From Emticicia sp. BO119 (lineage in GTDB: Bacteria; Bacteroidota; Bacteroidia; Cytophagales; Spirosomataceae): DNA of 64,000 nucleotides. Shown in pieces: positions 1 through 64,000 of the stretch. How positions within the stretch are numbered: the stretch's first letter is position 1; each line of letters begins with the position of its first letter. The translations under genes and the position numbers were made by a program. The stretch is taken from positions 1 to 64,000 of the forward strand of contig NZ_JACETV010000004.1 in NCBI RefSeq assembly GCF_013912375.1, read 5' to 3'. The notes under the pieces are model-generated. The model saw only the letters and a list, made by a program, of their open reading frames with translations, ran no database searches and was not told the origin of the DNA.

Positions 1-88
1 TTTTAACTCTCCCCCAATCTCCTGATTACCACCTTTTTACTATGCTCCTGCTATGTAACGCTCAGTCTGTTCCTCATTTTTGGGACTG

Positions 89-119
89 CAAAGGTAAGGC
101 TCTTTTTTACATTTGTCAA
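89..119 (-). promoter_or_regulatory. Strong promoter reading leftward out of the window
   Basis: On the minus strand a TTGACA box (119-114) is followed after 17 bases by TACCTTTG (96-89). This matches the Bacteroidota -33/-7 pattern (TTG and TAnnTTTG) closely. The transcript would start near position 82 and run off the left edge, with a leader of about 80 bases containing a purine-rich stretch (GGGGGAGAG on the minus strand, near 10-18). The gene it drives lies outside the window. The near-consensus boxes suggest a highly expressed transcript, but its identity cannot be seen. Confidence 0.55.
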
Positions 120-814
120 TACCTCTCCTCAAAGTTTTTTAACGCCTTTCCCTTATTTTCCTTACTACTAACTACTTACAGTTTCACCCCTCAAAAACCT
201 TTATATAAGTTCTTGAAATTGTCCTATCAACACTATTTTACCTTTATGCTTTTAGGTATATTTACTTATGGGGACCATCAAAGGTTAAAATTGGTACGGT
301 GGTTAAATCGGCTTAGTAGAGTACCTATTATATATCACTTTCTAAATTGTGAGTATATAGTCTCTCTCTACTTTATATTAATATGCCTTGAACTTTCAGA
401 ATTTACTATTGCCTTAGGTATTTAGTATAAAAACCGATGCTGTCACAAATGGTATAGAAAACCCAATCCTTATTATTTGTTCTTCATATTTCCCGCATTT
501 ACTCTAAACTTTAAAAATCAAATTGTTGTTATGCCCCTACTGTTATATTCTATAAAAGTTGTTTAGGGTTATTTCTTTAAAAATGTGTTGTTTTGACTAC
601 ACCTGCATCAAATGATTTTCAACCCTGCCATGCGAAGAATGACACAATAGTCTGATTTTACCGGAAATCTCCTCAAACACTTTGAGAACACAATGGTAAG
701 TCGGAAATTTAGGGGGTGCCTGGTAGGTGACACCCAGTCTTGGATAACCATCCACACTCGCCATCCACAGAGTAATAATTGAAATGAAAGAAGAGAAAAG
801 AGTTGCAAGCGCAA

Positions 815-862
815 TTAAAGTGGAATCGAAAAGGTTACCATTATGGTGGGAACCTTTTTGAA
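815..862 (+). repeat. Palindromic dispersed repeat, copy 1
   Basis: The unit reads TTAAAGTGGAATCG followed by an imperfect hairpin with arms AAAAGGTT and AACCTTTT around a centre ending ATGGTGGG. It matches copy 3 (20822-20867, opposite strand) over almost 50 bases with about 80% identity by eye. The arms would form a hairpin of about 8 bp. It lies in gene-free DNA. Confidence 0.6.
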
Positions 863-910
863 AGGAGACAGTAGCGAAGCAGCGAAGCGATAGTTTCAGG
901 TACCAGCTAC

Positions 911-960
911 TAAACTGGAACCAGAAAAGGTAGACACTACGGTGACTACCCTTTTGAAAG
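911..960 (+). repeat. Palindromic dispersed repeat, diverged copy 2
   Basis: It resembles copy 1: TAAACTGGAACCAG, then AAAAGGTAGACACTACGG, then TGACTACCCTTTTGAAAG. The arms have changed together (AAAAGGTAG paired with CTACCCTTTT, with one bulge), so pairing is kept although the sequence differs. It lies about 50 bases after copy 1 in the same orientation. A GCGAAGC direct repeat sits between them. Confidence 0.5.
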
Positions 961-1016
961 AAACGAAACAAGTTCATAGTATATATAGAGTATAGTTTTC
1001 ATTTAAACAACATTGC

Positions 1017-2006
1017 ATGAAAATTCCCGTAAATCTGATTACAGGTTTTTTAGGAGTGGGCAAAACCACTGCTATCAAACATTTGCTGGCAAGCAAACCC
1101 CAGGCCGAACGTTGGGCTATTATTATCAACGAGTTTGGCGCTGTTTCTATCGATCATACAGCTATTGAAGAAAAAGATGGCTTGACGATTCGTGAAGTAG
1201 CCGGGGGGTGTATCTGTTGTACGGCCAATGTACCCATGCAATATACGCTTACTACTGTATTACGTCAACAGAAACCCGACCGGATTCTGATTGAACCTAC
1301 GGGTATGGGGCATCCTGAGAATATTCTGGATTTGCTTCGAGGTAAATTCATGAAAGATATATTAGATGTAAGAGCCACGATTTGTCTGGTTGATCCTCGT
1401 CGATGGGCGAATGCTGATGTTAGAGCAAATGAGACTTTTCAGGACCAGATTAATCTGGCCGATGTATTGATAGCGAATAAAACAGACCTGGCAGGCGAAG
1501 AATTAACCGAGGAATTTAAGGATTGGGCAGATTCTTTGTATCCACCTAAATTATTGATAGCCCATGTAAGCAATGGCGAGATTGATTTTAACTGGCTAAA
1601 TATTGAACCATTTGGCGATAGAAAGGCACAGTTCGCACATGAAGCTCATCATCATCATGCACATGAAGGAGAATTACCAGTGCCAACCCTTGGAAATCCG
1701 GTTAAAAAGGAAAGTCATGGTTTAGGTTTACATGGTTGCGGCTGGATTTTTTCGCCTGATGAGATTTTCAATCTTCCTAAGCTACGTCAGTTTTTTAGTA
1801 GCTTGAAAGACGTTTACCGGGCCAAAGGAGTTTTCAGAACAGGTAAAGACTGGGTCTTGATCAATGCCGTTGGTGGAGAGTTTACTGTTCAATATATTGC
1901 CTATCGCCGTGATAGTCGGGTTGAACTGATTGCACCTACCAAGTTAGACTGGGCATTGTATGAAGAAAAACTGAATGACTGTTTGCTTGAAATTCCGGTG
2001 GCATAA
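1017..2006 (+). CDS. COG0523 (CobW/ZNG1-type) GTP-binding metallochaperone
   Basis: A 329-residue G3E-family P-loop GTPase. Members deliver metal, often zinc or cobalt, to client enzymes. Visible motifs are Walker A GFLGVGKTT (residues 10-18), the family CxCC metal site GCICC (Cys65, Cys67, Cys68), EPTG (93-96) and NKTD (154-157). A histidine-rich linker (HEAHHHHAHEGE, about 209-220) precedes the C-terminal CobW_C domain (about 235-325). The ATG start lies 6 residues before Walker A as is normal. It is monocistronic and cysS follows after 131 bases. The metal cannot be assigned: no Zur-like operator was recognised upstream. The family call is firm, the substrate unknown. Confidence 0.9.
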   Translation: MKIPVNLITGFLGVGKTTAIKHLLASKPQAERWAIIINEFGAVSIDHTAIEEKDGLTIREVAGGCICCTANVPMQYTLTTVLRQQKPDRILIEPTGMGHPENILDLLRGKFMKDILDVRATICLVDPRRWANADVRANETFQDQINLADVLIANKTDLAGEELTEEFKDWADSLYPPKLLIAHVSNGEIDFNWLNIEPFGDRKAQFAHEAHHHHAHEGELPVPTLGNPVKKESHGLGLHGCGWIFSPDEIFNLPKLRQFFSSLKDVYRAKGVFRTGKDWVLINAVGGEFTVQYIAYRRDSRVELIAPTKLDWALYEEKLNDCLLEIPVA

Positions 2007-2137
2007 AAGCCTATCCTTTATATACATTATATATAATACAGAAATTAACTTTAAATTTGCATCTATCAAGATAGATGAACCATAAGATAACCAACGTTAT
2101 ACAATAGAATTAGAACATACGATATTGAACGACCTAT

Positions 2138-3715
2138 ATGCAAAACCTGAAGATTTATAATACACTTACACGCCAGAAAGAAGAATTTAAACCCCTTAGT
2201 CCACCTTATGTAGGAATGTATGTCTGCGGACCAACCGTTTACAATTATGTACACTTAGGGAATGTTCGCACCTTCCTGACTTTCGATGTGCTTTTCCGTT
2301 ACCTGACTGAAATTGGTTATAAGGTTCGTTACGTAAGAAATATTACTGATGTGGGTCACCTGGTGGGTGATGGAGATGAAGGAGAAGACAAAATCGGAAA
2401 GATGGCGAAACTGGAGAAACTGGAGCCTATGGAGATTGTACAAAGATACACCAACGATTTCCACAAAGTATTAGAGCAATTCAATTTCCTGCCACCAAGC
2501 ATAGAACCTACTGCCACAGGGCATCTGGTTGAACAGATTGAAGCGGTAAAAACATTGATTGATAAAGGCTTGGCATATGAAGCTAACGGTTCGGTTTATT
2601 TTGATATTAATCAATATAATCAAGAAGGTAATGATTATGGCAAACTGTCAGGCAGAATCCTGGAAGATTTGCTGAATGAAACCCGTGAATTGGATGGACA
2701 ATCTGAAAAACGTAATCCACTTGATTTTGCTATCTGGAAAAACGCAAGCCCTGAACATATTATGCAATGGAAATCTCCTTGGGGTATGGGATTTCCGGGA
2801 TGGCATTTGGAGTGTACTTGTATGAGTACCAAATACCTGGGCAAGCAGTTTGATATTCACGGCGGCGGTATGGACCTGAAATTCCCGCACCACGAATGTG
2901 AAATTGCGCAGGGTGTTGGTATTACAGGCGTAGAGCCGGTTCGCTACTGGATGCACTCTAATATGTTGACAGTAAACGGGCAAAAGATGTCAAAATCTTT
3001 GGGTAATTCATTCTTACCATCAGAGCTTTTTGCCGGAAGTCACCCATTGCTTGAGCAGGCTTATACTCCAATGACTGTTCGCTTCTTCATGCTTCAATCG
3101 CAGTACCGTAGTACACTTGATTTCTCGAACGATGCTTTAAGAGCTGCTCAAAAAGGTTATAGACGTTTGATTAATGGTTTGCGGATTGTGAAGACGTTGA
3201 CATTAGACATTAATGACAAAGTAGCTGATAAAATACCAAGCGAGCTGATTGACGATACGCAAGCAGGTAACGTAGCTACGCAAACTGTAGCGGCTCCGGT
3301 TGTTAAGGTTGCCATTGATGAAAAGAAAAAACTGGATATTGAAAAAACAGTGCAGGCTTTTTATGAGGCAATGAATGATGATTTGAATACAGCCGTGGCT
3401 ATCGCTCAGCTATTCAATTTGTTGAAGTATGTGAACATGATTTATATGAATCAGCTAGACCCAAGGACTTTGGGTGAGGATACTTTCAACTTGTTGCAAG
3501 AGAAGTTTGTGGTATTTATGGAGCAGATTCTGGGTATTACAGAGGAGCCTTTAACACAAGGCGATGGTATTCTGAGCGGGATGTTGTCTCTTTATAAAGA
3601 ATATAAGTCGAGCCAAAGATATGACAAAGTAGACGAAATCAGAACTTACTTCAAATCAAACGGCATGACTATCAAGGATATGAAGCACCGTATTGATTGG
3701 GCCTGGGAAGAATAG
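2138..3715 (+). CDS. cysS: Cysteinyl-tRNA synthetase
   Basis: A 525-residue class I aminoacyl-tRNA synthetase that charges tRNA-Cys in the cytoplasm. The HIGH-equivalent is HLGN (39-42), the first zinc ligand is Cys30 in VCGPTVYN, further zinc-site residues are in LECTCMS and FPHHECE, and KMSKS begins at residue 283. Compared with the usual 460-490 residues it is long: an insertion of about 30-35 residues rich in A, V, K and T follows the ANL-type linker region (about 365-400, around TQAGNVATQTVAAPVVK). A TAAATTTG -7-like box lies at 2052-2059. A strong terminator follows. Confidence 0.97.
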   Translation: MQNLKIYNTLTRQKEEFKPLSPPYVGMYVCGPTVYNYVHLGNVRTFLTFDVLFRYLTEIGYKVRYVRNITDVGHLVGDGDEGEDKIGKMAKLEKLEPMEIVQRYTNDFHKVLEQFNFLPPSIEPTATGHLVEQIEAVKTLIDKGLAYEANGSVYFDINQYNQEGNDYGKLSGRILEDLLNETRELDGQSEKRNPLDFAIWKNASPEHIMQWKSPWGMGFPGWHLECTCMSTKYLGKQFDIHGGGMDLKFPHHECEIAQGVGITGVEPVRYWMHSNMLTVNGQKMSKSLGNSFLPSELFAGSHPLLEQAYTPMTVRFFMLQSQYRSTLDFSNDALRAAQKGYRRLINGLRIVKTLTLDINDKVADKIPSELIDDTQAGNVATQTVAAPVVKVAIDEKKKLDIEKTVQAFYEAMNDDLNTAVAIAQLFNLLKYVNMIYMNQLDPRTLGEDTFNLLQEKFVVFMEQILGITEEPLTQGDGILSGMLSLYKEYKSSQRYDKVDEIRTYFKSNGMTIKDMKHRIDWAWEE

Positions 3716-3727
3716 GAATTATATAGA

Positions 3728-3757
3728 AAAAGGTGGCGCTTCTGGGCGCCACCTTTT
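3728..3757. terminator. Bidirectional intrinsic terminator between cysS and pruA
   Basis: A perfect 12-bp stem, AAAAGGTGGCGC (3728-3739) and its complement (3746-3757), with a 6-base loop. It has A-tract and T-tract flanks, so it can end transcription from both convergent genes. Confidence 0.9.
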
Positions 3758-3779
3758 GGTTTATATAAGTTTATATCTA

Positions 3780-5411
3780 TTACTCCTCTCCCAAAAACGG
3801 ATATTTATAATCAGTAGGTGAAACGAAAGTTTCTTTGATTGTACGAGGTTGTACCCAACGGAATAAGTTCAGGATTGAACCTGCCTTGTCGTTTGTACCA
3901 GAAGCACGGGCACCACCGAATGGTTGCTGGCCTACAACGGCACCTGTTGGCTTATCGTTGATATAGAAGTTTCCGGCAGCATCCACCAGTTTTTTAGTTG
4001 CTAAATCAATAGCGTAACGATCTTTGGCAAAAATGGCGCCTGTTAAGGCATAAGGAGAAGTAGCATTCACCAATTCCAACGTCTTTTCGTAATCTGCTGC
4101 TTCATATACATAGATCGTGAGTACCGGGCCAAAGATTTCTTCGCACATCGTCACATAATTAGGGTCTGATGTGAGTAGAATGGTCGGCTCAACAAAGTAG
4201 CCTTTCGACTTATCGTAGTTCCCTCCGGCAAGTATGCTTACTTTATCGCTTTTCTTTGCATTATCTATATAGGTAGCAATTTTATCAAACGATTTTTCGT
4301 CAATAACCGCATTTACGAAGTTGGTGAAATCTTCTGTGCCACCCATTTTGATCTCTTTCAAATCTGCTAAGACGTAGCCTTTTACTTCTTCCCAGATATT
4401 AGATGGAATATAGGCACGGGAGGCAGCTGAGCATTTTTGTCCCTGGTATTCAAAAGCCCCACGAACCAGGCCTGTTGCCAAAGCCTTTGTATCAGCAGAT
4501 TCATGTGCCATTACAAAGTCTTTTCCACCGGTTTCACCCACAATACGTGGATAAGATTTATACAAATGAATATTCTCGCCAATCGTTTTCCAGATTGTCT
4601 GGAATACTTTGGTACTACCTGTAAAGTGGATACCTGCAAAGTCTGGATGTTTGAAAACTATATCTCCTACTACAGGGCCGTCAACATAAATCAAGTTAAT
4701 AACTCCATCTGGTAAACCTGCTTCACGGAAAACTTCCATGATTACATTCGCTGAATAGATTTGCGGATAAGCAGGTTTCCAAACCGTTACATTACCCATC
4801 ATGGCTACGCATGAAGGTAAGTTTCCGGCAATGGCGGTAAAGTTGAAAGGAGTTAAGGCAAATACAAAGCCCTCTAATGGTCTGTATTCCAATCTATTCC
4901 ATAAACCACGTACTGAATCAGGTTGCCCAGTATAAACCTGCTCCATAAAAGCCACATTGAAGCGTAGGAAGTCTATCAACTCACAAGCTGAATCTATCTC
5001 CGCCTGATAGGCATTTTTTGATTGACCCAACATGGTGGCCGCATTCATTTTTGCTCTATATGGACCTGCTAATAAGTCGGCTGCTTTCAGGAAAATACTG
5101 GCTCTTTGCTCCCATGAAAGCGCCGCCCAGGCCGGACGAGCCGCTAAAGCTGCTTCAATGGCTTTTTCTACATGAGAGGCGTCTCCTTCACTGGCATAGC
5201 CTAATACGTGTTGATGGTCATGTGGAGGAGAAAGCTTGATTTTATTGTTGGTATGTATTTGTTCACTGCCAATATACATCGGCACCTCAATTTGTTTCGA
5301 GCGAGCCTCTGCAATGGCTTTTTTGAGTGCGAGTTTTTCGGGAGAACCTTTACCGTAATTCAGAACCGGTTCATTAACCGGCGTAGGTACTTTAAAGATA
5401 GTATTATTCAT
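3780..5411 (-). CDS. pruA: L-glutamate gamma-semialdehyde (1-pyrroline-5-carboxylate) dehydrogenase
   Basis: A 543-residue aldehyde dehydrogenase that oxidises glutamate semialdehyde to glutamate with NAD+, the last step of proline catabolism. It matches the single-domain PruA/RocA type found in Bacteroidota and mitochondria. Visible residues: catalytic Cys in YQGQKCSAASR, general-base Glu in VGETGGKDF, and the NAD-binding FTGSTKVF motif. The N-terminal MNNTIFKVPTPVNEPVLNY is typical of the Bacteroidota form. The ATG is preceded on the minus strand by a TAATTTTG -7-like box (5442-5435). No proline dehydrogenase gene lies nearby. proB, for proline synthesis, is at 45.8 kb and unlinked. Confidence 0.95.
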   Translation of the reverse strand: MNNTIFKVPTPVNEPVLNYGKGSPEKLALKKAIAEARSKQIEVPMYIGSEQIHTNNKIKLSPPHDHQHVLGYASEGDASHVEKAIEAALAARPAWAALSWEQRASIFLKAADLLAGPYRAKMNAATMLGQSKNAYQAEIDSACELIDFLRFNVAFMEQVYTGQPDSVRGLWNRLEYRPLEGFVFALTPFNFTAIAGNLPSCVAMMGNVTVWKPAYPQIYSANVIMEVFREAGLPDGVINLIYVDGPVVGDIVFKHPDFAGIHFTGSTKVFQTIWKTIGENIHLYKSYPRIVGETGGKDFVMAHESADTKALATGLVRGAFEYQGQKCSAASRAYIPSNIWEEVKGYVLADLKEIKMGGTEDFTNFVNAVIDEKSFDKIATYIDNAKKSDKVSILAGGNYDKSKGYFVEPTILLTSDPNYVTMCEEIFGPVLTIYVYEAADYEKTLELVNATSPYALTGAIFAKDRYAIDLATKKLVDAAGNFYINDKPTGAVVGQQPFGGARASGTNDKAGSILNLFRWVQPRTIKETFVSPTDYKYPFLGEE

Positions 5412-5570
5412 GATTGATGAAGGGGATTTTTTGCCAAAATTAGAGGAAATTTTAGATAAGTTCGAATAAATCTTTTGTGTATTGTTGTCCTCTTTATACC
5501 ATAATTATAAACACAACACAATTATTCTCATTTCGGTTTACTTTGCTTTGGCAAGCCTATCAAAAAGAAA

Positions 5571-5599
5571 ACCCACCCGAATAATTTATTCAGATGGGT
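5571..5599 (-). terminator. Terminator of the efflux operon
   Basis: On the minus strand ACCCATCTGAATAA pairs with TTATTCGGGTGGGT (two mismatches), followed by TTTTC. It sits 25 bases beyond the tolC-like stop codon. Confidence 0.75.
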
Positions 5600-5623
5600 C
5601 TCTGTTATGTTTAATTTTGCTTT

Positions 5624-6937
5624 TTATAACTTCACACCCGATAATCTGCTAATCTCCAGTTTTGACAATATTATCTGATAATCATATTGTAACAAACTGA
5701 ATTTGGCATCTTCTACGGCTGTTTCAGAAGTCTGAATTTCTAAAGGAGTACTTACGCCATTTGTCAGACGGATTTTAGCCAGTTTCAAACCATACTCTGC
5801 CTGAAAGACATTGCGCTCAGCTAATGCTCTTTTTTGCGTAGCTACTTTAATGTCATTAAAAGCATTTTCAATATCACGATTAATCTGCGTTTTCTGTGCT
5901 GCAGTGTTTTCTCTGGCAGCATCCAGATTAATTCTGGCGATCTGGGTATTGTAAGCACTTCTCTTGCCTGTGTAAATCGGAACAGTTAATCTGACACCCA
6001 ACAAAGTATTAAAACGCCAGGCATCAATATTTGGCTGATAACCATTTTTGATACCCGCTGCTGCATTGGCAGATAATTGCGGCAAATTACCCATAGATGA
6101 AATCTTGATTTCCTGCGCTAAAGCATTTTCACGAGCAGCGGCAGTTCTTAAATCCAGGTTATTAACGATTGCTTCGCTGATAGCTCCACGGGAATCTGCA
6201 TAAGGATAATTATATTGCAATTCGGCATTAGCCGGAATCTGATTATGTGCATCAGTACCAATTAAAGCGCTCAGGAAAATGTATTGTTTCTCCAGTTGTC
6301 CTTGTAAATCTACTACTCTGATTTCGGCATTTTTGTAACGTACTTGCGCTTGTACTACATCATAATCAAGGGCATCGCCGCTCTTTAATCTATCGCTGAT
6401 AATCTTACTGTTTTCATCCACCAGTTTTACCTGGTCCTGTTGCACAGCAATCGCTTTTTGCAGATAAATAATACCATAATACAACTGTGCTACCTGATAA
6501 GCCAAAGTTTGTTTCAGGCTTTCGATACCTTCGCGTTGTTGTTGCATTTCAAGCAAGGTTTTCTGTACGCTTGCTTTGAATCTGCCCCAATCGTAAATCA
6601 CATATGAAGCTGCTACATTAGTACTATAATTATTATGCGGCTGAAACTGTAATTTACCCTCAAATCCCGGAATCGGGATAACGGCCTCGGCAATAGGGTC
6701 GAGCCTTGTATAGCTTATCTCTCCGTTAATCTGAGGTTTCGTTCCACTTTGTTGTACTTTGATACGATAGTCGCCCACGTTCAATAACTGTACTTGTTCT
6801 TTTATGCGCGACGACCCTTCAAGGGTCATTTTAACCAATGAATTTAATGTCTCATTGGAGTTTTGTGCAATGGCTACCTGACCAAAAAGTAATAGGATAG
6901 CTATGGATATTTTTTGAAATTTCATTTTCGGAAACAT
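5624..6937 (-). CDS. TolC-family outer-membrane efflux protein
   Basis: A 437-residue outer-membrane factor, the exit duct of a tripartite efflux pump. It starts with a signal peptide (MKFQKISIAILLLFGQVAIAQ) and has two OEP repeats of long heptad-like helices with strands such as YDWGRFKASVQKTLLEMQQQ and VPIYTGKRSAYNTQIARINL. The length fits the family. Two in-frame ATGs exist: 6937 and 6925. The latter gives the more compact signal peptide. It is the last gene of an operon with the DHA2 pump (25-base gap) and the HlyD adaptor, and is followed by a terminator. The substrate is unknown. Confidence 0.9.
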   Translation of the reverse strand: MFPKMKFQKISIAILLLFGQVAIAQNSNETLNSLVKMTLEGSSRIKEQVQLLNVGDYRIKVQQSGTKPQINGEISYTRLDPIAEAVIPIPGFEGKLQFQPHNNYSTNVAASYVIYDWGRFKASVQKTLLEMQQQREGIESLKQTLAYQVAQLYYGIIYLQKAIAVQQDQVKLVDENSKIISDRLKSGDALDYDVVQAQVRYKNAEIRVVDLQGQLEKQYIFLSALIGTDAHNQIPANAELQYNYPYADSRGAISEAIVNNLDLRTAAARENALAQEIKISSMGNLPQLSANAAAGIKNGYQPNIDAWRFNTLLGVRLTVPIYTGKRSAYNTQIARINLDAARENTAAQKTQINRDIENAFNDIKVATQKRALAERNVFQAEYGLKLAKIRLTNGVSTPLEIQTSETAVEDAKFSLLQYDYQIILSKLEISRLSGVKL

Positions 6938-6961
6938 AAATGTTTTTGATAAAATCTATCA

Positions 6962-8560
6962 TTAATGAGACTCTGCTGCGGCCTTGGCTGCGGCAGCCGA
7001 TTCGGCAGCACTTTTCTTTTTTGTTCTGAGTAATACCACTAAAGGCAGCACACATATAAAGAAAATCGAGATAATGCGGAATGTATCCAGATATGCCAGA
7101 TAATACGACTGTCGATCGAGTAACAGCTCTAATTGCCTGTATGCCTGAGCAGTAGCTTGCATCGCATCGCCTGTACGAGATAAAAAAGACATCTTGATGG
7201 CATTGAATCGCTCAGCAAACAGGGGATTGTTCGGCACATAATTAGCTACTAAATCTGAACGGTGCTGGGCATATTGCAACGCCACGTAGTTATTAGCCAG
7301 GGCAATGCCAAATGCCCCACCCAATTGACGGATCATATTTGTGAGAGAAATACCTGCACCAAATTCACTCGGTTTCAAACCTGCAACCGATGCATTAATT
7401 AATGGTAATTGCAGAAGTACTGTTCCTAAACCACGCAGCAATTGCATAGGATAAAAATCCCATTTACTCATATCAGTAGTGGCCGTTCCGCTATAAAACC
7501 CGAATGCCGCAAAGATAATAATCCCTGCTACCACAAACGGAATCGGCGATGCTCCAGCCGACATACGACGCCCCAGAATCGGGAATATAGGCAATATAGT
7601 AAGTGTAGGAAATAACAACGAAAGCCCGGTTTCGTACGGGGTAAAACCATTGATACGTTGCACCAGAACCGGATAAACGAATACAGACGTAAATAAACCA
7701 AACCCGGATACCATTACGAAAATGCTGGAGAAGGCAAAGTTTCTGTTGCCAAAGATTTTCAGGTTTACTACCGGATGCTCTGTGTTTAATTCCCGGCTGA
7801 TAAAACCTACAATACCGACTAAAGCTACCAACGATATAACCGAAATCTCTCTTGATTGAAACCAGTCTTTCGATTCGCCTTTTTCCAAGACATATTGTAG
7901 AGCACCTATACCTATCATTAAGAGCGCGATACCTAAATAGTCTATTTTGATTTTATCCTTGTGCTTACCCTCATCGGCTTTTTTAGGAATGTACAAAATA
8001 GTCAGGATAGTAGCTACAATACATATAGGAACATTAATAAAGAAAATATCTCCCCATGTATAATTATCTACGATGTATCCGCCAAGAGTCGGGCCTAAAG
8101 TTGGACCTAATACGATACCCATTCCAAAAAGCCCCGAGGCTGTTCCTCTGTCTTTGGGCGGAAAGGCATCGAATAAAATGGCTTGAGAGGTCGATAGCAA
8201 GGCACCACCGCCTATCCCTTGAATAAAGCGCCATAAAACCAGTTCCCAAAGACTACCCGAATTACCACAGAGGTAAGAGGCGATCCCAAAGAGTATCATC
8301 GAGCCGAGGTAATAATTTTTTCGTCCGAAATACTCTCCTAAAAAGCCTGTCATCGGGATGATAATTACATTGGCAATGGCATAAGATGTAATAACCCAGG
8401 CAATATCTTCGATGGTTGCTCCTAAGGATCCGGCCATTTGGTTGAGTGCTACGTTTACAATCGTGGTATCCAGTAACTCCATAATAGCGGCAGTTACGGT
8501 TGTCAAAACGATGATAAACCTTGAAGCACCCGACACGTTGTTTTCTAATTGATTTTCCAT
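6962..8560 (-). CDS. DHA2-family (EmrB/QacA) MFS drug transporter
   Basis: A 532-residue inner-membrane proton antiporter of the 14-helix DHA2 type. The N-terminal helix with MELLDTTIVNVALNQMAGSL matches motif D1 of the DHA2 subfamily, and loop motif GFLGEYFGRKNYYLGSM matches MFS motif A. GMGIVLGPTLGPTLGGYIVDNYTW is motif C of antiporters. The tail is Ala/Lys-rich (KKKSAAESAAAAKAAAESH). It would pump compounds into the HlyD/TolC channel encoded by its neighbours. It lies between them with 39- and 24-base gaps. Members export hydrophobic uncouplers, biocides or antibiotics; the specific substrate is not visible. Confidence 0.93.
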   Translation of the reverse strand: MENQLENNVSGASRFIIVLTTVTAAIMELLDTTIVNVALNQMAGSLGATIEDIAWVITSYAIANVIIIPMTGFLGEYFGRKNYYLGSMILFGIASYLCGNSGSLWELVLWRFIQGIGGGALLSTSQAILFDAFPPKDRGTASGLFGMGIVLGPTLGPTLGGYIVDNYTWGDIFFINVPICIVATILTILYIPKKADEGKHKDKIKIDYLGIALLMIGIGALQYVLEKGESKDWFQSREISVISLVALVGIVGFISRELNTEHPVVNLKIFGNRNFAFSSIFVMVSGFGLFTSVFVYPVLVQRINGFTPYETGLSLLFPTLTILPIFPILGRRMSAGASPIPFVVAGIIIFAAFGFYSGTATTDMSKWDFYPMQLLRGLGTVLLQLPLINASVAGLKPSEFGAGISLTNMIRQLGGAFGIALANNYVALQYAQHRSDLVANYVPNNPLFAERFNAIKMSFLSRTGDAMQATAQAYRQLELLLDRQSYYLAYLDTFRIISIFFICVLPLVVLLRTKKKSAAESAAAAKAAAESH

Positions 8561-8599
8561 GAAACGTGTTTATATAGTATCTTCAATACCTGCGTAGAT

Positions 8600-9643
8600 T
8601 TATTTAATTTTTACCTCTACTTCAAGGCTCATGCCCGCGCGGAGTTTATCACGATATTTTTCTACCCCATGAATTGCAATTTTTACAGGGATTTTCTGCG
8701 TTACTTTCACAAAGTTACCACTGGCGTTATCAGGTGGGAGAAGCGCATATTTTGCACCAGTGGCATCAGAAAAATCAGCTATTTTACCTTTCAACTCCAG
8801 CTCAGGGAAAGCATCTAATTTAATAGTCGCCTCCTGTCCAATAGCCAGACGACCAATTTGCGTTTCTTTAAAATTGGCAACTACCCAATACAAAGAATCC
8901 TGCACAATAGTGGCAAGGGTCTGGCCTGGCTGAATGTATTGTCCGGGTTCAACGCTTTTTCTGCCTATTTTCCCGTTTTCGTTAGCATATACCTTCGAGT
9001 AAGTCAAGCGAAGTTTTTGTTGCTCAATTTTTGCTTTTTGTACTGCTAAAGAGGCTTCTGCTTTGTGAAGATTACTGTATAAAATATCCATACGTGATTT
9101 CGACGCGGCAATGTCTTGTTTTTGCCCTTCGTATTGAGCAGTTAATACTTCAAAATTTGATTTACTATCATCTGCCTGACGTCTTGTAATGGCATTATCA
9201 GCAAATAATTTAGCATCTCTTTCCGAATCCTTCTGTGCTTTATCTTTGCGTAAAACAGTAGCTGTAATATTGGTTTCGGCGGCGTTGATGGTCATTCCGG
9301 TATTTTTGATATTAGCCTTGGCATTCTCAACGTCTGTCAGCAATTGCTGGTAGGTTGCTTCCATTTCAGTTAAAGCCAGTTGTTGTTCGCGGTCGTCAAT
9401 ATCAACCAGTAGCTGGCCTTTCTTTACCTGTTCAAAGTCTTTCATACTTACACTGCTCACGTAGCCTCCTACACGTGGCACAACCGGAACAGTATAAGTT
9501 TCTATCTGTGCATTGTCTGTTGTTTCGTAGTGCTGATTATACTGATAACGTTGGTAAGCGTAGATACCTGCCCCTAACAGGATTAGTACTAAAATGATAC
9601 GGGGAATGTAGTTCTTAACAGATTTTTTTTGTGGAGTTTCCAT
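8600..9643 (-). CDS. HlyD/EmrA-family periplasmic adaptor
   Basis: A membrane-fusion protein of 347 residues linking the DHA2 pump to TolC. After a short cytoplasmic N-terminus comes one membrane helix (IPRIILVLILLGAGIYAYQRY), then a biotinyl-lipoyl-like half (VPVVPRVGGYVSSVSMKDFEQVKKGQLLVDID), a long coiled coil, and the second half with PGQYIQPGQTLATIVQ. A longer frame from a TTG at 9691 exists, but the ATG at 9643 (METPQKKS) is chosen: it follows an AAAAGAAAAG stretch and leaves the operators upstream rather than inside the coding region. First gene of the operon. Confidence 0.92.
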   Translation of the reverse strand: METPQKKSVKNYIPRIILVLILLGAGIYAYQRYQYNQHYETTDNAQIETYTVPVVPRVGGYVSSVSMKDFEQVKKGQLLVDIDDREQQLALTEMEATYQQLLTDVENAKANIKNTGMTINAAETNITATVLRKDKAQKDSERDAKLFADNAITRRQADDSKSNFEVLTAQYEGQKQDIAASKSRMDILYSNLHKAEASLAVQKAKIEQQKLRLTYSKVYANENGKIGRKSVEPGQYIQPGQTLATIVQDSLYWVVANFKETQIGRLAIGQEATIKLDAFPELELKGKIADFSDATGAKYALLPPDNASGNFVKVTQKIPVKIAIHGVEKYRDKLRAGMSLEVEVKIK

Positions 9644-9683
9644 CTTTTCTTTTGGTAATATTAATGTTCGCTTTGTTCCTTCA

Positions 9684-9750
9684 TTAGTCAACCATATTGA
9701 CGATGCAAAGGTAAACTAAGTTGACTAAATTAGTCAAGCATATTGACTAA
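9684..9750. promoter_or_regulatory. Divergent promoters with MarR-type operators
   Basis: Three overlapping inverted repeats of one theme are visible: TTAGTCAA-N5-TTGAC (9684-9701), TTGACTAAATTAGTCAA (9721-9737) and TTAGTCAA-N5-TTGACTAA (9730-9750). Leftward, a -7 box TACCTTTG (9713-9706) has its -33 TTG (9737-9735) inside the palindromes. Rightward, TTG (9743-9745) and TAATTTTG (9766-9773) form a promoter for the marR gene. Binding at these sites would block both promoters. The palindromes and boxes are seen directly; repression by the adjacent MarR is inferred from family behaviour. Confidence 0.75.
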
Positions 9751-9851
9751 TTTATTTTTTCTACTTAATTTTGTTTCAGGAAAAGGAATTGGACAGAATT
9801 TACTACTTTTGCAATATGCTGATAATCAGCGCATTGAATCTTAATAACACA

Positions 9852-10403
9852 ATGAACGAGGATATATTAAAAGAAGTGGCAGTTTTTAAAGCTACCAAAG
9901 GAAGGCTTTTTGGCAAACTTTTAAGCAAAAGCTACCGCTTCATGAGCGAGATAGCAAGTGAGTATCTGCAAGGCATCGGATACAAAAATTTCAGAATAGG
10001 CCATGCTGTCGCCTTATTACATATAGATTTAGAGGGGACTAATATTAACACGCTTTCTAATAAAGCGTGTATAACCAAACAAGCGATGAGTAAACTGATT
10101 AAGGAGCTGCAAAACGAAGGGTATGTAACCGTAGAGAAAGACCTGACAGATGCCAGAGCACTCATTGTCCGACATTCAGCAAAAGGGGTACAAGCTTTGA
10201 TAGACTGGAAAAGATGTATGGAATATGTAAATGAGAAGTTTAAGGAAATATTAGGTAGTGATAAATTAGAAACATTAAGGGAGATTTTATATGAACTGGT
10301 AGATCACTATGAAGCCTCTACACAATATAATAAGGCTAATGATCTGAGACATGCCATGATGAGAAAGGATTCTATGATATTAGATGATTTCGATAAAAAT
10401 TAG
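9852..10403 (+). CDS. MarR-family transcriptional regulator of the efflux operon
   Basis: A 183-residue winged-helix regulator. The recognition region is NTLSNKACITKQAMSKLIKELQNEGYVTVEKDLTDARALIV, with the wing residues DxxDxR typical of MarR. An in-frame TTG start at 9771 would add 27 residues, but the added segment overlaps the predicted -7 box (9766-9773), so ATG 9852 (MNEDILKE) is preferred. Divergent from the HlyD-DHA2-TolC operon and separated by palindromic operators, so it most likely represses that operon and itself until a ligand binds. Confidence 0.88.
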   Translation: MNEDILKEVAVFKATKGRLFGKLLSKSYRFMSEIASEYLQGIGYKNFRIGHAVALLHIDLEGTNINTLSNKACITKQAMSKLIKELQNEGYVTVEKDLTDARALIVRHSAKGVQALIDWKRCMEYVNEKFKEILGSDKLETLREILYELVDHYEASTQYNKANDLRHAMMRKDSMILDDFDKN

Positions 10404-10520
10404 ATGAATCCAGAAAGCTGAATCTCTGATAATTAATAAAAACTACGTATGTTAGTAGATGAAAACCAGTAGCTTGTTTTAATATTTGGTTTTGACAGAA
10501 ATCAACCCAACACTGGAATC

Positions 10521-11363
10521 ATGACAGTTACCCAAATCATTATATTAGTCGTTGTTCTTTATCTAGCAATCTGCATTATTGCCTATAAGGTACAGGAATA
10601 CTTTATATTTAAGCCTGAAAAACTTTCACCTGATTTCAAATTCAGATATGACGACCATTTTGAAGAATTATTCTTTGATATGCCCGATGGTGCGCGCATC
10701 AATGGCTTGTTGTTTTATGATGTAGACGAATCTACACGGGGATTGGTCATTTATTTTCATGGCAACACCCGAAGCATTAAAGGATGGGCCAAATATGCCA
10801 AAGACTTTTTTGCTCATGATTATGACGTGCTGATGATTGATTACCGAGGCTTCGGTAAAAGTACAGGTAAACGCCACGAAGATACTATGTATGAAGACTC
10901 ACAAGCGGTATATAATCAGATGTTGAAAAAAGGTTACCTTGAAAAACACATCATTATTTACGGTCGTTCATTAGGTTCTGGTTTTGCTTGCAAATTAGCC
11001 TCTCGCAATCATCCCAAAATGCTTATTCTTGATGCACCTTATTATAGTTTCTCACAACTAACCAGCCGGTTTTTGCCTTTTCTTCCTGTTTCAATGATTC
11101 TCCGTTTTTCTATCCGTACCGATGAATACATTAAATTTGTGAAATGTCCTGTTTATATTATCCACGGCACGAAAGATTTCCTGATTCCCTTTCGTTCAAG
11201 TGTGAAATTAGCAAGACTGGCGCCACAGCATACGCGTTTAGTGCCTATTTATGGCGGAGGACACAATAATCTGCCTTCATTTCCTGAATACCATAAACAC
11301 CTTGAAGATATTTTATTAGACAGATTTGATTTAATTTTTGACAAACAATTCCGAATAGAATAG
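10521..11363 (+). CDS. Membrane-anchored alpha/beta hydrolase (ABHD13/BEM46-like), copy 1
   Basis: A 280-residue serine hydrolase with an N-terminal membrane helix (TQIIILVVVLYLAICIIAY). The oxyanion motif VIYFHGNTRSIKGWAKYAKDFF is followed by DYRGFGKS, the nucleophile elbow YGRSLGSG, an acid residue in HGTKDFLIPF, and a C-terminal His in GGGHNNLP. The fold is that of the ABHD13/BEM46 family (COG1073). The next gene is a paralogue with the same order of motifs, so the pair comes from a tandem duplication. The substrate is unknown. Confidence 0.85.
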   Translation: MTVTQIIILVVVLYLAICIIAYKVQEYFIFKPEKLSPDFKFRYDDHFEELFFDMPDGARINGLLFYDVDESTRGLVIYFHGNTRSIKGWAKYAKDFFAHDYDVLMIDYRGFGKSTGKRHEDTMYEDSQAVYNQMLKKGYLEKHIIIYGRSLGSGFACKLASRNHPKMLILDAPYYSFSQLTSRFLPFLPVSMILRFSIRTDEYIKFVKCPVYIIHGTKDFLIPFRSSVKLARLAPQHTRLVPIYGGGHNNLPSFPEYHKHLEDILLDRFDLIFDKQFRIE

Positions 11364-11424
11364 ATTTGTGTTTTGAATACCTTTAAACCTATTCTGAAAT
11401 AGTTTCTGCAAAACAAAAGATACA

Positions 11425-12222
11425 GTGATTAAGAGAATTATAACAATTGCCCTAATTATTTACGCTTCCGTTTTTGGATTGGCCGTCCTTTTTCAACGTT
11501 TTATTATCCTGCATCCTGATAAATTAGAAAAAGGTTATGCGTTTGAGTTTGATGATGCCGTGGAATTTTATGTATCGCCAAACCAGACTATTAACCTTAA
11601 TGCCCTGATGTTTCTGACTAAAGATAGTACCAAAAAAGGCGTAGTGATGTATCTGCACGGCAACTCTCATAATATACGGGTATGGGGCAAATATGCCAAG
11701 CAATTTACCTCGCGTGGATATGACGTAATCATGTACGATTACCGGGGTTTTGGCAAAAGTAATGGACGATTAGACGAAGGAAATCTTTTGAGTGATGCAC
11801 AAACTGTACTGAAAGATATTCAGAGACGTTATCCGCCAAGAAATATGATTATTTATGGCCGCTCGCTGGGTACAGGAGTAGCCACTAAATTGGCTATGGA
11901 TAATGAGGTAAAAATGTTAATCTTAGAAACACCATATACTTGCATCCCTGATGTGGCCTGGAGCCATGCCCCCCTATTCCCTTATAGTAAGGCATGTGAA
12001 TTTCAGTTGCCTACTTATGAATGGATCACAAAGGTAAAATGCCCTATATATATATTTCATGGAACTGACGACCAGATTATTCCTTATGAACACAGCCTGA
12101 AATTAGCTCAGTTTTTAAATAAAAACCCCAAAGACATTCTCACTACTTTAGATGGAGGACGTCATCGGGGTTTAGATAAATTTAAAGAATACCAGGCAAA
12201 GCTGGACGAAATTCTTAAATAA
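11425..12222 (+). CDS. Membrane-anchored alpha/beta hydrolase, copy 2
   Basis: A 265-residue paralogue of the preceding gene, shortened in the cap and tail. It has an N-terminal helix, MYLHGNSHNIRVWGKYAKQF, DYRGFGKSNGR, the nucleophile motif YGRSLGTG, the acid residue in HGTDDQIIPYEH, and the final His in GGRHRGLD. All three triad residues are kept, so both copies look active. The start codon is GTG at 11425; no ATG gives the membrane helix. It probably shares a transcript with copy 1 (61-base gap). It is convergent with mraY, 6 bases away. Confidence 0.82.
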   Translation: MIKRIITIALIIYASVFGLAVLFQRFIILHPDKLEKGYAFEFDDAVEFYVSPNQTINLNALMFLTKDSTKKGVVMYLHGNSHNIRVWGKYAKQFTSRGYDVIMYDYRGFGKSNGRLDEGNLLSDAQTVLKDIQRRYPPRNMIIYGRSLGTGVATKLAMDNEVKMLILETPYTCIPDVAWSHAPLFPYSKACEFQLPTYEWITKVKCPIYIFHGTDDQIIPYEHSLKLAQFLNKNPKDILTTLDGGRHRGLDKFKEYQAKLDEILK

Positions 12223-12228
12223 TTTCTA

Positions 12229-13449
12229 TTAGCGCAGTTTCAAGGTTACCAGACAAGCAACTGCCAACACAATACCTACAATCCAGAAGCGGGTAACGAT
12301 TTTTGCCTCATGGTAACCTTTTTTCTGAAAATGATGATGCAATGGCGACATCAGGAATAGTCGGTTTTTCTGGGCATACTCCAGACCTCGCTTTCTTTTC
12401 TGGTATTTAAAATAACTTACCTGCATAATAACAGACAGGTTTTCCATTAAGAATATCCCACACATTACCGGTATCAATAATTCTTTGCGAAGCGCCAGAG
12501 CCAATACTGCAATGATACTCCCCAACATCAGGCTCCCTGTGTCTCCCATAAATACCTGTGCCGGATAAGCATTATACCATAAAAACCCGATACAGGCACC
12601 TACAAAAGCAGTGCAGAAAATTACCACCTCTCCGGAATTGGGAATCATCATTATGTTCAGATATTGTGAAAACACCTTATTCCCTGACAAATAAGCAAAA
12701 ATTGCTAACGTAAGACCGATTATAGCAGAAGTACCTGCAGCCAGGCCATCAATACCATCGGTAATATTTGCTCCGTTCGATACGGCTGTAATAATAAAAA
12801 TAACAATGATTACATAAGGAATCCAAGCAAGGCTTTCGGGCAGGAAACTGCCAAGAAGCTGATAATCTATTTCATTATTTTTGAAGAATGGTAATGTGGT
12901 TGTCAAAGAATGTGTATCTACGTACTTCTGTACTTCTCCTACAGCCGTGCTGATTTTAGCTTTTTCATATACTCTTATTTTTACATAATCGTTAAAATAC
13001 AGGGCCAGACCCACTATCAAGCCTAAACCCACTTGTCCAACCACCTTGAAGCGGCCTTTCAAACCCTCTTTATCTTTTTTGAAAACCTTGATATAATCAT
13101 CGGCAAAACCAATTCCACAAGTCCATACAGTAGCAATAATCAGCAATACGATATACACATTATCTAATTTTGCGAATAACAAAACCGGAATCAGCAATGA
13201 GGCTAAAATGATAAACCCGCCCATAGTTGGTGTGCCTTTTTTCTGCATCTGCCCCTCCAGACCCAGATCCCGGATGGTTTCTCCAATTTGTAATTTCCGT
13301 AGATAATTAATAAGTTTTTTACCGTAGATTGCAGCAATTAAAAGCGAGAAAACAATAGCACCCATGGCACGGAAAGTGATGTATTGGAACACCCCTGCAC
13401 CGGGAAAATTAAAGGATTTGTCAAGGTAAGTAAACAGATAATAAAGCAT
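12229..13449 (-). CDS. mraY: Phospho-N-acetylmuramoyl-pentapeptide transferase
   Basis: A 406-residue polytopic inner-membrane enzyme that moves phospho-MurNAc-pentapeptide to undecaprenyl phosphate, making lipid I. Motifs: [13 protein letters not shown], the catalytic Asp pair in [22 protein letters not shown], and the C-terminal [22 protein letters not shown]. It is longer than the ~360-residue E. coli enzyme because of a periplasmic insertion (about 165-215), which is common in Bacteroidota. No mur or fts genes are next to it. Neighbours are hydrolases on one side and a gene-free region on the other. Confidence 0.96.
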
Positions 13450-13759
13450 AGGACATTAAGTTTTAGGAAAGTGTAGCAAAGATAGTTTTTTTTGAAGTTT
13501 TCAGAAAAAAAACCACCTTTTTTTAAAAATTCCCATACAAATAACTCTTGAAATACAAAAAACAGATTTTTTATATTTCTGTATAGTTGTTTTAAATAAG
13601 CAGAAATATAGTGCCGAACATGAAATTTTTAAAATTTCTAATACTTTTTTGACCAATACCTACTCCAAAATTATCTTCCTCAAAAAAAACCTGATAAATA
13701 TTTGTCTATACAACGTTTTTTCTCTTTTTTTGTATGGTATTCTTAGGTAAGACTATAAT

Positions 13760-13893
13760 AATGTTTAAATATATTTATTAAACTTCTTTCAGAAGTATTA
13801 AAGATTTTGAGTTCCCCGCCCGTCGGGGTATTCATCATAGGTTAAAGTATTTTCGTCTTGGAAAGGCATTCGGGGATCCTGAGTGCCTTTTTT
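13760..13893 (+). ncRNA. Possible small RNA ending at an intrinsic terminator
   Basis: Three hairpins in a row end with a good rho-independent terminator: AAAGGCATTC (13862-13871) pairs with GAGTGCCTTT (13881-13890), followed by a T-run to 13893. No plus-strand gene lies upstream for it to serve, because mraY runs the other way and starts at 13449. A separate short transcript is the simplest reading. No RNA family could be recognised, and the 5' end is a guess. Confidence 0.35.
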
Positions 13894-13922
13894 GATAAAT
13901 AGAAGCCTTGAAAATAGTGCTG

Positions 13923-13946
13923 ATAGGCAAAAGCCTATTATTTTTG
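13923..13946 (+). promoter_or_regulatory. gntR promoter with overlapping palindrome
   Basis: A perfect inverted repeat ATAGGC-AAAA-GCCTAT (13923-13938) directly abuts a TATTTTTG -7-like box (13939-13946), 40 bases before the GntR start codon. Its position suggests an autoregulatory operator; this is inferred. Confidence 0.45.
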
Positions 13947-13986
13947 CATCTTTACACCCGACACTCTATCGCTCAAGGGTAAAACT

Positions 13987-14697
13987 ATGAAGATACCGCT
14001 TTATCGGCAAATCCAGGCTCATTTAAAAGAGAAAATCACTTCCGGGCAATACATAGAAGGCAATTTACTCCCTTCTGAAAACGACCTTTGTATAGAGTTC
14101 AATGCTACGCGTATGACCGTCAGGCAAGCATTGAACGAGTTGGTAAAAGAAGGCTACATTACCCGGCAGCATGGTAAAGGCAGTATTGTATCTGCCATGC
14201 GTAAGTCTCTGGGTTTACTTTCACTGAAAGGGTGGACAGAAGTAGTAGGTGCAAGCGACCGACATGGAACTACCTCTATTTTAGAAGGGCTCGTAATAAA
14301 GACGATTACCGAACCTATTTTTAAACATTTACTTCATCAAGAGTTTCATACAGAATTTGTATTTTTGAAGCGTCTCCGGTCGGTAGAGGAATTTCCGGTG
14401 ATACTTGAAGAAACTTACATTCCAAACGAAAACCTTTCCGAATTGACAAAAGAGCCTTTGATTGATGGCTCATTATTCCGTACGCTTTTTATGCGTTATC
14501 AGGTAGATGTCAATAGTATGCAGCAAGAGGTACGAGCCATTGCTGCTACCAAAGAAATTGCCGGTTTGCTGAAAACCAAGGCAAAGTCACCAATTTTGCA
14601 GATTCTACGGCGCTATGGTACATCAAAAGAAGGTTTTTATCTGTATAGTCTAATTTATTGTAATACTGAAAAATACGCAATAAGTAGTTTTAACTAA
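13987..14697 (+). CDS. GntR-family regulator with UTRA (HutC-type) sensor domain
   Basis: A 236-residue transcription factor. The N-terminal GntR winged helix (about 1-70) shows IPLYRQIQAHLKEKI, LLPSENDLCIEFNATRMTVRQAL and GYITRQHGKGSIV. The rest is a UTRA ligand domain (LKRLRSVEEFPVILEETYIP). HutC-type regulators bind sugars, amino-sugars or histidine metabolites. It lies 95 bases before a Gfo/Idh/MocA oxidoreductase on the same strand, which it probably controls. A palindrome abuts its own -7 box. Confidence 0.9.
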   Translation: MKIPLYRQIQAHLKEKITSGQYIEGNLLPSENDLCIEFNATRMTVRQALNELVKEGYITRQHGKGSIVSAMRKSLGLLSLKGWTEVVGASDRHGTTSILEGLVIKTITEPIFKHLLHQEFHTEFVFLKRLRSVEEFPVILEETYIPNENLSELTKEPLIDGSLFRTLFMRYQVDVNSMQQEVRAIAATKEIAGLLKTKAKSPILQILRRYGTSKEGFYLYSLIYCNTEKYAISSFN

Positions 14698-14717
14698 GGA
14701 TGCCGCGAGACGGTCAC

Positions 14718-14780
14718 CCCCCCACCCCTGAAGGGGGGTTATTATTTAACCAAAAAATTCCCTTTCAGGGGATAAGGGTT
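14718..14780. repeat. Inverted C/G-rich repeats between gntR and the oxidoreductase
   Basis: CCCCTGAAGGGG (around 14725-14736) is followed about 30 bases later by CCCTTTCAGGGG (around 14761-14772). The two are nearly inverted copies, and each can fold on itself. This type of CCCCTGAAGGGG element often appears between genes in Bacteroidota. It may reduce read-through from gntR. Confidence 0.45.
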
Positions 14781-14791
14781 TTTATTCAACT

Positions 14792-15937
14792 ATGAAAAAA
14801 ATTAAAGTTGCCGTTGTCGGAACGGGTTTTATCGGGCCAGCTCATATTGAAGCCCTACGCCGCCTGCCAAATGTAGAAGTAGCCGCTCTTTGCGAAGCCA
14901 ATATAGACCTGGCTACCGAAAAAGCTGCGAGCTTGGGTATCGAACGAGCTTATATTTTTGATGATTTATTAAAACAGGAAGACATTGAGTGTATCCATGT
15001 TTGTACACCTAATTTCTTACATTATTCGCAATCAAAAGCAGCTTTATTAGCAGGCAAACATGTAGTTTGTGAAAAACCTTTAGCTACTAAAATTGAAGAA
15101 GCTGAAGAACTGGTAAAAATTGCTACTGAAACTGGTCTGGTAAATGCCGTACACTTTAACCTGAGATATTATCCTTTGGTTCGCCAGATGAAAACTATGC
15201 GTGAAAAAGGTGATTTAGGAGAAATCTACTCAATCTTAGGGTCGTACTTGCAAGACTGGCTTTTCTACCAAACAGATTATAACTGGCGCCTGGAGCCGGA
15301 CAAATCTGGCGATTCAAGAGCTATTGCCGATATTGGTTCGCACTTGTTAGATGTAACAGAGTATATTACAGGGTTGAAAATCACTGAAGTAATGGCTGAT
15401 TTCTCAACGGTTCATAAAACACGTTTGAAACCTTTGAAAGCCATTGAAACCTACTCAGGTAAAATGCTACAGGCTTCTGATTATCAGGAAGTGCCTATTA
15501 ATACCGAAGATCATGCTAATGTATTGTTGCGTTTTGATAATGGCAACAAAGGTAGTGTAACCGTTAGTCAGGTTTCAGCCGGGCGTAAAAACCGTTTGAA
15601 TATCGAGATTTCGGGTTCTAAAGCTAATTTTGAGTGGTGTTCTGAAAAACCAAACGAAATGTGGATTGGTAAACGAGATGGTGCTAATCAGGTATTGATG
15701 AAAGACCCATCATTATTCTATCGTGAAGCAACCAGTTTAATCAGCTTCCCTGGCGGACATAACGAAGGTTTCCCTGATACTTCGAAACAATTGTTCAAAG
15801 AAGTATATGCAGCCGTAACTGAAGGTAAACAACCAGAAAACCCGACGTATCCTACATTCGCCGACGGGTTACGTGAATTAATCATTTGCGAAAGAATCAT
15901 CGAAAGCCACCGCAAACAAGCTTGGGTAACGGTATAA
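14792..15937 (+). CDS. Gfo/Idh/MocA-family NAD(P)-dependent oxidoreductase
   Basis: A 381-residue dehydrogenase, probably acting on a sugar, inositol or sugar acid. The N-terminal Rossmann motif is VAVVGTGFIGPAHIEAL, the family signature is GKHVVCEKPLATKIEEA (catalytic Lys in EKP), and the C-terminal half carries DIGSHLLDVTEYITG with the usual Asp/His region. A GntR/UTRA regulator precedes it, which suggests induction by its substrate. No transporter or further catabolic genes are adjacent, so the pathway cannot be named. Confidence 0.9.
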   Translation: MKKIKVAVVGTGFIGPAHIEALRRLPNVEVAALCEANIDLATEKAASLGIERAYIFDDLLKQEDIECIHVCTPNFLHYSQSKAALLAGKHVVCEKPLATKIEEAEELVKIATETGLVNAVHFNLRYYPLVRQMKTMREKGDLGEIYSILGSYLQDWLFYQTDYNWRLEPDKSGDSRAIADIGSHLLDVTEYITGLKITEVMADFSTVHKTRLKPLKAIETYSGKMLQASDYQEVPINTEDHANVLLRFDNGNKGSVTVSQVSAGRKNRLNIEISGSKANFEWCSEKPNEMWIGKRDGANQVLMKDPSLFYREATSLISFPGGHNEGFPDTSKQLFKEVYAAVTEGKQPENPTYPTFADGLRELIICERIIESHRKQAWVTV

Positions 15938-15959
15938 TTCTTTAACTATATTTACTAAG

Positions 15960-15998
15960 ACGGCAGTCGTTCTATTGAAAGAATCACTGCCGTTTTTT
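15960..15998 (+). terminator. Intrinsic terminator after the oxidoreductase
   Basis: ACGGCAGT (15960-15967) pairs with ACTGCCGT (15986-15993), with an additional inner stem GTTCT/AGAAT, followed by six T residues. It lies 23 bases after the stop codon. Confidence 0.88.
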
Positions 15999-16007
15999 AT
16001 TTCCTCG

Positions 16008-16015
16008 TATATTTG
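16008..16015 (+). promoter_or_regulatory. Predicted -7 box of nadD
   Basis: TATATTTG fits the Bacteroidota TAnnTTTG box and lies between the upstream terminator and the nadD start, giving a leader of about 18 bases. No clear -33 TTG was seen. Confidence 0.45.
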
Positions 16016-16039
16016 TGCCTTTAAAAATATGGAAGCATA

Positions 16040-16612
16040 ATGAAGATTGGTTTGTTTTTTGGCTCGTTTAATCCTATTCATGTGGGGCATTTGATTATTG
16101 CTAATACTATGGCATATACTACCGACCTGGAGCAGGTATGGTTTATTGTTTCGCCACAGAACCCATTTAAAAAAAACAAAGGACTTCTGCATGAGTTTGA
16201 CCGCCTGACAATGGTAGAAAAAGCTATTGCTGATAATTACCGGCTCAAAGCCAGTGATATAGAGTTTTCAATGCCTAAACCGAGCTATACGATTGATACC
16301 CTCGCAAAATTGACTGAACGTCACTCAACACATGAATTCAAACTCATTATGGGTGAAGATAATCTGGTGCAATTTGAGAACTGGAAGAATTACGACAAGA
16401 TTCTTGAGTATTATGAGCTATACGTTTATCCTCGCCCAAATACGCCTGAACATAACTTTAAGAACCATCCCAAAGTAAAGTTCATTGAAGCTCCACTATT
16501 AGATATTTCGGCCACGTTTATCCGTAATAGCATCAAATCAGGCAAGCCCATCCGTTATATGGTTAGCGATGTAGTCGAGGAATATATCCGATGGAAAAAA
16601 TTCTATTTATAA
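16040..16612 (+). CDS. nadD: Nicotinate-nucleotide adenylyltransferase
   Basis: A 190-residue nucleotidyltransferase that joins nicotinate mononucleotide and ATP to form deamido-NAD. The HxGH-type motif is in GLFFGSFNPIHVGHLII (residues 4-20), and the second signature is the C-terminal ISATFIRNSIKSGK (ISxTxIR). KxNPFKKN binding residues are present, and the length is normal. Its stop codon abuts that of the convergent reductase gene, so the two messages must overlap at their 3' ends. Confidence 0.95.
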   Translation: MKIGLFFGSFNPIHVGHLIIANTMAYTTDLEQVWFIVSPQNPFKKNKGLLHEFDRLTMVEKAIADNYRLKASDIEFSMPKPSYTIDTLAKLTERHSTHEFKLIMGEDNLVQFENWKNYDKILEYYELYVYPRPNTPEHNFKNHPKVKFIEAPLLDISATFIRNSIKSGKPIRYMVSDVVEEYIRWKKFYL

Positions 16613-17521
16613 TCAGGCACTCACACTAATCTGCTCCGCTAAAATACCGATACCTTCTGTAAAACTTACTGGCTCGTAGCCCAATATCTCACGGGATTTG
16701 GTTAAATCAAAACCTGTTCTTGCCGGACGTTTGGCAGGCTGTGTAAATGTGGTGGAATCTGCCTGTGAGATAAGTGCTTTATCAAGGCCAAAATAATCGG
16801 CTGTCATAATAGCCATTTCATAAGGCGTCAGGAAGTCCTTACCTGAAATGTTAAAAATGCCTTCTGCTTCCTGATCGGCAATCAAGGCACAGCCTTTGGC
16901 TAAATCTTCGGCTAAGGTAGGGGTGCGCCATTGGTCGGTAACTACTTTTATATTTTTACCGTCTTCCAACGATTTCTTCACCCATAAGATAATATTCGTA
17001 CGGCTCATGTCATGAGCAATGCCATACACCAGAACGGTGCGGGCAATAGCCCATCGGACATTGCTATTAATTACTATCTTTTCAGCAGCATATTTGCTCC
17101 AACCATAAAAACTGAGTGGATTGGCTTCGGCATCTTCTTTATAAGGTCCGTTTTTACCATCAAATATAAAATCGGTTGAGATGTGGAGAAGGAAGCAATT
17201 GTTTCTTTCAGCAGCTTCTGCCAGATATTCTACGGCATTCACATTCTGCTTCCAGCAATCATCTTTAGCGGTTTCGCACATATCCACGTTGGTCATGGCA
17301 GCTGTATTAATAATTACAGCAGGTTGTGTACGGTCGATTACCTCTTGCACTTGTGCCTTATCGGTAATATCCATAGCTGTATAAATATAACCATCCTTAA
17401 ATGGCAGACGGTTTTCACCTCTTGCTGTGGCTATTATTTCGCAGTTGTTTGTTTTAGTGAGCAACTCTACCAGTTTTTGACCTAACAAGCCATTTGAGCC
17501 TGTAATTAATATCTTTTTCAT
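16613..17521 (-). CDS. dTDP-4-dehydrorhamnose reductase-like SDR protein
   Basis: A 302-residue extended short-chain dehydrogenase of the RmlD/RfbD substrate-binding type. It has the NAD(P)-binding ITGSNGLLGQKLVELL, NTAAMTNVDMCE, HISTDFIFDGKNGPYKEDA and YGWSKYAAEK (catalytic Tyr-x3-Lys). The family reduces dTDP-4-keto-rhamnose, but relatives act as MAT2B-like or other sugar-nucleotide reductases. No rmlA, rmlB or rmlC is next to it, so a rhamnose role is only one option. Confidence 0.85.
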   Translation of the reverse strand: MKKILITGSNGLLGQKLVELLTKTNNCEIIATARGENRLPFKDGYIYTAMDITDKAQVQEVIDRTQPAVIINTAAMTNVDMCETAKDDCWKQNVNAVEYLAEAAERNNCFLLHISTDFIFDGKNGPYKEDAEANPLSFYGWSKYAAEKIVINSNVRWAIARTVLVYGIAHDMSRTNIILWVKKSLEDGKNIKVVTDQWRTPTLAEDLAKGCALIADQEAEGIFNISGKDFLTPYEMAIMTADYFGLDKALISQADSTTFTQPAKRPARTGFDLTKSREILGYEPVSFTEGIGILAEQISVSA

Positions 17522-17606
17522 ACCCCAAGTATTTATTGCTTAAAGCTGTTTTTATCGAATTATTATAGAAAGCTGAATTTTGTGTTATTTTACTCTAATA
17601 TGTGTT

Positions 17607-17635
17607 GTGGAGACCGGGCAATGCTCTGTTTCTAC
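17607..17635. repeat. GTAGAGAC-type palindromic repeat, degenerate copy
   Basis: GTGGAGACCGGGCAATG, then CTCTGTTTCTAC. It is an imperfect inverted repeat and a clear relative of the perfect copy at 43254-43282. It is intergenic. Confidence 0.6.
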
Positions 17636-17706
17636 CAATGGCTGTCTTTTCCTAATGAATTGTTAATCTATAAACCAATCAATAGAATTTGTTCCTTAAC
17701 TCCTGG

Positions 17707-18408
17707 CTATTGATATTTATATCTATACAACTTCGTTATCTTCTTCTTCTTCATTTTCTTTACAGTCATTGCCATTTTTACGTCTTTCAAAGGTCGGTTG
17801 GCTTCGTCTCCTGGTTGTTGGGCGATGGTATCTATCACACCTAAATTATCAATAACCTCGCCAAAAACGGTATAATTATTATCTAAATGCGGAGCACCCC
17901 CTATACCAATGTAGTCTGCCCTTTGTTCGGTAGAATAAGCCATCTGATTCCGGCTCGCAACGGCATTCAATTGTTCATCTGTAAACTTCTTACCCTGAAC
18001 AATATAAAACTGACATGCACTTGATTTTTTTTCGGGGTTACCATCACGAGCTGCCGCTAAAGCTCCTTTTGTATGAACATGATTAGATTTAAACTCAAAT
18101 GGAATCCGCTCCATATCTCCGCCACCACTACCCAGTGCTTCGCCAGGTTTAGCAGTTCTTGAGTTGGGGTCTCCTCCCTGAATCATAAAATTTTCAATAA
18201 CCCGATGGAATAACAAGCTATCGAAAAATTTCTTATTGACTAATTTGATAAAATTGGCTTTGTGTAGTGGGGTATCGTCAAACAAAACCATGTGCATGGT
18301 TCCGTAGGTAGTTTTAAGAGTAATGAGGTAATCCTTTTTAGATTTTTTTTGAGCAAAAGCTACCGAAGTAATCAACAAAAAACTAACAATAAACTGGCTC
18401 TTTTTCAT
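17707..18408 (-). CDS. Secreted cyclophilin-type peptidyl-prolyl isomerase
   Basis: A 233-residue isomerase that speeds proline cis-trans changes during folding. After a signal peptide (MKKSQFIVSFLLITSVAFAQ) comes the cyclophilin domain: FHRVIENFMIQGGDPN (FHRVI-FMIQGGD signature), FEFKSNHVHTKGALAAAR, SSACQFYIVQG and NYTVFGEVIDN. The frame extends 11 codons upstream to 18441, but ATG 18408 begins a clean signal peptide and is used. A long Lys-rich tail ends the protein. It acts in the periplasm. Confidence 0.93.
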   Translation of the reverse strand: MKKSQFIVSFLLITSVAFAQKKSKKDYLITLKTTYGTMHMVLFDDTPLHKANFIKLVNKKFFDSLLFHRVIENFMIQGGDPNSRTAKPGEALGSGGGDMERIPFEFKSNHVHTKGALAAARDGNPEKKSSACQFYIVQGKKFTDEQLNAVASRNQMAYSTEQRADYIGIGGAPHLDNNYTVFGEVIDNLGVIDTIAQQPGDEANRPLKDVKMAMTVKKMKKKKITKLYRYKYQ

Positions 18409-18456
18409 GCTTTTATAAGTGATAGAAGCACAAAAATACAATAATTATTGAAAGCT

Positions 18457-18843
18457 TTAAATATTTTTTGGAGGTTCCCACAATTCAATTTTATTGCCTT
18501 CTGGGTCAAGTATCCAAGCAAACTTACCGAACTCTGACTCTTCAATATCTCCTACAATCTTTACCTCTTCTTCTTTGAGTGCCGCCATTAGTTCCTGGAG
18601 GTTTTCTACCTGATAATTAACCATAAAGTCTTTTTTACTGGGCTCCAGATACTTAGTCTCTTTTTTAAAAATGCTCCAGGCAGTAGAAGTTAAATCATCC
18701 GGATTATCCTTCCTCCTCCATTCAAATACAGCTCCCCAAGATTCTGATTCAATCCCTAAATGCTTATTATACCAGTCTTTTAAGACGGCGTTATCCTCTG
18801 ATTTAAAAAAGATGCCTCCAATACCAATTACTCGCTTTTCCAT
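18457..18843 (-). CDS. VOC-superfamily (glyoxalase-like) protein
   Basis: A 128-residue two-module betaalphabetabetabeta protein. GIGGIFFKSEDNAVLKDWYNKHLGI begins the first module, and the end FAWILDPEGNKIELWEPP is the usual VOC C-terminus with the metal-ligand Glu. Family members include dioxygenases, lyases and resistance proteins; a specific reaction is not visible. It is placed 22 bases after idi on the same strand. Confidence 0.85.
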   Translation of the reverse strand: MEKRVIGIGGIFFKSEDNAVLKDWYNKHLGIESESWGAVFEWRRKDNPDDLTSTAWSIFKKETKYLEPSKKDFMVNYQVENLQELMAALKEEEVKIVGDIEESEFGKFAWILDPEGNKIELWEPPKNI

Positions 18844-18865
18844 GTAGAATAGTATTTATATAGGT

Positions 18866-19411
18866 TTATGACAAAACATGATTAGTGGCTACGAACTCCT
18901 GAAAAGCCTCACTTTGTATAATCTTTTTAAACCAGAAAGTATAATTCTGTGGGTTATTAGCTATTGCTTCTACAATGTTTGCTACTGAAACCCACTTATA
19001 ATCCAGTACCTCTGCCGGATTTACTTCAAAAGTATTGTTATACACGCCCGTAAACACGTGGTCTATTTCATTTTCTGTGAGCTGATTATCAAAGGTAGTT
19101 TTGTAATGAAACTTATAGAGAAAATCTAAATTGCAGGTAAAGCCCATTTCTTCTCCTAAACGTCGTTCGGCTGCTGTTTTTATCGATTCATTCACATTAG
19201 GGTGTCCACAACAGGTATTTGTCCAGAGCCCGCCTGAATGGTATTTATTAAAAACCCTCTGGTGTATCAACAACTCATTATTATCATTAAAAATCAGAAC
19301 CGAAAAAGCCCGGTGTAATAAGCCTTGCTGATGTACCCGAAGTTTTTCACCACTACCTACTTCTTCATCTATATCATTCACTACTATTATTTCTGTTGTA
19401 TCAACACTCAT
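18866..19411 (-). CDS. idi: Isopentenyl-diphosphate delta-isomerase, type I
   Basis: A 181-residue Nudix-fold enzyme that interconverts isopentenyl and dimethylallyl diphosphate. Visible are HRAFSVLIFNDNNELLIHQR, catalytic Cys in WTNTCCGHPNVNE, the Nudix-like AAERRLGEEMGF, and ENEIDHVFTG with the catalytic Glu. The length matches type I enzymes. The VOC gene follows with a 22-base gap and may be co-transcribed. Confidence 0.95.
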   Translation of the reverse strand: MSVDTTEIIVVNDIDEEVGSGEKLRVHQQGLLHRAFSVLIFNDNNELLIHQRVFNKYHSGGLWTNTCCGHPNVNESIKTAAERRLGEEMGFTCNLDFLYKFHYKTTFDNQLTENEIDHVFTGVYNNTFEVNPAEVLDYKWVSVANIVEAIANNPQNYTFWFKKIIQSEAFQEFVATNHVLS

Positions 19412-19475
19412 ATTTTATCTGCTTGATTATACCCAAAACACCAACTATATCTAAAATGTTTAATACACGGCAATT

Positions 19476-20699
19476 TTAAGATTTTTCTGCCAGTAGTTTA
19501 TCTATCAGGCGATTAAAATCATTAACAAATTCGTCGTAATAATGTCCTGTGCCGGGTCCGGAGAAGCCTGTATGAATTTCTCTTACCTGTCCTTTTTTAT
19601 CAATAAAAATGGTTGTCGGGAAACCTATCACCCTGTTAAGCATCGGCAAGGTTTTAGAGGCTTCATCTTTATTGTTTGTTCCTGCCAGAAGCACTTCATA
19701 ATCTATCCCGAAACGCTCTTTCATACGTTTAATTTTAGGGAAGGCAAAAGAAGTATCTGCACTTTTTTCGTAAGACAATCCGATAATTTCTACTCCCCTG
19801 TCTTTATTTTTCTTATACCAGGGAGCCAAGAACCGGCTTTCGTCCATACAATTCGGACACCATGAACCCATAATCTGTATCACCACTACTTTGCCTTTGT
19901 AGGTATCATCATTCAATAATACTTTTTTATTATCAGTATTCACAAAAGAGAAATCAACTGTTTTATAACCTTCTTTCAGGTAAGTTAACTTTGTTGCATC
20001 TGGTAGTCTGGCGCTATCATTCTTAATTCCGGCCCATGATTCAAAACCTGATGGTGCTGACCAATACCCTCCACCTATTAATTTATTGCCATCAATTTTT
20101 GCTTTGAATAAATATACATGCGTCCCGTCAAAACAAGAAAGTTTAAGACTATCACCGACAATGTCACCAGCCAGATAACGATAATCGCCTGTGGTAGTCA
20201 GGAAACTACCTGTAACGTGTGAACCGCTGGTTTTGAAAACCCCTACTGATTCGGTCGAATCCTGCTTATCAGCAGAAACGAACAAAACTTCATAGACAGG
20301 GGCTAATCCTGATTCGGGCGATTCGGGGTTTTCAGCAAAACGATAAGTTTTGCCATACTCGGCTTTAAAATCAGACTGTATAAAAGTAAAATTCGAACGC
20401 ATTTTTTTCCAGTAGCCTGTTAATTTTTCACCTTCAGCCTTGGCTACTATTTCAGCGTCAAATATCTCCATCGGGATATGCAAAGAATCATCTTTAATGA
20501 ACGCCTTGTCCATTTTCAATTCTTCATCACCATTCAGTGCCGATACTGCGTAGCCATCACCTTCTTTTTGTATTTCTAATCCAAAAGGTAATTCTCCGCC
20601 TGTGGTCTGAATAGTAGCACGCCAGGTGCCTGTTTTAAGTTCAGTAGAATTTTTACATGATGCTAAAGCAACGAGAGATAATAAGAGCAATTTTTTCAT
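19476..20699 (-). CDS. TlpA-like thioredoxin-fold lipoprotein
   Basis: A 407-residue exported protein. A lipoprotein signal (MKKLLLLSLVALASC) gives a lipid-anchored Cys15. The first ~240 residues form a beta-rich domain typical of Bacteroidota AhpC/TSA-like proteins. The C-terminal thioredoxin domain has the active site GSWCPNCMDE. It probably works as an envelope thiol-disulfide reductase. The longer reading from 20717 adds six residues before the signal, so ATG 20699 is preferred. Confidence 0.9.
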   Translation of the reverse strand: MKKLLLLSLVALASCKNSTELKTGTWRATIQTTGGELPFGLEIQKEGDGYAVSALNGDEELKMDKAFIKDDSLHIPMEIFDAEIVAKAEGEKLTGYWKKMRSNFTFIQSDFKAEYGKTYRFAENPESPESGLAPVYEVLFVSADKQDSTESVGVFKTSGSHVTGSFLTTTGDYRYLAGDIVGDSLKLSCFDGTHVYLFKAKIDGNKLIGGGYWSAPSGFESWAGIKNDSARLPDATKLTYLKEGYKTVDFSFVNTDNKKVLLNDDTYKGKVVVIQIMGSWCPNCMDESRFLAPWYKKNKDRGVEIIGLSYEKSADTSFAFPKIKRMKERFGIDYEVLLAGTNNKDEASKTLPMLNRVIGFPTTIFIDKKGQVREIHTGFSGPGTGHYYDEFVNDFNRLIDKLLAEKS

Positions 20700-20821
20700 A
20701 TTTTCTTTGATATTCATAGCAAATATAAAGATTCGCTTCTATTAGTCAACCTACATATTAGGTTCAGATTTATATTTAATGCTCTTCAAACAATATATTT
20801 TGTTTTGCTCGTCTATCTTCA

Positions 20822-20867
20822 CTCAAAAAGGTTCCCACCATATCAGTAACCTTTTCCGCTCCATTTT
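20822..20867 (-). repeat. Palindromic dispersed repeat, copy 3
   Basis: On the minus strand it reads CTAAAATGGAGCGG, then AAAAGGTTACTGATATGGTG, then GGAACCTTTTTGA. It aligns with copy 1 (815-862) along its length, including the sequence outside the hairpin. It lies between the TlpA-like gene and the IS. Confidence 0.6.
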
Positions 20868-20982
20868 AGTAGTTATTACTGGCTTATTACCAGTTTTTCT
20901 GAGTTTCTTAATACAATCCCCACCCTGATTCAAAAAGGTTTCTGCTATTGGACTGCACCCCAAATTTTGGACGAAATTATTA

Positions 20983-21661
20983 TTAAGTTTTAGAATGCTG
21001 AGCTCGGTATTGTATGGGGCTCATTCCTTTTAGATTAAGTTTAATTCTTTCAATGTTATAATACTGAATATACTTTTTAATTTCTTTTTTCAACTCATCA
21101 ATTGAGTTGTATTTGTTGAGATAAAATAATTCTGACTTCAGGATACCGAAGAAGTTTTCTATGATCGCATTATCTAAACAATTACCTTTTCTGGACTTAC
21201 TTTGTATGATTCCATTTTTCTTTAGTAGATGCCGATATTGTTCCATTTGGTAATGCCAACCCTGGTCGGAATGTAATAACAAAGATGTTTGTCTGTCTAC
21301 TTTTTTGAGAGCCTTACTTAGCATATTCATGACACACTTAAAGTCAGCACGTTCAGAAAGTTCATAGGTAATAATTTCCTGATTAAACAGATCTATTACA
21401 GGTGAGAGATACAATTTTCTGCCAGCTACATTAAATTCGGTTATATCAGTTGCCCATTTTTGATTAGGATTGGTTGCCTTAAATGCTCTCTTCAAAAGAT
21501 TAGGGGCGATTTTGCCTTGTTTTCCTTTATTGGATTAAAGCTTTAGTGTCTGCATATTTATCTGTATGCTGGGTTTTCTTTGCATAATAGTAAAAACTGC
21601 TTCTGGCCATATTTATACAATCTAACAACACAGTTAAATCGTACTTATGCCTTAACTCCAT
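20983..21661 (-). pseudogene. IS3-family orfB transposase, internally deleted and frameshifted
   Basis: orfB begins with an ATG at 21661 that overlaps the orfA stop (TAATG). Its first 44 codons (MELRHKYDLTVLLDCINMAR...TKALIQ) end at a stop at 21529-21527. The next recognisable part, KGKQGKIAPNLLKRAFKATN, is in another frame and runs to 20983. About 50-60 residues that normally join these parts in IS150-type OrfB are missing. The DDE residues remain: Asp in WATDITEF, Asp in LLHSDQGWHY, Glu in DNAIIENFFG. A short frame from TTG 21495 (170 residues) encodes the intact catalytic core but lacks the N-terminal part, so it is unlikely to work. Confidence 0.85.
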
Positions 21662-22182
21662 TATGACTTGTGCTTTTTGCTGGTTTGAGTTAAGGCTTGT
21701 AACTTTTTTAGCAGTTCGTTTTCCGCTTTTAAACGTTCATTCTCCAACAGTAGCTTTTGATAGTCTGTTAAAGGGGCAGAGGACTTTCTTGATTTTCTTT
21801 TAATAGGATGCTGCATCTTTTTTGAACCTCCTTTAGGTTGAGCTAATAAACCCGACAACCCTTTTGATTCATATTCTCGTTGCCAGCCTATAATTACTGA
21901 CTCTGTAGGTATATTGAATCTAACACACGCTGTAAGCAAAGATAAACACTCTTTATTGATCGTTTCTAACACTTTAAGCTTAAAAGATACTTCATAGCAT
22001 TGTTTAGTTCTCTGTTGGAGACCTGATTGGCCATATTGTTTGTAGAACATTATCCATAACCTTAAATTTGATGGATTAAATCCTTTTTCTGTGGCTACTG
22101 AAATAATGGAACGATGTTCTTTCAGAACTAATTCTACACATTGTAGCCTGAATTCGTAATTGTATTTGTTTCTTTTACTCAT
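21661..22182 (-). CDS. IS3-family transposase OrfA
   Basis: A 173-residue DNA-binding subunit with two helix-turn-helix segments (YNYEFRLQCVELVLKEHRSI and VSFKLKVLETINKECLSL). A C-terminal leucine zipper (LTDYQKLLLENERLKAENELLKKLQ) provides dimerisation. It appears complete. In this family a -1 frameshift near the zipper makes the OrfAB fusion transposase; the damaged orfB would prevent that here. Confidence 0.9.
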   Translation of the reverse strand: MSKRNKYNYEFRLQCVELVLKEHRSIISVATEKGFNPSNLRLWIMFYKQYGQSGLQQRTKQCYEVSFKLKVLETINKECLSLLTACVRFNIPTESVIIGWQREYESKGLSGLLAQPKGGSKKMQHPIKRKSRKSSAPLTDYQKLLLENERLKAENELLKKLQALTQTSKKHKS

Positions 22183-22244
22183 AAAAATACCTCCAAGAAG
22201 TGTCTAACTTTTGGGGGGTAGTCCAACGGTGGGAACCTTTTCTG

Positions 22245-22835
22245 ATATGATTTGAGCGGCTGGTACTCTACCCCCTGTATTCGCTTTCTTTTTGCCCATA
22301 TCTATCGTTGTTGTGCAGATGCCTAGTTATGGATTATTATCCCCAACTGATGATCCCCTAAATTTCTGATTTAGAATTGTACTTTCAAAGCATTCAGAAA
22401 GGCTTTTAATATAATCAAACTGTTACGCCTTACCCTCTAAATCTTCTTCTCCTGGTGGGAAAGGAAGATTTTTAAGCCCCTCTCCTTTTTCAGGAGTCGG
22501 TCGTTGTCGTTGGAGTGAGGTGAATTTCTCAAACTTAAAATCAATTGAACATATCAATTCGTCAATTCAAATCGTTTTTTTGTACATTGGTAGAAAAAGA
22601 ATAGTGTGGTGTAAGATTAGACGCTAATTTTGAATTGTTTCAGTAGGTTTTACGTTATCAATTACCGACAGTTATTTACTGACTATTCACTAAATCTACT
22701 TTTGTATTTTTCTTAGTTGAAAAATCCTGAAATAAACTTTTGAGTTTAGAACTATTCTAAATTACAAAAACTGACGAAAATCATACGTTTTCATAACAAT
22801 CATATTCCTTTCCGCAGTAAATTTGCAGTGAATTA
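22245..22835. other. Gene-free region between the IS and hemA
   Basis: No coding region is supported. A degenerate CCCCTCTCCTTTTTCAGGAG element followed by GGAGTGAGG occurs at about 22474-22522; similar sequences are widely scattered between Bacteroidota genes. The rest is AT-rich leader DNA of hemA with a TAAATTTG -7-like box (22818-22825). Confidence 0.5.
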
Positions 22836-22844
22836 TTGACAGAT

Positions 22845-24101
22845 ATGTACGGACACTTTAAAGCAATAACCATTTCTCATAAGAATGCTTCTCTGAATAT
22901 CAGAGAGCAAATTGCACTTAATGAAGAGGAATGTAAGAATCTGATGCTCAAAATACGTGAAACTTTTGAGGTATCAGAAACACTTGTTCTTTCTACTTGC
23001 AATCGTACTGAGATATATTATTATTCGGAAAATAACATCAGCGAAGAAATTATTCGCTTATTAGCCAGTTTAAAAGTTCTTAACTCAAACGAGATTCTTC
23101 CCTATTTTGATTTTATAAACGACCATAACGAAGCAGTAAATTACCTTTTTGAAGTAGCCATTGGCCTGCAATCACAAGTAGTGGGCGATTTGCAAATCCC
23201 GAATCAGGTGAAGCATGCTTATCAATGGTCGGCTGATATGCAAATGGCAGGGCCATTTTTACACCGTTTGTTGCACACCATTTTCTTTACAAACAAGAGA
23301 GTCGTGCAGGAAACCGGTTTCAGAGATGGAGCAGCTTCTACTTCTTATGCGACGGTTGAAGTATTGGAAAGTTTCTTGCCTTTATTGACTAATCCTAAAA
23401 TTTTAGTGATTGGTTCGGGTGAAATTGGTGAAGATGTGTGCAGAACGCTGGCAGATAAAAATTATCAGAATATAACCATTACTAACCGTACTACCGCTAA
23501 AGCTGAGGCTTTGGCTCAGGAGTTAGGTTTCAGGGCTTCTGATTTCCAGACGGTTCATGAGCAGATATTAGCCGCTGACATTGTGATTTCGTCGGTACGT
23601 GTAGAGGAGCCTTTGATTACCAAAAATACTCTTAAAAAGAAATCTTTAGCTGTTAAATACCTGATTGACCTTTCGGTTCCTCGTAGTATCAGCCCTGATG
23701 TCGAAGAATTGACAGGTATTGTATCTTATGATTTAGATGAGATTCAACGCCGTGCCAATGAGGCTTTACAACGTCGCATGGACTCTGTGCCACAAGTGCG
23801 TAGCCTTATTTCAGATGCCTTGGTTGAATTCAACAACTGGTCTCAGGAAATGATTGTTTCGCCAACCATACAGAAACTGAAAGGAGCATTGGAGCAAATC
23901 AGAAAAGAAGAAATGGCTCGTTTCTTAAAAGACCTGTCGGCAGAAGAAGCAGAGAAAATGGAGAAAATTACAGCAAGCATGATGCAGAAGGTAATAAAAC
24001 TGCCTGTATTACAATTAAAAGCTGCCTGTAAGCGTGGCGAAGCCGAAACCCTGATTGATGTGCTGAACGACTTATTCAATCTTGAAAAACAAACGGTCTA
24101 A
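22845..24101 (+). CDS. hemA: Glutamyl-tRNA reductase
   Basis: A 418-residue NADPH enzyme that reduces Glu-tRNA to glutamate-1-semialdehyde, the first committed step of C5 heme synthesis. The catalytic Cys is in VLSTCNRTEIYYY. The NADPH-binding VIGSGEIGEDVCRTL and a C-terminal dimerisation helix follow. A TTG three codons upstream (22836) is possible, but ATG 22845 (MYGHFKAITISHK) matches the family start. No other hem genes are adjacent. A terminator follows at once. Confidence 0.95.
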   Translation: MYGHFKAITISHKNASLNIREQIALNEEECKNLMLKIRETFEVSETLVLSTCNRTEIYYYSENNISEEIIRLLASLKVLNSNEILPYFDFINDHNEAVNYLFEVAIGLQSQVVGDLQIPNQVKHAYQWSADMQMAGPFLHRLLHTIFFTNKRVVQETGFRDGAASTSYATVEVLESFLPLLTNPKILVIGSGEIGEDVCRTLADKNYQNITITNRTTAKAEALAQELGFRASDFQTVHEQILAADIVISSVRVEEPLITKNTLKKKSLAVKYLIDLSVPRSISPDVEELTGIVSYDLDEIQRRANEALQRRMDSVPQVRSLISDALVEFNNWSQEMIVSPTIQKLKGALEQIRKEEMARFLKDLSAEEAEKMEKITASMMQKVIKLPVLQLKAACKRGEAETLIDVLNDLFNLEKQTV

Positions 24102-24122
24102 TAATCCTTGCATATAAATGGT

Positions 24123-24158
24123 AAGAAAGCCGATGGTAATCGTCGGCTTTCTTTTTTG
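24123..24158. terminator. Terminator after hemA
   Basis: AAGAAAGCCGA (24123-24133) pairs perfectly with TCGGCTTTCTT (24143-24153), followed by a T-run. It probably serves hemA and, in reverse, the repeat-protein gene that ends at 24162. Confidence 0.88.
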
Positions 24159-24161
24159 TGT

Positions 24162-27056
24162 TTACTGAGGGCAACCTTCTATTTCAGCCTTAAAAACTGC
24201 GCCACCCCCTACCAGGAATCCTGCCCCATTCTGCGGCGTTAATAAAATAGATTTAGCTGATTTATAAATGACATTAGAGCCTGCGGCGATAATATTAGTT
24301 GCCGTAATAGCCTGATTACTCTGTTTTAAAAGGTATTGCCCATTATAATTATCTGTGGGGCTGGCTAAAGTAAGTGTTTGATTACAATCGGCAGTGCAGG
24401 CATTTACAATAAAGTAATCTGTTTCTATACCTTCCACACCGTTCGATGACTCAATTCTGACTTTATAATATTCTCCTTTCGAGATGTACGAAGGTATTAT
24501 CCCATTAAAAGTAGCCGCCTGAGCATTGGTCGTAAGATTTCCTAAAGCAATTTTCTCTGAAAACGAGCCATTGGCATTAGAAATAAAAGCCGTATAAGTA
24601 AAGTTCCCTGTATTATTGGTGGTAAAATTAATTGCAACAGGTGCTCCTAAACAAACCGGATTAGGTGAGGCATCAGCCATAATATGCGGAGCAGCCCTAA
24701 TAATTTGCTTCATGGCAATTATACTCCATTTACCTTGCTCATCTTTGGCCCGCACCCAAAGCAAATGCTTGCCATTGCTTAGACTACCATAATTCAGATT
24801 GAAATTAATCCCTGAAAGCGTTGTTTGCCCTGTGGTAATAGGAATATTTATACCAGAGCCGAATCCTGGGTCTGTATCTACAAAATATTCTGCTTTCACA
24901 AGCGCAGGCGGCGGAGTACTCACAATGTTATCTAACTGTTGCCGGAATACTTCACTCCATCTTCCGCTTTCATCTTTAGTGCGGATGTACAGATAATCGG
25001 TGCCTGCCGTCAGACTGCCGGAGGGAATGGTGAAGTTTACATTTGATAAACTCGTCTGCCCTGTCGAGATAGGAATATTTACTCCCAACCCGAAGCCGGG
25101 GTCAGTATTGATAAAATATTCTGCCCTGACAAGCGCAGGCGGCGGAGTACTCACTATATTATCTAACTGCTGCCGGAATACTTCACTCCATTTCCCACTT
25201 TCATCTTTAGTTCGGATGTACAGATAATCGGTGCCTGCCGTCAGGCTGCCCGAGGGAATGGTGAAGTTTACATTTGATAAACTCGTCTGCCCTGTCGAGA
25301 CAGGAATATTGACTCCTAATCCGAAGCCGGGGTCAGTATTGATAAAATATTCTGCCCTGACAAGTGCAGGCGGCGGAGCACTCACTATATTATCTAACTG
25401 CTGCCGGAATACTTCACTCCATCTTCCGCTTTCATCTTTAGTACGGATGTACAGATAATCGGTGCCTGCCGTCAGGCTGCCCGAGGGAATGGTGAAGTTT
25501 ACATTTGATAAAGTCGTTTGGCCTGTCGAGATAGGAATATTGACTCCTAATCCGAAGCCGGGGTCAGTATTGATAAAATATTCTGCCCTGACAAGTGCAG
25601 GCGGCGGAGCACTCACAATGTTATCTAACTGCTGCCGGAATACCTCACTCCATCTTCCACTTTCATCTTTAGTACGGATGTACAGATAATCGGTGCCTGC
25701 CGTCAGGCTGCCCGAGGGAATGGTGAAGTTTACATTCGATAAAGTCGTTTGGCCTGTCGAGACAGGAATATTGACTCCTAATCCAAAGCCAGGGTCAGTA
25801 TTGATAAAATACTCTGCCCTGACAAGTGCTGGCGGCGGAGCACTCACTATATTATCTAACTGTTGCCGGAATACCTCACTCCATCTTCCGCTTTCATCTT
25901 TAGTACGGATGTACAGATAATCGGTGCCTGCCGTCAGGCTGCCCGAGGGAATGGTGAAGTTTACATTTGATAAACTCGTCTGCCCTGTCGAGACAGGAAT
26001 ATTGACTCCTAATCCAAAGCCAGGGTCAGTATTGATAAAATACTCTGCCCTGACAAGTGCAGGCGGCGGAGTACTCACTATATTATCTAACTGTTGCCGG
26101 AATACCTCACTCCATCTTCCGCTTTCATCTTTAGTACGGATATACAGATAATCGGTACCTGCCGTCAGGCTGCCCGAGGGAATGGTGAAGTTTACATTTG
26201 ATAAACTTGTTTGCCCTGTCGAGATAGGAATATTGACTCCCAATCCGACGCCGGGGTCAGTATTGATAAAATATTCTGCCCTGACAAGCGCTGGCGTTGG
26301 TGGGGTGACAAGATTGTCCAGTTGTTTCATCAATACTTCACTCCATTTCCCACTTTCATCTTTAGTACGGATATACAGATAATCGGTGCCTGCCGTCAGG
26401 CTGCCCGAGGGAATGGTGAAGTTTACATTTGATAAACTTGTTTGCCCTGTCGAGACAGGAATATTTACTCCTAATCCAAAGCCAGGGTCAGTATTGATAA
26501 AGTACTCTGCCCTGACAAGCGCAGGTGTTGGTGGGGTGACAAGATTGTCCAGTTGTTTCATCAATACTTCACTCCATCTTCCACTTTCATCTTTAGTACG
26601 GATATGCAGATAATCGGTGCCTGCCGTCAGGCTGCCCGAGGGAATGGTGAAGTTTACATTTGATAAACTCGTTTGTCCTGCCGAGACAGGAATATTTACT
26701 CCCAATCCAAAGCCGGGGTCAGTATTGATAAAGTACTCTGCCTTCACAAGTGCGGGCTGTGGAGAAACAGAGGCTCCCAGAATTGTTTTTTCAAATACTA
26801 TGCTCCATTTTCCATCGTCGCCGAGAGCCCTTATATAGAGTTTGTGTATCCCTGGCGACAAGCTACCAGTGGGTACATTGAACTTAAGGTTAGTTACTTG
26901 TTTTTGTAAAACCGGGCTAATCGGAACATTTGTACCTAAGCCTATGCCCGGGTCAGTATCTACAAAAAACTCAATTTTGTTGATATTCTGACCGAGCGTA
27001 TGGATTGTGATTAAAATGCCCACTATTAACCCCCAAAGGCTAATTTTATGATTCAT
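24162..27056 (-). CDS. Secreted protein with ten ~77-residue tandem repeats
   Basis: A 964-residue exported protein of unknown function. A signal peptide (about 1-23, ending HTLGQ) is followed by ten repeats of about 77 residues, each with a core such as AEYFINTDPGFGLGVNIPV, then FTIPSGSLTAGTDYLYIRTK, then DESGRWSEV. Repeats 2-9 (26753-24906) are almost identical, while 1 and 10 are diverged. The pattern of beta strands and conserved Trp suggests a beta-sandwich unit. An Ig-like segment follows (ASPNPVCLGAPVAINFTTNN), and the C-terminus (TLASPTDNYNGQYLLKQSN to AVFKAEIEGC) resembles the coat-hanger-like end found on many secreted Bacteroidota proteins. It is 12 bases after the beta-helix gene on the same strand, so the two are likely co-expressed. 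Adhesion or surface display is a guess. Confidence 0.85.
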   Translation of the reverse strand: MNHKISLWGLIVGILITIHTLGQNINKIEFFVDTDPGIGLGTNVPISPVLQKQVTNLKFNVPTGSLSPGIHKLYIRALGDDGKWSIVFEKTILGASVSPQPALVKAEYFINTDPGFGLGVNIPVSAGQTSLSNVNFTIPSGSLTAGTDYLHIRTKDESGRWSEVLMKQLDNLVTPPTPALVRAEYFINTDPGFGLGVNIPVSTGQTSLSNVNFTIPSGSLTAGTDYLYIRTKDESGKWSEVLMKQLDNLVTPPTPALVRAEYFINTDPGVGLGVNIPISTGQTSLSNVNFTIPSGSLTAGTDYLYIRTKDESGRWSEVFRQQLDNIVSTPPPALVRAEYFINTDPGFGLGVNIPVSTGQTSLSNVNFTIPSGSLTAGTDYLYIRTKDESGRWSEVFRQQLDNIVSAPPPALVRAEYFINTDPGFGLGVNIPVSTGQTTLSNVNFTIPSGSLTAGTDYLYIRTKDESGRWSEVFRQQLDNIVSAPPPALVRAEYFINTDPGFGLGVNIPISTGQTTLSNVNFTIPSGSLTAGTDYLYIRTKDESGRWSEVFRQQLDNIVSAPPPALVRAEYFINTDPGFGLGVNIPVSTGQTSLSNVNFTIPSGSLTAGTDYLYIRTKDESGKWSEVFRQQLDNIVSTPPPALVRAEYFINTDPGFGLGVNIPISTGQTSLSNVNFTIPSGSLTAGTDYLYIRTKDESGRWSEVFRQQLDNIVSTPPPALVKAEYFVDTDPGFGSGINIPITTGQTTLSGINFNLNYGSLSNGKHLLWVRAKDEQGKWSIIAMKQIIRAAPHIMADASPNPVCLGAPVAINFTTNNTGNFTYTAFISNANGSFSEKIALGNLTTNAQAATFNGIIPSYISKGEYYKVRIESSNGVEGIETDYFIVNACTADCNQTLTLASPTDNYNGQYLLKQSNQAITATNIIAAGSNVIYKSAKSILLTPQNGAGFLVGGGAVFKAEIEGCPQ
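24906..26753 (-). repeat. Eight near-identical 231-bp direct repeats
   Basis: In-frame tandem repeats within the 964-residue protein gene, with a period of exactly 231 bp. Units differ mainly by single silent or conservative changes and by a variable linker (VTPPTP, VSTPPP, VSAPPP). The DNA-level similarity suggests recent expansion or gene conversion. Confidence 0.93.
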
Positions 27057-27068
27057 TTCAATACAGTT

Positions 27069-28073
27069 TTAGTTGCGTTTGATACTGATTGTTATAGGTA
27101 TATTACCGCCTGAAGGAGCTCCTTGTGTAAAGGCTGTTATCATTGGAAACGGAGGAATCCCTGATAGTATATATGGTCGAAGTCCTGAAAAAACACCACA
27201 ATCTATTCCTCCTACTCCTTTGGTTTTTGCAGGCGAACTGGCGTGGAGCACAAAATTGTCATCCTCTAAATCATCTAATGTACGGGGTTCTGATACTACA
27301 AAAACCGTATTAGCAGCAGTTGTAAAAAAATTATTGTTGGCGGGAGAGCCGGTACAACCTACACATACATTGTTGTAAACAGAGTTATTGGTAGAAAATA
27401 CAAAGTTCGGATCGCCACTCTGGTAAATAATATTATTATAGAATTGTCCGATATAATTTGCACCTCCAAAAATAATATTATTACGCACAATACTATCATG
27501 ACTTGATGATTCTACCGATCCCCAGATAATATTATTAGAAATAATCACATTGTTTATGCTTAAACTACTATTGTCTATACTTCCTAAAATAAAACAATCT
27601 GAAATAATAGAGTTAAAAAGACTCGAACTTGCCCCTCTAAGGTCATTTAATAAACAATGAGCTATTTCCATATCGCCACTTACGGAATTAAAAAATATAT
27701 CTCCCAAAACACCATTAGTGCCTCTTACCTCTACTCCATACAATTTAGAGCCATTAGCACTATTCGTACTAAATGTAATTTGGCTTACTTTTGCCGAGCG
27801 TTTATCAAAAGGTGTGTTAGGGTTTTTATTAAGCAGATAACCCGGACCTATCATAGTGATTTTTTTCGAAATGAGAAGGCTACCATAATTAATATCGGAA
27901 GGCTCAAGATAAATGGTATCTCCGTTTGCTGCAGCTGTATGTGCTGCATTAAAATCGGCAAAAACTAATCCACTGACCAAAGTTACTCCAGGATTATTAT
28001 TAACCCGACGGATTGTAGCTTGCACCTGAGAAAGCGTTACCAGAAAAAGCAGAAGTAAAAGAGATTTTTTCAT
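27069..28073 (-). CDS. Secreted parallel beta-helix protein
   Basis: A 334-residue exported protein. It has a signal peptide (MKKSLLLLLFLVTLSQVQA) followed by the pectate-lyase-like opening VFADFNAAHTAAANGDTIYLEPSDI. Repeating short strands rich in N, I and S (SINNVIISNNIIWGSV, DSIVRNNIIFGG) indicate a right-handed beta-helix. No catalytic site of a known polysaccharide lyase is recognisable. It probably heads a two-gene operon with the repeat protein. A TACTTTTG -7-like box lies upstream (28210-28203). Confidence 0.82.
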   Translation of the reverse strand: MKKSLLLLLFLVTLSQVQATIRRVNNNPGVTLVSGLVFADFNAAHTAAANGDTIYLEPSDINYGSLLISKKITMIGPGYLLNKNPNTPFDKRSAKVSQITFSTNSANGSKLYGVEVRGTNGVLGDIFFNSVSGDMEIAHCLLNDLRGASSSLFNSIISDCFILGSIDNSSLSINNVIISNNIIWGSVESSSHDSIVRNNIIFGGANYIGQFYNNIIYQSGDPNFVFSTNNSVYNNVCVGCTGSPANNNFFTTAANTVFVVSEPRTLDDLEDDNFVLHASSPAKTKGVGGIDCGVFSGLRPYILSGIPPFPMITAFTQGAPSGGNIPITISIKRN

Positions 28074-28283
28074 AGCATTAAATGATTAAAATAAAGTTTA
28101 GATTTAAGCATTAGCGCCTAAAAGCATTATTAATTACCGTGTTTAATTAGAGATATTTTCGGACACCAGATAGCCCGTATAGCCTTAAACTATTTGGATA
28201 TTCAAAAGTAGAGAGAGAGGAGATTCAAAAAAACTACTAAATATAGTAGGGTAAAAACTGGATGCAGAGGGGTGTTTTACATA

Positions 28284-28329
28284 AAAAACCTTGCAAATGG
28301 GCTTTCTGTAGCCTCTTTGCAAGGTTTTT
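28284..28329. terminator. Bidirectional terminator before the M3 peptidase gene end
   Basis: AAAAACCTTGCAAA (28284-28297) pairs perfectly with TTTGCAAGGTTTTT (28316-28329), and an inner GGCT/AGCC stem tightens the loop. It serves the minus-strand peptidase that ends at 28353. Confidence 0.88.
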
Positions 28330-28352
28330 ATGCGTTTTATTAAATATATTTT

Positions 28353-30074
28353 CTATTTCAGCTTTTCTAATTCACTTTCCACAAAGGCCATCAATTCAGC
28401 AATGTATTCTTTCGAAAAGTCAAATTTGATATTGGCTGCCTCATAGATTTTACCGATTGGGGCGGTATAGCCTAATTTCAGTGCATTCAGATACCCTGCC
28501 AGACCTTGTTGGGTATCTTGTTTGTAATTACGCCATACACTGATAGCTCCTAATTGCGCCATACCGTATTCGATATAATAGAATGGTAATTCAAAAACGT
28601 GTAGCTGGCGTTGCCAGACATATTTTTTGAAACGCTCAAAACCTTTCCAGTTTGTAACGGAATCTGAAAATAACTCAAAGATTTTCACCCATTCTTCCTG
28701 CCGCTCTTCAATAGTATGGGTTGGGTTCTCATAAATCCAGTGTTGAAATTTATCAATGGTGGCAATCCAAGGCAACACTTCGAGAATATCTTCCAGATGT
28801 TCTACTTTTGCACGTTTCAGGTCTTCTTCGTTAGTAAAGTAGGCATCCCAATGCTCCATTGAAATTAATTCCATCGACATAGAGGCTAATTCTGCTACTT
28901 CTGATGGCGTATTACGGAAACTGTTGATAGGTAAATCTCTGGTTTCAAAAGAATGAATAGCATGTCCGCCCTCATGAACCATCGTCACTACATCTCTCAG
29001 ATTTGAGGTAGCATTCATGAAAATAAAAGGTACACCGATTTCTTCTAATGGATAGTTATACCCGCCTGGTGCTTTCCCTACTCTTGATTCTACATCAAAA
29101 TGCCCCATTGTGCGCATAATACGAATGTAATTAGCCAGGCGCACATCTATACTTGTAAAACACTGAACGGTTTTATCTAAGAGGTCTTCTCCACCTGCAA
29201 ACGGTTTTAAAGCAGGCTTGCCATCTGTATCTACTTTCAAATCCCATGGGCGTAATTCTGCTACTTTCAATTTCTCTTTTCTTTCCTTAGCCATTTTATC
29301 AACCAATGGTACTACTGTTTCAGCAACAGCCTCATGGAAATTGAAGCAGTCTTGTGGCGTATAATCAAACCGACCCATCGCGGCAAACATATAATCCCGG
29401 TAATTGGCAAAACCAGCATTGACCCCCATCTGGTGACGTATGTCTCTTAGCTCATTAAAAAGATTATCCAGTTTTTCATGATCCTGATAACGACGTTCTG
29501 AAATCTTTGTCCATGCTTCCTCTCTTATGGCTCTATCTGGCGATAACAGAAAATCACCGGCCTTTTGAAGTGTCATTTCTTCACCATTCATAATAACAGT
29601 CATTGCGCCTGTTGTAACCTGATACTCGGTTTGTTTGGTTTGTACTTGCGTAGCAAGAGGGATATTCTCTTCACGAAAAATATCCACGGCTTTTTTCATG
29701 CCGCGAACCGTAATATCAAAGCCACTGTCCTGCAATTGGCTCAGATACGGACTTTCCAAAGCCTTTTTGTTTAATTGGTCGTCATAAGCAGACGAGTTGG
29801 GCAGAATTTGCTCAACAAAAAAATGATATGCTTTTTGTTTCTCTTCGCTGGCTGTATCGCAAGTCATTTTTATATAGCGCCATGCCATATTTTCAGAGAG
29901 ATAAGACTCCAGTTCGCTCCGGTCGATAAACCATTGGCGCAAATCCTGCACATCAGCAATCGTTCGGTTAACCAGATTTTCATATAAGGGTTTTACTTCT
30001 TCCCACGAAGTCAACAAAAACTCTTCTCCTATAAATTTGCGGGCTTTTCGCTGAGGGACTACTATTTCTTCCAT
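28353..30074 (-). CDS. M3-family oligoendopeptidase (PepF-like)
   Basis: A 573-residue zinc metallopeptidase that cleaves short peptides in the cytoplasm. The active site is MVHEGGHAIHSFE (HExxH at residues 367-371) with the downstream Glu in TPSEVAELASMSMELIS. There is no signal peptide. The length fits the M3B oligoendopeptidase group. It is monocistronic, with a terminator right after it. Confidence 0.92.
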   Translation of the reverse strand: MEEIVVPQRKARKFIGEEFLLTSWEEVKPLYENLVNRTIADVQDLRQWFIDRSELESYLSENMAWRYIKMTCDTASEEKQKAYHFFVEQILPNSSAYDDQLNKKALESPYLSQLQDSGFDITVRGMKKAVDIFREENIPLATQVQTKQTEYQVTTGAMTVIMNGEEMTLQKAGDFLLSPDRAIREEAWTKISERRYQDHEKLDNLFNELRDIRHQMGVNAGFANYRDYMFAAMGRFDYTPQDCFNFHEAVAETVVPLVDKMAKERKEKLKVAELRPWDLKVDTDGKPALKPFAGGEDLLDKTVQCFTSIDVRLANYIRIMRTMGHFDVESRVGKAPGGYNYPLEEIGVPFIFMNATSNLRDVVTMVHEGGHAIHSFETRDLPINSFRNTPSEVAELASMSMELISMEHWDAYFTNEEDLKRAKVEHLEDILEVLPWIATIDKFQHWIYENPTHTIEERQEEWVKIFELFSDSVTNWKGFERFKKYVWQRQLHVFELPFYYIEYGMAQLGAISVWRNYKQDTQQGLAGYLNALKLGYTAPIGKIYEAANIKFDFSKEYIAELMAFVESELEKLK

Positions 30075-30277
30075 AATTCTGTTTTTCTGAACTTAATAAA
30101 TGTGGCACAAATATATATTTTTCCGATAATGCTATTTCAATAAACTGATATAAATAACAATCTGTTGCTGATAAAGATTCGATTGTCTATGCTATCAGGT
30201 ATTTTGCCTAATTTTTTGCTTTTTTATTGATAGTTCTTGCATTTTTCAAGTAATTCGTAAAAATAATCTATTAAACT

Positions 30278-30997
30278 ATGAACAAAAAACCCTTACTGTT
30301 AATTGTTGCACTTATTGCTCTGGCCATTGCCTGTCATAAAACGCTAACCCACACCCCAATAGGCGAAAAATTCACACTCAATTATGAGGCCAATCGTTTT
30401 GAAAAAGAAATAGAGGCTTATGAAAAGGCTGATGCGGCTATAGGTTTAGATAAACTACAAGGACAGACCGTCTTTTATGGCAGTTCAAGTATCCGTCTCT
30501 GGAAGTCATTGAAAGAAGATTTTGCGCCAATGCCAGTGATTAATCACGGTTTTGGGGGTTCTACTTTCCCTGAAATGACTTACTATGCCGAACGCATGCT
30601 GGTACCTTATAAGCCTGAAAAGATTGTACTTTACTGTGAAAACGACCTTTTTTCGGGAAAAGAAAAAACACCCGAACAAGTATTTGATGCTTTTGCTGAA
30701 CTGGCTACGCTGATTCAGAATCGATTGCCTAAAGCAAAGGTGTATTATATTTCGATGAAGCCTTCTATTTCGAGAAAAGATAAATGGAACCTTACCACTA
30801 AAGCCGATGCTTTAATTAAGGAATATATAGACAAGCATAAAAACTTTACCTACATGAACATTGTGCCGGTGATGTATAGACCGAATGGAACTGTAAATGG
30901 TGAATATTTTATTAAAGACAGTTTACATATGACTCCAAAAGGATATGCGCAGTGGACTTCTGTTATAAGACCTGTTCTTCTTAAAAACAATAAATAA
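30278..30997 (+). CDS. SGNH/GDSL-family hydrolase, exported
   Basis: A 239-residue esterase or lipase-like protein. The N-terminal LLIVALIALAIAC is a lipoprotein signal with Cys19. SGNH blocks are visible: VFYGSSSIRLWKSL (nucleophile Ser), HGFGGSTFPEM (Gly), YCENDLFSGK (Asn) and KDSLHMTPKGYAQW (Asp-x-x-His). It lies 26 bases before the AXE1 esterase gene and is likely in the same operon. It may remove acyl groups from a carbohydrate, as inferred from the neighbour. Confidence 0.88.
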   Translation: MNKKPLLLIVALIALAIACHKTLTHTPIGEKFTLNYEANRFEKEIEAYEKADAAIGLDKLQGQTVFYGSSSIRLWKSLKEDFAPMPVINHGFGGSTFPEMTYYAERMLVPYKPEKIVLYCENDLFSGKEKTPEQVFDAFAELATLIQNRLPKAKVYYISMKPSISRKDKWNLTTKADALIKEYIDKHKNFTYMNIVPVMYRPNGTVNGEYFIKDSLHMTPKGYAQWTSVIRPVLLKNNK

Positions 30998-31023
30998 CAA
31001 CCTGTTTTCAACCCCTATTTAAC

Positions 31024-32319
31024 ATGAAAAAAAATTTACTCATTCTGGGTCTTAGCTTGCTGGCGACCCTCGCATTTGCTCAACCCACTGAAAAGCTGAT
31101 TAAAGTAATTGTTGCTCCTGAGCATGACGACTGGAAGTATAAAATCGGAGAACCTGTGAAGTTCTCGGTAATGGTTTTAAAATACGGGAATCCGGTAAAA
31201 AATGCTAAAATCGTTTATCAGATCGGGCCAGAGAAATTTGAAACCAGAAAAGACAGTACTGTTCTAAAAGACGGTATCATCAAATTAGATGGCGGTACCA
31301 TGAATACAGCCGGTTTTTTAAGATGCACCGTAATTGCCAAAGTAGATGGTAAAGAGTACAGAAATCTGGCTACTGCGGCCTTTGAGCCAGAGAAAATTCA
31401 ACCTGCGGTAGAGCTGCCTTCTGACTTCGTCCAATTCTGGGATAAAGCTAAAGCCGACTTAGCCAAAGTACCTATGGATGCCCAAATGACTTTGTTGCCT
31501 GAGCGTTGTACAGAAACAGTAAACGTGTATCATGTAAGCCTGCAAAACTATCGTGAGTATGGCACTGTACGCTTATATGGTATTTTATGTGTGCCTAAGA
31601 AAGAAGGGAAATATCCGGCTTTATTAAGAGTGCCGGGTGCAGGTGTAAGACCTTATGGAGGTGATATAAGAACAGCCGAAAAAGGGATTATCACATTTGA
31701 AATAGGTATTCATGGGATTCCGGTAACAATGGAGCCATATATTTATACCAATTTAGGCGCAGGGGCTTTAAATTCTTACTGGACTTATAATTTAGATAAC
31801 AGAGACCTGTATTATTATAAACGTGTGTATTTAGGCTGTGTAAGAGCCAATGATTTTCTGGTAAGTCTGCCGCAATATGATGGTAAAAATCTGGCGGTTA
31901 CTGGTGGTAGTCAGGGGGGAGCCTTATCTATTGTTACGGCAGGCCTTGACCCACGTGTAAAATGGACTGCCCCTACCTACCCTGCTTTAGCTGATATGGT
32001 TGGTTATCTGAAAGGCCGTGCAGGTGGATGGCCGCATATTTTCGACAAAAACAATCCACATAATAATACCGAAGCTAAAATCAAAACAGCGTCTTATTAT
32101 GATGTCGTGAATTTTGCCAAGCAAATGAAAATACCTTGTTTCTACTCAATGGGTTTTAATGACGAAACCTGTCCGCCAACATCTATGTGGGCAGCATATA
32201 ACGTGATCAGCTCGAACAAAACTCTAAAACTGTATCAGGAAACAGGCCATTGGACGTTCCCTGAAGAAAATGAAATGGTAATGAACTGGTTATATGATAA
32301 ATTACTAATAACCAAATGA
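31024..32319 (+). CDS. Acetyl xylan esterase-like (AXE1, CE7) secreted hydrolase
   Basis: A 431-residue exported hydrolase. After a signal peptide (MKKNLLILGLSLLATLAFAQ) comes an immunoglobulin-like beta domain (about 25-125), then an alpha/beta hydrolase domain of the AXE1 type. The nucleophile is in VTGGSQGGALS, the acid in GFNDETCPP, and the His in TGHWTFPEE. CE7 enzymes deacetylate xylo-oligosaccharides or cephalosporins. The stop codon overlaps the ComEC start (ATGA), so the two are translationally linked. Confidence 0.9.
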   Translation: MKKNLLILGLSLLATLAFAQPTEKLIKVIVAPEHDDWKYKIGEPVKFSVMVLKYGNPVKNAKIVYQIGPEKFETRKDSTVLKDGIIKLDGGTMNTAGFLRCTVIAKVDGKEYRNLATAAFEPEKIQPAVELPSDFVQFWDKAKADLAKVPMDAQMTLLPERCTETVNVYHVSLQNYREYGTVRLYGILCVPKKEGKYPALLRVPGAGVRPYGGDIRTAEKGIITFEIGIHGIPVTMEPYIYTNLGAGALNSYWTYNLDNRDLYYYKRVYLGCVRANDFLVSLPQYDGKNLAVTGGSQGGALSIVTAGLDPRVKWTAPTYPALADMVGYLKGRAGGWPHIFDKNNPHNNTEAKIKTASYYDVVNFAKQMKIPCFYSMGFNDETCPPTSMWAAYNVISSNKTLKLYQETGHWTFPEENEMVMNWLYDKLLITK

Positions 32320-34373
32320 AATTCAACGCCTTTCCTGTAGTTAGATACCTACTGTGTTTAATTGCAGGAATACTGGCGTATTTGCAAACTCACTATTTCA
32401 ATACAGTTTTCTATTATACCGGTGCTGGTTTGCTTTTAATATTGCTAACCAGCATTTTCTTTCGCAGTCCTTTATTCAGAGGTATAAGTGCCTGCCTGCT
32501 TCTTTTTTTGTCTGGCTGGGTGCTGGCTTATCAGAAAACCGTCATTAACAATCCTGAACATTTTACTAATCAGAAGAACTTTTCCTACTATCAGGCTATT
32601 ATTACTTCTAATGCTGAGATAAAAGCCAAAACCTATAAGGTTGAAGCAGAAATCCGACAGGTACGCACTTCGGAAAAATGGCAGAAAGCAACCGGAAAGA
32701 TACTGCTTTACTTCAACAAGGCAGAAGCAAAAAAACCACAATACGGTGATATTTTTCTGATAAAGAATATGCCATCAGAAATAGACCCACCAAAAAACCC
32801 TGAAGAATTTGATTACCGACAGTTTTTGCGTAATAAAGGCATTTATGGACATCATTTTTTATGGCAGAACGAATATTTGAAGATTGGCCATCAAGTTCCT
32901 GCTACCATACTCAAAATTGCTTATCAGGCCAATTTGTATGCTGATAGTGTTTTTAAAGCTCATTTAAAGACTGTCAATGAATATGCCATTACCAATGCAA
33001 TGGTAGTAGGTACGCGCGACGATATTGATGATGAGTTGCTTAGTGCTTATTCGGCTTCCGGTGCTATTCATGTTTTATCAGTTTCGGGTATGCATGTAGG
33101 GATTTTATTTCTGGTTCTATCTACCCTATTAAAAAGCATCAAGACAAGGATTAAATACGGCAACTGGGTTTTCACAATTATTGTTTTGCTTCTTTTATGG
33201 ACATATGCCGTTTTTACAGGTTTATCGTCAACTGTGCTTCGGGCTACAGTTATGTTTTCTTTTATTCAGATTGGCACTACCATTAACCGACGGCATAATA
33301 TTTATAATATCCTGGCGGTATCGGCCTTAGTTTTGCTTTGGTATAATCCATACTGGTTGGCTGAAGTTGGTTTTCAGTTATCTTATTTAGCTATTCTGGG
33401 CATTGTTTATCTGTATCCGTATTTAAATCAGTTAATTAATCCTACCAATCCAATCGTTCGGGTTCTTTGGGAAGGAACAGTTGTATGCTTTGCTGCCCAG
33501 TTATTTACTGCGCCGTTGAGCATTTATTATTTCCATCAGTTTCCGACCTATTTTCTGATTGCGAATCCTTTCGTAGCTTTCTTTTCTTTTTGGATTTTGC
33601 CTGCGGGTTTATTATTACTCATTTTTTCCTGGGTTCCTGTTGTCTCTACTTTTGTGGCAGTCATCTTAAAGTGCTCTTGTTATTTATTAAATGAAACTAT
33701 CTTTGCTATTGAGAAACTGCCCCTGTCAACACTCAAAGGCTTTTCTATCTCAATACCTGAATTATTAGCATGGTATGCTATTATCATTTTAGTGATTGCA
33801 TTTTTTCGCCATTCAGAATTAAAGTATCTGAGGGTTTCGGCAGTGTTCTTTATTGGTCTGGCTTTAGTCAATGTCTATGAAGATTATCAGCAAAGTCGGC
33901 AAAAACAATTGACTTTTCATTTTTTACCCAAACAAACGGGCATCAGTGTGATTGATGGGAAATCTGTTGCTTTTATTGCGGATTCAGGCGTAATTAACAA
34001 CAGGAAATTATATAATTTCCATCTGAAAAACTATTATGACAAACGAGGTGTTTCTAATCTGAACCTGTTGAATTTAGATGCCCATACTAATAAGCAAGGT
34101 ATGATGTTCCTGGATTTTGAGGGGAAGAAAATTATCTGGCTGCAAAAGCCTTTTAAAGGCACTTTACAAGGCAATGCCGATTATGTTTTATTATCAAATA
34201 ATGCCATAAGGAATCTGGCTTCTTCTTTTGGTAGTTTTCAGAATGAGCTGATTATTATAGATGATTCTAACAAAAGCTATCTGATAGAAAAACTGAAACG
34301 TCAGGCCGATAGTTTGCGTTTAAATCTTATTGCCTTGCGAGATACAGGTGCTTATTCTATTATAGGTAATTAG
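32316..34373 (+). CDS. comEC: ComEC/Rec2-family DNA-uptake membrane protein
   Basis: A 685-residue polytopic protein forming the inner-membrane channel for incoming single-stranded DNA in natural competence. It shows the N-terminal DUF4131 region, the Competence domain (SASGAIHVLSVSGMHVGILFLVLS, SSTVLRATVMFSFIQIG) and multiple membrane helices. The C-terminal part (VIDGKSVAFIADSG, about 530-685) is a remnant of the metallo-beta-lactamase-like domain without HxHxDH, common in Bacteroidota. Its start overlaps the esterase stop by 4 bases; a functional link is not obvious. Confidence 0.92.
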   Translation: MKFNAFPVVRYLLCLIAGILAYLQTHYFNTVFYYTGAGLLLILLTSIFFRSPLFRGISACLLLFLSGWVLAYQKTVINNPEHFTNQKNFSYYQAIITSNAEIKAKTYKVEAEIRQVRTSEKWQKATGKILLYFNKAEAKKPQYGDIFLIKNMPSEIDPPKNPEEFDYRQFLRNKGIYGHHFLWQNEYLKIGHQVPATILKIAYQANLYADSVFKAHLKTVNEYAITNAMVVGTRDDIDDELLSAYSASGAIHVLSVSGMHVGILFLVLSTLLKSIKTRIKYGNWVFTIIVLLLLWTYAVFTGLSSTVLRATVMFSFIQIGTTINRRHNIYNILAVSALVLLWYNPYWLAEVGFQLSYLAILGIVYLYPYLNQLINPTNPIVRVLWEGTVVCFAAQLFTAPLSIYYFHQFPTYFLIANPFVAFFSFWILPAGLLLLIFSWVPVVSTFVAVILKCSCYLLNETIFAIEKLPLSTLKGFSISIPELLAWYAIIILVIAFFRHSELKYLRVSAVFFIGLALVNVYEDYQQSRQKQLTFHFLPKQTGISVIDGKSVAFIADSGVINNRKLYNFHLKNYYDKRGVSNLNLLNLDAHTNKQGMMFLDFEGKKIIWLQKPFKGTLQGNADYVLLSNNAIRNLASSFGSFQNELIIIDDSNKSYLIEKLKRQADSLRLNLIALRDTGAYSIIGN

Positions 34374-34417
34374 TAAGTCTTTTATAAGAATCTAAAAGTC
34401 TCTAACCCAGATATATA

Positions 34418-36523
34418 ATGAAATTTAAATGTTTTACCCTTCTTTTATTCACTCTTACTATTTCGTTATCTGCTTTAGCTCAGGAAACTGATACCACTAC
34501 AACCACCAAACAGCTAAGCGAGGTAATTGTAAGAGGCTTTGAAACTGAAAGAAAGCTCACCGAAACAGCGGCTTCGGTAGGGGTGCTTACCATAAAAGAT
34601 ATTGAGCGATTTCAGAATACAACCTTAGTGCCTGTTTTTAATACTTTACCAGGAGTACGCATGGAAGAGCGTTCTCCCGGAAGCTATCGTCTCTCTATCA
34701 GAGGTAGTTCTATACGCTCACCATTCGGTGTTCGTAATGTGAAGATTTACTGGAATGAAATTCCGCTCACCGACGGTAATGGCAGTACTTTTCTGAATGC
34801 CATTGATATGAATACAGTCGGTAATATCGAGATTATCAAAGGGCCTGCCGGAAGTATCTATGGTGCAGGAACGGGTGGCGTTCTTTTGTTAGGCGGAAAT
34901 AAAGCAGATGCGTCACAGAATATGAAAGGGAAGCCCGCAAGTTATATCAATAGCTCTTTAGGTTGGGGTAGTTATGGCTTGCAGAATCGTGCAATTTCGT
35001 GGAATCTGGCTACGGAGAAAGTGAATTCAGTAGTAAGCTATGCTCATATACAGTCTGATGGTTATCGGGAGAATAGTGCTTTGGTGAGAGATGTATTAAG
35101 CTGGCGTTCTAATTTCTTTGCCTCTTCTCACCGCACATTTAATGTATCTGCTTTATACTCTGATATGCACTATCAGACTCCGGGGGGGCTTACACAAGCT
35201 CAAATGGATGCTAATCCGCGTTCAGCCCGTTTGCCAACAGCTACCATTCCAGGGCCAATCCAACAAAAAGCAGGAATTTACCAGAAATTGTTTAATCTGG
35301 GACTTTCACAGGAATATCGCTTTAATGAACACTGGACGAACGTTACAGCCATTTATGGCATGATTTCGGAATTACAAAATCCTTTCATTACTAATTATGA
35401 AATCCGTAACGAACAGACATTTGGAGGGCGCACCCGTACTACTTATGCTTTTCGAACAGGCAATTTATCGAATCGTTTGACTATGGGCGGAGAATTTCAG
35501 AAATCAAATTGGGTAATACGTAATTTTGGTAACAGAGGGGGCAAAATAGATACCCTGCAAACCAATGATAATGTTGGGGCTTTCAGTTATTTCCTGTTTA
35601 CTCAATTAGAAACAGACCTGCCGCAAGATTTTATTCTAACTATAGGTGCAAGTTACAATCGGGTAAAATATGATTTCCTACGGATTTCAGATGCCCCTGA
35701 TATTAAGCCTATTGATAATTTTTTACCATCTGCGTTTTTGCCAAGAGTAGCATTATTGAAGAAAATAAAAGATAAAGCAGCCATTTTTGCAAGTGTGAGC
35801 AGTGGTTTTTCACCACCATTGGTAAGTGAGTTTATAGCAGGTTACCAGAGCACAAGTTTTTTACCTTCGCTGGCATCTGAAAGAGGCATTAATTATGAAA
35901 TTGGTACACGAGGCTATCTATTCAATCGTCGGTTATCTTTTGATGCCACAGCTTATGCCTTCCGCCTGCAAAATACCATTGTAAGACGCGTAGATGAAGC
36001 AGGAAGGGAAATCTTCACTAATGCCGGAGGCACGACACAGAACGGTCTGGAAATTGCTTTAAATGGCTGGTTAATCAGAAATACCGAAGCACGGCCGATT
36101 CAGGAAGTACGACTTTTTACCAGTTATACCTTAGCGGATTACCAGTTTAAAAATTATAAACAACTACAAACTGATTTATCAGGCAAAAGCCTGACAGGTG
36201 TGCCGCGTAACGTGTGGGTATCAGGGTTGGATATGACCACAAAACCCGGTTTTTATCTGAATTCGACGATTAATTTTACGGACCGTTTGCCTGTGAATGA
36301 TGCCAATACTGTTTATGCCAATAGTTATTGGTTATGGAATACAAGAATCGGGTATCAGAAAACATTCAAACCTCTGGCTATTAATCTTTACGTAGGCGGT
36401 GATAACTTATTGAATAAACTATATAGTCTGGGTAATGACCTGAATCCGGTAGGAAATCGGTTTTTTAACCCTGCTCCCGCCAGAAACTGGTTGTTTGGCG
36501 GGAATGTTAGGGTATATCTGTAA
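34418..36523 (+). CDS. TonB-dependent outer-membrane receptor
   Basis: A 701-residue receptor that imports a ligand using TonB energy. After a signal peptide ending SALAQ comes the TonB-box region and plug domain (LSEVIVRGFETERKLTETAA, ERFQNTTLVPVFNTLPGVRM, IEIIKGPAGSIYGAGTGGVL). A 22-strand barrel ends in the terminal aromatic strand (ARNWLFGGNVRVYL). It lacks the CarboxypepD-like N-terminal domain of SusC proteins and no susD follows, so it looks like a siderophore or metal-type receptor. The ligand is unknown. A terminator follows. Confidence 0.93.
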   Translation: MKFKCFTLLLFTLTISLSALAQETDTTTTTKQLSEVIVRGFETERKLTETAASVGVLTIKDIERFQNTTLVPVFNTLPGVRMEERSPGSYRLSIRGSSIRSPFGVRNVKIYWNEIPLTDGNGSTFLNAIDMNTVGNIEIIKGPAGSIYGAGTGGVLLLGGNKADASQNMKGKPASYINSSLGWGSYGLQNRAISWNLATEKVNSVVSYAHIQSDGYRENSALVRDVLSWRSNFFASSHRTFNVSALYSDMHYQTPGGLTQAQMDANPRSARLPTATIPGPIQQKAGIYQKLFNLGLSQEYRFNEHWTNVTAIYGMISELQNPFITNYEIRNEQTFGGRTRTTYAFRTGNLSNRLTMGGEFQKSNWVIRNFGNRGGKIDTLQTNDNVGAFSYFLFTQLETDLPQDFILTIGASYNRVKYDFLRISDAPDIKPIDNFLPSAFLPRVALLKKIKDKAAIFASVSSGFSPPLVSEFIAGYQSTSFLPSLASERGINYEIGTRGYLFNRRLSFDATAYAFRLQNTIVRRVDEAGREIFTNAGGTTQNGLEIALNGWLIRNTEARPIQEVRLFTSYTLADYQFKNYKQLQTDLSGKSLTGVPRNVWVSGLDMTTKPGFYLNSTINFTDRLPVNDANTVYANSYWLWNTRIGYQKTFKPLAINLYVGGDNLLNKLYSLGNDLNPVGNRFFNPAPARNWLFGGNVRVYL

Positions 36524-36553
36524 GAAGTAAAATCTGATAAAATAACAGCACAA

Positions 36554-36602
36554 AAAACCCATAAGAATAATGTTTTAACCATACATTATTCTTATGGGTT
36601 TT
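36554..36602. terminator. Bidirectional terminator
   Basis: A perfect 19-bp stem between AAAACCCATAAGAATAATG (36554-36572) and its complement (36584-36602), with an 11-base loop. It lies between the convergent TonB receptor and lactonase-like genes. Confidence 0.9.
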
Positions 36603-36637
36603 AGCTTATTAATTAAGCTATGAGTAATTTCTTTCTA

Positions 36638-37771
36638 TTACTTATTTGCCTTCACCATCTTTAAACACACGGGCATTGATACTTTTATCTCTTTGCCTGT
36701 AGGTGTCAAAGTTCCTTTTACTGCATCGCGTTTAAAGAGTACAATATTATCGCTGTCCTGATTGGCTACCAATACCCATTTACCGCTTGGATCAATCATA
36801 AAATTACGAGGGGTTTTGCCTAAAACCGATTCATTGGTAATATAAGTCAGTTTACCCGTTTTCTGGTCGATGCTATATATTACTACATGGTCATAAAATC
36901 TGTTAGAGCCATATAAGAACTTACCATCGGCGGAGATATGAATATCTGCACAAGAATTGTTGCCTTTATAATCTGGTGGTAATGTAGAAATCGTTTGTTT
37001 TTCTTTGAGAGCACCATGAGCATAGTCATAAGCGGTAACAGTAGCGTTTAGCTCCTGAATAACATATGCCCATTTGCCATTCGGATGAATTGTAAAGTGG
37101 CGGGGGCCTGCGCCATCGGCTGTTTTGGTGGCTGCTGGTGTTCCGTTAGCCAAATGCCCGGTTTTAACATCCAGTTTATAACTCACAATCTTATCAATAC
37201 CTAAGTCCGGCACAAATACGTCTACATTATTTGGGGCAATATTTACCGAATGAACATGAGGTTTTTCCTGGCGGGTGGCATTTACACTCTTTCCTTCATG
37301 TTTAATTGTTTGAGTCGGTGCACCCAGTGAACCATCTTTTTCAATGGGTAATACACTCAGGCTACCGCCTCCGTAATTGCCTACTAAAACCCATTTACCT
37401 GTTTTATCGACTGATACATGACATGGGCCATCACCTCCTGCCGACTGGGTATTCATTTTTGTCAGTTTACCTGTTTTATTATCAAAACCAAAGGCATGCA
37501 CAGCGCCCCCTTGTGTTTCGCCTACGGTATAGACAAATTTCTGATCAGGAGTAACCGCTAAAAAAGTAGGGTTTTTGAGTGCTGTTGTTTTATCTATAAG
37601 TGCAGAAAAATCTCCTGTTTGTGTATTAAATTTATAGACATACATACCGTCGCTTCCTTTATGGGTATAGGTGCCCACTAAAAGATAATAATTACCTTCC
37701 TGCGAGTAGCCTTTGAAAGATAGAATAAGTAGAAAAGTCAAGTAAGACAGACAAATATTCCTGAATAACAT
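36638..37771 (-). CDS. Secreted lactonase-type seven-bladed beta-propeller
   Basis: A 377-residue protein of the 6-phosphogluconolactonase-like (YbhE/Lactonase) family. A signal peptide (about 1-23) precedes seven blades, with repeated NPTFLAVTPDQKFVYTVGE, GPCHVSVDKTGKWVLVGNYG, GPRHFTIHPNGKWAYVIQEL and TPRNFMIDPSGKWVLVANQD. The export signal argues against a pentose-phosphate role. Relatives include muconate-cycloisomerase-like and lactonase enzymes. The substrate is unknown. Confidence 0.88.
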   Translation of the reverse strand: MLFRNICLSYLTFLLILSFKGYSQEGNYYLLVGTYTHKGSDGMYVYKFNTQTGDFSALIDKTTALKNPTFLAVTPDQKFVYTVGETQGGAVHAFGFDNKTGKLTKMNTQSAGGDGPCHVSVDKTGKWVLVGNYGGGSLSVLPIEKDGSLGAPTQTIKHEGKSVNATRQEKPHVHSVNIAPNNVDVFVPDLGIDKIVSYKLDVKTGHLANGTPAATKTADGAGPRHFTIHPNGKWAYVIQELNATVTAYDYAHGALKEKQTISTLPPDYKGNNSCADIHISADGKFLYGSNRFYDHVVIYSIDQKTGKLTYITNESVLGKTPRNFMIDPSGKWVLVANQDSDNIVLFKRDAVKGTLTPTGKEIKVSMPVCLKMVKANK

Positions 37772-37865
37772 AGTTAAAGATAGGTTGAATAGTTTCGAAT
37801 ATAAAATCTGTCAAATATAGATACTTTTTCGTTTTTTTGTGTGTTTACCGCTTTCAAATACATAT

Positions 37866-38432
37866 ATGCAAAACCTGATAATTACTACCGTACAAAGCGA
37901 AGCCAATGTGAGAGGCATTCTGGCACTTCAACAAAGAAATCTAAAAAAAAATCTTACGCCTGAGCAAATTGAGAGCCAGGGATTTGTAACCGTAGAGCAT
38001 GAATTTTCGGTTTTAAAATCTATGAACGATGCTCAGCCAAGTGTGATAGCAAAAGATGGTAATACAGTTGTGGGGTATTGCTTAGCCATGCTGCCAAAAT
38101 TCAGAAACGATGTGCCTGAAATCAGGAGCCTGTTTGATACTATTGATTTAATTGAATTTGAGGGCCACCCCTTAAAGGAGTTTAATTATGTAGTAATGGG
38201 GCAGGTATGTGTGGGTGATGGATACCGAAGTATGGGGCTTTTTGACGGGATGTATAAAAAATTAAGGGAAGAATTAGCTGATAAATATGCCATGTGTATC
38301 ACAGATATTTCATCTAAAAACCTACGTTCACAAAAGGCTCATGCACGTATCGGTTTTCAGAATATCAAAGATTTTCATGATACTGAACTGAACGAAATAT
38401 GGCGGGTTGTACTATGGGATTGGCGTGCATAA
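37866..38432 (+). CDS. GNAT-family N-acetyltransferase
   Basis: A 188-residue acetyl-CoA-dependent acyltransferase. The core is VGYCLAMLP, then YVVMGQVCVGDGYRSMGLFD and SSKNLRSQKAHARIGFQNI (motifs A and B). A GTG-started frame at 37839 would add nine residues; ATG 37866 (MQNLIITT) gives a normal start. The substrate is unknown. It lies upstream of the AraC-MGMT gene, but a 71-base gap leaves co-transcription open. Confidence 0.85.
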   Translation: MQNLIITTVQSEANVRGILALQQRNLKKNLTPEQIESQGFVTVEHEFSVLKSMNDAQPSVIAKDGNTVVGYCLAMLPKFRNDVPEIRSLFDTIDLIEFEGHPLKEFNYVVMGQVCVGDGYRSMGLFDGMYKKLREELADKYAMCITDISSKNLRSQKAHARIGFQNIKDFHDTELNEIWRVVLWDWRA

Positions 38433-38503
38433 TGTCAGCAATAATCAGATTGTAGGGGTGCTCAAACCATCGTAATTTTGATATAACAAAACAATCAGAA
38501 AAG

Positions 38504-39352
38504 ATGGAAACTATCGAAAATCAGGAACTTATAGATTATAACCGAATAGAACGCGCTATTCATTTTATTGAAGAAAACTTTCAGAACCAGCCAAGTCTGA
38601 AAGAGGTTGCCGACCATGTAGCTTTATCAGAGTTTCATTTTAACCGGCTTTTCAGCAAATGGGCAGGTACAAGTCCGCAACGGTTCATGCGTTTTCTGAC
38701 CAAAGAATTTGCCAAAGAAAAGTTAGCTCAAAGCGATAACTTATTAGCTGCTACTTTTGAGTCGGGCTTATCGAGCACCAGCCGTCTGCATGATTTATTT
38801 GTCAATTACGAGGCAATGACTCCAGCCGAATTTAAATCTAAAGGAGAAGGACTTACCATTTATTATGGTATTCATGAAACACCATTCGGCGAATGCCTGA
38901 TAGCTGTTACCGGGCGTGGTATTACCGATTTGCGGTTTCTGGAAAACGAAAACAAGGAAGGGGTAATTCAGGAACTAAAAGAAGATTTTTTCAATGCTGA
39001 AATCATTTTCGACAATGCTTTTACCAGACCTTTTATAGACCAGATATTCTACGCAACTGAGTCTACAGATTCTCCCGTCACCCTTTTGCTAAGAGGCACT
39101 AATTTTCAGATAAAAGTCTGGGAGGCTTTATTGAAAATCCCATTCGGACAAATGGTAAGCTATGAAACGATTGCCCAAACCATCGGCCAGCCAACCGCGC
39201 AAAGAGCCGTAGGAACCGCCATCGGCAGTAACCGATTAGGGTATATTATTCCGTGCCATAGAGTGCTACAAAAAGTCGGAGGCATTGGTGGCTATCGCTG
39301 GGGTACAACCCGCAAAAAGGCAATTTTGGGTTGGGAAATGGCGCGGGCTTAA
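38504..39352 (+). CDS. Ada-like AraC regulator fused to O6-alkylguanine-DNA alkyltransferase
   Basis: A 282-residue two-domain protein. Residues about 10-105 form an AraC helix-turn-helix (ALSEFHFNRLFSKWAGTSPQRF). The C-terminal half is an MGMT/Ogt domain: FQIKVWEALLKIPFG, the Cys251 acceptor in IPCHRVL and GGYRWGTTRKKAILGWE. It lacks the N-terminal zinc domain with which full-length Ada senses phosphotriester methylation. The adjacent gene at 39349-39609 encodes a stand-alone form of that domain. The two stop codons overlap by 4 bases, tail to tail. Confidence 0.93.
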   Translation: METIENQELIDYNRIERAIHFIEENFQNQPSLKEVADHVALSEFHFNRLFSKWAGTSPQRFMRFLTKEFAKEKLAQSDNLLAATFESGLSSTSRLHDLFVNYEAMTPAEFKSKGEGLTIYYGIHETPFGECLIAVTGRGITDLRFLENENKEGVIQELKEDFFNAEIIFDNAFTRPFIDQIFYATESTDSPVTLLLRGTNFQIKVWEALLKIPFGQMVSYETIAQTIGQPTAQRAVGTAIGSNRLGYIIPCHRVLQKVGGIGGYRWGTTRKKAILGWEMARA

Positions 39353-39609
39353 TGTTGCGATTTCCAATGTAAATATTCTTTCTTCATACAGACCGCACAG
39401 GGGCGATAACCAGAATCAATCGCCTCTGCTTCGTTTTCAAAAAATATCCTGTTTCCTATTTTCATTCTTTTACCTGCCCTGCAATCTAATCGACCATAGA
39501 TTTTCAGGTTTTTATTTCCACCAAAAGCTATTTCTCCAGATTGTATCTTTAATAATAAATCCTTTGAACGTGCAAAAGCTTTATTGCCTACATCTTTGTG
39601 TCTTATCAT
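39349..39609 (-). CDS. Small Ada-type metal-binding domain protein
   Basis: An 86-residue protein resembling the Ada zinc-binding domain: LKIYGRLDCRAGKRM, then NRIFFENEAEAIDSGYRPCA, then VCMKKEYLHWK. Cys56 fits the reactive Cys38 position of Ada and a C-terminal Cys-x2-Cys pair is present, but the second ligand (CRAC in Ada) is CRAGK here, so the four-Cys site is incomplete. Similar small proteins occur in Bacteroidota. Its start overlaps the stop of the 2OG oxygenase by 4 bases, so they form one operon. Confidence 0.75.
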   Translation of the reverse strand: MIRHKDVGNKAFARSKDLLLKIQSGEIAFGGNKNLKIYGRLDCRAGKRMKIGNRIFFENEAEAIDSGYRPCAVCMKKEYLHWKSQH

Positions 39610-40319
39610 TGCGCATCATGAAAGATAATTCCCAGATTAATTCTTTCACCAGTCTTTACCTCACTTACTCCATGCCGCATGGTTGTTCGGTAATAACCTT
39701 TTGTACCCAATACCGGACGGAAATTAGTAGTAAAAATAACAGCCTCACCCCTATCAGGCTGCAATACGACAGGCTTTGATTGCATACGAGGGCGATTCTC
39801 TACCATCACAAATTCTCCGCCTGTATAATCAACTTGCGCTTGGGTCAGAAAGAACACTATCTGAAATGGAAAATATACTTCTCCATATAAATCCTGATGC
39901 AAAGCATTCCAGTCACCTGTATGATATTTTAATATTAATGGTGTTGGGCGATTTTGTTCTGCCTGATGACACTTTTCTAAGAGTTCTTCTAATTGGTTGG
40001 GAAAGACCTCATTTATTCCTAATTTAAACGCCCAGTCGTTAGCTACTTTTGCTAAATATGGATATATTGAATGCCGCAAATCTGTAATTATATCTGGCAA
40101 AGGGTATTTAAAGTATTTATATTCTCCACTACCAAACTGATAGCGTTTCATATTAATAGTACTTCGATAAAGTGTATTATCATCGTAAGAGGCTGTTAAT
40201 GCCTTACACTCTTTGGCTGAAAGAATTTCCGGCAAATGCGCATATCCTTTCTCATGAAGACTTTCGGCATAACGCGGCCAGTCTAAGTTTTCTATGCGTT
40301 GAGCGATTGTTTCTGACAT
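39606..40319 (-). CDS. 2OG-Fe(II) oxygenase
   Basis: A 237-residue 2-oxoglutarate and iron-dependent dioxygenase. The HxD motif is in WNALHQDLYGEVYFP, the distal His in TMRHGVSEV, and the 2OG-binding Arg in GERINLGIIFH. This family (COG3826-like) often lies next to ada-type genes, so repair or adaptation to alkylation is a fair hypothesis, although AlkB signatures are not clear. It is followed with overlap by the Ada-type domain gene, which in turn meets the AraC-MGMT gene. Confidence 0.85.
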   Translation of the reverse strand: MSETIAQRIENLDWPRYAESLHEKGYAHLPEILSAKECKALTASYDDNTLYRSTINMKRYQFGSGEYKYFKYPLPDIITDLRHSIYPYLAKVANDWAFKLGINEVFPNQLEELLEKCHQAEQNRPTPLILKYHTGDWNALHQDLYGEVYFPFQIVFFLTQAQVDYTGGEFVMVENRPRMQSKPVVLQPDRGEAVIFTTNFRPVLGTKGYYRTTMRHGVSEVKTGERINLGIIFHDAQ

Positions 40320-40460
40320 GTTCTTGTATTTGTTTCGGCAAAAATGAGTAAATGATTGATAAGTGTCGAACCGAATCTTGCTATGTTCGCAGAAAAAGCA
40401 AAAAACAGACTGATATATTAGGCTGAGTATATGTATTTTTGAAGCTTAATCGACAAACGC

Positions 40461-42374
40461 ATGAGTACAGAAAACTTACAACCAACAGAAGAAACACTTG
40501 ACCCTAATAACTGGAATGAAATAAGAGCCTTAGGCCATCAGATGATTGACGATATGATTGATTATCTGCAAGGATTAAGCAATAAACCCGTATGGCAACA
40601 GCCTACCGCAGAAGTAAAAGAAATATTGAATCGCTCGCTTCCAAAAGAAGGCCAGCCAGCCGAAGAGATCTATCAGGAATTTCTTTCTTATATACTACCT
40701 TATAACAAAGGTAATATACACCCTCGTTTTTTCGCATGGGTACAAGGCAATGGGACACCGTTGGGAATGTTGGCTGATATGCTGGCTTCGGGTATGAATC
40801 CTAATACTACCATCGGCGACCACGCGGCTATGTACGTAGAGCAACAGGTGATAGAATGGTCAAAAGAAATGTTTGGCTTTCCAGAAAGTGCCAGTGGTTT
40901 ATTAGTAAGTGGCGCAACAATGGCTAATCTCACGGCACTTACAACTGCCAGAAACTCACTACAAGATTTACAAATAAGAGTAAAAGGAACCGACAACAAA
41001 TTAACCGTTTATTGCTCGGCAGAAACCCATATCTGTGTCATAAAGGCTACCGAAGTATTAGGTATTGGTAGTGAGCGTACAAGAATAATTCCCGTAACTG
41101 ATACTTTCCAGATAAATGTTCCTGCGCTGGTAACCAAAATTAAAGAGGATATTGAAGCCGGTTTCAGACCATTTTGTGTAGTGGGGAATGCCGGAACGGT
41201 TAATACCGGCGCAATTGACCCATTAGAAGAACTCTATCAGATATGCCAGGAATTTGGTTTATGGTTTCATATAGACGGTGCCTTTGGTTCATTGGCAAAG
41301 CTTACCCCTTCATTCTCGGAAAAACTAAAAACCATAGAAAAAGCCGATAGTCTGGCTTTCGATTTCCATAAATGGCTACACGTTCCTTATGAATCTGCCT
41401 GTGTTTTAATCAGAGATAAAAAACTACATCAGGCAGCGTTCTCATCAGTGCCTAATTATTTATCAGCCCATGAAAGAGGACTTGCAGCAGGTCCAGAGCC
41501 TTTAACGAATTATGGAATAGAATTATCAAGAAGTTTCAAGGCTTTAAAAGTATGGATGTCGTTGAAAGAGCACGGTATCCTGAAATATGGCCGTTTGGTG
41601 CAACAGAATATCAATCAGGCTGAATATTTAGGAGAAAAAGTATCTAAAGCTATGAATTTAGAATTGCTTGTTCCGATAAGTATGAATATAGTCTGTTTCC
41701 GTTTCAACGACGGCGCCCATACTGAAGAAGCATTGAATCAATTGAATAAGGAGATTCTGATGCGCTTGCACGAGTCGGGTATTGCCGCACCATCTTATAC
41801 TATTATTCATGGCAAATATGCTATTCGTGCCAATATTACCAATCATCGTACCCGCCTGGAAGATTTAGATTTATTAGTCAACACTATTGTAAATATTGCT
41901 ACTGGCCTTTTAATAAAAGTAGTTGAATTTGATACCAGTAATCTGAAGCACTATCAGGCATTTAAAGACATTAACTACGACTGGATAAACAAATACTTCA
42001 AAGTTGAGCAAGGCGATCTGGATTCCTTAGAAAATCCTGTAAAGTATTTCATAGCCACAGGTGGTGCAATTTTATTAGCTTGTCGTGGTGATGAAATTTT
42101 AGGAACTACCGCCTTAAAACCTATTGGAGATGATAGCTTAGAACTATGTAAAATGGGAGTAAGTGAAGCGGCTCGTGGCTTGGGCATAGGTTACGCTATT
42201 GGAGAGGCAGCTATCACAAAAGCAAAAGAATCAGGAGCTAAAAGATTGTATCTGGAAACCAATTCCAGTCTTAGTCCTGCTTTAAATCTGTACAAAAAAT
42301 TAGGATTTTCGCAGGTTAAAAATTTCACTTCTCCCTATGTAAGAGCCGATGTAGCGATGGAAATGTACTTATAG
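40461..42374 (+). CDS. PLP-dependent decarboxylase fused to a GNAT acetyltransferase
   Basis: A 637-residue fusion. Residues about 1-475 are a group II amino-acid decarboxylase: NPNTTIGDHAAMYVEQQVIEW, SGATMANLTAL, WFHIDGAFGS and the PLP Lys304 in FDFHKWLHVPYE. Residues about 485-637 are a GNAT domain with VSEAARGLGIGYAIGEAAI (acetyl-CoA loop) and LETNSSLSPALNLYKKLGF. The two together could decarboxylate an amino acid and acetylate the amine. The fusion is in one uninterrupted frame. A TATTTTTG -7-like box is at 40434-40441. The substrate is unknown. Confidence 0.9.
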   Translation: MSTENLQPTEETLDPNNWNEIRALGHQMIDDMIDYLQGLSNKPVWQQPTAEVKEILNRSLPKEGQPAEEIYQEFLSYILPYNKGNIHPRFFAWVQGNGTPLGMLADMLASGMNPNTTIGDHAAMYVEQQVIEWSKEMFGFPESASGLLVSGATMANLTALTTARNSLQDLQIRVKGTDNKLTVYCSAETHICVIKATEVLGIGSERTRIIPVTDTFQINVPALVTKIKEDIEAGFRPFCVVGNAGTVNTGAIDPLEELYQICQEFGLWFHIDGAFGSLAKLTPSFSEKLKTIEKADSLAFDFHKWLHVPYESACVLIRDKKLHQAAFSSVPNYLSAHERGLAAGPEPLTNYGIELSRSFKALKVWMSLKEHGILKYGRLVQQNINQAEYLGEKVSKAMNLELLVPISMNIVCFRFNDGAHTEEALNQLNKEILMRLHESGIAAPSYTIIHGKYAIRANITNHRTRLEDLDLLVNTIVNIATGLLIKVVEFDTSNLKHYQAFKDINYDWINKYFKVEQGDLDSLENPVKYFIATGGAILLACRGDEILGTTALKPIGDDSLELCKMGVSEAARGLGIGYAIGEAAITKAKESGAKRLYLETNSSLSPALNLYKKLGFSQVKNFTSPYVRADVAMEMYL

Positions 42375-42430
42375 TTTTTCGTGAAAAACTATTATCTTCG
42401 CACTTTCAAACAACCAAAGTTCTAAAGTCA

Positions 42431-43192
42431 ATGAGAAAAAAAATCGCCGCTGGCAACTGGAAAATGAATAAAACTTTCGACGAAGGCCAAATCCTTTTGT
42501 CAGAAGTAGTTAATATGGTGAAAGACGAAGTCGTTAATCCAAATGTACAGGTTGTACTTTGTGTGCCCTTTCCTTACCTAAGCACTTTCGGAAAATTGAT
42601 TGATACACCTAAAGTATCTCTGGGTGCGCAAAACTGTTATCCAAAAGCTTCTGGTGCTTATACCGGTGAGGTTTCTGTACCTATGTTACAATCGGTAGGT
42701 GTGGGGCATATCATTATCGGCCATAGTGAACGCCGTCAGTATTTCAATGAATCTGATGCTTTCTTAGCCGAAAAAACAAACGCTATCCTTGAAGCCGGAT
42801 TAACCCCTATCTTCTGTTGTGGTGAAACACTTGACCAACGCAACGAAGGTATCCATTTCGATTTCGTGAAAGGCCAGTTAACAAATGGTCTTTTCCATTT
42901 ATCAGCCGACGATTTAAAGAAAGTGGTAATTGCGTACGAACCAATCTGGGCTATCGGAACAGGTGTAACAGCCTCTAACGACCAGGCTCAGGAAATGCAC
43001 AAAATCTTAAGAGATCATTTAGCTTCTCAATACGGTGCAGAAGTGGCTGAGGAAATCAGCATTCTCTATGGTGGTAGCGTGAATGGTGCTAATGCACAAG
43101 AACTTTTCGCTTGTCCTGATGTAGACGGTGGTTTAGTTGGTGGTGCTTCTTTGAAATCAAGAGAATTTGTGAATATCGCCAAATCATTTTAA
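42431..43192 (+). CDS. tpiA: Triosephosphate isomerase
   Basis: A 253-residue glycolytic TIM-barrel enzyme interconverting dihydroxyacetone phosphate and glyceraldehyde-3-phosphate. It has the N-terminal NWKMN, the catalytic His in IIGHSERRQYF, the catalytic Glu in IAYEPIWAIGTG, and the phosphate loop YGGSVNGAN and GGASL. A -7-like TATCTTCG lies just upstream. The length is standard. Confidence 0.97.
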   Translation: MRKKIAAGNWKMNKTFDEGQILLSEVVNMVKDEVVNPNVQVVLCVPFPYLSTFGKLIDTPKVSLGAQNCYPKASGAYTGEVSVPMLQSVGVGHIIIGHSERRQYFNESDAFLAEKTNAILEAGLTPIFCCGETLDQRNEGIHFDFVKGQLTNGLFHLSADDLKKVVIAYEPIWAIGTGVTASNDQAQEMHKILRDHLASQYGAEVAEEISILYGGSVNGANAQELFACPDVDGGLVGGASLKSREFVNIAKSF

Positions 43193-43253
43193 GACATTCG
43201 GATTTTAGAAGTTAATATTTAGTTATTAGACCAAAAGTCTAAAGACGCACAAA

Positions 43254-43282
43254 GTAGAGACAGGGCAATGCCCTGTCTCTAC
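43254..43282. repeat. GTAGAGAC-type palindromic repeat, perfect copy
   Basis: GTAGAGACAGGGCA (43254-43267) pairs with TGCCCTGTCTCTAC (43269-43282), so the 29 bases form a perfect inverted repeat around one central base. The degenerate relative is at 17607-17635. It lies between the convergent tpiA and VTT genes and may act as a terminator. Confidence 0.8.
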
Positions 43283-43318
43283 CAAATCAGGCACTTTTAA
43301 GATTCACTATTCTTTAAA

Positions 43319-43990
43319 TTACTTCCTCTTTCGCGGCTGCAAAAAATAAAAAAATCCTGCCACCGAAGCTACCAACAGTAGAATCAACAATATTTGTTGC
43401 AGATTCCCTTCATTCGGATTCTCTAATAATTTTCTGATTTCTTTTGCCTGATGGCCTGTCCAGACCGCTAAAACCGTACGTGGAATCATGCCTAAAAAGC
43501 CGCCTAACAATATATTTTTCAGTTTTGCACCTGACAGGGCAAAAACAAAATTAGTTAAAGCAAACGGTAAAACAGGCGATAGTTTAGCAAAGAAAATAAT
43601 CTTTAATTCCTGCTCTTTAATGTTTTCCAATATCTCCCGAACTCTTTGATTCTCTGACAAATATGTTCGAAAACGGTCTTTGTCTAACCATCGGGTTACC
43701 ATATTCACTAAAAATATAGCAACCATATTTAACAAGAATAGTGGCAGAATGGCATGCCAGCCCAGAAAATATCCAAAAACCAATGCTAAAAATGTAGGGG
43801 GAGTTATTGCTATGGTAGACGTAATGCAACAGGCAAGTGTTATAATTACCCAGAATTTTTCTTCATAGCCACCAATTTCTCTTTCATGGGCAATTACCCA
43901 CAATGTAATAATTGATGTGAATACTATAGGGACAATCGTTAAGAAAACCGATGAAATAAGGGCAAAAGAGTATTTTCTAACCTGTTTCAA
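43319..43990 (-). CDS. TVP38/TMEM64-family (VTT domain) membrane protein
   Basis: A 223-residue inner-membrane protein with about six helices. The VTT signature is FFAKLSPVLPFALTNFVFAL, followed by FLGMIPRTVLAVWTGHQA. Relatives such as DedA are linked to polyprenyl-phosphate or lipid flipping, but this specific role is not visible here. Confidence 0.82.
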   Translation of the reverse strand: MKQVRKYSFALISSVFLTIVPIVFTSIITLWVIAHEREIGGYEEKFWVIITLACCITSTIAITPPTFLALVFGYFLGWHAILPLFLLNMVAIFLVNMVTRWLDKDRFRTYLSENQRVREILENIKEQELKIIFFAKLSPVLPFALTNFVFALSGAKLKNILLGGFLGMIPRTVLAVWTGHQAKEIRKLLENPNEGNLQQILLILLLVASVAGFFYFLQPRKRK

Positions 43991-44047
43991 GTGTGGCTAA
44001 GTGTTTTAGCCACAAAATTACAAATTAGAAAAAACCGAAACTATAAT

Positions 44048-44647
44048 TTATAGAAGAATTCCGAAACGGATTACAAGAGGCGAATTATTACCTCCCAAAC
44101 CTTGTGGACTGATAAACCCCCGGTTAGGGTATCCTAAATTGTACATTAAGGCAAGATAGCTTCCTCTTTGGCCTTGCCTGCCCTGATAAAATCCAGCACC
44201 AATCAGGGGTGAGCCCTCCCATTTCTTTTTTATATCAGTGACAGGTGTATTGGCATTAAAAGAATAAAAATTATTAGAATAGGCATTCATCATCTCATAT
44301 TCGGCATGCGCAAAAATCGACCTGAATATTGGCTGACGAATAAAGAGTTTAGGACCATAGATAAAATCACCGCCGCCATTAAATACACCCTGATATATAA
44401 TGTTTGCCCCTAATCCGACTACTGTTCCTTTATTACTTACTTCATAACCTACCATCGGAGACACGTCTATGTAGAATGCTCCCCAGAAGCCTAACCAGAA
44501 ATTTCCGCCATAGCGTAGTTTATCTTTCCAGGCGGGCTTGGGTTGCTCAAAAAATTCGGGCTTTTCTTTTTCTTGTGGTTCTTCTTCCTGCGAAAATGCC
44601 ATAAATGCACAAGTAATGAGGGTAATGGTTAAAAAAAATTTACGCAT
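44048..44647 (-). CDS. Predicted outer-membrane beta-barrel protein
   Basis: A 199-residue exported protein with a signal peptide (MRKFFLTITLITCAFMAFSQ), an acidic linker EEEPQEKEKPE, and alternating strands such as LRYGGNFWLGFWGAFYIDVS and YLALMYNLGYPNRGF. It ends in a hydrophobic strand (NSPLVIRFGILL). No family was recognised. It overlaps the end of the preceding gene by 8 bases, so they belong to one operon. Confidence 0.7.
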   Translation of the reverse strand: MRKFFLTITLITCAFMAFSQEEEPQEKEKPEFFEQPKPAWKDKLRYGGNFWLGFWGAFYIDVSPMVGYEVSNKGTVVGLGANIIYQGVFNGGGDFIYGPKLFIRQPIFRSIFAHAEYEMMNAYSNNFYSFNANTPVTDIKKKWEGSPLIGAGFYQGRQGQRGSYLALMYNLGYPNRGFISPQGLGGNNSPLVIRFGILL

Positions 44648-45113
44648 ATGTCAATGCTGTGGTTTCTTGTAAAAAATCAGGCAGTTTAATGGTCTCTAAC
44701 AATCGTTCTTCAAGCATATTTGCCCACTCTTGTAAATAAACGATAACATCTTCACGAACATTGTGGCGTAAATAACGTTTTTCTGCGGGCAGACGAATGA
44801 GAATCTCTTTATCTGAAAGTTTCTCCAGATTCTGTAAATCTTCAATCGAGAAACCTGCTGTTAACAGGTCAAAGATTATCAGATCAATAGGCATCGTACT
44901 GGTTTCACAGTAGTCGTTCAGTTGTTCGTTCCAATCTCCGTGCCCCTGCATGGCATAGGCATGAATCTCCGCCTTAGTTCTATGTGTAACTTCCTGTGCC
45001 AGATTCCCACAATTGCAGCTACCCATGTGACCCCACATATATTGGCTGCCGTTTTGCATTTTATCGGCTGTCCGCCGAAGTGCCTCTATAATTTCTGTTT
45101 TTACTTGAGCCAT
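44640..45113 (-). CDS. Conserved-looking protein of unknown function
   Basis: A 157-residue protein with no recognised domain. It is probably cytoplasmic and helical. A compact Cys/His/Trp-rich segment near residues 26-37 (MWGHMGSCNCGNL) could bind a metal. Other features are HAYAMQGHGDWNEQLNDYCE and a long C-terminal helix. It starts 8 bases after the DinB-like gene and overlaps the next gene by 8 bases. Confidence 0.72.
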   Translation of the reverse strand: MAQVKTEIIEALRRTADKMQNGSQYMWGHMGSCNCGNLAQEVTHRTKAEIHAYAMQGHGDWNEQLNDYCETSTMPIDLIIFDLLTAGFSIEDLQNLEKLSDKEILIRLPAEKRYLRHNVREDVIVYLQEWANMLEERLLETIKLPDFLQETTALTYA

Positions 45114-45121
45114 AATTCTAT

Positions 45122-45646
45122 CTATTTAACACCCTTATCAGCCTCCCAGGAGCCTTGTTGTTTACGGATAAAAATAATTTGTCCGGTATGATAGGCATTG
45201 TGCGTACCGATATGGGCTATAGTTGAATACAATTCTTTCAGCTTGGCTTCATCTGCCGTTTCTACAAATTTCTCTAAATCTACCATAACACCATCTAATC
45301 GTTTAACGACATCCTCCCAACTTTTTTTATCAAAATTAGTGAATGTTTTATCGTTATCTCCATCGAATTTAGCGACATCCTGCCCTTTGAATTGTGCCAG
45401 CACACGCCCATTCCAGAATAACAGGTGATGAGCCAATTGCCCGATAGAGTGATTGCCTTTGCCATCATTCCAATTGGCTTGTTCGGCCGTTACACCTTCT
45501 AAAGCAATATTCACAGGCACAAACCAGTCTTTATCGGTATGTGTTGTTTTCAATTGCTCTAACAAAACAGATTTGAGGGTTGGTTCAGGTTTGGTTTGTG
45601 CCATCGTCAGATTAGAGATAAAGAGTAGTAGAAGTATCTTTTTCAT
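45122..45646 (-). CDS. Exported DinB-like protein
   Basis: A 174-residue four-helix protein of the DinB/YfiT superfamily, with a signal peptide (MKKILLLLFISNLTMAQ). The metal-ligand His residues are in SIGQLAHHLLFWNGRV and IAHIGTHNAYHTGQIIFIRK. Most relatives are cytosolic thiol transferases or enzymes; export is less usual. It heads a three-gene operon with the unknown protein and barrel protein. Confidence 0.82.
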   Translation of the reverse strand: MKKILLLLFISNLTMAQTKPEPTLKSVLLEQLKTTHTDKDWFVPVNIALEGVTAEQANWNDGKGNHSIGQLAHHLLFWNGRVLAQFKGQDVAKFDGDNDKTFTNFDKKSWEDVVKRLDGVMVDLEKFVETADEAKLKELYSTIAHIGTHNAYHTGQIIFIRKQQGSWEADKGVK

Positions 45647-45789
45647 AATAATAAGGTTTTTGATTATGAAATTACAATTTCTATGGAATTATGGCAAGAG
45701 TTGAAAAGAATTTTGTTTTAAATAAGTTCTCAAATACAGTATAAAATTGCGAGTTAGAGGCGACCGTCGTCCGGCTCGTGCCACAAGAA

Positions 45790-46827
45790 TTATATTAAAA
45801 CAATATCATTGGCATTTGCTACTTCAAAATTCTGCGTTTTCAGGTTGGCTTCTAATTCATCTGATGGTACTCTGATGCGGGCCACTCCCACCATTATTCC
45901 ATGACTATCCGTTATTTCTACTACCTCGCCAGCTTCAAAGTCTCCTTTTACTTTTTTGATACCTACGGCTAATAAGCTACTCCGTTTTTGCAAGGCTTTT
46001 ACAGCTCCTGCATCAACCTGTAAAGTACCTACTGCAACACTGCCACTGGCCAACCATTTATTACGGGATGATAAATTGGCTGTTTGTGCCGAAAACTCAG
46101 TCCCTGCTTGTCCTTTTATGGCTTTCAGAATTCCCTCTTCGGTTTTCATGCCGAAAATAATTACCCGGATACCCATACGGGTTGCTAATTTGGTAAAGGT
46201 GAGCTTGGATGCCATACCACCTGAACCTAAAGCCGATTTACTATTATCTACCAGACCTAATATCTGATTATCAATCGTTTCTATTTTTCTGATAATGTTT
46301 TTCTGCTGATCTAATAAACCACCTACCGATGTACAAATCATCAGTGTTTCTGCTCCGAAGCCAGTGGCGATAAGGGTTGCCAGTTCATCATTGTCCGAAA
46401 ATCTCAACTCACGGTTACTTACTACGTCGTTCTCATTAGCAATCGGAATAATGCCATTAGCCCATAATTCCTGATAGGTTTCTTTCAGTTGTAGAAACTG
46501 CTCGCGATTGCCAAAATGCTGGCGCTCACACAAACTCTGCGCAATCTGAATATTGTATTGAGAGAAATATTTAGAATAAATATTCAAAAGAAGTGGATTC
46601 CCGATAGCTGCCGCCGCTTTCCGCTCAGCAATTTCCCCTGAATAATTTCTGATAAAATGCTTACCTGCCCCAACGGCCCCCGAAGATACTATGACGATAT
46701 GATACCGCGCATGGAGTTCGGAAACCTGGCGGGCTATATCGGCAATGATGGTTTCGTCCGGCTCGCCATTGCTCTGGGTAATAGAGGCTGTTCCGAATTT
46801 TATGACAAGGGTAGGTAACTGACTCAT
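45790..46827 (-). CDS. proB: Glutamate 5-kinase
   Basis: A 345-residue enzyme that phosphorylates glutamate in the first step of proline synthesis. The N-terminal amino-acid kinase domain shows VIKFGTASIT, SSGAVGAGKHF, NENDVVS and GSGGMASKLTFTKLATRMG. A C-terminal PUA domain (about 255-345) is present, as in E. coli ProB. proA is not adjacent. It begins 94 bases after the rnc stop on the same strand, with a terminator between. Confidence 0.93.
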   Translation of the reverse strand: MSQLPTLVIKFGTASITQSNGEPDETIIADIARQVSELHARYHIVIVSSGAVGAGKHFIRNYSGEIAERKAAAAIGNPLLLNIYSKYFSQYNIQIAQSLCERQHFGNREQFLQLKETYQELWANGIIPIANENDVVSNRELRFSDNDELATLIATGFGAETLMICTSVGGLLDQQKNIIRKIETIDNQILGLVDNSKSALGSGGMASKLTFTKLATRMGIRVIIFGMKTEEGILKAIKGQAGTEFSAQTANLSSRNKWLASGSVAVGTLQVDAGAVKALQKRSSLLAVGIKKVKGDFEAGEVVEITDSHGIMVGVARIRVPSDELEANLKTQNFEVANANDIVLI

Positions 46828-46889
46828 GTAATAGGGTGCTTAACGTAGATTTCGTTCTTTACTCAACTTTTGTTGTCTCTCTAATAAAG

Positions 46890-46919
46890 AAAAAAGACGC
46901 AAGGAAATGCGTCTTTTTT
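46890..46919 (-). terminator. Terminator of the acpP-fabF-rnc operon
   Basis: AAAAAAGACGCA (46890-46901) and TGCGTCTTTTTT (46908-46919) form a perfect 12-bp stem with a 6-base loop just after the rnc stop. Confidence 0.9.
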
Positions 46920-46921
46920 CT

Positions 46922-47671
46922 TTATTGTGATGATTTTATCTCTAAACTTTCACAAGCCCTTCGGGCGGCTTCCTGTTCGGCTTTTTTCTTATTCCAACCG
47001 CCACCGGTACTAATGGCCTCGCCGTTTACTTTTACCTGAGCCACAAATTCCTTATGGTGATGTTTACCGTTTTCCTGCACAATCTCAAAAGCAATCTTCT
47101 TACCTTCTTGTTGTGCCCAACTTAACAAAATACTCTTGTAATTGGTGTTAGTCTGGATAACTGTATCGAGGTCGAAGTAATTGGCAATCAGCTTTTTCAG
47201 AATGAAAGACCTTGTAAACCTGAAACCCTTATCTAAATAAATTGCACCAATCAAGGCTTCCATGGCATCGCCGTACATCGATGTACGATTATGGGCGATA
47301 CGCTGACCGTCAAACTGGATCAGTTTTTCCAAGCCAATTTTACGGGCTACCTGATTCAAAGACTCTCTGTTTACAATTCTTGAACGAATTTCGGTCAGAA
47401 AGCCCTCGTCTTTAAAGGGGTATTTTTTGAATAGATATTCGGCAACTATCATACCCAACACCGAATCGCCTAAGTATTCTAATCGCTCGTTAGATTCGCG
47501 GAAACCACCAATATTTGTTTCTTTTGAGGCAGAAGTATGTCTAAAGGCTAACTGATAGAGCAACGGATTACTCGGCTTTTCACCAATAATTTGCTCTACT
47601 GCTTTCCTAAACTCACGTTCTTTAGAACTTGATTTGAAAATTCCCCAAAAATTACTAGCCTCCGACAACAC
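46922..47671 (-). CDS. rnc: Ribonuclease III
   Basis: A 249-residue double-strand RNA nuclease for rRNA processing. The signature ERLEYLGDSVLGMIVAEYL contains the catalytic acids, with a second acidic site in MYGDAMEALIGAIYLDKG. The C-terminal dsRNA-binding domain (NYKSILLSWAQQEGKKIAFE to KKKAEQEAARRACESLE) is complete. It starts with GTG (47671), 9 bases after the fabF stop, so the genes are coupled. Confidence 0.95.
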   Translation of the reverse strand: MLSEASNFWGIFKSSSKEREFRKAVEQIIGEKPSNPLLYQLAFRHTSASKETNIGGFRESNERLEYLGDSVLGMIVAEYLFKKYPFKDEGFLTEIRSRIVNRESLNQVARKIGLEKLIQFDGQRIAHNRTSMYGDAMEALIGAIYLDKGFRFTRSFILKKLIANYFDLDTVIQTNTNYKSILLSWAQQEGKKIAFEIVQENGKHHHKEFVAQVKVNGEAISTGGGWNKKKAEQEAARRACESLEIKSSQ

Positions 47672-47680
47672 GATTCGAAA

Positions 47681-48928
47681 TTAGATTTTCTTAAATATTA
47701 GCGTAGCATTATGTCCGCCAAAGCCAAAACAATTACTCAAAACTACATCTATTTTTTTAGATTTCGCTACATTAGGGGTTAAATCTATTCTTGAATCGAT
47801 TGATTCATCGATATTAAACAGATTTATTGTTGGCGGAACCATTTGATGTTGTATGGCGAGAACAGCGGCGACAGATTCAACTGCACCTGCAGCCCCTAAT
47901 AAATGGCCTGTCATCGACTTGGTTGAACTGATACTCATTTCGTATGTATGATCGCCAAACAATTGTTCTATAGCTTTGATTTCCTGTGGATCACCCAATG
48001 GGGTTGATGTACCATGTGTATTGATATAATCCACATCTTCAGGTTTCATGTTGGCATCTTCAAGCGCATCCTGCATAGAAAGGAACGCACCGAACCCTTC
48101 AGGATGTGGTGCTGTAATATGATAGGCATCTGAAGACATACCACCACCCACAATTTCACAATATATTTTGGCTCCACGGGCTACGGCATGCTCGTATTCT
48201 TCCAGAATCAATGCCGCGCCACCATCGCCCAATACAAAACCATCACGGTCTTTATCGTATGGGCGAGAACCGGTTGCCGGGTCATCGTTTCTTTCAGACA
48301 TGGCACGCAAGCCATTAAAACCACCAATACCCGCCTGGGTAATAGCGGCTTCTGAACCTCCTGAAATACATACCTGAACTCTACCTAAGCGGATATAGTT
48401 AAACGCATCTATAATTGCATTGTTGGTAGAAGCACATGCCGATACAGTAATGTAGTTTGGCCCACGGAATCCGTATTTGATAGAGATTTGACCCGAGGCA
48501 CTGTCGGCAATCATTTTTGGAATAAAGAATGGGTTAAACTTCGGAGTACCGTCTCCACTGGCAAAGTTAATTACTTCTTCTTCAAAAGTTTTTAACCCAC
48601 CAATACCTGAACCCCAGATAACCCCGGCTTTATTTTTATTAATTTGTTCTAAATCCAGACCAGAATCCTTAATAGCTTCGTCTGCCGCTACCATCGCATA
48701 CTGGGTGAATAAGTCCATTTTACGGGCGTCTTGCCTCGGTATAAACTGTGTTACGTCAAAATTTTTGACTTCACAAGCAAATTTCGTACGGAATTTACTG
48801 GCATCAAATTTAGTAATAATGGCCGCGCCACTAACACCATTGGACAATCCATGCCAGAATTCTTCTACCGTATTCCCGATAGGCGTTATAGCCCCCAATC
48901 CTGTTACAACTACTCGTTTGAAAGCCAT
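47681..48928 (-). CDS. fabF: 3-oxoacyl-[acyl-carrier-protein] synthase II
   Basis: A 415-residue condensing enzyme of fatty-acid elongation. The Cys-His-His triad is present: VSACASTNNAI, INTHGTSTPLGDPQE and KSMTGHLLGAAG. VVTGLGAITPIGN is the usual start. It is part of the acpP-fabF-rnc cluster. A strong hairpin separates it from acpP. Confidence 0.96.
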   Translation of the reverse strand: MAFKRVVVTGLGAITPIGNTVEEFWHGLSNGVSGAAIITKFDASKFRTKFACEVKNFDVTQFIPRQDARKMDLFTQYAMVAADEAIKDSGLDLEQINKNKAGVIWGSGIGGLKTFEEEVINFASGDGTPKFNPFFIPKMIADSASGQISIKYGFRGPNYITVSACASTNNAIIDAFNYIRLGRVQVCISGGSEAAITQAGIGGFNGLRAMSERNDDPATGSRPYDKDRDGFVLGDGGAALILEEYEHAVARGAKIYCEIVGGGMSSDAYHITAPHPEGFGAFLSMQDALEDANMKPEDVDYINTHGTSTPLGDPQEIKAIEQLFGDHTYEMSISSTKSMTGHLLGAAGAVESVAAVLAIQHQMVPPTINLFNIDESIDSRIDLTPNVAKSKKIDVVLSNCFGFGGHNATLIFKKI

Positions 48929-48959
48929 AAAATGAGATTTGAAGTTTCAAAGTTATAAA

Positions 48960-48996
48960 GTTTCAAGTTTCAGGCTAATATCATGAAACTTGAAAC
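48960..48996. repeat. Inverted repeat between acpP and fabF
   Basis: GTTTCAAGTTTCA (48960-48972) pairs perfectly with TGAAACTTGAAAC (48984-48996) around an 11-base loop. There is no T-run, so partial attenuation or mRNA processing is more likely than full termination. It would let acpP, needed in excess, be expressed above fabF; that is an inference. Confidence 0.7.
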
Positions 48997-49010
48997 CTGC
49001 AACTCGAAAA

Positions 49011-49247
49011 TTATTTAGAATTTTCTTCCAAGTAAGTAATAGCCTGACCAACGGTCTGGATATTTTCTGCCTGGTCGTCTGGGATTGATACGTTGAATTC
49101 TTTTTCAAATTCCATTATCAACTCCACAGTGTCTAATGAATCTGCTCCTAAATCATTTGTGAATGATGCTTCTGGAGTTACTTCTGACTCATCAACGCCG
49201 AGTTTTTCTACGATAATTTTCGTTACTTTAGATGCAATTGCTGACAT
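49011..49247 (-). CDS. acpP: Acyl carrier protein
   Basis: A 78-residue acidic carrier for fatty-acid synthesis. The phosphopantetheine attachment Ser is in [15 protein letters not shown]. The open frame runs upstream to 49373, but the ATG at 49247 ([17 protein letters not shown]) matches the family length and is used. First gene of acpP-fabF-rnc. Confidence 0.97.
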
Positions 49248-49474
49248 TTTGAACTGTAGTTTGGTGAAAAACGACTGCAAAGAAAATGCTTTTAACTGAA
49301 AACAACAAAATACACGAAAGTTTTTTAGTATCAGAAAACTTCCGAACTTTGTATTTGTTTTATTATAAAACAAATAAATACGAAAGAAGTTTTGGAAAAA
49401 CGCCTGAGAATAGAAATATTCAATTACTTAATTCCGAAAAATCAATTAAATAATAGGTTTAAAAAATTATTAAA

Positions 49475-50293
49475 GTGCTGAAAGTCAATCAATTAAAAAA
49501 TCAGAATTCCGGGAATTTTTTCCTTATAGCCGGGCCTTGTGTGGTAGAAGGAAGAGATATGGCACTTGAAATTGCTGAAAAAGTAAAAGCAATTACCGAC
49601 CGTCTTGCAATACCTTATATTTTCAAGGCTTCTTACCGCAAAGCCAACAGAACCAAATTAAATTCGTTTACGGGTATCGGCGACGAACTCGCGCTGGGTA
49701 TCTTAAAGGAAGTAGGCACCACTTTCTCACTCCCAACCATAACAGACATTCATGAGTCAGACGAGGCCGCTCTTGCGGCGCAATATGTTGATGTTTTGCA
49801 GATTCCTGCTTTTTTATGCCGCCAAACCGAGTTGCTGATTGCAGCAGCACAAACAGGCAAGGCCGTTAATGTAAAGAAAGGACAATTTATGCATGGCTCA
49901 GGTATGGGCTTTGCCGTAGAGAAAATTAATGCCGTTAATCCTGATGTACAAGTGATGCTAACTGACCGGGGAAATTCATTTGGGTATTCTGATATAGTGG
50001 TTGATTACCGGAATATTATCGAAATGCAGGCATTTAATGTGCCTGTCGTAATGGACTGTACGCATTCATTACAACAGCCGAATCAATCTTCAGGTATAAC
50101 AGGTGGTAACCCTGCTATGATAGAAACCATTGCTAAAGCGGCTATTGCCATAGGAGCTGATGGAATTTTTATTGAAACACATAAGAATCCGGCAGTTGCA
50201 AAGTCTGATGGAGCTAATATGTTAGCATTAGATAAATTAGAAAGGCTTTTGGAAAAACTCGTCAGAATACGCGAAGCTGTGCGCAAAAACTAA
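49475..50293 (+). CDS. kdsA: 3-deoxy-8-phosphooctulonate synthase (KDO-8-phosphate synthase)
   Basis: A 272-residue TIM-barrel enzyme that condenses arabinose-5-phosphate and PEP for the LPS inner core. Motifs: FFLIAGPCVVEGRDMALEIA, FKASYRKANRTK, VMLTDRGNSFGYSD and DCTHSLQQPNQ. It uses a GTG start (49475). The Cys in IAGPC is a feature of metal-dependent members, but the class is not settled here. It is divergent from acpP. Confidence 0.95.
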   Translation: MLKVNQLKNQNSGNFFLIAGPCVVEGRDMALEIAEKVKAITDRLAIPYIFKASYRKANRTKLNSFTGIGDELALGILKEVGTTFSLPTITDIHESDEAALAAQYVDVLQIPAFLCRQTELLIAAAQTGKAVNVKKGQFMHGSGMGFAVEKINAVNPDVQVMLTDRGNSFGYSDIVVDYRNIIEMQAFNVPVVMDCTHSLQQPNQSSGITGGNPAMIETIAKAAIAIGADGIFIETHKNPAVAKSDGANMLALDKLERLLEKLVRIREAVRKN

Positions 50294-50463
50294 TAAATAG
50301 CTATTAAAATACCCTTAAAATAACCATATTGTTCATTTTGAGTCTATATTTGGCCATTAAATAACAAATAGGAATTGTATTTCTTTTTTTCAGGAAAGAT
50401 TCTTTACTTTTGTTATATTTATAGTAGAATATGACTCCCAACCACTTAACACTCCTCATGCAT

Positions 50464-50793
50464 ATGGCAAAAAAGAAAGATGCTCAGGAAGAGCCGGAAC
50501 AACAAATTAATATCGAACTGTCTGAAGAAATGGCGGAGGGGGTATATGCGAATCTGGCAATGATAGCTCATTCAAACACTGAGTTTGTGATTGATTTTAT
50601 TCGTCTGATGCCCGGAGTGCCCAAAGCAAAAGTAAAATCACGTGTGATTCTGACTCCGGAACACGCACAACGTTTGCTGACTGCCCTGCAAGATAATATT
50701 TCAAAATATGAAGATAATTTTGGCACCATCCGTCAGACCAACGAGCCTGTGCCGTTTCCGATGAATTTCGGCGGCCCGATGGGCGAAGCCTGA
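50464..50793 (+). CDS. DUF3467-family protein
   Basis: A 109-residue small protein, common in Bacteroidota, of unknown function. The core is INIELSEEMAEGVYANLAMI, then HSNTEFVIDFIRLMPGVPKA, then KVKSRVILTPEHAQRLL. The frame is open from 50431, but the Lys-rich MAKKKDAQEE at 50464 is the usual start. A strong terminator follows. Confidence 0.85.
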   Translation: MAKKKDAQEEPEQQINIELSEEMAEGVYANLAMIAHSNTEFVIDFIRLMPGVPKAKVKSRVILTPEHAQRLLTALQDNISKYEDNFGTIRQTNEPVPFPMNFGGPMGEA

Positions 50794-50819
50794 TTCTGAA
50801 TCAGTATATCATTACTTGT

Positions 50820-50849
50820 AAAAGCCTTAGAAGTGATTCTAAGGCTTTT
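50820..50849 (+). terminator. Terminator after the DUF3467 gene
   Basis: AAAAGCCTTAGAA (50820-50832) and TTCTAAGGCTTTT (50837-50849) form a perfect 13-bp stem with a GTGA loop, 26 bases after the stop codon. Confidence 0.9.
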
Positions 50850-51440
50850 GTTTTGAGCAACAAAGTGCTATTTTACCTCTGTACTCTATGGATTTCATTT
50901 TTGACCTGTAAGCGTCTACAAGTTCACCCCTTGCTGCCTCTTCCAGATTTTCATTGGCTTAAATAAGATCAGTATTTATTATATTGAAAATGATGATTTT
51001 ACCAGAGAGCCTCTTGGGTGCCAATAATTGATAAACTTAGATTATTGATAAAATATCTGTGCTTTTATGAGGCTGTAGTACCATATATTTGATTTTCGAC
51101 CAGATTCAAATCCATGCCAATGCTAATTTGTTTACCTAAGCCAGCGTTTTATCATGCCCTCTTAATATATTAGGTGGCTATTGTCTCATCAATTCGGATA
51201 AAATAATATTAGTTTGATGCAATAAAATATCAGTATTGCTAAACTATTTTCAACGAGTATAATTTATAAGTATTTTTACTTATTTTCCTTTGTAAATGGC
51301 ACAAGATTTGCCTAATTTTCCAAAACGCTGCAACTCATACGCAATTCTTTAAAGACTCCACGACTGATTTTACTAAAGCCTGGCTTCCTAAGAAAAACAT
51401 TAGATTATTGCTTGAATATTACTTAAACTATATATAGATA
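50850..51440. other. AT-rich region with no recognised gene
   Basis: No coding frame, RNA or clear repeat could be supported. It precedes a decayed response-regulator gene and may include more decayed sequence. Confidence 0.5.
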
Positions 51441-51834
51441 ATAAAAAGATTACTTTGTGTTGATGACGACAAAATTACTTTAACTTTTATTAAACTTGTG
51501 GTAACAAAGGCCTCTTTCGCTGAAGAAACAATCACTATAATGAATAGCAAAGAGGCAATTGATTATTACAGCAGAATTATCTGCTACATTCATAGAAAGT
51601 TATTCTGGACTGATTTTTCTGGATTTAAATATGCTTGTCATGAATGGGTGGGAATTTCTGGATGAATTTACCACAAACTACTATCCAAAGTTTAATAAGA
51701 CCAGAATTGTAATTCTTTCGTCTTCTACTACGCCATCAGAAAAAGCTAAGGGGCTGAATTATCCGATGGTTATTGATTTTTTATCAAAATCTCTAACTAT
51801 TCATGCACTGAAAGCCCTGCCTTTAGGGGAGTAG
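51441..51834 (+). pseudogene. Receiver-domain response regulator, frameshifted, start lost
   Basis: A CheY-like receiver is readable in two frames. From 51444 it reads KRLLCVDDDKITLTFIKLVV (the acidic DDD pocket) up to about SKEAIDYYSR. A one-base shift near 51555-51575 moves the frame, and it continues as SGLIFLDLNMLVMNGWEFLD (phospho-acceptor Asp) to RIVILSSSTTPSEKAK and FLSKSL (Lys) with a stop at 51834. The codon where ATG is expected is ATA (51441-51443). Two Pro positions normal in this subfamily (LNMPVM, SKPLT) are Leu and Ser. All points fit decay. Confidence 0.8.
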
Positions 51835-51933
51835 AAATTTTATTATTATTTTTTCCTTAGAAATTAACCTCAAATACTCGTATCACCTTCATTGTTTTAG
51901 TAAGGTTGATAATTAAAACAATCTTTTGCTTAT

Positions 51934-54900
51934 ATGAAAGCTTACACTTTTCAAGAGAGTCTTCCTTATTCTTCATTAAAAAATCCCGATTATGAAGATT
52001 TGCTGACCCACTACACTGAAGACAGTTTTTTGATTATAGATACAAACTTAATCATAGTCAATTTTGGCCTTAATTTTAAAGAACAATACCAGAAATACTT
52101 CGGCAGGATAGTGAAAAAAGGTGATAGTATCCTGGACTATGCACCCGAAGGCAGAAAAGAAATTGCCAGAAGTTTTTATATGCGGGCTTTGGATGGTGAA
52201 ATACTCGAAATTGAGGTAGATTTACCAATGGCCGATAATACAATATTTACCTGTAGAAATAAGTACAAACCTATTTATAATAAAACGAAGCAAATTGTAG
52301 GCATTTTTGTCTCGGCTTTTGATATATCTTTTATTCGAAAGGCAGAATCAGAACTCTTAAAGCATGAGAATAAGTACAGGACAATCATCGAAAACTCATT
52401 AGATGCGTTCTTTTTGGGTAATCTTGAGGGTGAAGCTCTTGATGTTAATGATTCTGCTGTTGATATGTTTGGGTATAACAAAGAAGAACTTAAGAAATTA
52501 AACAGAAAAGTATTAATTGATCACTCTGATGAAAAGTTTTTACGTTATTTAGAGGAAAGGAATAAAACCGGAAAGATGCATGGTGAGGCTACCGGTATAA
52601 GAAAAAATGGCGAGCGATTCCCGGTTGAACTTTCATCAGTTACCTATAAGGAAATCAATGACGAGGTAAAGGTTGGTACTTTTATTCGCGATATAAGTAT
52701 CAGGAAAAAAAGCGAAAAGCTATTAGAACTAAGCGAAAGACGCTTCAAAGCTTTAATAGAAAACTCTTCTGATATTCTTATTTTAAATGAGAAAAGTGGA
52801 ATTACACAATATGTAAGCCCTGCATTTGAAAAAATCACTGGAATTACCTATTCAGAACTTCAACAAAATCCGAAATCATTTTCTTTGCGTTTACATCCTG
52901 ATTATGCTGACCAGGCGAGAAAGATTTTTGTGGAGGCACTTGAAAAACCTGGCGTTCCCATCTCTTGCGTTTTGCAATTTCAACATAAAGATGGTTATGC
53001 TATATACTTGGAGGGATTTGTGACCAATATGCTGGACGATGAAAACGTAGGGGCAGTAGTTTCAAATTATCGGGACGTTACTGAACGGAAAATAGCCGAG
53101 GCACAGGTTGTTAAAAGTGAAAACCGTTTCAGGGCACTGGTTGAAAACGCAAGTGATGTGATTATTCTGAGTAATGAAAAGGGGATTATACAATATGTGA
53201 GTCCTGCATTTGAAAAAATTACAGGCTTCACCCTCGAGGATGCTAAAAACAACCCTGACTTATTAAGGGAAAACTTACATCCGGATTTTCAGGAAGACGC
53301 CATAAGAACTTCTTTAGAAGCTACCAAAAAGCCGGGTGTTCCTATTCCCCGCTTGTTGAAGTTAAAGCATAAAGATGGCCATTATCTGTGGTTTGAAGGT
53401 TTTATTACTAACCTTCTGCACGATGAGAACGTAGGTACTATGGTTTCTAATTACAGAGACATCAGTGGACGAAAAGTAGCCGAAGATAAACTGATTAAAA
53501 GTGAAAACCGTTTCAGAGCCTTGGTTGAAAAAGGGGAGGACATCATTATCATGACCAAACCGGATGGAATCATCTCTTATGTGAGTCCTGCATTTGAAAA
53601 ACTAACGGGTTATGACAGCGATGAAGTGATAGGTAAATTGAACCTGTTATTCATGCATGAAGAGCAGGTCAAAGAAACCAACACTATTTTTGAAAGCTTA
53701 TTGAAACAGCCGAAGTTTTCTGTACCAAGGCTAAACCGCCTAAAATGCAAAAACGGAGAATATAGATGGGTAGAAGGAAATATCACTAATCTTTTACATG
53801 ATGACAACGTACAGGCTATTGTTTCGAACTATATAGATGTTACAGAGCGCAAAAAGGCTACAGAGCTGATCAGACAATCTGAAGCCAACCTGAAAGCTAT
53901 TTTTGAAAATGCCTCCGAAGCCTTTGTATTGTTAGATACCGATGGTTTGATAAAAGCGTTTAATTCTAATGCCCGATTGTTTGGTTTTCTCAATACCGAC
54001 AATGAAATGATTGAAGGGCGTTATATTTTAGATCTTGTTGCCGACGATAGAAAAGTTATTATTCAATCATTCTTCAATAAAGTATTGCAAGGTGAGATTA
54101 TTCAATATGATCGGCCATATATACAAGGTGATAGGACGCTATGGATTGATTATACCATCAGGCCTGTCATTGAAAATGGGCAGATAAAAGGTATGTGTAT
54201 TGCCGGACGGGATATTACAGCAAGAAAAGTGGCTGAGGAAGAAATAGCGAAAAGGGAGATAAAGTTCAGGTCTATCCTGGCAAACAGTCATGACTTGCTG
54301 TTCCTTTTTGATGCTGGTGGTAAAATTGAGTTTCTCAGTCCGGCTATTCAGAAGGTTTTTGGCTACACGAATGCTGAAACAGAAATACCTAATATTCTTG
54401 ATAGAATTCATTCTGATGATTTAGAAAATGTAATGACGCATTTAAACAGAGCTTTCACAATTCCTGAAGTTCCGGTTTTAGTTGCTCTAAGAATACTTAA
54501 TAAAGACAATAATTATCTCTGGCTTGAAGGAACAATAACCAATATGCTACACAAACCTGAGATTAATGCCTTTGTGGCTAATTTCAGAGATATAACCGAA
54601 CGTAGAGTATTTGAAGAACAGCAGGCTCTTCTGGTATCAATTATTAATAGTTCAGATGATGCCATAGTGAGTATTAATACTGATAAAAATATACTAAGCT
54701 GGAATAAGGGAGCAGAAAAGATGTTTGGCTATGACGATAAGGAGGTAATCGGTAAAAGTATTTATCAGATAGTTCCAACTAATCGTTATTACGAAGAGGA
54801 GGAAATTTTTGGCAGGATAAGAGAAGGCAAGCCCGTCAATCATTATGAAACCCAACGGCTAAACAAAGGGGGAAGATTGCTGGATATATCATTAACGGCC

Positions 54901-56070
54901 TCGCCTATTAAAGATAATAAAGGAAATATTACAGGAGTATCAAAAATTGCCCGTGATATTTCTGAAAAAAGGAAAGCTGAAGAAAAAATCAGCAATAATG
55001 AAAGACGTTTCAGAAGCCTTTTACAAAACAGCCATGATGGGTTGAGCCTGCTGGGTATTGATGGTGTAATGCTTGATATAAGCCAGACAGGAAGGAAAAT
55101 TCTGGGGTATGATGACAGTGAATTGATTGGAATGGCCAGATATGACCTGATTCACCCCGATGATCTGGAGCTTGTTTCTCAAGCCTTTGTAGATGTGATA
55201 AATGACCCTGAAAAAACCAGATTCTTTGAGTATCGTAGCCTTTGCAAAGATGGTCTGTACAAATGGCTGGAAGCCAGTTGCCAAAATTTGCTGAATGATG
55301 CGGCTGTGGGTGCTATTGTGGTGAATTTCAGAGATATTACTGAGCGGAAAAATCAGGAACTTGAGCGTGAACAACTGATAATTAACCTAAATGAAAATAA
55401 TAATGATTTAAGAAACTTCTCATTTATTACATCTCATAATTTGAGAGCACCTTTATCGAATCTGTTAGGATTTACTCAATTGCTCGAAGATATACCTATC
55501 GAAGACGAAATGCTGAACGCCATTATTGATGGCTTTAGAACATCGACGATTCAACTGGATAATACCGTTAACGACCTCATAAAAATTCTGATAATCAGAG
55601 ATAATAATTCTATTGAGCAAAAAGAGATTGGTTTTGGTCAGATGTTTTCACAGGTAAAAAATCAACTCAAATCTCTGATTCAGGAAGCTCAACCTGATAT
55701 CGAAACCTTGTTTGTGGATGCACCAAGTGTCATGTTTAATGAGGCTTATCTGGAAAGTATCCTGATGAACCTCATGACCAATGCCATTAAGTTCAGAGCC
55801 AATGATCGTAAGTTAAGAATTAGGATTGAAACCCAAAAGACTGATAAAGGCATAATGCTTTCTTTTGCTGACAATGGCATTGGGTTTGATGCCGAACGCC
55901 AGAAAGAGAAAGTTTTTGGTTTATATCAGCGTTTTCATGACCGTCCTAACGGCAAGGGCTTAGGTCTATATTTGATTAAATCTCAAATAGAGAGTCTGGG
56001 TGGCACGATTGAAGTTGATAGTGCTGTGAATGTAGGTACTACCTTTAGGCTGAGATTCAAATCCTTTTAG
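51934..56070 (+). CDS. Nine-PAS hybrid-free sensor histidine kinase
   Basis: A 1378-residue cytoplasmic sensor kinase; no membrane helix or signal peptide is visible. Nine consecutive PAS-type modules of 120-130 residues are seen (about residues 1-145, 146-269, 270-397, 398-524, 525-650, 651-775, 776-898, 899-1024, 1025-1145). Modules 3-5 and 7 share YVSPAFEKITG or LSPAIQKVFG, and most end with a PAC-like VSNYRDVTERK. HisKA follows with His1168 in FITSHNLRAPLSNLLG, then HATPase_c with NLMTNAIKF, DNGIGFD and GKGLGLYLIKSQI. No receiver domain is attached. The preceding receiver gene is decayed, so the partner is elsewhere or absent. The ligand or cofactor is unknown. Confidence 0.93.
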   Translation: MKAYTFQESLPYSSLKNPDYEDLLTHYTEDSFLIIDTNLIIVNFGLNFKEQYQKYFGRIVKKGDSILDYAPEGRKEIARSFYMRALDGEILEIEVDLPMADNTIFTCRNKYKPIYNKTKQIVGIFVSAFDISFIRKAESELLKHENKYRTIIENSLDAFFLGNLEGEALDVNDSAVDMFGYNKEELKKLNRKVLIDHSDEKFLRYLEERNKTGKMHGEATGIRKNGERFPVELSSVTYKEINDEVKVGTFIRDISIRKKSEKLLELSERRFKALIENSSDILILNEKSGITQYVSPAFEKITGITYSELQQNPKSFSLRLHPDYADQARKIFVEALEKPGVPISCVLQFQHKDGYAIYLEGFVTNMLDDENVGAVVSNYRDVTERKIAEAQVVKSENRFRALVENASDVIILSNEKGIIQYVSPAFEKITGFTLEDAKNNPDLLRENLHPDFQEDAIRTSLEATKKPGVPIPRLLKLKHKDGHYLWFEGFITNLLHDENVGTMVSNYRDISGRKVAEDKLIKSENRFRALVEKGEDIIIMTKPDGIISYVSPAFEKLTGYDSDEVIGKLNLLFMHEEQVKETNTIFESLLKQPKFSVPRLNRLKCKNGEYRWVEGNITNLLHDDNVQAIVSNYIDVTERKKATELIRQSEANLKAIFENASEAFVLLDTDGLIKAFNSNARLFGFLNTDNEMIEGRYILDLVADDRKVIIQSFFNKVLQGEIIQYDRPYIQGDRTLWIDYTIRPVIENGQIKGMCIAGRDITARKVAEEEIAKREIKFRSILANSHDLLFLFDAGGKIEFLSPAIQKVFGYTNAETEIPNILDRIHSDDLENVMTHLNRAFTIPEVPVLVALRILNKDNNYLWLEGTITNMLHKPEINAFVANFRDITERRVFEEQQALLVSIINSSDDAIVSINTDKNILSWNKGAEKMFGYDDKEVIGKSIYQIVPTNRYYEEEEIFGRIREGKPVNHYETQRLNKGGRLLDISLTASPIKDNKGNITGVSKIARDISEKRKAEEKISNNERRFRSLLQNSHDGLSLLGIDGVMLDISQTGRKILGYDDSELIGMARYDLIHPDDLELVSQAFVDVINDPEKTRFFEYRSLCKDGLYKWLEASCQNLLNDAAVGAIVVNFRDITERKNQELEREQLIINLNENNNDLRNFSFITSHNLRAPLSNLLGFTQLLEDIPIEDEMLNAIIDGFRTSTIQLDNTVNDLIKILIIRDNNSIEQKEIGFGQMFSQVKNQLKSLIQEAQPDIETLFVDAPSVMFNEAYLESILMNLMTNAIKFRANDRKLRIRIETQKTDKGIMLSFADNGIGFDAERQKEKVFGLYQRFHDRPNGKGLGLYLIKSQIESLGGTIEVDSAVNVGTTFRLRFKSF

Positions 56071-56214
56071 AGTTAATGATGAATGGAATAAGTTCATTTT
56101 CAGAAACATTGGCAATAGCAATATACAATAATCAAGACCGCTTCAGAGTTGTCAGATGTTTCTACCTAAACAAATGCCTCAAAAACATACCATTAAAGTA
56201 AAAATCTGTCATAA

Positions 56215-56252
56215 GAACCTCCAACAATTACACAATTATTGGAAGTTCTTAG
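56215..56252. terminator. Terminator-like stem between the kinase and the barrel gene
   Basis: AAGAACCTCCAACAATT pairs with AATTATTGGAAGTTCTT with three mismatches around a 4-base loop (ACAC). It lies between convergent genes. Confidence 0.65.
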
Positions 56253-56260
56253 AGGAGCTT

Positions 56261-56932
56261 TTAAAACTCAATCCCCAATCGCAATACCATCCGCTTATAT
56301 TTTCTTACCTCGTTCGTCTCCGACCAATACACCTCATTTCCATTTCTATCCATCTTATATTCAGCCCGTTGGAATCGGTACCCTATATTAATCAACCACG
56401 CAGAGCCATTTCGCATCGGTAATCTATAGCCTATGGTAGGGCTTACTAAAAGACCTCCCTTTGTATGAAACCCTGTATTGTCTTCATTCAGCCAGGTGGT
56501 TGAATAACCTGCATCTATTCCTGCCTGTAAACTGCTTCCCCCCTCCTTTTTCTGTAATAAGCTTCTGCGTACCCCTAAAGCTATGGGCATCAATACAGTT
56601 TCCCCATAGCCATCAACCCCTATGGTAATCCCTGCCGCCGTTTTACGATCGATATAAACACCGTTAAAAGTCTGCATCGACAGATTTACTTTATTCTTTA
56701 TCTGATACTGATCAGGATAGTTACCCGGATAAGGGTAAGGATACCATCCTCCGTAATAATTGGTCTGATACTTAAGTCTACCAAATAGTCCTCCGAATTC
56801 GGTCATGTTCACAAACTTATGTTTGCGGAAGAACCCCTCTTTTTCATCTTGTGCATTTATGGCAGTACTGCCAAAGAGCAATATCACGAAAATCAGGCTG
56901 ATTTTATTTATATATATGAGTATGTTTTTCAT
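56261..56932 (-). CDS. Exported predicted outer-membrane barrel protein
   Basis: A 223-residue protein with an N-terminal signal (about 1-27, ending STAINAQ). A strand pattern with aromatic residues (YYGGWYPYPYPGNYPD, VSPTIGYRLPMRNGSAWLIN) ends in a hydrophobic strand MVLRLGIEF. No family was recognised. It is the last gene of the envelope cluster that includes the serpin. Confidence 0.68.
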   Translation of the reverse strand: MKNILIYINKISLIFVILLFGSTAINAQDEKEGFFRKHKFVNMTEFGGLFGRLKYQTNYYGGWYPYPYPGNYPDQYQIKNKVNLSMQTFNGVYIDRKTAAGITIGVDGYGETVLMPIALGVRRSLLQKKEGGSSLQAGIDAGYSTTWLNEDNTGFHTKGGLLVSPTIGYRLPMRNGSAWLINIGYRFQRAEYKMDRNGNEVYWSETNEVRKYKRMVLRLGIEF

Positions 56933-56952
56933 ATTGAAGTAGGTTCAGGGGT

Positions 56953-58245
56953 TTAGGATTCTTTTTTCACAGGAATGATACTTAACAACTTCATGTCTTT
57001 CGGATTTGACGTATCATACTGATATAATCCATCTTTACCAACCATTAATAAATGTTTTCCGCCTAAGGGAATCACGTCAAAAGCGTTTATCTTTTCAATA
57101 TGCTGTTGCAGTTTTATATCCATAGCACTTGATGCATCAAAAGACTTTAAACCATACTGCCCCTCACAGATAAACAGACTTGGAAAATCAATGCCTAACC
57201 CAGCAGGATTCTGCATTTCATAGCTTTTGAGTAATCTCGGGGCGTATATATTTGTTACGTCGACTACGTCTAAACGATTAGGTGATGCCCCGCAGAAACC
57301 TGAACGCAAAGTAACATACGCAATATCATTAGCCACCACCACAGGGTCACAGGCACGGGCATGTTCAAACATTGTTATCCGCTCTGGTTTAGCCGGATTT
57401 TTATTATCAAAGATATACATACCCGTGTTTGATCCTATAAAGAGTTTGTCTTTATAAGGGAAAATGGTTTCAATACCCCATCCTAAATTAATCTTACTCT
57501 CCTGAACAGGCTGAGTAGGTGCCTTGATATTGAAAAGAAGCAAATCACTCTGCGAAACGGTATAGAGGAAATCGTCATAAATGGTAAATCTTGCCATTGA
57601 ACCGCCTTGACCAGTACCACTTGCCGAAGGACCTGTAGGGCCTTTTGAGCCTGCATAATAAGCCATGTCATTGGCATAGTAGTAAATAGGATTTGGATTA
57701 ACTATCAGAAAACCACAATTAGTACGAATTTTATCAGTAATAATCTTGGTTTCATAATCGGTGATAGTCTGAGAGCCTGGACTATATCCCCAGGTAATAC
57801 CATCGGCTGTGCCCTGATTAAAGACATCCTTTACTCTTCCTGTGAGTTTGATGTTTTTTGGGTCGGTAATGTCAAAAGACACTACGTCCATATAGTTGTC
57901 GGCGTAGAGTATATTGTCTTTTACGGCCATATCTATTACTCCCGGTATTTTCAGGAAAGCAATATTCTGCGGTTGTTGCGGATTAGAATTATCAATAATG
58001 TGCAATCCTTTCTTAAGCTCATTGATAAAGATATAATTATCCTTAACATAGATTTTGCCCAGATTGACTAACTCTTGCGGGCCTTGCGAAGCAATTTCAT
58101 TACGAATCTGGTCTACTGTAAGCACAAAAGGTACAGTTGTGCGGTACGTGCGGGTTGTCTCACAATCATCTGTACATGATAGATTGCCAATGGCCAAGCT
58201 TAAACCAAGTATAGTTACAGGCCATCTGAAGTAGTTGTTTTTCAT
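56953..58245 (-). CDS. LVIVD-type beta-propeller lipoprotein
   Basis: A 430-residue surface or periplasmic lipoprotein. The signal MKNNYFRWPVTILGLSLAIG ends with NLSC (Cys24). Propeller blades with LVIVD-like repeats follow: IFINELKKGLHIIDNSNPQQ, VVSFDITDPKNIK, LLLFNIKAPTQPV and MYIFDNKNPAKPE. The frame runs to 58314, but ATG 58245 starts the lipoprotein signal. Such propellers are usually protein-binding scaffolds. Confidence 0.82.
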   Translation of the reverse strand: MKNNYFRWPVTILGLSLAIGNLSCTDDCETTRTYRTTVPFVLTVDQIRNEIASQGPQELVNLGKIYVKDNYIFINELKKGLHIIDNSNPQQPQNIAFLKIPGVIDMAVKDNILYADNYMDVVSFDITDPKNIKLTGRVKDVFNQGTADGITWGYSPGSQTITDYETKIITDKIRTNCGFLIVNPNPIYYYANDMAYYAGSKGPTGPSASGTGQGGSMARFTIYDDFLYTVSQSDLLLFNIKAPTQPVQESKINLGWGIETIFPYKDKLFIGSNTGMYIFDNKNPAKPERITMFEHARACDPVVVANDIAYVTLRSGFCGASPNRLDVVDVTNIYAPRLLKSYEMQNPAGLGIDFPSLFICEGQYGLKSFDASSAMDIKLQQHIEKINAFDVIPLGGKHLLMVGKDGLYQYDTSNPKDMKLLSIIPVKKES

Positions 58246-58273
58246 AGTTTTAGCAGGTATAAAGAATAGAAAA

Positions 58274-58317
58274 GTGCCATGCGTAGTGATTAGTATCCCT
58301 ATACGACATGGCACTTG
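58274..58317 (-). terminator. Hairpin within the serpin cluster
   Basis: AAGTGCCATG (about 58274-58283) pairs perfectly with CATGGCACTT (about 58308-58317). It sits between two minus-strand genes and could be a partial terminator or processing site; the T-run is modest. Confidence 0.5.
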
Positions 58318-58324
58318 ATAGTTT

Positions 58325-58693
58325 TTACTTTAACTTTATTCTGGTCAGCTTTAGCGGCATTCCGGCATAGAGTATTAACTCTGTCTGGTCGAATTGTTTC
58401 ACTTCGCCGCTGAATATTATCTTAGTTTCATGTTTACCTTTTAATTCAGCCGGCAGATTAGCTACTATAAATCGATGTGATGGTTGAGCTGCACACGACA
58501 AAGGATCCATTTCGCTCTGCACGACAATCACTGTCAGGTCTTCGTTTGCCTTCATCAGATACCCTTCTTTGTTATTGAAGGTCTGTATAGTTGGTAAATT
58601 ATCAATATCACTTACAGGAGATACATCGATGTCTTTTTTAGCACAAGCCAGAAAGACCGCGATACAGAAAAACATAACCCAAAGTTTTTTCAT
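58325..58693 (-). CDS. Small lipoprotein of unknown function
   Basis: A 122-residue protein with a lipoprotein signal (MKKLWVMFFCIAVFLAC). A short beta-rich domain follows (EDLTVIVVQSEMDPLSCAAQ, PSHRFIVANLPAELKGKHET). Two extra Cys residues may exist in the folded part. It lies 11 bases after the serpin stop, so they are co-transcribed. Confidence 0.72.
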   Translation of the reverse strand: MKKLWVMFFCIAVFLACAKKDIDVSPVSDIDNLPTIQTFNNKEGYLMKANEDLTVIVVQSEMDPLSCAAQPSHRFIVANLPAELKGKHETKIIFSGEVKQFDQTELILYAGMPLKLTRIKLK

Positions 58694-58704
58694 ACAAATA
58701 AGAA

Positions 58705-59928
58705 TTAAAGGTTAGAAATCTTACCTGTAAATAAGATAGTATTCGATTGTTTTTCGCTGATAACAAACAAGAATGGACGATTACAAACCACAGTCGGATA
58801 CACGGGAACGGAGGTAAGTACAACTCCTATAGTTGTTACGGCTGCGGCTTCTGTTCCTTTTTCATCAATTCCTACATAGGTATTCTGTTTCACCATACCA
58901 ACTTTTAATTTCCCGGCAGGGCTGGCTATTTTCGACAAATCTGCTCCATCAGAAAAAGCTGTATTGATGCCCATTTGCATCAGAACCTTTTTTAAGTCTG
59001 CCTCGTACTCCAAGGTAAATTTCGGTAAGCCCACAATCACTTTTTGTTCCTGTAATGCTCCATTCAGTTGTTTCCACTCAGTTACAGACAAGCTCGCTAA
59101 AGCAGCATCAGTCGATTTATCAGGAAGAATGACTGTCATTACATAGTTACCATCACCATAAGGCAATTCTACTGCCTGATAATTATCACGTTTAGCATAC
59201 TTCACGTTTTCGGTCATATTCATCATCTTCACACTTTTCACGCCTTTTGTGCCTGTGAAGTCTGCATTTTGTGTATTCCCCTCTTTAAATTGTGTTTTCC
59301 AGTCACCTTTGAAGTATAGAGCATTCATCAGGAATAAAATCTGGTCAGATTTTATTTCATCCAATACCTTCTTGATTTTACCGTTGGTATTATCACTTGC
59401 CCAGTTGTTAATCTTACCCACAGTGGCTTTATCGTCGAAATTCTCACCGAATACACCTGCATTAAAATAAGTTTTCAGGTTATCCAGATAAGATGGCTCT
59501 ACTTTGAAAGTATTCCGATACCAAACTGAGTTGGCAATGGTGTTTTTTACTTTCGGGTCACTCAATGGCAGGTTATCTATCAGATCTTTATAGATACCGT
59601 TGGTTGTAGCCATATCGCCCGAGACCCGCAGCGCTTTCTGAATTTCTTCTTTTGTTTGTGTGTCTGCCCCATTCAGCAACATGCCCAGAGCAATGTGCAG
59701 ACTTAGCGGTGAAACAAAGTAGCTTTTATCTGCCTCTTCGATAGTATTATGTTTTTTCCAGAAATCAAATGCAAATTCGCTTGTCTGGTCTGAAAAAGTA
59801 GCCGGAATAGCCTTTAATTCATTATTTGCCTTTAATGTATTGGGATCTACTGCTGTACCTTTATTATCACAACTGGCAGCAGCTACAGAACAAACGGCAG
59901 CAAGTATGGCAATTTTAAGCGTTTTCAT
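58705..59928 (-). CDS. Serpin-family protease inhibitor, lipoprotein
   Basis: A 407-residue serpin with a lipoprotein signal (MKTLKIAILAAVCSVAAASC), so it is anchored in the envelope. The serpin core is clear: NSVWYRNTFKVEPSYLDNLK, LFLMNALYFKGDWKTQF, MTVILPDKSTDAALASL. The hinge GTEAAAVTTIG has small residues at P14-P9 as in inhibitory serpins, followed by the reactive loop VVLTSVP and the C-terminal NRPFLFVISEKQSNTILFTG. By hinge counting, P1 is Thr and P1' Ser, which would suit a non-trypsin-like protease. The target is unknown. Confidence 0.93.
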   Translation of the reverse strand: MKTLKIAILAAVCSVAAASCDNKGTAVDPNTLKANNELKAIPATFSDQTSEFAFDFWKKHNTIEEADKSYFVSPLSLHIALGMLLNGADTQTKEEIQKALRVSGDMATTNGIYKDLIDNLPLSDPKVKNTIANSVWYRNTFKVEPSYLDNLKTYFNAGVFGENFDDKATVGKINNWASDNTNGKIKKVLDEIKSDQILFLMNALYFKGDWKTQFKEGNTQNADFTGTKGVKSVKMMNMTENVKYAKRDNYQAVELPYGDGNYVMTVILPDKSTDAALASLSVTEWKQLNGALQEQKVIVGLPKFTLEYEADLKKVLMQMGINTAFSDGADLSKIASPAGKLKVGMVKQNTYVGIDEKGTEAAAVTTIGVVLTSVPVYPTVVCNRPFLFVISEKQSNTILFTGKISNL

Positions 59929-59970
59929 AAATTGGTTGGTTAGTTTAAAAAATCAGGTTATAGGATTTTA

Positions 59971-60423
59971 TTATTTCTTCTCAAAATAAAGTGCCTCATT
60001 GGCAGGTTTAGAAAGATAAATTACCAGTGTGTTTTTATCTTTAAACTCATATCTTTCTACGTTTCTCAGGCTCTCATAATAAGTCATTTCAAAGGCGTTA
60101 GCTTCTGGTGTGCCAGCTATTTTAGTAGAGCCTAATACCGGAATTTTGATTGTCTTTCTACTTTCATCAATCTCTGTTTCAGCAAAATAAAAATTTACTG
60201 AACTCCTGCCATTGATGGTAAGCTTATCTTCTTCATTTTTAAACTCTAATGATACATCGTATTTAGGCGTTTTACCATCTGTATAACCCTTAAACTTCCA
60301 TTGCCCTAACAATGTCGAAGCTCTGAGGGCATCGTATGAAGCACTTGGTGTATCTATCTTCTCGCTTTCGCACGATGCCAGAAATAAACTACTGGTCATC
60401 AACCAAATAATTAACTTTTTCAT
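59971..60423 (-). CDS. Lipoprotein of unknown function upstream of the serpin
   Basis: A 150-residue lipoprotein (signal MKKLIIWLMTSSLFLASC). The beta-rich body (LLGQWKFKGYTDGKTPKYDV, SLEFKNEEDKLTINGRSSVN) resembles the lipocalin-like or META-like small domains of Bacteroidota lipoproteins. It lies 42 bases before the serpin start and likely heads the operon. Confidence 0.72.
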   Translation of the reverse strand: MKKLIIWLMTSSLFLASCESEKIDTPSASYDALRASTLLGQWKFKGYTDGKTPKYDVSLEFKNEEDKLTINGRSSVNFYFAETEIDESRKTIKIPVLGSTKIAGTPEANAFEMTYYESLRNVERYEFKDKNTLVIYLSKPANEALYFEKK

Positions 60424-60867
60424 TTTACTTATTTTCTTAATTTTCTATGTGAATTCCTGACAAATTAGGGCGCAACTGTTATGGCATAGTACGCTTTTCA
60501 CTCAGTCGGCCAAGGGAATAAACAAACGAGAATGTTTTTCCCCTGACATAAACAATCGTTTTGACTGAGGCTCAGTACCCTTTTCAATACTATAGATACT
60601 TATTATTTAGAAATGGTTGGAAAGGGAGTGTTTTTTCTGATTGAAAAGCTAAAAAGTAGATATTATAAGACAAAAATGAGTATAGATAGTTTTGTTCCTA
60701 TTTGAAAATTTAATGATTTTGCCACAATGTGATCACGATGTTACACTATATAAAAATAAGCTATTGCCTAAATAGAATTGTGTCACATTGTGTACATGGA
60801 GTACTTCGTGGCAATGCATTAATAGTATAATTATCCACCAAGACGATTTGATAAATCATTTTACAAT
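60424..60867. other. Gene-free region with an inverted repeat
   Basis: No gene was recognised. CACAATGTGA (60723-60732) and TCACATTGTG (60783-60792) are perfect inverted copies 50 bases apart; a GTGATCAC palindrome (60729-60736) overlaps the first. The region is upstream of the envelope cluster and downstream of the LhgO gene, so it could carry the cluster promoter; no TAnnTTTG box was confirmed. Confidence 0.5.
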
Positions 60868-62067
60868 TCAAAACCTCTTCAAAACCAACTCACTAACCGT
60901 CTGCCCGATAGATAATGAAGAAGTTGCGGCAGGAGATGGCGCGTTACAGACATTCACAGCGCGCTCATTTTCGAAGATGGCGAAATCATCTAATAGTCCG
61001 CCATCATAATCACAGGCCTGCGCTCTTACACCTGCCCCACCCGGAATCAGGTCGTCTTCCTGAATTTCAGGGATTAATTCCTGTAACGCCTTAGTAAAAG
61101 CACTTTTAGAGAAAGAGCGATACATTTCGCCTAAACCTGTGCGCCAGTATTTAGCGGCTACTTTCTGGAAACCTCTCCAGGTCAAAGTTTCAAAAAGTTC
61201 ACCGAAATGAATATCCAGTTTCTTATATCCTTCGCGACGGAAAGCTAAAACAGCATTAGGCCCGGCCTCAACTCCTCCGTGAATCATACGCGTAAAGTGT
61301 ACACCTAAAAAAGGAAAATTAGGGTCGGGTACAGGATAAATCAGATTTTTAACCAAGTATTGCTTTTCAGGTTTTATCTCAAAATACTCCCCTCTGAAAG
61401 GTGTAATTCTTAGTTTATTGGCTCGCACATCAGTCATTTGGCCTACTTTATCAGAGTAAAGTCCGGCACAGTTTACTACCAGTTTAGTTTCGTAAGCACC
61501 TTTATTGGTATTGACTACTGACGTGCTACCCTTATCTGTAATACTCTCTACTTTCTCCCCAAAAACTATTTCGCCACCCAATTCCTGGGTTTTCTGTAAG
61601 TATTTTTCACAAACTTCGATATAGTCGATGATTCCGGTCTGGGGCACAAAAAAACCTTTTAGCCCGTTTACGTGTGGCTCGTATTCTTTCAATTGTTCTT
61701 TATTCAACATCTTGAAGCCATCCAGACCATTTTGTGCGCCTCTTTCAAAAAGTCCATCAAGAATGGAGATTTGCTCAGGGCGAGTAGCAACTACTATTTT
61801 TCCACACAAGTCGTATTTAATGTCTTCTTTGTTGCAGAAATCCAAAAGCATTTCGTAGCCTTTGATACAATTGGTAGCTTTTAAACTACCCGGTTTGTAG
61901 TATAAACCCGAATGTATAACCCCGCTATTATGTCCTGTCTGGTGTTGGGCAACCTTATTTTCTTTTTCAATAATCAATAATTTCAATGCCGGATTCCCCT
62001 GTTTGATTTTCAAAGCAGTAGCCAGCCCGACAATACCTCCACCAATAACAATTACATCGTAGGTCAT
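60868..62067 (-). CDS. lhgO: L-2-hydroxyglutarate oxidase/dehydrogenase
   Basis: A 399-residue FAD enzyme that oxidises L-2-hydroxyglutarate to 2-oxoglutarate. The dinucleotide motif is YDVIVIGGGIVGLATALK. The family signatures HQTGHNSGVIHSGLYYKPGS and VNCAGLYSDKVG are present, plus AGVRAQACDYDGGLLDDF near the C-terminus. The frame extends to 62115; ATG 62067 is chosen because it starts directly before the FAD motif. A TATATTTG -7-like box lies upstream (62103-62096). Confidence 0.92.
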   Translation of the reverse strand: MTYDVIVIGGGIVGLATALKIKQGNPALKLLIIEKENKVAQHQTGHNSGVIHSGLYYKPGSLKATNCIKGYEMLLDFCNKEDIKYDLCGKIVVATRPEQISILDGLFERGAQNGLDGFKMLNKEQLKEYEPHVNGLKGFFVPQTGIIDYIEVCEKYLQKTQELGGEIVFGEKVESITDKGSTSVVNTNKGAYETKLVVNCAGLYSDKVGQMTDVRANKLRITPFRGEYFEIKPEKQYLVKNLIYPVPDPNFPFLGVHFTRMIHGGVEAGPNAVLAFRREGYKKLDIHFGELFETLTWRGFQKVAAKYWRTGLGEMYRSFSKSAFTKALQELIPEIQEDDLIPGGAGVRAQACDYDGGLLDDFAIFENERAVNVCNAPSPAATSSLSIGQTVSELVLKRF

Positions 62068-62252
62068 ATTCAAGTATATAGAGTAGTTTTTTATGCAAAT
62101 ATAGGGCAAAACCACCTTTTATTTTAGTAGAAGCTTTTAAAAAGCAGACAGGTAAACTGTTAGTACTTATATCCACTTAATACTTACCTAACAAAAAACG
62201 CCATCCATAAAGACAGATGACGTTTTTGCTCAAACTTAGGGTAAACAGAATG

Positions 62253-63509
62253 CTAAGGATCAAGCGGATCGTATGGATCCATGTGCAAACATTCGATAAC
62301 CGGGTAAAACTCAATCACATGATTTGATAATTGTTTTTTATGGGTATAAGGCGTATAACCTAATTCACGCATATTTCGCGCATCAAAACTGTCTGCTGCT
62401 GAGTATTTAGTTTGGGATAGTGAAGTGACAAATAACGATGGCATATCCACCGGAATACCATAATGAATCATCAGACGAACCGAGTTTCTGATATTGGTTG
62501 TGGTATGTCTTGCCTGTGGCTCAGCAATAATGGCCGAAGCCGGAATATTATATTTCTCCATCAGGTATTTTTTCATTTCTACCGCCTCACAATAAGTCGT
62601 TTTGAACGGATAGCAATAACCACCTGTTGGGATAATGAATGGTGCCTCGCCTCTCAAATAGCTGCGGGCAGCCGCATCAGCATGTAGTTTTCCTTCATGG
62701 CCGATAGGTATTTTTAATTCAGGGCCAGCTCCCGGAAGGATGATGGCTGCATATTTGTATTTCTTCCAATCGGTTTTTTGAACCTGATCATAGGCGGCTT
62801 TGTTGATACCTTTCTCCAAAGGTTCTAAACGCGCAGGTTCATCACGGTCATTTGCCTGCATCAATTGCATAGCTACGGCCAATGATGGTTTATAGAAAAC
62901 ATCCAGGCTATTACTGCTTTCATCAAGAAAGGCCATCATATCTTTCAACATAATACGATACGAACGAGAGGTTACTATATAACTTGCTGAATCAATACGC
63001 GGGTATCTCATTTTTTTACCGAGACCAAACTGGTTGATGATGTAATCCATCCCGTAAAAACATTGATTCCATGCTTTAGCTAATAAAACCTCATTTGATA
63101 AACCAACAAAACGCTGATAATAACCTGAAGGGCGTAGATGGCCATCGATGATTTTATCAAAAGTTTTTTTATTGGCAGCATAAACCGAGCTCAATTCTTT
63201 AGCCAATGCAGCGGTATCTGGTTTCCAGAAGAAATCGCTTAGTAATGATACCGGATGTGAACAAGTATCTGTCACATGCGTTTTCAATATCTCAACTTTG
63301 TTTTGAAGAAAGTTTTTAAATATTGTGTTATTGGTCAAAATCGCTTTTACTTCAGGCGTTTTCTCGATAACTGTAATCAGATAAAAATTTTTATCTACTG
63401 TTAAATCGCCGGAAGCAAGCGGGCGGTAATTTTTATTGTATCCCTGCCCTGCCACATTCATGACAAACAGTATAACAAAGGAGAGTGAGTATATGATTTT
63501 TGTTTTCAT
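62253..63509 (-). CDS. Exported DUF218 (YdcF/ElyC-like) protein
   Basis: A 418-residue protein with a signal peptide (about 1-21, ending MNVAGQ). The N-terminal half (about 30-245) is helical and unrecognised. The C-terminal half is DUF218: YAAIILPGAGPELKIP, APFIIPTGGYCYP, EAVEMKKYLMEKYNIPASAI and ARHTTTNIRNSVRLM. DUF218 proteins often relate to envelope metabolism. It follows the susD-like gene by 57 bases on the same strand. Confidence 0.85.
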   Translation of the reverse strand: MKTKIIYSLSFVILFVMNVAGQGYNKNYRPLASGDLTVDKNFYLITVIEKTPEVKAILTNNTIFKNFLQNKVEILKTHVTDTCSHPVSLLSDFFWKPDTAALAKELSSVYAANKKTFDKIIDGHLRPSGYYQRFVGLSNEVLLAKAWNQCFYGMDYIINQFGLGKKMRYPRIDSASYIVTSRSYRIMLKDMMAFLDESSNSLDVFYKPSLAVAMQLMQANDRDEPARLEPLEKGINKAAYDQVQKTDWKKYKYAAIILPGAGPELKIPIGHEGKLHADAAARSYLRGEAPFIIPTGGYCYPFKTTYCEAVEMKKYLMEKYNIPASAIIAEPQARHTTTNIRNSVRLMIHYGIPVDMPSLFVTSLSQTKYSAADSFDARNMRELGYTPYTHKKQLSNHVIEFYPVIECLHMDPYDPLDP

Positions 63510-63566
63510 AGTAGGTCAATATTAAAAAATAAAGAGGGTGAAGTGACTCACCCTCTTCTATTAAAA

Positions 63567-64000
63567 TCAATAACCAGGATTCTGATACATTTTTACTGGA
63601 TCCAATTTTTGCTCATCAAAAGGGATAGGAAAAAGAACGTCCTTTGTTGACACATTCTTCAGGTCTGAAATACCTACATCAGCCGCGTTTTTACGTCTGA
63701 AATAATCTGCAAATCCTTGAGGATTATCACCAAAAGCACGTAATAAATCAAATAATCTATGATTCTCAAATGCCAGTTCGGATCTGCGTTCGTGAAGAAT
63801 CGCCAGTTTTAAGGTAGGATATTTAGCATGATAATCGGCATCAGAAGCATCGTAGTCAGGCAAGCCTGCACGTTTACGTGCCTGGTTCAAATAGCCAATT
63901 GCTTCAGAATTGTTTCCTAATCTTTCGTTTACTTCGGCCAGCATCAATACAATATCGGCGTATCTCATCAGAATAAAATCATTGCCTCCCCAGCCATTGG
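63567..64000 (-). CDS. SusD/RagB-family lipoprotein, C-terminal part (cut by window)
   Basis: The 3' end of a SusD-like nutrient-binding outer-membrane lipoprotein. The frame continues to the window edge without a stop: NGWGGNDFILMRYADIVLML is read across the edge. Typical C-terminal features are MRYADIVLMLAEVNERLGN, EAIGYLNQARKRAGLPDYD, ERRSELAFENHRLFDLLRAF and DVLFPIPFDEQKLDPVKMYQ. At least 144 residues are visible; about 350 more should lie to the right. A susC partner would be expected beyond the edge. Confidence 0.92.
   Translation of the reverse strand, partial: NGWGGNDFILMRYADIVLMLAEVNERLGNNSEAIGYLNQARKRAGLPDYDASDADYHAKYPTLKLAILHERRSELAFENHRLFDLLRAFGDNPQGFADYFRRKNAADVGISDLKNVSTKDVLFPIPFDEQKLDPVKMYQNPGY

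Follow-up and report, generated by a model that had tools for sequence, protein, structure and literature searches.

A decarboxylase-GNAT fusion protein in Emticicia: a rare fused form of a putative module for amino acid decarboxylation and N-acetylation

Group II decarboxylases and GNAT acetyltransferases are large families, and many of their members have no assigned substrate. The tryptophan decarboxylase of Ruminococcus gnavus (4obu/4obv) shares the catalytic residues H, D, K and Y with the protein described here and is also its first match by sequence, but it has no GNAT domain; in the alignment, its residues H120 and W349, which we take to line its substrate pocket, fall on N115 and T349 of the fusion. 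A two-step route catalyzed by two separate enzymes is already known: in Staphylococcus pseudintermedius, SadA followed by SPSE_0802 (SNAT) converts 5-HTP into N-acetylserotonin in two steps (PMC9992809). As in the fusion, a bacterial amino acid decarboxylase is followed by a small acetyltransferase; unlike the fusion, SadA and SPSE_0802 are two proteins, and aromatic substrates were shown for them (PMC9992809). Among the matches listed for the open-licence papers in PMC, where absence does not mean absence from print, no described enzyme with a decarboxylase-acetyltransferase fusion was found, and the statement of the earlier note on this DNA that it knew of no characterized enzyme with this layout is uncontradicted there. 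The main texts of PMC13281258, PMC12607914 and PMC9048412 contain no word starting with "fusion" or "fused". Two further comparisons come from genomes. In two-domain MarR-GNAT proteins from other members of this bacterial family (L222-L224), the GNAT domain is likewise C-terminal, but the N-terminal partner is, judged by eye, a MarR-like regulator and not an enzyme. A group of Emticicia genomes, hereafter clade B (L114-L120), carries the same GNAT gene at the same chromosomal place, but as one of two proteins and beside a decarboxylase of another subfamily.

The window, i.e., the whole stretch of DNA analyzed, comprises 64,000 nucleotides of Emticicia sp. BO119 (contig NZ_JACETV010000004.1, positions 1 to 64,000). 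On its forward strand, a single open reading frame starting with ATG (40461..42374) encodes a protein of 637 amino acids, with 0 internal stops in 637 codons. Two Pfam domains lie in this frame: residues 1-483 (40461..41909) form an N-terminal part that is a group II PLP decarboxylase, with PF00282 at residues 52-415 (214.4 bits against a gathering cut-off of 27), and residues 485-637 (41913..42371) form the C-terminal GNAT part, with PF00583 at residues 506-616 (58.8 bits against 20.7). The AlphaFold2 model of the whole protein, based on an alignment of 59 rows, has a mean pLDDT of 93.4 and a pTM of 0.86, and the GNAT part modelled alone reaches a pLDDT of 96.1. At the junction (41907..41915, forward strand) the final decarboxylase helix (466-483) abuts the first strand of the GNAT (485-489) without a linker, as assigned by DSSP on the model. 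In a codon scan, no in-frame ATG, GTG or TTG is present between codon 442 and codon 564, so that a complete GNAT is expected only within the fusion and not from a common start codon of its own. The same full-length frame is found in Emticicia sp. C21 (90%) and in E. agri (89%), which argues against both chance and an assembly error. Purifying selection acts on both domains: over the three pairs of fused species, the NG86 estimates of dN/dS are 0.052-0.057 (decarboxylase part) and 0.024-0.074 (GNAT part), values which are rough because dS (0.98-2.29) is near saturation, yet clearly low. A scan for promoters and terminators gave counts not above those in shuffled sequences. The decarboxylase-GNAT fusion is thus real, as the earlier note had claimed in describing a single frame with a group II PLP decarboxylase, an intact Lys304 and a complete GNAT; Pfam, the lysine of the DFHKW motif and the models agree on this.

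The decarboxylase part retains the residues needed for catalysis. PLP decarboxylases use a lysine in an HK motif, a stacking histidine, an aspartate and a loop tyrosine as their catalytic set, and the fusion has H190, D272, K304 (DFHKW; codon 41370..41372, forward strand) and Y333 (codon 41457..41459, forward strand), the latter presumably being equivalent to Y332 of AADC. The lysine, histidine and tyrosine are present in all 32 decA-like rows of the alignment and the aspartate in 31 of the 32; lysine and tyrosine are found in both decB rows as well. Judged from this set, decarboxylation rather than aldehyde formation would be expected. The closest structure is the R. gnavus enzyme 4obv (VIA-align: Z 53.8, rmsd 1.8, 464 aligned residues, 30% identity); in the structural ranking, enzymes of tryptophan, glutamate, cysteine-sulfinate, lysine and diaminobutyrate type all lie within about 6 Z units. 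This part reaches the cut-off of none of the listed NCBIfam equivalogs; it stays below those for L-2,4-diaminobutyrate decarboxylase (NF052646; 163.9 bits against 900), the aspartate decarboxylase PanP (TIGR03799; 144.8 against 606.1) and the tyrosine decarboxylase MfnA (TIGR03812; 100.8 against 299.4).

The pocket was compared by sequence alignment with that of AADC, whose aromatic pocket we take to consist of W71, Y79, F80, P81, I101 and F103. The counterparts in the fusion are N85, W93, V94, Q95, a gap and N115, so that only position 79 remains aromatic (W93), and S356 occupies the position of G354, assumed here to follow AADC numbering. At position 93, GAD presumably has glutamine, and the diaminobutyrate-type enzymes 2qma and 8zpi carry histidine in the alignments; since the fusion has an aromatic residue there, it may act on a hydrophobic substrate and not on an acidic or dibasic one. 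The decarboxylase of clade B has Y, V, N and S at the positions of W93, V94, N115 and S356, residues that would fit a substrate similar to that of the fusion. Overall, the pocket residues appear to match no characterized decarboxylase type clearly, and attempts to name the substrate from pocket positions, NCBIfam equivalogs, the fold ranking and neighboring genes did not converge on one answer and were rejected. The neighbors, identified by eye as aminotransferase-like and acyl-CoA ligase-like genes in the related Chitinophagaceae loci and as a MocR-like regulator, likewise offer no consistent hint at the substrate.

GNATs bind acetyl-CoA through a loop of the pattern R/Q-x-x-G-x-G/A and in addition have a tyrosine acid. 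Both are present in the fusion: the loop R-G-L-G-I-G (residues 572-577; 42174..42191, forward strand) fits the pattern, its last glycine (residue 93 of the GNAT part) being invariant in 19 of 19 aligned rows, and Y611 fills the position of the acid tyrosine. The best fold matches are 3d8p (VIA-align: Z 21.4, rmsd 2.0, 150 aligned residues, 23% identity) and 2q7b (Z 21.0), the titles of which say acetyltransferase and nothing more on function. The GNAT scores 36.3 bits against the equivalog cut-off of 86.4 of the RimI model TIGR01575, and no model of a serotonin or arylalkylamine N-acetyltransferase is among the NCBIfam matches of the fusion. Its nearest relatives outside Emticicia in the family genome sample are eight rows with 55-59% identity, in frames of 321-342 residues, and include the three proteins beginning with a MarR-like part mentioned above (L222-L224); the GNAT domain has therefore had other partners. 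By eye, the genes for these three proteins lie near glyoxalase-type dioxygenase-, esterase- and pirin-like genes, as in quinone resistance clusters.

Within the genus, 11 Emticicia genomes with one locus each were compared. The fusion is present in three of them (G000, G001, G008), and in the seven clade B genomes (G003-G007, G009, G010) a separate decarboxylase gene is followed by a separate GNAT gene, whose start lies 6-20 nt past the decarboxylase stop, in the same frame in five genomes and in another frame in two. In the remaining genome (G002) the locus holds the GNAT but no decarboxylase, and thus the GNAT does not need this partner. In all 11 loci the next gene after the GNAT is tpiA (triosephosphate isomerase, identified by eye; 42431..43192, forward strand, in the window). 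The GNAT of the fusion shares 69-73% identity with the GNATs of clade B and 74% with that of G002, and the decarboxylases of clade B and the fusion share 36%. In the decarboxylase tree, a quick tree with some long branches outside the two clades concerned, the fusion falls into a clade of 29 rows, which otherwise consists of unfused enzymes of Bacteroidota type (SH-aLRT 100), and the clade B decarboxylase into a separate 11-row clade (SH-aLRT 100). A tree of Ada and tpiA separates the fused species together with G002 from clade B (100/100), and the GNAT tree, in which two long rows are of unsure place, agrees on the clade B group (99/99). From the identities and trees, two decarboxylase subfamilies stand beside one GNAT by descent, which means that one vertically inherited GNAT has gained two different decarboxylase partners.

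On the other side of the fusion gene lies a divergent gene for an oxygenase (PF09859, Oxygenase-NA; 39606..40319, reverse strand) and further upstream one for an Ada-type AraC regulator with an O6-methylguanine methyltransferase domain (38504..39352, forward strand), both assigned by Pfam. A relative of the oxygenase adjoins the decarboxylase also in a Kapaibacterium locus (L077). An Ada-type AraC/O6-methylguanine methyltransferase gene is located at most five genes from the decarboxylase not only in the window but also, as a raw count, in 12 of 79 related loci (L033, L034, L038, L041, L042, L045, L050, L054, L060, L077, L082, L112), in several of them directly upstream.

The fused form is rare. 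Overlapping samples of 120 family, 390 order, 395 class and 395 phylum genomes, the last queried with the protein, contained no further single-frame decarboxylase-GNAT protein among the matches listed, with only matches below 1e-50 or 1e-80 counted and with up to ten (family) or three (order, class, phylum) first candidates per genome scored, so that weak second copies could be missed; for one family-level search about 150 best matches were listed. Among 197 decarboxylase frames in the loci, both domains occur together only in the Emticicia fusions (three genes, represented by seven records), and as far as seen the fusion is confined to one Emticicia clade.

Several candidates for further fusions were rejected. 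A tblastn search of a plasmid collection returned three records in which a single continuous match spans 80% or more of the query, none of them fused, with a stop after each decarboxylase: in the Ensifer adhaerens M8 record the stretch into which the match extends has no match to three GNAT profiles, and in Rhizobium leguminosarum GLR17 and R. laguerreae WSM1455 separate GNAT frames, the first of only 101-106 amino acids, lie behind a decarboxylase that looks AADC-like by eye. The 726-residue frame of L146_3 results from the bridging of a scaffold gap, beyond which the sequence resembles, by eye, a Trp-tRNA synthetase, and the 1214-residue frame of L229 has a long N-terminal part that by eye resembles another PLP enzyme; no GNAT was detected in either. 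The latter (L229 3155-6799) is a different fusion, of a decarboxylase of the fusion's kind with this PLP-enzyme-like part, and in L230, from the same genus, the decarboxylase is separate and is immediately preceded by a 725-amino-acid gene. Other long decarboxylase frames are those of G1158 (576), G018 (587) and L082 (620), with no GNAT match in the two examined as loci. In Fibrella aquatilis (L038 5992-7452; also G475) the decarboxylase frame is broken in the record by one in-frame stop.

Unfused pairs of the two genes recur. Near relatives were taken from 80 loci ranked with the fused protein, so that loci with the fusion's GNAT type are favored; 79 had a called decarboxylase (L102 was dropped). 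Of these 79, 13 are paired with a GNAT: C21 and E. agri carry the fusion, and in the other 11 a GNAT lies on the same strand at most 100 nt away, always downstream. As a control, 6 of the 568 remaining genes in these loci have such a GNAT neighbor; four of the six adjoin GNATs already counted in the pairs, and two represent a single orthologous Ada-GNAT pair shared by C21 and E. agri. The remaining 66 loci have no GNAT within 100 nt, one of them (L084) having a GNAT 132 nt downstream. The 13 paired loci belong to Emticicia, to Mucilaginibacter, and to Chitinophagaceae together with a single unclassified Bacteroidota bin, and therefore reflect few independent events. The partner GNATs are of varying kinds, comprising Acetyltransf_1 types, one Acetyltransf_3 type and tandem GNAT-GNAT proteins encoded directly after the decarboxylase (L036 7452-8507; L231 2025-3041, the latter overlapping the decarboxylase end). 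In L238 a GNAT lies upstream of the decarboxylase, and in L197 (identical to L240, one genome) it overlaps the decarboxylase by 11 nt. All locus genes were called with a simple script that takes the longest ORF and by which some decarboxylases were overlooked (that of L231, masked by an opposite-strand frame, was read directly), and GNATs were detected with home-made iterated profiles, by which distant GNATs can be missed.

The BO119 genome has a second PF00282 decarboxylase on another contig (L032 774-2703; G000:C22, about 30400-32400), with an HQVTPP motif, PanP as its best NCBIfam model (203.4 bits; cut-off 606.1) and a GNAT gene 19 nt upstream. Eight Emticicia loci carry this paralogue with 75-94% mutual identity, and a GNAT is found within two genes upstream in five of them, immediately upstream in four; L144, with about 30% identity, is another gene. 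In wider PF00282 samples, a GNAT lies within four genes in 5 of 36 loci at order level, all five being Emticicia copies of this paralogue, and in 1 of 37 at phylum level (L197), the latter after L178, L193 and L196 had been dropped from 40. A general rule that decarboxylases of the superfamily stand widely beside GNATs is ruled out by these counts; together with the 13 of 79 near relatives they show a pairing that is recurrent but not general.

We read the protein as a real but rare fused form of an existing two-step module which decarboxylates and then N-acetylates. The N-terminal group II PLP decarboxylase would remove CO2 from an L-amino acid, and the C-terminal GNAT would transfer an acetyl group from acetyl-CoA onto the resulting amine, giving an N-acetylated amine; the fusion would have arisen when a decarboxylase gene joined, without stop or linker, the GNAT gene standing before tpiA across the sampled genus. 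That the fusion is such a two-step enzyme, from amino acid via amine to N-acetylamine, seems to us somewhat probable. The earlier note had proposed this conversion, and the recurrent unfused pairs lend the idea support; the reaction, the sequential action of both domains, the acetyl donor and the substrate are what we infer. A wider proposal, which we put forward tentatively as a possibility, is that the protein makes N-acetylamines on one chain, passing the amine between its active sites, and is the fused form of an unrecognized decarboxylase-GNAT module that arose several times from different decarboxylases and GNATs in Bacteroidota and possibly in rhizobia.

Among other readings, both domains might share one antimetabolite as substrate, a toxic non-protein amino acid, and act on it in parallel rather than in sequence, one detoxifying it by decarboxylation and the other by N-acetylation. 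Two GNATs accompany one decarboxylase in L036, L231, L237 and Emticicia clade B. Upstream of the clade B decarboxylase lie the second GNAT, nearest to ArsN2 with 40.2 bits against a cut-off of 125, and a MarR-type gene, whose best NCBIfam model is HpaR with a score under the cut-off; both genes would suit a resistance function. No listed resistance model passes its cut-off, however, and among the genes up to five positions from the fusion gene no relative of the clade B MarR gene turned up. Phosphinothricin acetyltransferases and a tabtoxin resistance protein are among the fold neighbors of the GNAT at Z 17-18, a range not distinct from many others and shared by N-terminal and ribosomal acetyltransferases. 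We consider parallel detoxification unlikely.

A still less likely reading is that proteins are the target of the GNAT, a lysine in the decarboxylase part being one example, so that the fusion would serve the control of the first enzyme and not a second metabolic step. The best phmmer match of the GNAT is indeed HP0935, titled a protein acetyltransferase (8iym; E 9.7e-9), although the two are just 24-25% identical. Relatives of the GNAT also form the C-terminal half of proteins of 314-325 residues (L202, L205, L212, L216), and the other half resembles, by eye, a MarR regulator in L222-L224; the differing kinds of GNAT paired with these decarboxylases in other lineages are easier to reconcile with a small product common to them than with one specific contact between proteins. 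An accidental fusion of two neighbors with unrelated roles, each domain being useful alone, would suit the GNAT standing before tpiA with or without a decarboxylase and the linkerless junction expected from stop loss between close genes, but it leaves unexplained both the clade B decarboxylase of other descent beside the same GNAT and the pairs in other families, and we regard it as quite improbable.

For the preferred reading of a decarboxylase and an acetyltransferase acting in sequence, the fusion and the repeated pairing narrow both families together, the product of the decarboxylase being a candidate acceptor of the GNAT. Once named, the substrate could annotate the unfused pairs in other Bacteroidota, and a one-chain route to N-acetylated amines, if true, would be useful in biosynthesis.
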